A DNA stretch of 7,029 nt from Candidatus Latescibacterota bacterium. Lineage in GTDB: Bacteria > JAAXHH01 > JACQVL01. Positions within the stretch are counted from its first letter, which is position 1. Every line of letters starts with the position of its first letter. The translations under genes were made by a program, and so were the position numbers. The notes beneath the pieces were generated by a model, which was given only the letters and a program-made list of their open reading frames with translations, was not told where the DNA came from and did no database searches. Location: NCBI GenBank assembly GCA_016209865.1, contig JACQVL010000238.1:1-7029 (forward strand). Reading direction: 5' to 3'. Shown piece by piece: positions 1-7,029 of the stretch.

Positions 1-10
1 AGTTCGCACA

Positions 11-64
11 GGGTACGGGTGTCTCCCCTCTCCCCGCCGTGGGAGAGGGGACGGGGGTGAGGGG
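11..64 (+). repeat. Palindromic GC-rich repeat, copy A
   Basis: This 54-bp unit matches 2938-2991 in the same orientation at 51 of 54 positions; the differences are at 14 (t/c), 18 (g/a) and 51 (a/c). It contains a perfect 10-bp stem (25-34 with 41-50) around a 6-nt loop. It lies just beyond the 3' end of the minus-strand secreted-protein gene. The hairpin could stop or protect that transcript, but no T-run follows it on the minus strand, so a classical intrinsic terminator is not supported. It is probably a member of a dispersed REP/MITE-like family; this is inferred from the two copies seen here. Confidence 0.8.
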
Positions 65-75
65 CAACATCATCG

Positions 76-104
76 ATAGTATATCGTCAGCCACGCCCGG
101 TCAA
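76..104 (-). promoter_or_regulatory. Possible weak leftward sigma70-type promoter
   Basis: On the minus strand TTGACC (99-104) precedes TACTAT (76-81) with a 17-nt spacer; an overlapping TATACT (78-83) would give a 15-nt spacer. Transcription would run left, through repeat copy A, towards whatever lies outside the window. A small inverted repeat, CGATA-gta-TATCG (74-86), overlaps the -10 region and could be an operator or chance. The match is poorer than the two promoters at 2828-2856 and 3011-3039, and the target gene cannot be seen. Confidence 0.3.
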
Positions 105-120
105 GCGTTTTCTCATCCGG

Positions 121-2793
121 TTATTTCACCAGGGTCATCCTGTGGGTCTGGCTGAACCCGGTGCTCGTCGTCAGCCGGTACAGGTAGACGCCGCTTCCTG
201 CGCTCAGTCCCTGTACGTTTCGCCCATCCCAGGCGACCTCATACCGTCCCGGAGCCTGCTCCGCGTCCACCAGGCGGATGACTTCCTGGCCTAACAGGTT
301 GTACACCGTGAGCGTCACATAGGCTGCCTGCGGGACATCATAGACAATCTGTGTCGTTGGGTTGAACGGGTTCGGCCGGTTCGGCCTGAGCGCGAACGCG
401 GCGGGCATCGGAGGGAGCTTCACCGTGGTCGTCCCCAGGATGGCGACCTGGCCGGATTCCAGCGTCTGAGGATCACCGACACTCACCGTCGCGGGACTCG
501 CCGGTCCGGCGATGACTCTGGCCTGCTCATCGTGGTTGAGAATCTGGTAGATCATCTCCACGACGTCCAGAATATTGATCGCCCCGTCCCCGTTGATGTC
601 CGCTAAGAAGAACCCGAACGCGCCCGGGGCCGGCCTCGGCAGCCGGCCGAGGATGATGAAGACTTCGGTGATCACATCGATGATGTCGATCCGCCCGTCT
701 CCGGCTCCGAGCTGGCCTCCGCCGACATCGCCGGGACGCCCGATCAGGATCGTTCCCTGTTGGACAGCATGCGGAATATCCTGGCTGGGAGGCGGGGATG
801 ACAGGACGTCATCCGACACGGCCAGCAGGATCGGCGTCCCCGCAGGCGTTACCGGGGCGATCGTGTAGATCACATAGCCGAGGGTGTACTGGCCGGGCCG
901 GAGGGTATCCCCGCTCGTACTGAAGAACAGCACCGTCGTCAACCCGTTCTCGTCGGTCGAGAACGTCGTGGTGAATCCTCTCTCCTCCAGGCTATTGATC
1001 AGGCCGGTGAACATGGCGTCCGTCGTGGGCGTCCCATCGACCGTCGGCTGGACAGCAAACTGCAGCCCGGACACATCATGGTTGGCGGACAGCCGGACCT
1101 CCATGATCGCCTGCTGGCCGGGCGCGGCGAACGTATCGACGAACCGGAGAGTGTCGGGCGGTGCCTCCGGCTGGGGCGGAACGATCTGGCCCCACCACGT
1201 CCCCCAGCGGTCGCGGTAGGTACCGGAGCTGGCGGGCGTGGCCGCGTATTCCTGGATCGTCCACAGGTCGGTGTCGTTCACCGGGTCGACGACGGTGCTG
1301 CTGTAGTCTCCCCAGCGATTCGTCCCGGACCCGTAATCCTTGAAATACGACGCCTCCCCGGCCTTCAAGACCGCGTCCGTCCGGAACGTACCGGCCGGGT
1401 CGGCGGCCGCCCGGAACGCGTAGTTCGCGCTCGCATACTGCGTGGCCGAGAAACGCGAGAACCCGATGAGGACGTCGTTGTTGCGGTTGACCGCGATGCT
1501 CGGGTAGGCGTAGGACGTCGGGCCGGCCGTATCATCGATCCGTCCCTGTTGCTCGACCGCGCCGTCGGGGGTCAACCGCCACCATTGCACCGCGCTGCGC
1601 GCCGGCGACCCGCCGGCCGGGAGGAACACCGTGTGCGCACACCAGAGGGAACCGTTGCGGTAGAGGGTGTTCTGCATCCGCGAATCCCCGGCGTCGATCT
1701 TCTGCGTCGAGCCGAGCTGGGGCGCGAAATTGCTCGAGGGTGAAAAACTATCCCAGGGTGAGGATGTCGAGGGAAAGGCGACGCTGAGCGTCAACACCTC
1801 AGCGCCCACCGGGCCGGTGATCGTGCTCAGGCGCAGGTAGCCGCTCCCTTCAAAATCCCCGTTCCAATCCTCGACCAGGTACATCGTGGGCACCGTCGGG
1901 TCGTACGTGATGGCCGGGGTTTGACTGAACCCGCCCAACGTGTCTTGCATCAGGGTGAACCGGCCAGTCCCGCCCGCGTAGAGGTCCGCCTTATCGAAGA
2001 CGTAGACGTCGGACCGGACGAAGGCGTTGTTAGAGACGGTGAACATGTTCACCTGGACGACGATCCAGTCTTTATTGAACCCCAGGCTGGGATAGTCCGC
2101 CCAGACGGCGTTGTCGGGGTCGGCATCGACGCGGTAGAGGTTCCACGTACCCGTCGGGTCGCTCGTCTGCGAGACTCCGATGAGGACGGATGAAGCCGAT
2201 GAACGGGCATTCGCGCAGGCGGTAAACATCCACCGGTTCTGGTAGGGGTCATAGAGCACTTTAGGGTCGAACGCGCTCGGACTGCTCAGACTGGCCCAGA
2301 AACTGTTGAGGGAGACGGTGCTGAGCACTCCGCCCGTCCGGTCCTGGATGCGGACCTGGGTGTTCAACGTGACCATCAGATGGGTCAACCCCACCGCGCC
2401 GTGGGTGTCGGGCGGGATGCTGGCGTTGTTATCGTCGAGGCCGAGAAAACTGGACGCGGGGGCCGGGGACACGCCCGTCAACGGGGGCGGCACCGGTTCG
2501 AGGACGCGACGGCTGGGGCTACCCGTCCCGCTTGGCACCGGACGGTTGCGGGGGCCGGGCAGGGGACGGTGGAGGGCGTGCGGAGGGACGGGGGTGTCGG
2601 GCAGCACCGATTTCTGCCGGGCTACTTGAGCCAGCTCGACGACCGCTCGTTCCGTCGCCTCTCCGGGCGTGCCGGTGATGGACGACTGCGCAGCCGCCTG
2701 GGGTGGGATTCCCACACACAGCCCCAAGAGCGCGATCACTCCCGCCAGCCCGACACTCCGCCAGAGGCTCGTCACCGAACGCCGATCCTTCAT
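121..2793 (-). CDS. Secreted beta-propeller-like protein with cohesin-like domain, dockerin-like pair and T9SS/FlgD-type C-terminal domain
   Basis: An 890-residue exported protein of unknown substrate. Residues 1-36 are a signal peptide: basic MKDRR, hydrophobic core, AAAQ-type cleavage region. Residues about 65-115 are a Pro-rich linker. Residues about 115-540 look like a beta-propeller of the kind annotated as hypothetical exported proteins, with FDPKVLYDPYQNRWMF (175-190), DPTGTW (212-217) and the recurring YPSLGFN (234-240) and YPSIAVN (430-436). Residues about 548-685 resemble a cohesin-type beta domain. Residues 688-753 form a dockerin-like pair; the second loop is canonical (D732, N734, D736, D743) and the first has extra residues between D689 and D699. 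Residues about 797-890 are a FlgD-like/Por-secretion-type tail with NPFNP (808-812), a YNLLGQEV strand and a GVYLYRL strand. The start at 2793 is chosen because it begins the signal peptide and has a good ribosome site; the in-frame ATG at 2856 falls inside the promoter. It is likely exported by Sec and then anchored or released by a type IX-like system. The domains are assigned by eye. Confidence 0.88.
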   Translation of the reverse strand: MKDRRSVTSLWRSVGLAGVIALLGLCVGIPPQAAAQSSITGTPGEATERAVVELAQVARQKSVLPDTPVPPHALHRPLPGPRNRPVPSGTGSPSRRVLEPVPPPLTGVSPAPASSFLGLDDNNASIPPDTHGAVGLTHLMVTLNTQVRIQDRTGGVLSTVSLNSFWASLSSPSAFDPKVLYDPYQNRWMFTACANARSSASSVLIGVSQTSDPTGTWNLYRVDADPDNAVWADYPSLGFNKDWIVVQVNMFTVSNNAFVRSDVYVFDKADLYAGGTGRFTLMQDTLGGFSQTPAITYDPTVPTMYLVEDWNGDFEGSGYLRLSTITGPVGAEVLTLSVAFPSTSSPWDSFSPSSNFAPQLGSTQKIDAGDSRMQNTLYRNGSLWCAHTVFLPAGGSPARSAVQWWRLTPDGAVEQQGRIDDTAGPTSYAYPSIAVNRNNDVLIGFSRFSATQYASANYAFRAAADPAGTFRTDAVLKAGEASYFKDYGSGTNRWGDYSSTVVDPVNDTDLWTIQEYAATPASSGTYRDRWGTWWGQIVPPQPEAPPDTLRFVDTFAAPGQQAIMEVRLSANHDVSGLQFAVQPTVDGTPTTDAMFTGLINSLEERGFTTTFSTDENGLTTVLFFSTSGDTLRPGQYTLGYVIYTIAPVTPAGTPILLAVSDDVLSSPPPSQDIPHAVQQGTILIGRPGDVGGGQLGAGDGRIDIIDVITEVFIILGRLPRPAPGAFGFFLADINGDGAINILDVVEMIYQILNHDEQARVIAGPASPATVSVGDPQTLESGQVAILGTTTVKLPPMPAAFALRPNRPNPFNPTTQIVYDVPQAAYVTLTVYNLLGQEVIRLVDAEQAPGRYEVAWDGRNVQGLSAGSGVYLYRLTTSTGFSQTHRMTLVK

Positions 2794-2799
2794 CGCGAT

Positions 2800-2810
2800 C
2801 CCCTTTCCTC
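2800..2810 (-). promoter_or_regulatory. Ribosome binding site fixing the start at 2793
   Basis: The minus strand reads GAGGAAAGGGG, ending 6 nt before the ATG at 2793. This purine-rich site, with the signal peptide that starts there, decides between this ATG and the in-frame ATG 63 nt further upstream. Confidence 0.75.
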
Positions 2811-2827
2811 TCCGAAACACAACGCGC

Positions 2828-2856
2828 AGTATAGACCCGCCTGCATCGGCTGTCAA
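2828..2856 (-). promoter_or_regulatory. Sigma70-type promoter of the secreted-protein gene
   Basis: On the minus strand a perfect -35 box TTGACA (2851-2856) and a -10 box TATACT (2828-2833, 5 of 6 to consensus) are separated by exactly 17 nt. Transcription would start near 2821, giving a leader of about 28 nt before the ATG at 2793. The -35 box overlaps the upstream in-frame ATG at 2856, which rules that codon out as the start if this promoter is used. Repeat copy C ends about 18 bp upstream of the -35 box. Confidence 0.85.
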
Positions 2857-2874
2857 CAGATTTCTGGGTGATGT

Positions 2875-2929
2875 CCCTCACTATCCCCCCGGCCCCCTTT
2901 CTCTCCCACAAGGGGAGAGAAAGGGGGAG
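2875..2929 (-). repeat. Palindromic repeat, copy C, diverged and inverted relative to copies A and B
   Basis: It contains a perfect 15-bp stem (2893-2907 with 2913-2927) around a 5-nt loop. Read on the plus strand it starts CCCTCAC, passes CCCCCGG and CTCTCCCAC, then GGGGAGAG and ends GGGGGAG. The reverse complement of copy B gives the same order of blocks with short indels (TAT, CTTT, AAA missing). C and B therefore look like related elements facing each other. It lies between the two divergent promoters and is not followed by a T-run, so a terminator role is not supported. Confidence 0.7.
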
Positions 2930-2937
2930 TCCTCAAT

Positions 2938-2991
2938 GGGCACGAGTGTCTCCCCTCTCCCCGCCGTGGGAGAGGGGCCGGGGGTGAGGGG
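2938..2991 (+). repeat. Palindromic GC-rich repeat, copy B
   Basis: This is the direct copy of 11-64, identical at 51 of 54 positions, with the same 10-bp stem (2952-2961 with 2968-2977) and 6-nt loop. It lies 8 bp from copy C, in opposite orientation, and 19 bp upstream of the -35 box at 3011. Copies A and B bracket the whole secreted-protein gene and its promoter. Confidence 0.82.
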
Positions 2992-3008
2992 AGCTCCCCT
3001 GAGTTTTT
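2987..3008 (+). other. 14-bp perfect palindrome followed by a T-run
   Basis: AGGGGAGCTCCCCT (2987-3000) is its own reverse complement and is followed by GAG and five T residues (3004-3008). As RNA it could form only a 5-bp stem with an AGCT loop, so it is at best a weak terminator-like structure insulating the downstream promoter. As DNA it could be a dimeric regulator site just upstream of the -35 box at 3011. It overlaps the edge of copy B, and neither role is shown. Confidence 0.3.
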
Positions 3009-3010
3009 CC

Positions 3011-3039
3011 TTTACAACCCCCGCTCCGCGTCGTATACT
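3011..3039 (+). promoter_or_regulatory. Sigma70-type promoter of the four-gene operon
   Basis: TTTACA (3011-3016, 5 of 6 to consensus) and TATACT (3034-3039, 5 of 6) are separated by exactly 17 nt. Transcription would start near 3046, leaving a leader of about 38 nt with a strong ribosome site (AAGGAGAGG, 3071-3079) before the ATG at 3084. Its -10 hexamer is the same as that of the divergent promoter. Confidence 0.85.
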
Positions 3040-3083
3040 CCGTCCGTTCCCGTGACCCGCCCCGTCCTCAAAGGAGAGGCTCT

Positions 3084-5132
3084 ATGCACTCCACGTATCG
3101 TCCGTCCAGCGGGCTGTTCGAGGTGCAGGCCAGCGCGGCTGACCGCTCCACGATCGACGTCTTCCCGAACGAACGAGCTCCCGACCCCGTCCCGCGCTTC
3201 CTGTACGGCAAATTCTGTGAACACTTAGGCTGGAACATCTACAACGGGATGTGGGCGCAGGCGCTCCGGAACCCGGGGTTCGAGGGCTGGGACTACGTCG
3301 CCGCCACGCCCGCCGGGATGGCCAACCGCATCCGCCATGAGGAAGAGGCAGTCGGCGTCGCCGGACTGATGGCCGGGTTCGAGCGGGGACTCGCCTTCTG
3401 GTGGGTGGCCTACGGCGATGGGGTCGTCCGGTACACGCTCGATCCAGACGCCTTCAACGCAGACGCCGCGCAGAAGGTCGAAGTCGCCGGGCTGGCGAGC
3501 GAGGAAGTCGGCGTCATGCAGCCGGTCTTCCTGCCGCTCCACCGCGAGCGCCGGTACGAATTCAGCCTCTGGGCGCGGGGGACGACCGGCCGGCTGCGGG
3601 TGACGATCTGGGATGAGCGGCGGACGACGCGGCTGGCCAGCGGCACGATCCTCGGCATCGGCGGCACGTGGACGGAGCACCGGCTGACGCTCGCCGTCGA
3701 TGAGACAGTCCCGAAGGGCGCGCTGCTGTACTTCAGCATCGGACTGCTGGAGCCCGGCACCGTCTGGCTCGACCAGGCGTTCCTGTTCCCCGCCGACCAT
3801 GTCGACGGGTTCGACCCGGACGTCATCGCGTCCTGCCGGGCCGCCCGCCTCCCGCTCCTCCGGTATCCCGGCGGGAACTTCGCCTCCGGCTACCACTGGG
3901 AAGACGGGATCGGCCCCGTCCATCAGCGGCCGACGAGACTCAACCAGCCGTGGCACATGATCGAGCCCAACCACGTCGGGACGGACGAATTCATGGCGTT
4001 CTGCCGGGCGGTCGGGTGCGAGCCGCTGATCTGCGTCAACGCCGGGGACGGGACGCCGGACGAGGCGGCGCACTGGGTGGAGTACTGCAACGGGAGCGTT
4101 GAGACGCCGTACGGGGCGCTGCGGGCGAAGAATGGCCACCCGGAACCGTACGGGGTGGTCTACTGGGAACTGGGGAATGAACTCTGGGGGGATTGGCAGG
4201 TCGGCTATTGCTCCCCGGAAACCTATGCAAGACGGTACGTCCGGTTTTACGAGACGATGCGGACGGTCGATCCCTCCATCAAATTCATCGCAAACGGCGG
4301 GGGAACTGGAGAGGAGCGGGACTGGAACGCTCCCTTGCTCCGCGACCACGCGGGGATCGTGCGATCGCTTTCCATTCACTCCCTGATCGGCTCGCGCATC
4401 CCGGCGGAGACAAAGCCGGAGGACGCCCATCTCGCCTTAATGGCCTACACGACATACTACGACCAGTACCTGCAGGAACTGGCAGATCAGATGAAACAGG
4501 CCGGGGTGGCGGACCCGAAGCTCGCCATCACCGAGCTCATCATCTTCACCTGGAAGGAGGGGCTGCCGAAGTACATCTCGTTGTCTGAAGTGCTGTACCT
4601 CTCCGGCATCATCCACTCCTGCATCCGCCAGGGCAACCTGGTCGAGCTCATCACGCACACCGCCCTCGTCAACCATGGCGGCGGACTGGGTAAGGTTCGG
4701 GAGATCGTCTACCCTCATCCTGTCTTTCTGGCATCACAGCTCTACGCCACGCAATCGGGCGTCTGGCCGGTGCGCATCCGCACCGCCTGCCCGACGTTCG
4801 ACTCCGCCGTCCCCTCGATGCCTGCGGTGAAGGGCGCACCCTGCCTGGATGCGGTCGCTCTGCTGGATGAGAAGGGCACCGAACTGACGCTCATCGTCGC
4901 CAACCGCGACCCGTCGCAACCCAGAACGGTGGAGATCGCGCTGCACGACTTTCCCATTCAGGGGACGGTCGGTGTCCGGGCGATCACCGGGCCGAGTTTC
5001 TTGAGCGAGAACACGTGGGACAGGCCGGGCGCGGTCGCGTTGACAGAATCCGCGATGACGACGGACGGCGGCTCGGTGTACGAACTCCCACCGCACTCAC
5101 TCACGGCACTCGTGTTCCATGAAAGGGCATAA
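3084..5132 (+). CDS. GH51-type alpha-L-arabinofuranosidase-like glycoside hydrolase
   Basis: A 682-residue retaining glycosidase of the GH51 type, expected to remove non-reducing alpha-L-arabinofuranosyl groups; the real substrate is not established. The N-terminal strand holds KFCEHLG with E46. Residues about 90-240 are an inserted beta-sandwich resembling a CBM4/9-type carbohydrate-binding module, ending in VWLDQAFLFP. The TIM barrel follows: RYPGGNF (R260, N265) and HWEDGIGP, then WELGNE with N365 and acid/base E366, H432 in SIHSL, and probable nucleophile E484 in AITEL. The 118-residue gap between E366 and E484 is close to the 119 known for the Geobacillus AbfA pair (E175, E294). Residues about 580-680 form the C-terminal beta domain. 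There is no signal peptide, so the enzyme is predicted to be cytoplasmic and to act on imported oligosaccharides or glycosides. The start has GGAG 7 nt upstream. First gene of the operon; the next gene starts 6 nt after its stop. The nucleophile context differs from the common DEW form, so specificity for arabinose should not be assumed. Confidence 0.9.
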   Translation: MHSTYRPSSGLFEVQASAADRSTIDVFPNERAPDPVPRFLYGKFCEHLGWNIYNGMWAQALRNPGFEGWDYVAATPAGMANRIRHEEEAVGVAGLMAGFERGLAFWWVAYGDGVVRYTLDPDAFNADAAQKVEVAGLASEEVGVMQPVFLPLHRERRYEFSLWARGTTGRLRVTIWDERRTTRLASGTILGIGGTWTEHRLTLAVDETVPKGALLYFSIGLLEPGTVWLDQAFLFPADHVDGFDPDVIASCRAARLPLLRYPGGNFASGYHWEDGIGPVHQRPTRLNQPWHMIEPNHVGTDEFMAFCRAVGCEPLICVNAGDGTPDEAAHWVEYCNGSVETPYGALRAKNGHPEPYGVVYWELGNELWGDWQVGYCSPETYARRYVRFYETMRTVDPSIKFIANGGGTGEERDWNAPLLRDHAGIVRSLSIHSLIGSRIPAETKPEDAHLALMAYTTYYDQYLQELADQMKQAGVADPKLAITELIIFTWKEGLPKYISLSEVLYLSGIIHSCIRQGNLVELITHTALVNHGGGLGKVREIVYPHPVFLASQLYATQSGVWPVRIRTACPTFDSAVPSMPAVKGAPCLDAVALLDEKGTELTLIVANRDPSQPRTVEIALHDFPIQGTVGVRAITGPSFLSENTWDRPGAVALTESAMTTDGGSVYELPPHSLTALVFHERA

Positions 5133-5138
5133 CTTCGC

Positions 5139-5954
5139 ATGAAGCTGTCCTCGGAAGAATGCCAGCAAAACGCGTTGACGCCAGAGCATCTGGCTCTGGC
5201 GTTGCGGTCGTTGCACGAATCCGGCTACGTGATTCTGGAAGGAGTCCTGCCCCAAGCCTGGGTGGAGGAGATGCGGGTCGCATTTGACACGGAATTGAAG
5301 CGCGTCACTGCCGGGAAGGAGGGAGAGGTCGAGAAGTCAAAAGGTCACTATGGGACATCCGCCCCCCTGCGTCTGCCGTTCCTGGATCCGCTCGCCATCG
5401 AGAACCCGTTCGCCCTCCAGATCATGGAATCGGCGATGGGAACGGACATTTTCTCCTACCTCCCGTACGGCTGCAACACTGCCTGGCCGGGGTCGGGGGT
5501 GCAGCATATTCACCGGGATACCGGTCATCTCTTCGTCGGGACATCGTACGTGCTCCCGGTCGCCATGGTCGTGGTCAACATCCCGCTGGTCGACTTCACC
5601 GTCGAAAACGGCTGCACAGAGGTGTGGCCAGGTTCTCACCTGATCGCCGACCCTGACCCGGCCGCCGCGCTCGACCCGTACCATGTCTGCACCGAAGAGC
5701 GGGCCGCCCAGATCCCGTCCGCCCGTGTGACCATGCCAGCCGGTTCGGTCGTCGTGCGCGACATGCGCGCGTGGCATCGAGGGATGCCCAACCACACGCA
5801 GACGATCCGGACGATGCTGGCCCTCGTCTACTTTCGCCAGTTTTACAACATCTGCCATCTGAAGTACGGGAACCCGATTCCGCGTTCGACGTGGGAACAA
5901 CTTTCGGAGCGGGCGCAGCGTCTGTACCGGTACACTCCGGTTGCGGAGGGATAA
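5139..5954 (+). CDS. PhyH-family Fe(II)/2-oxoglutarate-dependent dioxygenase
   Basis: A 271-residue soluble enzyme of the phytanoyl-CoA dioxygenase (PhyH) superfamily, which uses Fe(II), O2 and 2-oxoglutarate to hydroxylate a substrate, releasing succinate and CO2. The iron triad is visible: H125 and D127 (HRD) and distal H213 in AWHRGMPNH. R224 lies 11 residues after H213, the same spacing as H264 to R275 in human PHYH, and is the expected 2-oxoglutarate anchor. ENGCTEVWPGSH (156-167) is the family's usual strand-turn motif. All catalytic residues are present, so it should be active. The fold is shared by enzymes acting on lipids, amino acids, antibiotics and small polar molecules, so the substrate cannot be read from sequence; the neighbours suggest a sugar or sugar-derived compound. 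The ribosome site is modest (AAAGGG about 11 nt upstream), consistent with translational coupling to the preceding gene. Confidence 0.9.
   Translation: MKLSSEECQQNALTPEHLALALRSLHESGYVILEGVLPQAWVEEMRVAFDTELKRVTAGKEGEVEKSKGHYGTSAPLRLPFLDPLAIENPFALQIMESAMGTDIFSYLPYGCNTAWPGSGVQHIHRDTGHLFVGTSYVLPVAMVVVNIPLVDFTVENGCTEVWPGSHLIADPDPAAALDPYHVCTEERAAQIPSARVTMPAGSVVVRDMRAWHRGMPNHTQTIRTMLALVYFRQFYNICHLKYGNPIPRSTWEQLSERAQRLYRYTPVAEG
5945..5950 (+). promoter_or_regulatory. Ribosome binding site fixing the start at 5956
   Basis: GGAGGG lies 5 nt before the ATG at 5956, within the last codons of the dioxygenase gene. It favours this ATG over the in-frame TTG at 5941, which lies upstream of the site and would add only five residues (MRRDN). 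Confidence 0.75.
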
Positions 5955-5955
5955 C

Positions 5956-6771
5956 ATGCAGGTCATCTATTTCACCAAATTCCTCAAAGGCTACAGCGCC
6001 GCACAGATCGGCGAGCTGGCGAAGAACCTCAAGTTTGACGGACTCGACCTCGCCATCCGGGCGGGACAGTGCGTCAACCCCTCGAACGTCACGGAAGCCT
6101 TGCCTCAAGCCCTGGAGGTCTGGCGCGCCATGGGGCTTACGGTCCCTCTGGCCACGCTGGAAGGGAGTGCCGTCGATCCTCATCAGCCGGACGTCCAGGC
6201 GATCTTCGAGGCCTGCGGGACGGCGGGGATTCCTTGTATTAAATTGGGCTACTGGACGTGGAAGGCTGGACAGTTCTACTGGGACGATGTGACGAACATC
6301 CGCCGGGCTCTCGACGGGTTCCAGCAGTTGGGAGAACGGTACGGCATCTGCAGCCTGATCCATACTCACAGTGATCGTTTCTACGCCTCCAACGCCTCGG
6401 GCGCGATGCACCTGGTCAGAGGCTTCGACCCCCGCTATATCGGAGTCTACCTCGACCCGGCCCACCTGGCGCTCGACGGAGAGACGCTCCCCATGGCGCT
6501 CGACATCGTTCGAGGCTACCTCAAGATGGTCGGCGTCAAGAACGTGCGGTATCAGCCGTCGACCGCTCACGACGGCCCCCGATGGAAGACGGATTGGTGC
6601 CTGCTGTCCGAAGGGTTGGTGGATTGGCCGGGGACGATCCAGCTCCTGAACGATGCGGGCTACGACGGCCCGCTGAGCGTGCATGGAGAGTATTCCGCCT
6701 CGGAGGAAACGGTCGAGATCCTGAAATCGGTCGCCGCTGACATGGCGTCTCTCAGGAGGTTTGCCTCATGA
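5956..6771 (+). CDS. Xylose-isomerase-like TIM-barrel protein (sugar phosphate isomerase/epimerase family)
   Basis: A 271-residue protein of the xylose-isomerase-like/AP-endonuclease-2 TIM-barrel superfamily, whose members mostly epimerise or isomerise keto-sugars or inositol derivatives with a divalent metal. Conserved landmarks are FDGLDLAIR near the N-terminus, CIKLGYW, LDPAHL with D167 and H170, and the final barrel strand SVHGEY with E245. The metal site is altered against the D-tagatose 3-epimerase type (E, D, H, E). The expected first Glu is replaced by IHTH (H136, H138), and the expected His of the HVKD motif is Gly (G193 in GVKNVRY). D167 and E245 are kept. It may bind metal through H136/H138, as some IHNH-type relatives appear to, or use a different chemistry. 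No signal peptide. It starts 1 nt after the dioxygenase stop and its stop overlaps the next start, which implies coupled translation and shared function. Exact reaction unknown. Confidence 0.85.
   Translation: MQVIYFTKFLKGYSAAQIGELAKNLKFDGLDLAIRAGQCVNPSNVTEALPQALEVWRAMGLTVPLATLEGSAVDPHQPDVQAIFEACGTAGIPCIKLGYWTWKAGQFYWDDVTNIRRALDGFQQLGERYGICSLIHTHSDRFYASNASGAMHLVRGFDPRYIGVYLDPAHLALDGETLPMALDIVRGYLKMVGVKNVRYQPSTAHDGPRWKTDWCLLSEGLVDWPGTIQLLNDAGYDGPLSVHGEYSASEETVEILKSVAADMASLRRFAS
6754..6760 (+). promoter_or_regulatory. Strong ribosome binding site for the hydro-lyase gene
   Basis: AGGAGGT lies 7 nt before the ATG at 6768, inside the last codons of the preceding gene. With the ATGA stop/start overlap (6768-6771) it fixes the start and indicates coupled but efficient translation. 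Confidence 0.8.
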
Positions 6772-7029
6772 ATGAAGCTCAACAAGCCCGCCTGGCCATG
6801 CGTCGCGGGGAGTGGACAGGGCCGACAGTCTACAAAATCCCCGGCTACGTCCAGTGCAACCTGGTCGTCCTGCCGAAAGCAGACGCGTATGAGTTTTTGC
6901 TCTACTGCCAGCGGAACCCCCGCCCCTGCCCGTTGATCGACGTCACCAACCCCGGCGATCCGACCCCGCGCCTGGCCGCGCCCGACGCCGACCTGCGCAC
7001 CGACCTGCCCCGGTACGCCGTCTACCGGC
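6768..7029 (+). CDS. D-glutamate cyclase / putative hydro-lyase family protein (YcsI/DUF1445), 5' part
   Basis: The first 87 residues of a gene that continues past the window; family members are about 260-270 residues long. The visible part carries the family's hallmark strings: ARLAMRRGEWTGPT, PGYVQCNLVVLP, EFLLYCQRNPRPCPL, DVTNPGDP and DLRTDLPRYAVYR. The family includes Bacillus YcsI and the domain of mammalian DGLUCY, which reversibly dehydrates D-glutamate to 5-oxo-D-proline. Many bacterial members are annotated only as putative hydro-lyases, and the substrate here is not proven. The start is the ATG at 6768, which shares an ATGA with the stop of the barrel-protein gene and has AGGAGGT upstream. 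It is the fourth gene of the operon, and its job beside a glycosidase, dioxygenase and isomerase is unclear; dehydration of a sugar acid is one possibility. The catalytic part lies outside the window. Confidence 0.88.
   Translation, partial: MNEAQQARLAMRRGEWTGPTVYKIPGYVQCNLVVLPKADAYEFLLYCQRNPRPCPLIDVTNPGDPTPRLAAPDADLRTDLPRYAVYR

Follow-up and report, generated by a model that had tools for sequence, protein, structure and literature searches.

A four-gene operon of a GH51-like glycosidase, a KanJ-like PhyH dioxygenase, an isomerase-like barrel and a YcsI-family protein, with a possible role in the catabolism of a modified glycoside

The kanamycin B dioxygenase KanJ converts kanamycin B to 2′-oxokanamycin, in which a sugar carbon bearing an amino group becomes a ketone (PMC5533434). 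Its gene belongs to a cluster for aminoglycoside biosynthesis. Poribacteria have a striking abundance of PhyH genes (PMC3909097), and most PhyH genes of Poribacteria and of the phylum of our source genome have a substrate yet to be assigned. Solved structures are available for GH51 alpha-L-arabinofuranosidases of Thermotoga (3s2c and 3ug3), for the inosose dehydratase IolE and sugar epimerase barrels (3cny and 3p6l), and for YcsI/UPF0317 proteins (3db9 and 2pif). A gene cluster on Rhizobium plasmids contains KduI, a GH39 glycosidase, a barrel, a hydroxyacid dehydrogenase and a mandelate racemase-like protein in this order, and its barrel lies directly behind the glycosidase and is 36% identical to one of the proteins described below (gene C). 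The Rhizobium cluster differs from our operon in that its glycosidase is of another family, PhyH is absent, and ABC importer genes adjoin it. In the library searched, we found no paper on the combination of PhyH, glycoside hydrolase and xylose isomerase.

The window analyzed here is the whole stretch of 7029 bases, which is identical to its source contig (C185, in an assembly of 356 contigs that is 83% complete). Four genes, A to D, follow one another on the forward strand (Table 1). The preliminary description read them as a single transcription unit with a ribosome site before each start, and spacing, Shine-Dalgarno sites and the lack of an internal terminator-like site all argue for this reading. 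The open reading frames and starts were confirmed, with gaps of 6 nt between A and B (5133-5138) and 1 nt between B and C (5955), and a 4-nt ATGA overlap of C and D (6768-6771). The Shine-Dalgarno-like sequence reads AGGAGAGG before gene A, AAAGGG, the weakest of the four, before gene B, GGAGGG before gene C and AGGAGGT before gene D. Terminator-like sites were found only inside genes or upstream of 3084, with none in the intergenic gaps of genes A-D, and a search for RNA elements found none. A sigma-70-like site lies 45 nt 5′ of the start codon of gene A; two promoter-like sites were found in the region by consensus match only, versus 0.5 expected. The window ends within gene D, and position 7029 is thus the contig edge rather than the end of the operon.

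Table 1 Features of the operon in the 7029-base window
Feature	Position	Strand	Evidence
Gene A, GH51-type glycosidase (putative), 682 aa	3084..5132	+	ORF, Pfam, PDB alignment
Gene B, PhyH-family Fe(II)/2OG dioxygenase, KanJ-like, 271 aa	5139..5954	+	Pfam, PDB match
Gene C, AP_endonuc_2 (xylose-isomerase-like) barrel, 271 aa	5956..6771	+	Pfam, alignment
Gene D 5′ part, YcsI/DUF1445 putative hydro-lyase, 87 codons	6768..7029	+	rest on contig C100
Sigma-70-like promoter site, TTTACA-17-TATACT	3011..3039	+	consensus match only

The protein of gene A matches the Pfam families ASD1_dom and CBM_4_9, with 33.9 bits for PF22848 against a cut-off of 22.2. Among solved structures it is closest to GH51 arabinofuranosidases (E 2e-78), with which it shares the catalytic barrel (residues 239-674) and both catalytic glutamates. 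These residues, Glu366 (in GNE) and Glu484 (in TEL), are kept in 10 of 10 aligned homologs and are in register with 3s2c. It differs from the GH51 enzymes in that a CBM_4_9-like domain (residues 98-219) precedes the main part of the aligned barrel and that TEL replaces DEW at the nucleophile, and it scores 215 bits against the ArfA equivalog NF051901, below the cut-off of 625. Gene A encodes a putative GH51-like arabinofuranosidase or related glycosidase, for which arabinofuranoside hydrolysis is predicted. No obvious signal peptide was seen by eye. The nearest homologs in the named collection come from Armatimonadetes/Chthonomonadia and similar metagenome-assembled genomes (47-49% identity), and they stand without genes B, C and D. 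As already noted in the preliminary description, ara genes are absent, with none among the neighbors on C185 or the overlapping contig C100, and an ordinary arabinose operon was rejected.

Gene B encodes a PhyH-family protein (Pfam, 1.7e-24), and its best solved relative is KanJ (E 1e-36), with the next best PhyH at 1e-7. The similarity to KanJ (6s0r and 7cl2) extends over nearly the full length, with the iron and 2-oxoglutarate residues in register. The iron triad (H125, D127 and H213) and the 2-oxoglutarate arginine (R224) are invariant in nine sequences of the phylum and kept in all eight valid comparisons of a second homolog set, from which a row with a mis-set frame was left out. Unlike KanJ, gene B sits in a glycosidase operon. 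We predict from this kinship that gene B is a KanJ-like dioxygenase that may oxidize a sugar carbon bearing nitrogen.

The genomic contexts of gene B-like genes are consistent with a sugar substrate. In Azospirillum, two Skermanella and two Caballeronia they adjoin genes for LacI and for a sugar ABC importer, and in both Caballeronia an aldose 1-epimerase follows this set. Further neighbors are GH43 in Gloeothece (beside a more distant homolog, 27% identity), GH3 and pectate lyase in one genome each (G306 and G199), and in another (G054) a 297-aa protein that is weakly GH43-like, below the cut-off. Gfo/Idh dehydrogenases adjoin such genes within the phylum. None of five more distant PhyHs taken as control has sugar-type neighbors, in a comparison where the sample is small and the choice of controls is partly subjective. 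Because genes for glycosidases, polysaccharide lyases and sugar importers repeatedly adjoin the KanJ-like PhyH clade in different bacterial lineages, this clade may act on sugars like KanJ, which is a testable guess toward which these pairwise links point. Each of the 16 genomes of the phylum has 13-29 PhyH-like matches, an abundance that fits that of Poribacteria (PMC3909097), and a PhyH gene beside any given operon is less surprising for this reason. In two genomes (G001 and G014), the end of a KanJ-like PhyH gene is overlapped by the gene of a protein (L063:1163-2068 and L066:2-775; 71% identical between the two) that lacks a Pfam match and resembles isochorismatases on visual inspection.

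Gene C matches AP_endonuc_2 (5.7e-14; 52.9 bits, cut-off 31.1). It had been called an isomerase-like barrel; the isomerase function is uncertain, as the usual Glu-Asp-His-Glu metal set is not invariant. The Asp is kept, while the other positions are H/Q, non-His and mostly E245, and the single-sequence AlphaFold2 model (pLDDT 38) is too poor to place the metal residues. Weak profile similarity (~1e-6) to IolE and sugar epimerase barrels covers the C-terminal half, including shared HxH and D-x-x-H segments. Gene C differs from these barrels in lacking the His before the conserved Lys and in its invariant residues, which include R35, H138, D167 and K195 across 16 sequences.

Relatives of gene C also occur beside sugar-degrading genes. 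In addition to the Rhizobium cluster, the barrel lies between a GH36-like protein and MR_MLE in G060, and between a galactonate dehydratase and a second barrel in G054, where DUF2961, which we take to be GH172, follows. In G336, and in identical order in G061, a hydroxyacid dehydrogenase, the barrel, a Gfo/Idh protein and MR_MLE stand in a row. The relative G014 has, in one operon and within ~5 kb, a six-hairpin glycosidase followed by a tandem pair of PhyHs and a relative of gene C (37% identical). This cluster shares the logic of genes A-B-C, with a non-homologous glycosidase and only distantly related PhyHs, and it is the best single support for a shared pathway. Such independent contexts bear out the proposed link to carbohydrate catabolism for the PhyH and the barrel. 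Most sampled lineages of the barrel family have no adjacent glycosidase. The tandem PhyHs of G014 (L073:2639-4316), located between glycosidase and barrel, are duplicates with nearly identical 5′ ends. In G006 and G012 (genus g3), the barrel gene follows that of a large protein by ~20 nt (L070:8514-10568 and L074:6087-8111), which in G006 is DUF6785/DUF6784 and might be a membrane partner.

Gene D continues on contig C100, the start of which overlaps the window end by 322 bases (L003:1-322, window 6708-7029) with 99% identity and four mismatches. These mismatches suggest two strains in the source sample, and the overlap is as expected when an assembler splits at strain variation, with a repeat copy as the alternative. 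C100 completes gene D (YcsI, 253 aa, L003:61-822). Three further genes follow on the same strand, for an alpha/beta hydrolase of two domains (767 aa), a zinc dehydrogenase (338 aa) and, truncated where the contig stops, a second PhyH. The zinc dehydrogenase is most similar to models of threonine, inosose and comparable dehydrogenases, none of which it matches above cut-off. A relative of the hydrolase, 63% identical, is found in G015, where a sulfatase and a PhyH precede it. The preliminary description proposed to look downstream for transporters, kinases, dehydrogenases or a regulator. This yielded the zinc dehydrogenase, and neither a transporter nor a regulator was seen beside the operon on C185 and C100. 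No contig overlapping the far end of C100 was found, only short matches of 37-52 nt.

The complete protein of gene D matches PF07286 (D-Glu_cyclase, 1.2e-41; 142 bits, cut-off 25) and, over its whole length, the YcsI/UPF0317 proteins 3db9 and 2pif (E 1e-66 and 1e-60). It differs from the latter in its location in a glycosidase operon and in scoring 310 bits against the equivalog PRK05463, below the cut-off of 324. The mammalian D-glutamate cyclase is a two-domain protein of DUF4392 and DUF1445 (PMC5339696), whereas gene D contains PF07286 alone, without DUF4392, and does not fit the mammalian DGLUCY type. Of the earlier label, a hydro-lyase of the D-glutamate cyclase family, the family membership stands and the cyclase name rests on that mammalian protein.

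The operon is made of ordinary enzymes in an unusual combination that is private as a set among the genomes searched. The preliminary description had counted a neighborhood confined to this genome as a refutation of its pathway, and this is what we found. Of the phylum's 15 further genomes, none has the four-gene order or YcsI itself, and relatives of A, B and C lie together in none of them. Among 384 sampled genomes, with the barrel in 27, the gene B-type PhyH in 7 and YcsI in 12, these three never co-locate outside this genome, and in 11 other genomes no PhyH, barrel or GH51 gene lies within 1.5 kb of YcsI. Several of the genomes are fragmented, and the family of our source is represented by one genome, so its closest kin are not included. 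After these searches we reject conserved linkage of the four genes, and with it the strict claim that their pathway is conserved, because A-D never occur together elsewhere in the sample.

On balance, we consider it probable, by a modest measure, that the operon forms an intracellular catabolic route for a modified glycoside. This reading is supported by the spacing and coupling of the genes, the GH51 kinship of gene A with its intact catalytic residues, the KanJ kinship of gene B with its intact iron site, the sugar-gene neighbors of B and C, and the G014 cluster. Gene A, as an intracellular exo-glycosidase, would release a sugar, probably furanosidic. Gene B would then hydroxylate a substituted ring carbon, with loss of an amino or O-methyl-type substituent, to give a keto sugar (or free hydroxyl), and the IolE/epimerase-like barrel of gene C may isomerize or dehydrate this product. 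Gene D, together with the hydrolase and the zinc dehydrogenase of C100, might finish the conversion. Gene D holds the place of the enolase-superfamily dehydratase in other clusters, which makes dehydration here an attractive guess. The substrate, the order of the steps and any role of gene D are what we infer from these similarities. Against the modified-glycoside route count the lack of A-D together elsewhere, the missing sugar link of gene D, the abundance of PhyH, the lack of an adjacent glycosidase in most sampled barrel lineages, and the missing transporter and regulator, as well as the join of C185 to C100, which depends on the short overlap with mismatches described above.

It is possible, although rather unlikely in our view, that A-C are sugar enzymes, and that gene D, perhaps with the downstream genes, is a recent joiner, co-transcribed and serving unrelated amino-acid or 5-oxoproline metabolism. 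YcsI is missing from the rest of the phylum, gene D shares ~50% identity with proteins from distant bacteria, and YcsI neighbors elsewhere are PxpAB/5-oxoprolinase, Nramp, ggt, TRAP and amidase genes, none of the contexts inspected tying it to sugars. The proposal that the hydro-lyase dehydrates the released sugar is weakened by these usual settings, and together with the mammalian origin of the label they make it a guess. However, gene D is coupled to gene C through ATGA and has a strong Shine-Dalgarno site, its G+C and third-position G+C match those of gene A, and the dehydratase near gene C relatives in other genomes makes a hydro-lyase at this place at least plausible.

A modified-riboside salvage role for A-D, in which gene B is a demethylase of 2′-O-methyl nucleosides or a methylated furanose (FJS/PHYHD1 type), is improbable. 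A Poribacteria PhyH demethylated 2′-O-methyl nucleosides (PMC12709175), and a purine nucleoside permease lies near the B-like gene of Skermanella, but gene B is far closer to KanJ than to other solved PhyHs, and no PHYHD1 entry is among its PDB matches up to E 0.001. GH51 enzymes are not known to be nucleosidases. Least likely, we think, is a biosynthetic role akin to that of KanJ in kanamycin production, with A-D modifying a metabolite that is glycosylated or contains an amino sugar: KanJ is biosynthetic and the second PhyH of C100 is weakly similar to chlorinating enzymes, but no glycosyltransferase, aminotransferase or carrier gene was seen in 11.6 kb, and homologs of B and C elsewhere accompany importers and glycosidases.

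Beyond the modified-glycoside reading of this operon, the real interest lies in several unrelated bacteria, in which the PhyH and the barrel each recur next to genes of sugar degradation. We tentatively raise the idea, doubtful as it is at present, that KanJ-like PhyHs and barrels with H138/D167/K195 are parts of a widespread, undescribed oxidative route that strips substituents from modified sugars after glycosidase release in diverse bacteria, and that this operon carries both parts together. If true, bacteria would have in the oxidative loss of amino or O-methyl groups a general means of feeding on modified glycans.

Divergent from the operon, the window encodes a 911-aa protein (121-2856, minus strand) that carries dockerin-like DINGDG repeats and, at its C terminus, a FlgD_ig/Por_Secre_tail sorting domain, and a relative of this protein adjoins a KanJ-like PhyH in G001 (L068:4512-5570). 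The divergent intergenic region contains a perfect 15-bp inverted repeat at 2893-2927 (CCCCCTTTCTCTCCC / GGGAGAGAAAGGGGG), which lies near two divergent promoter-like sites and is possibly an operator or an intergenic repeat.
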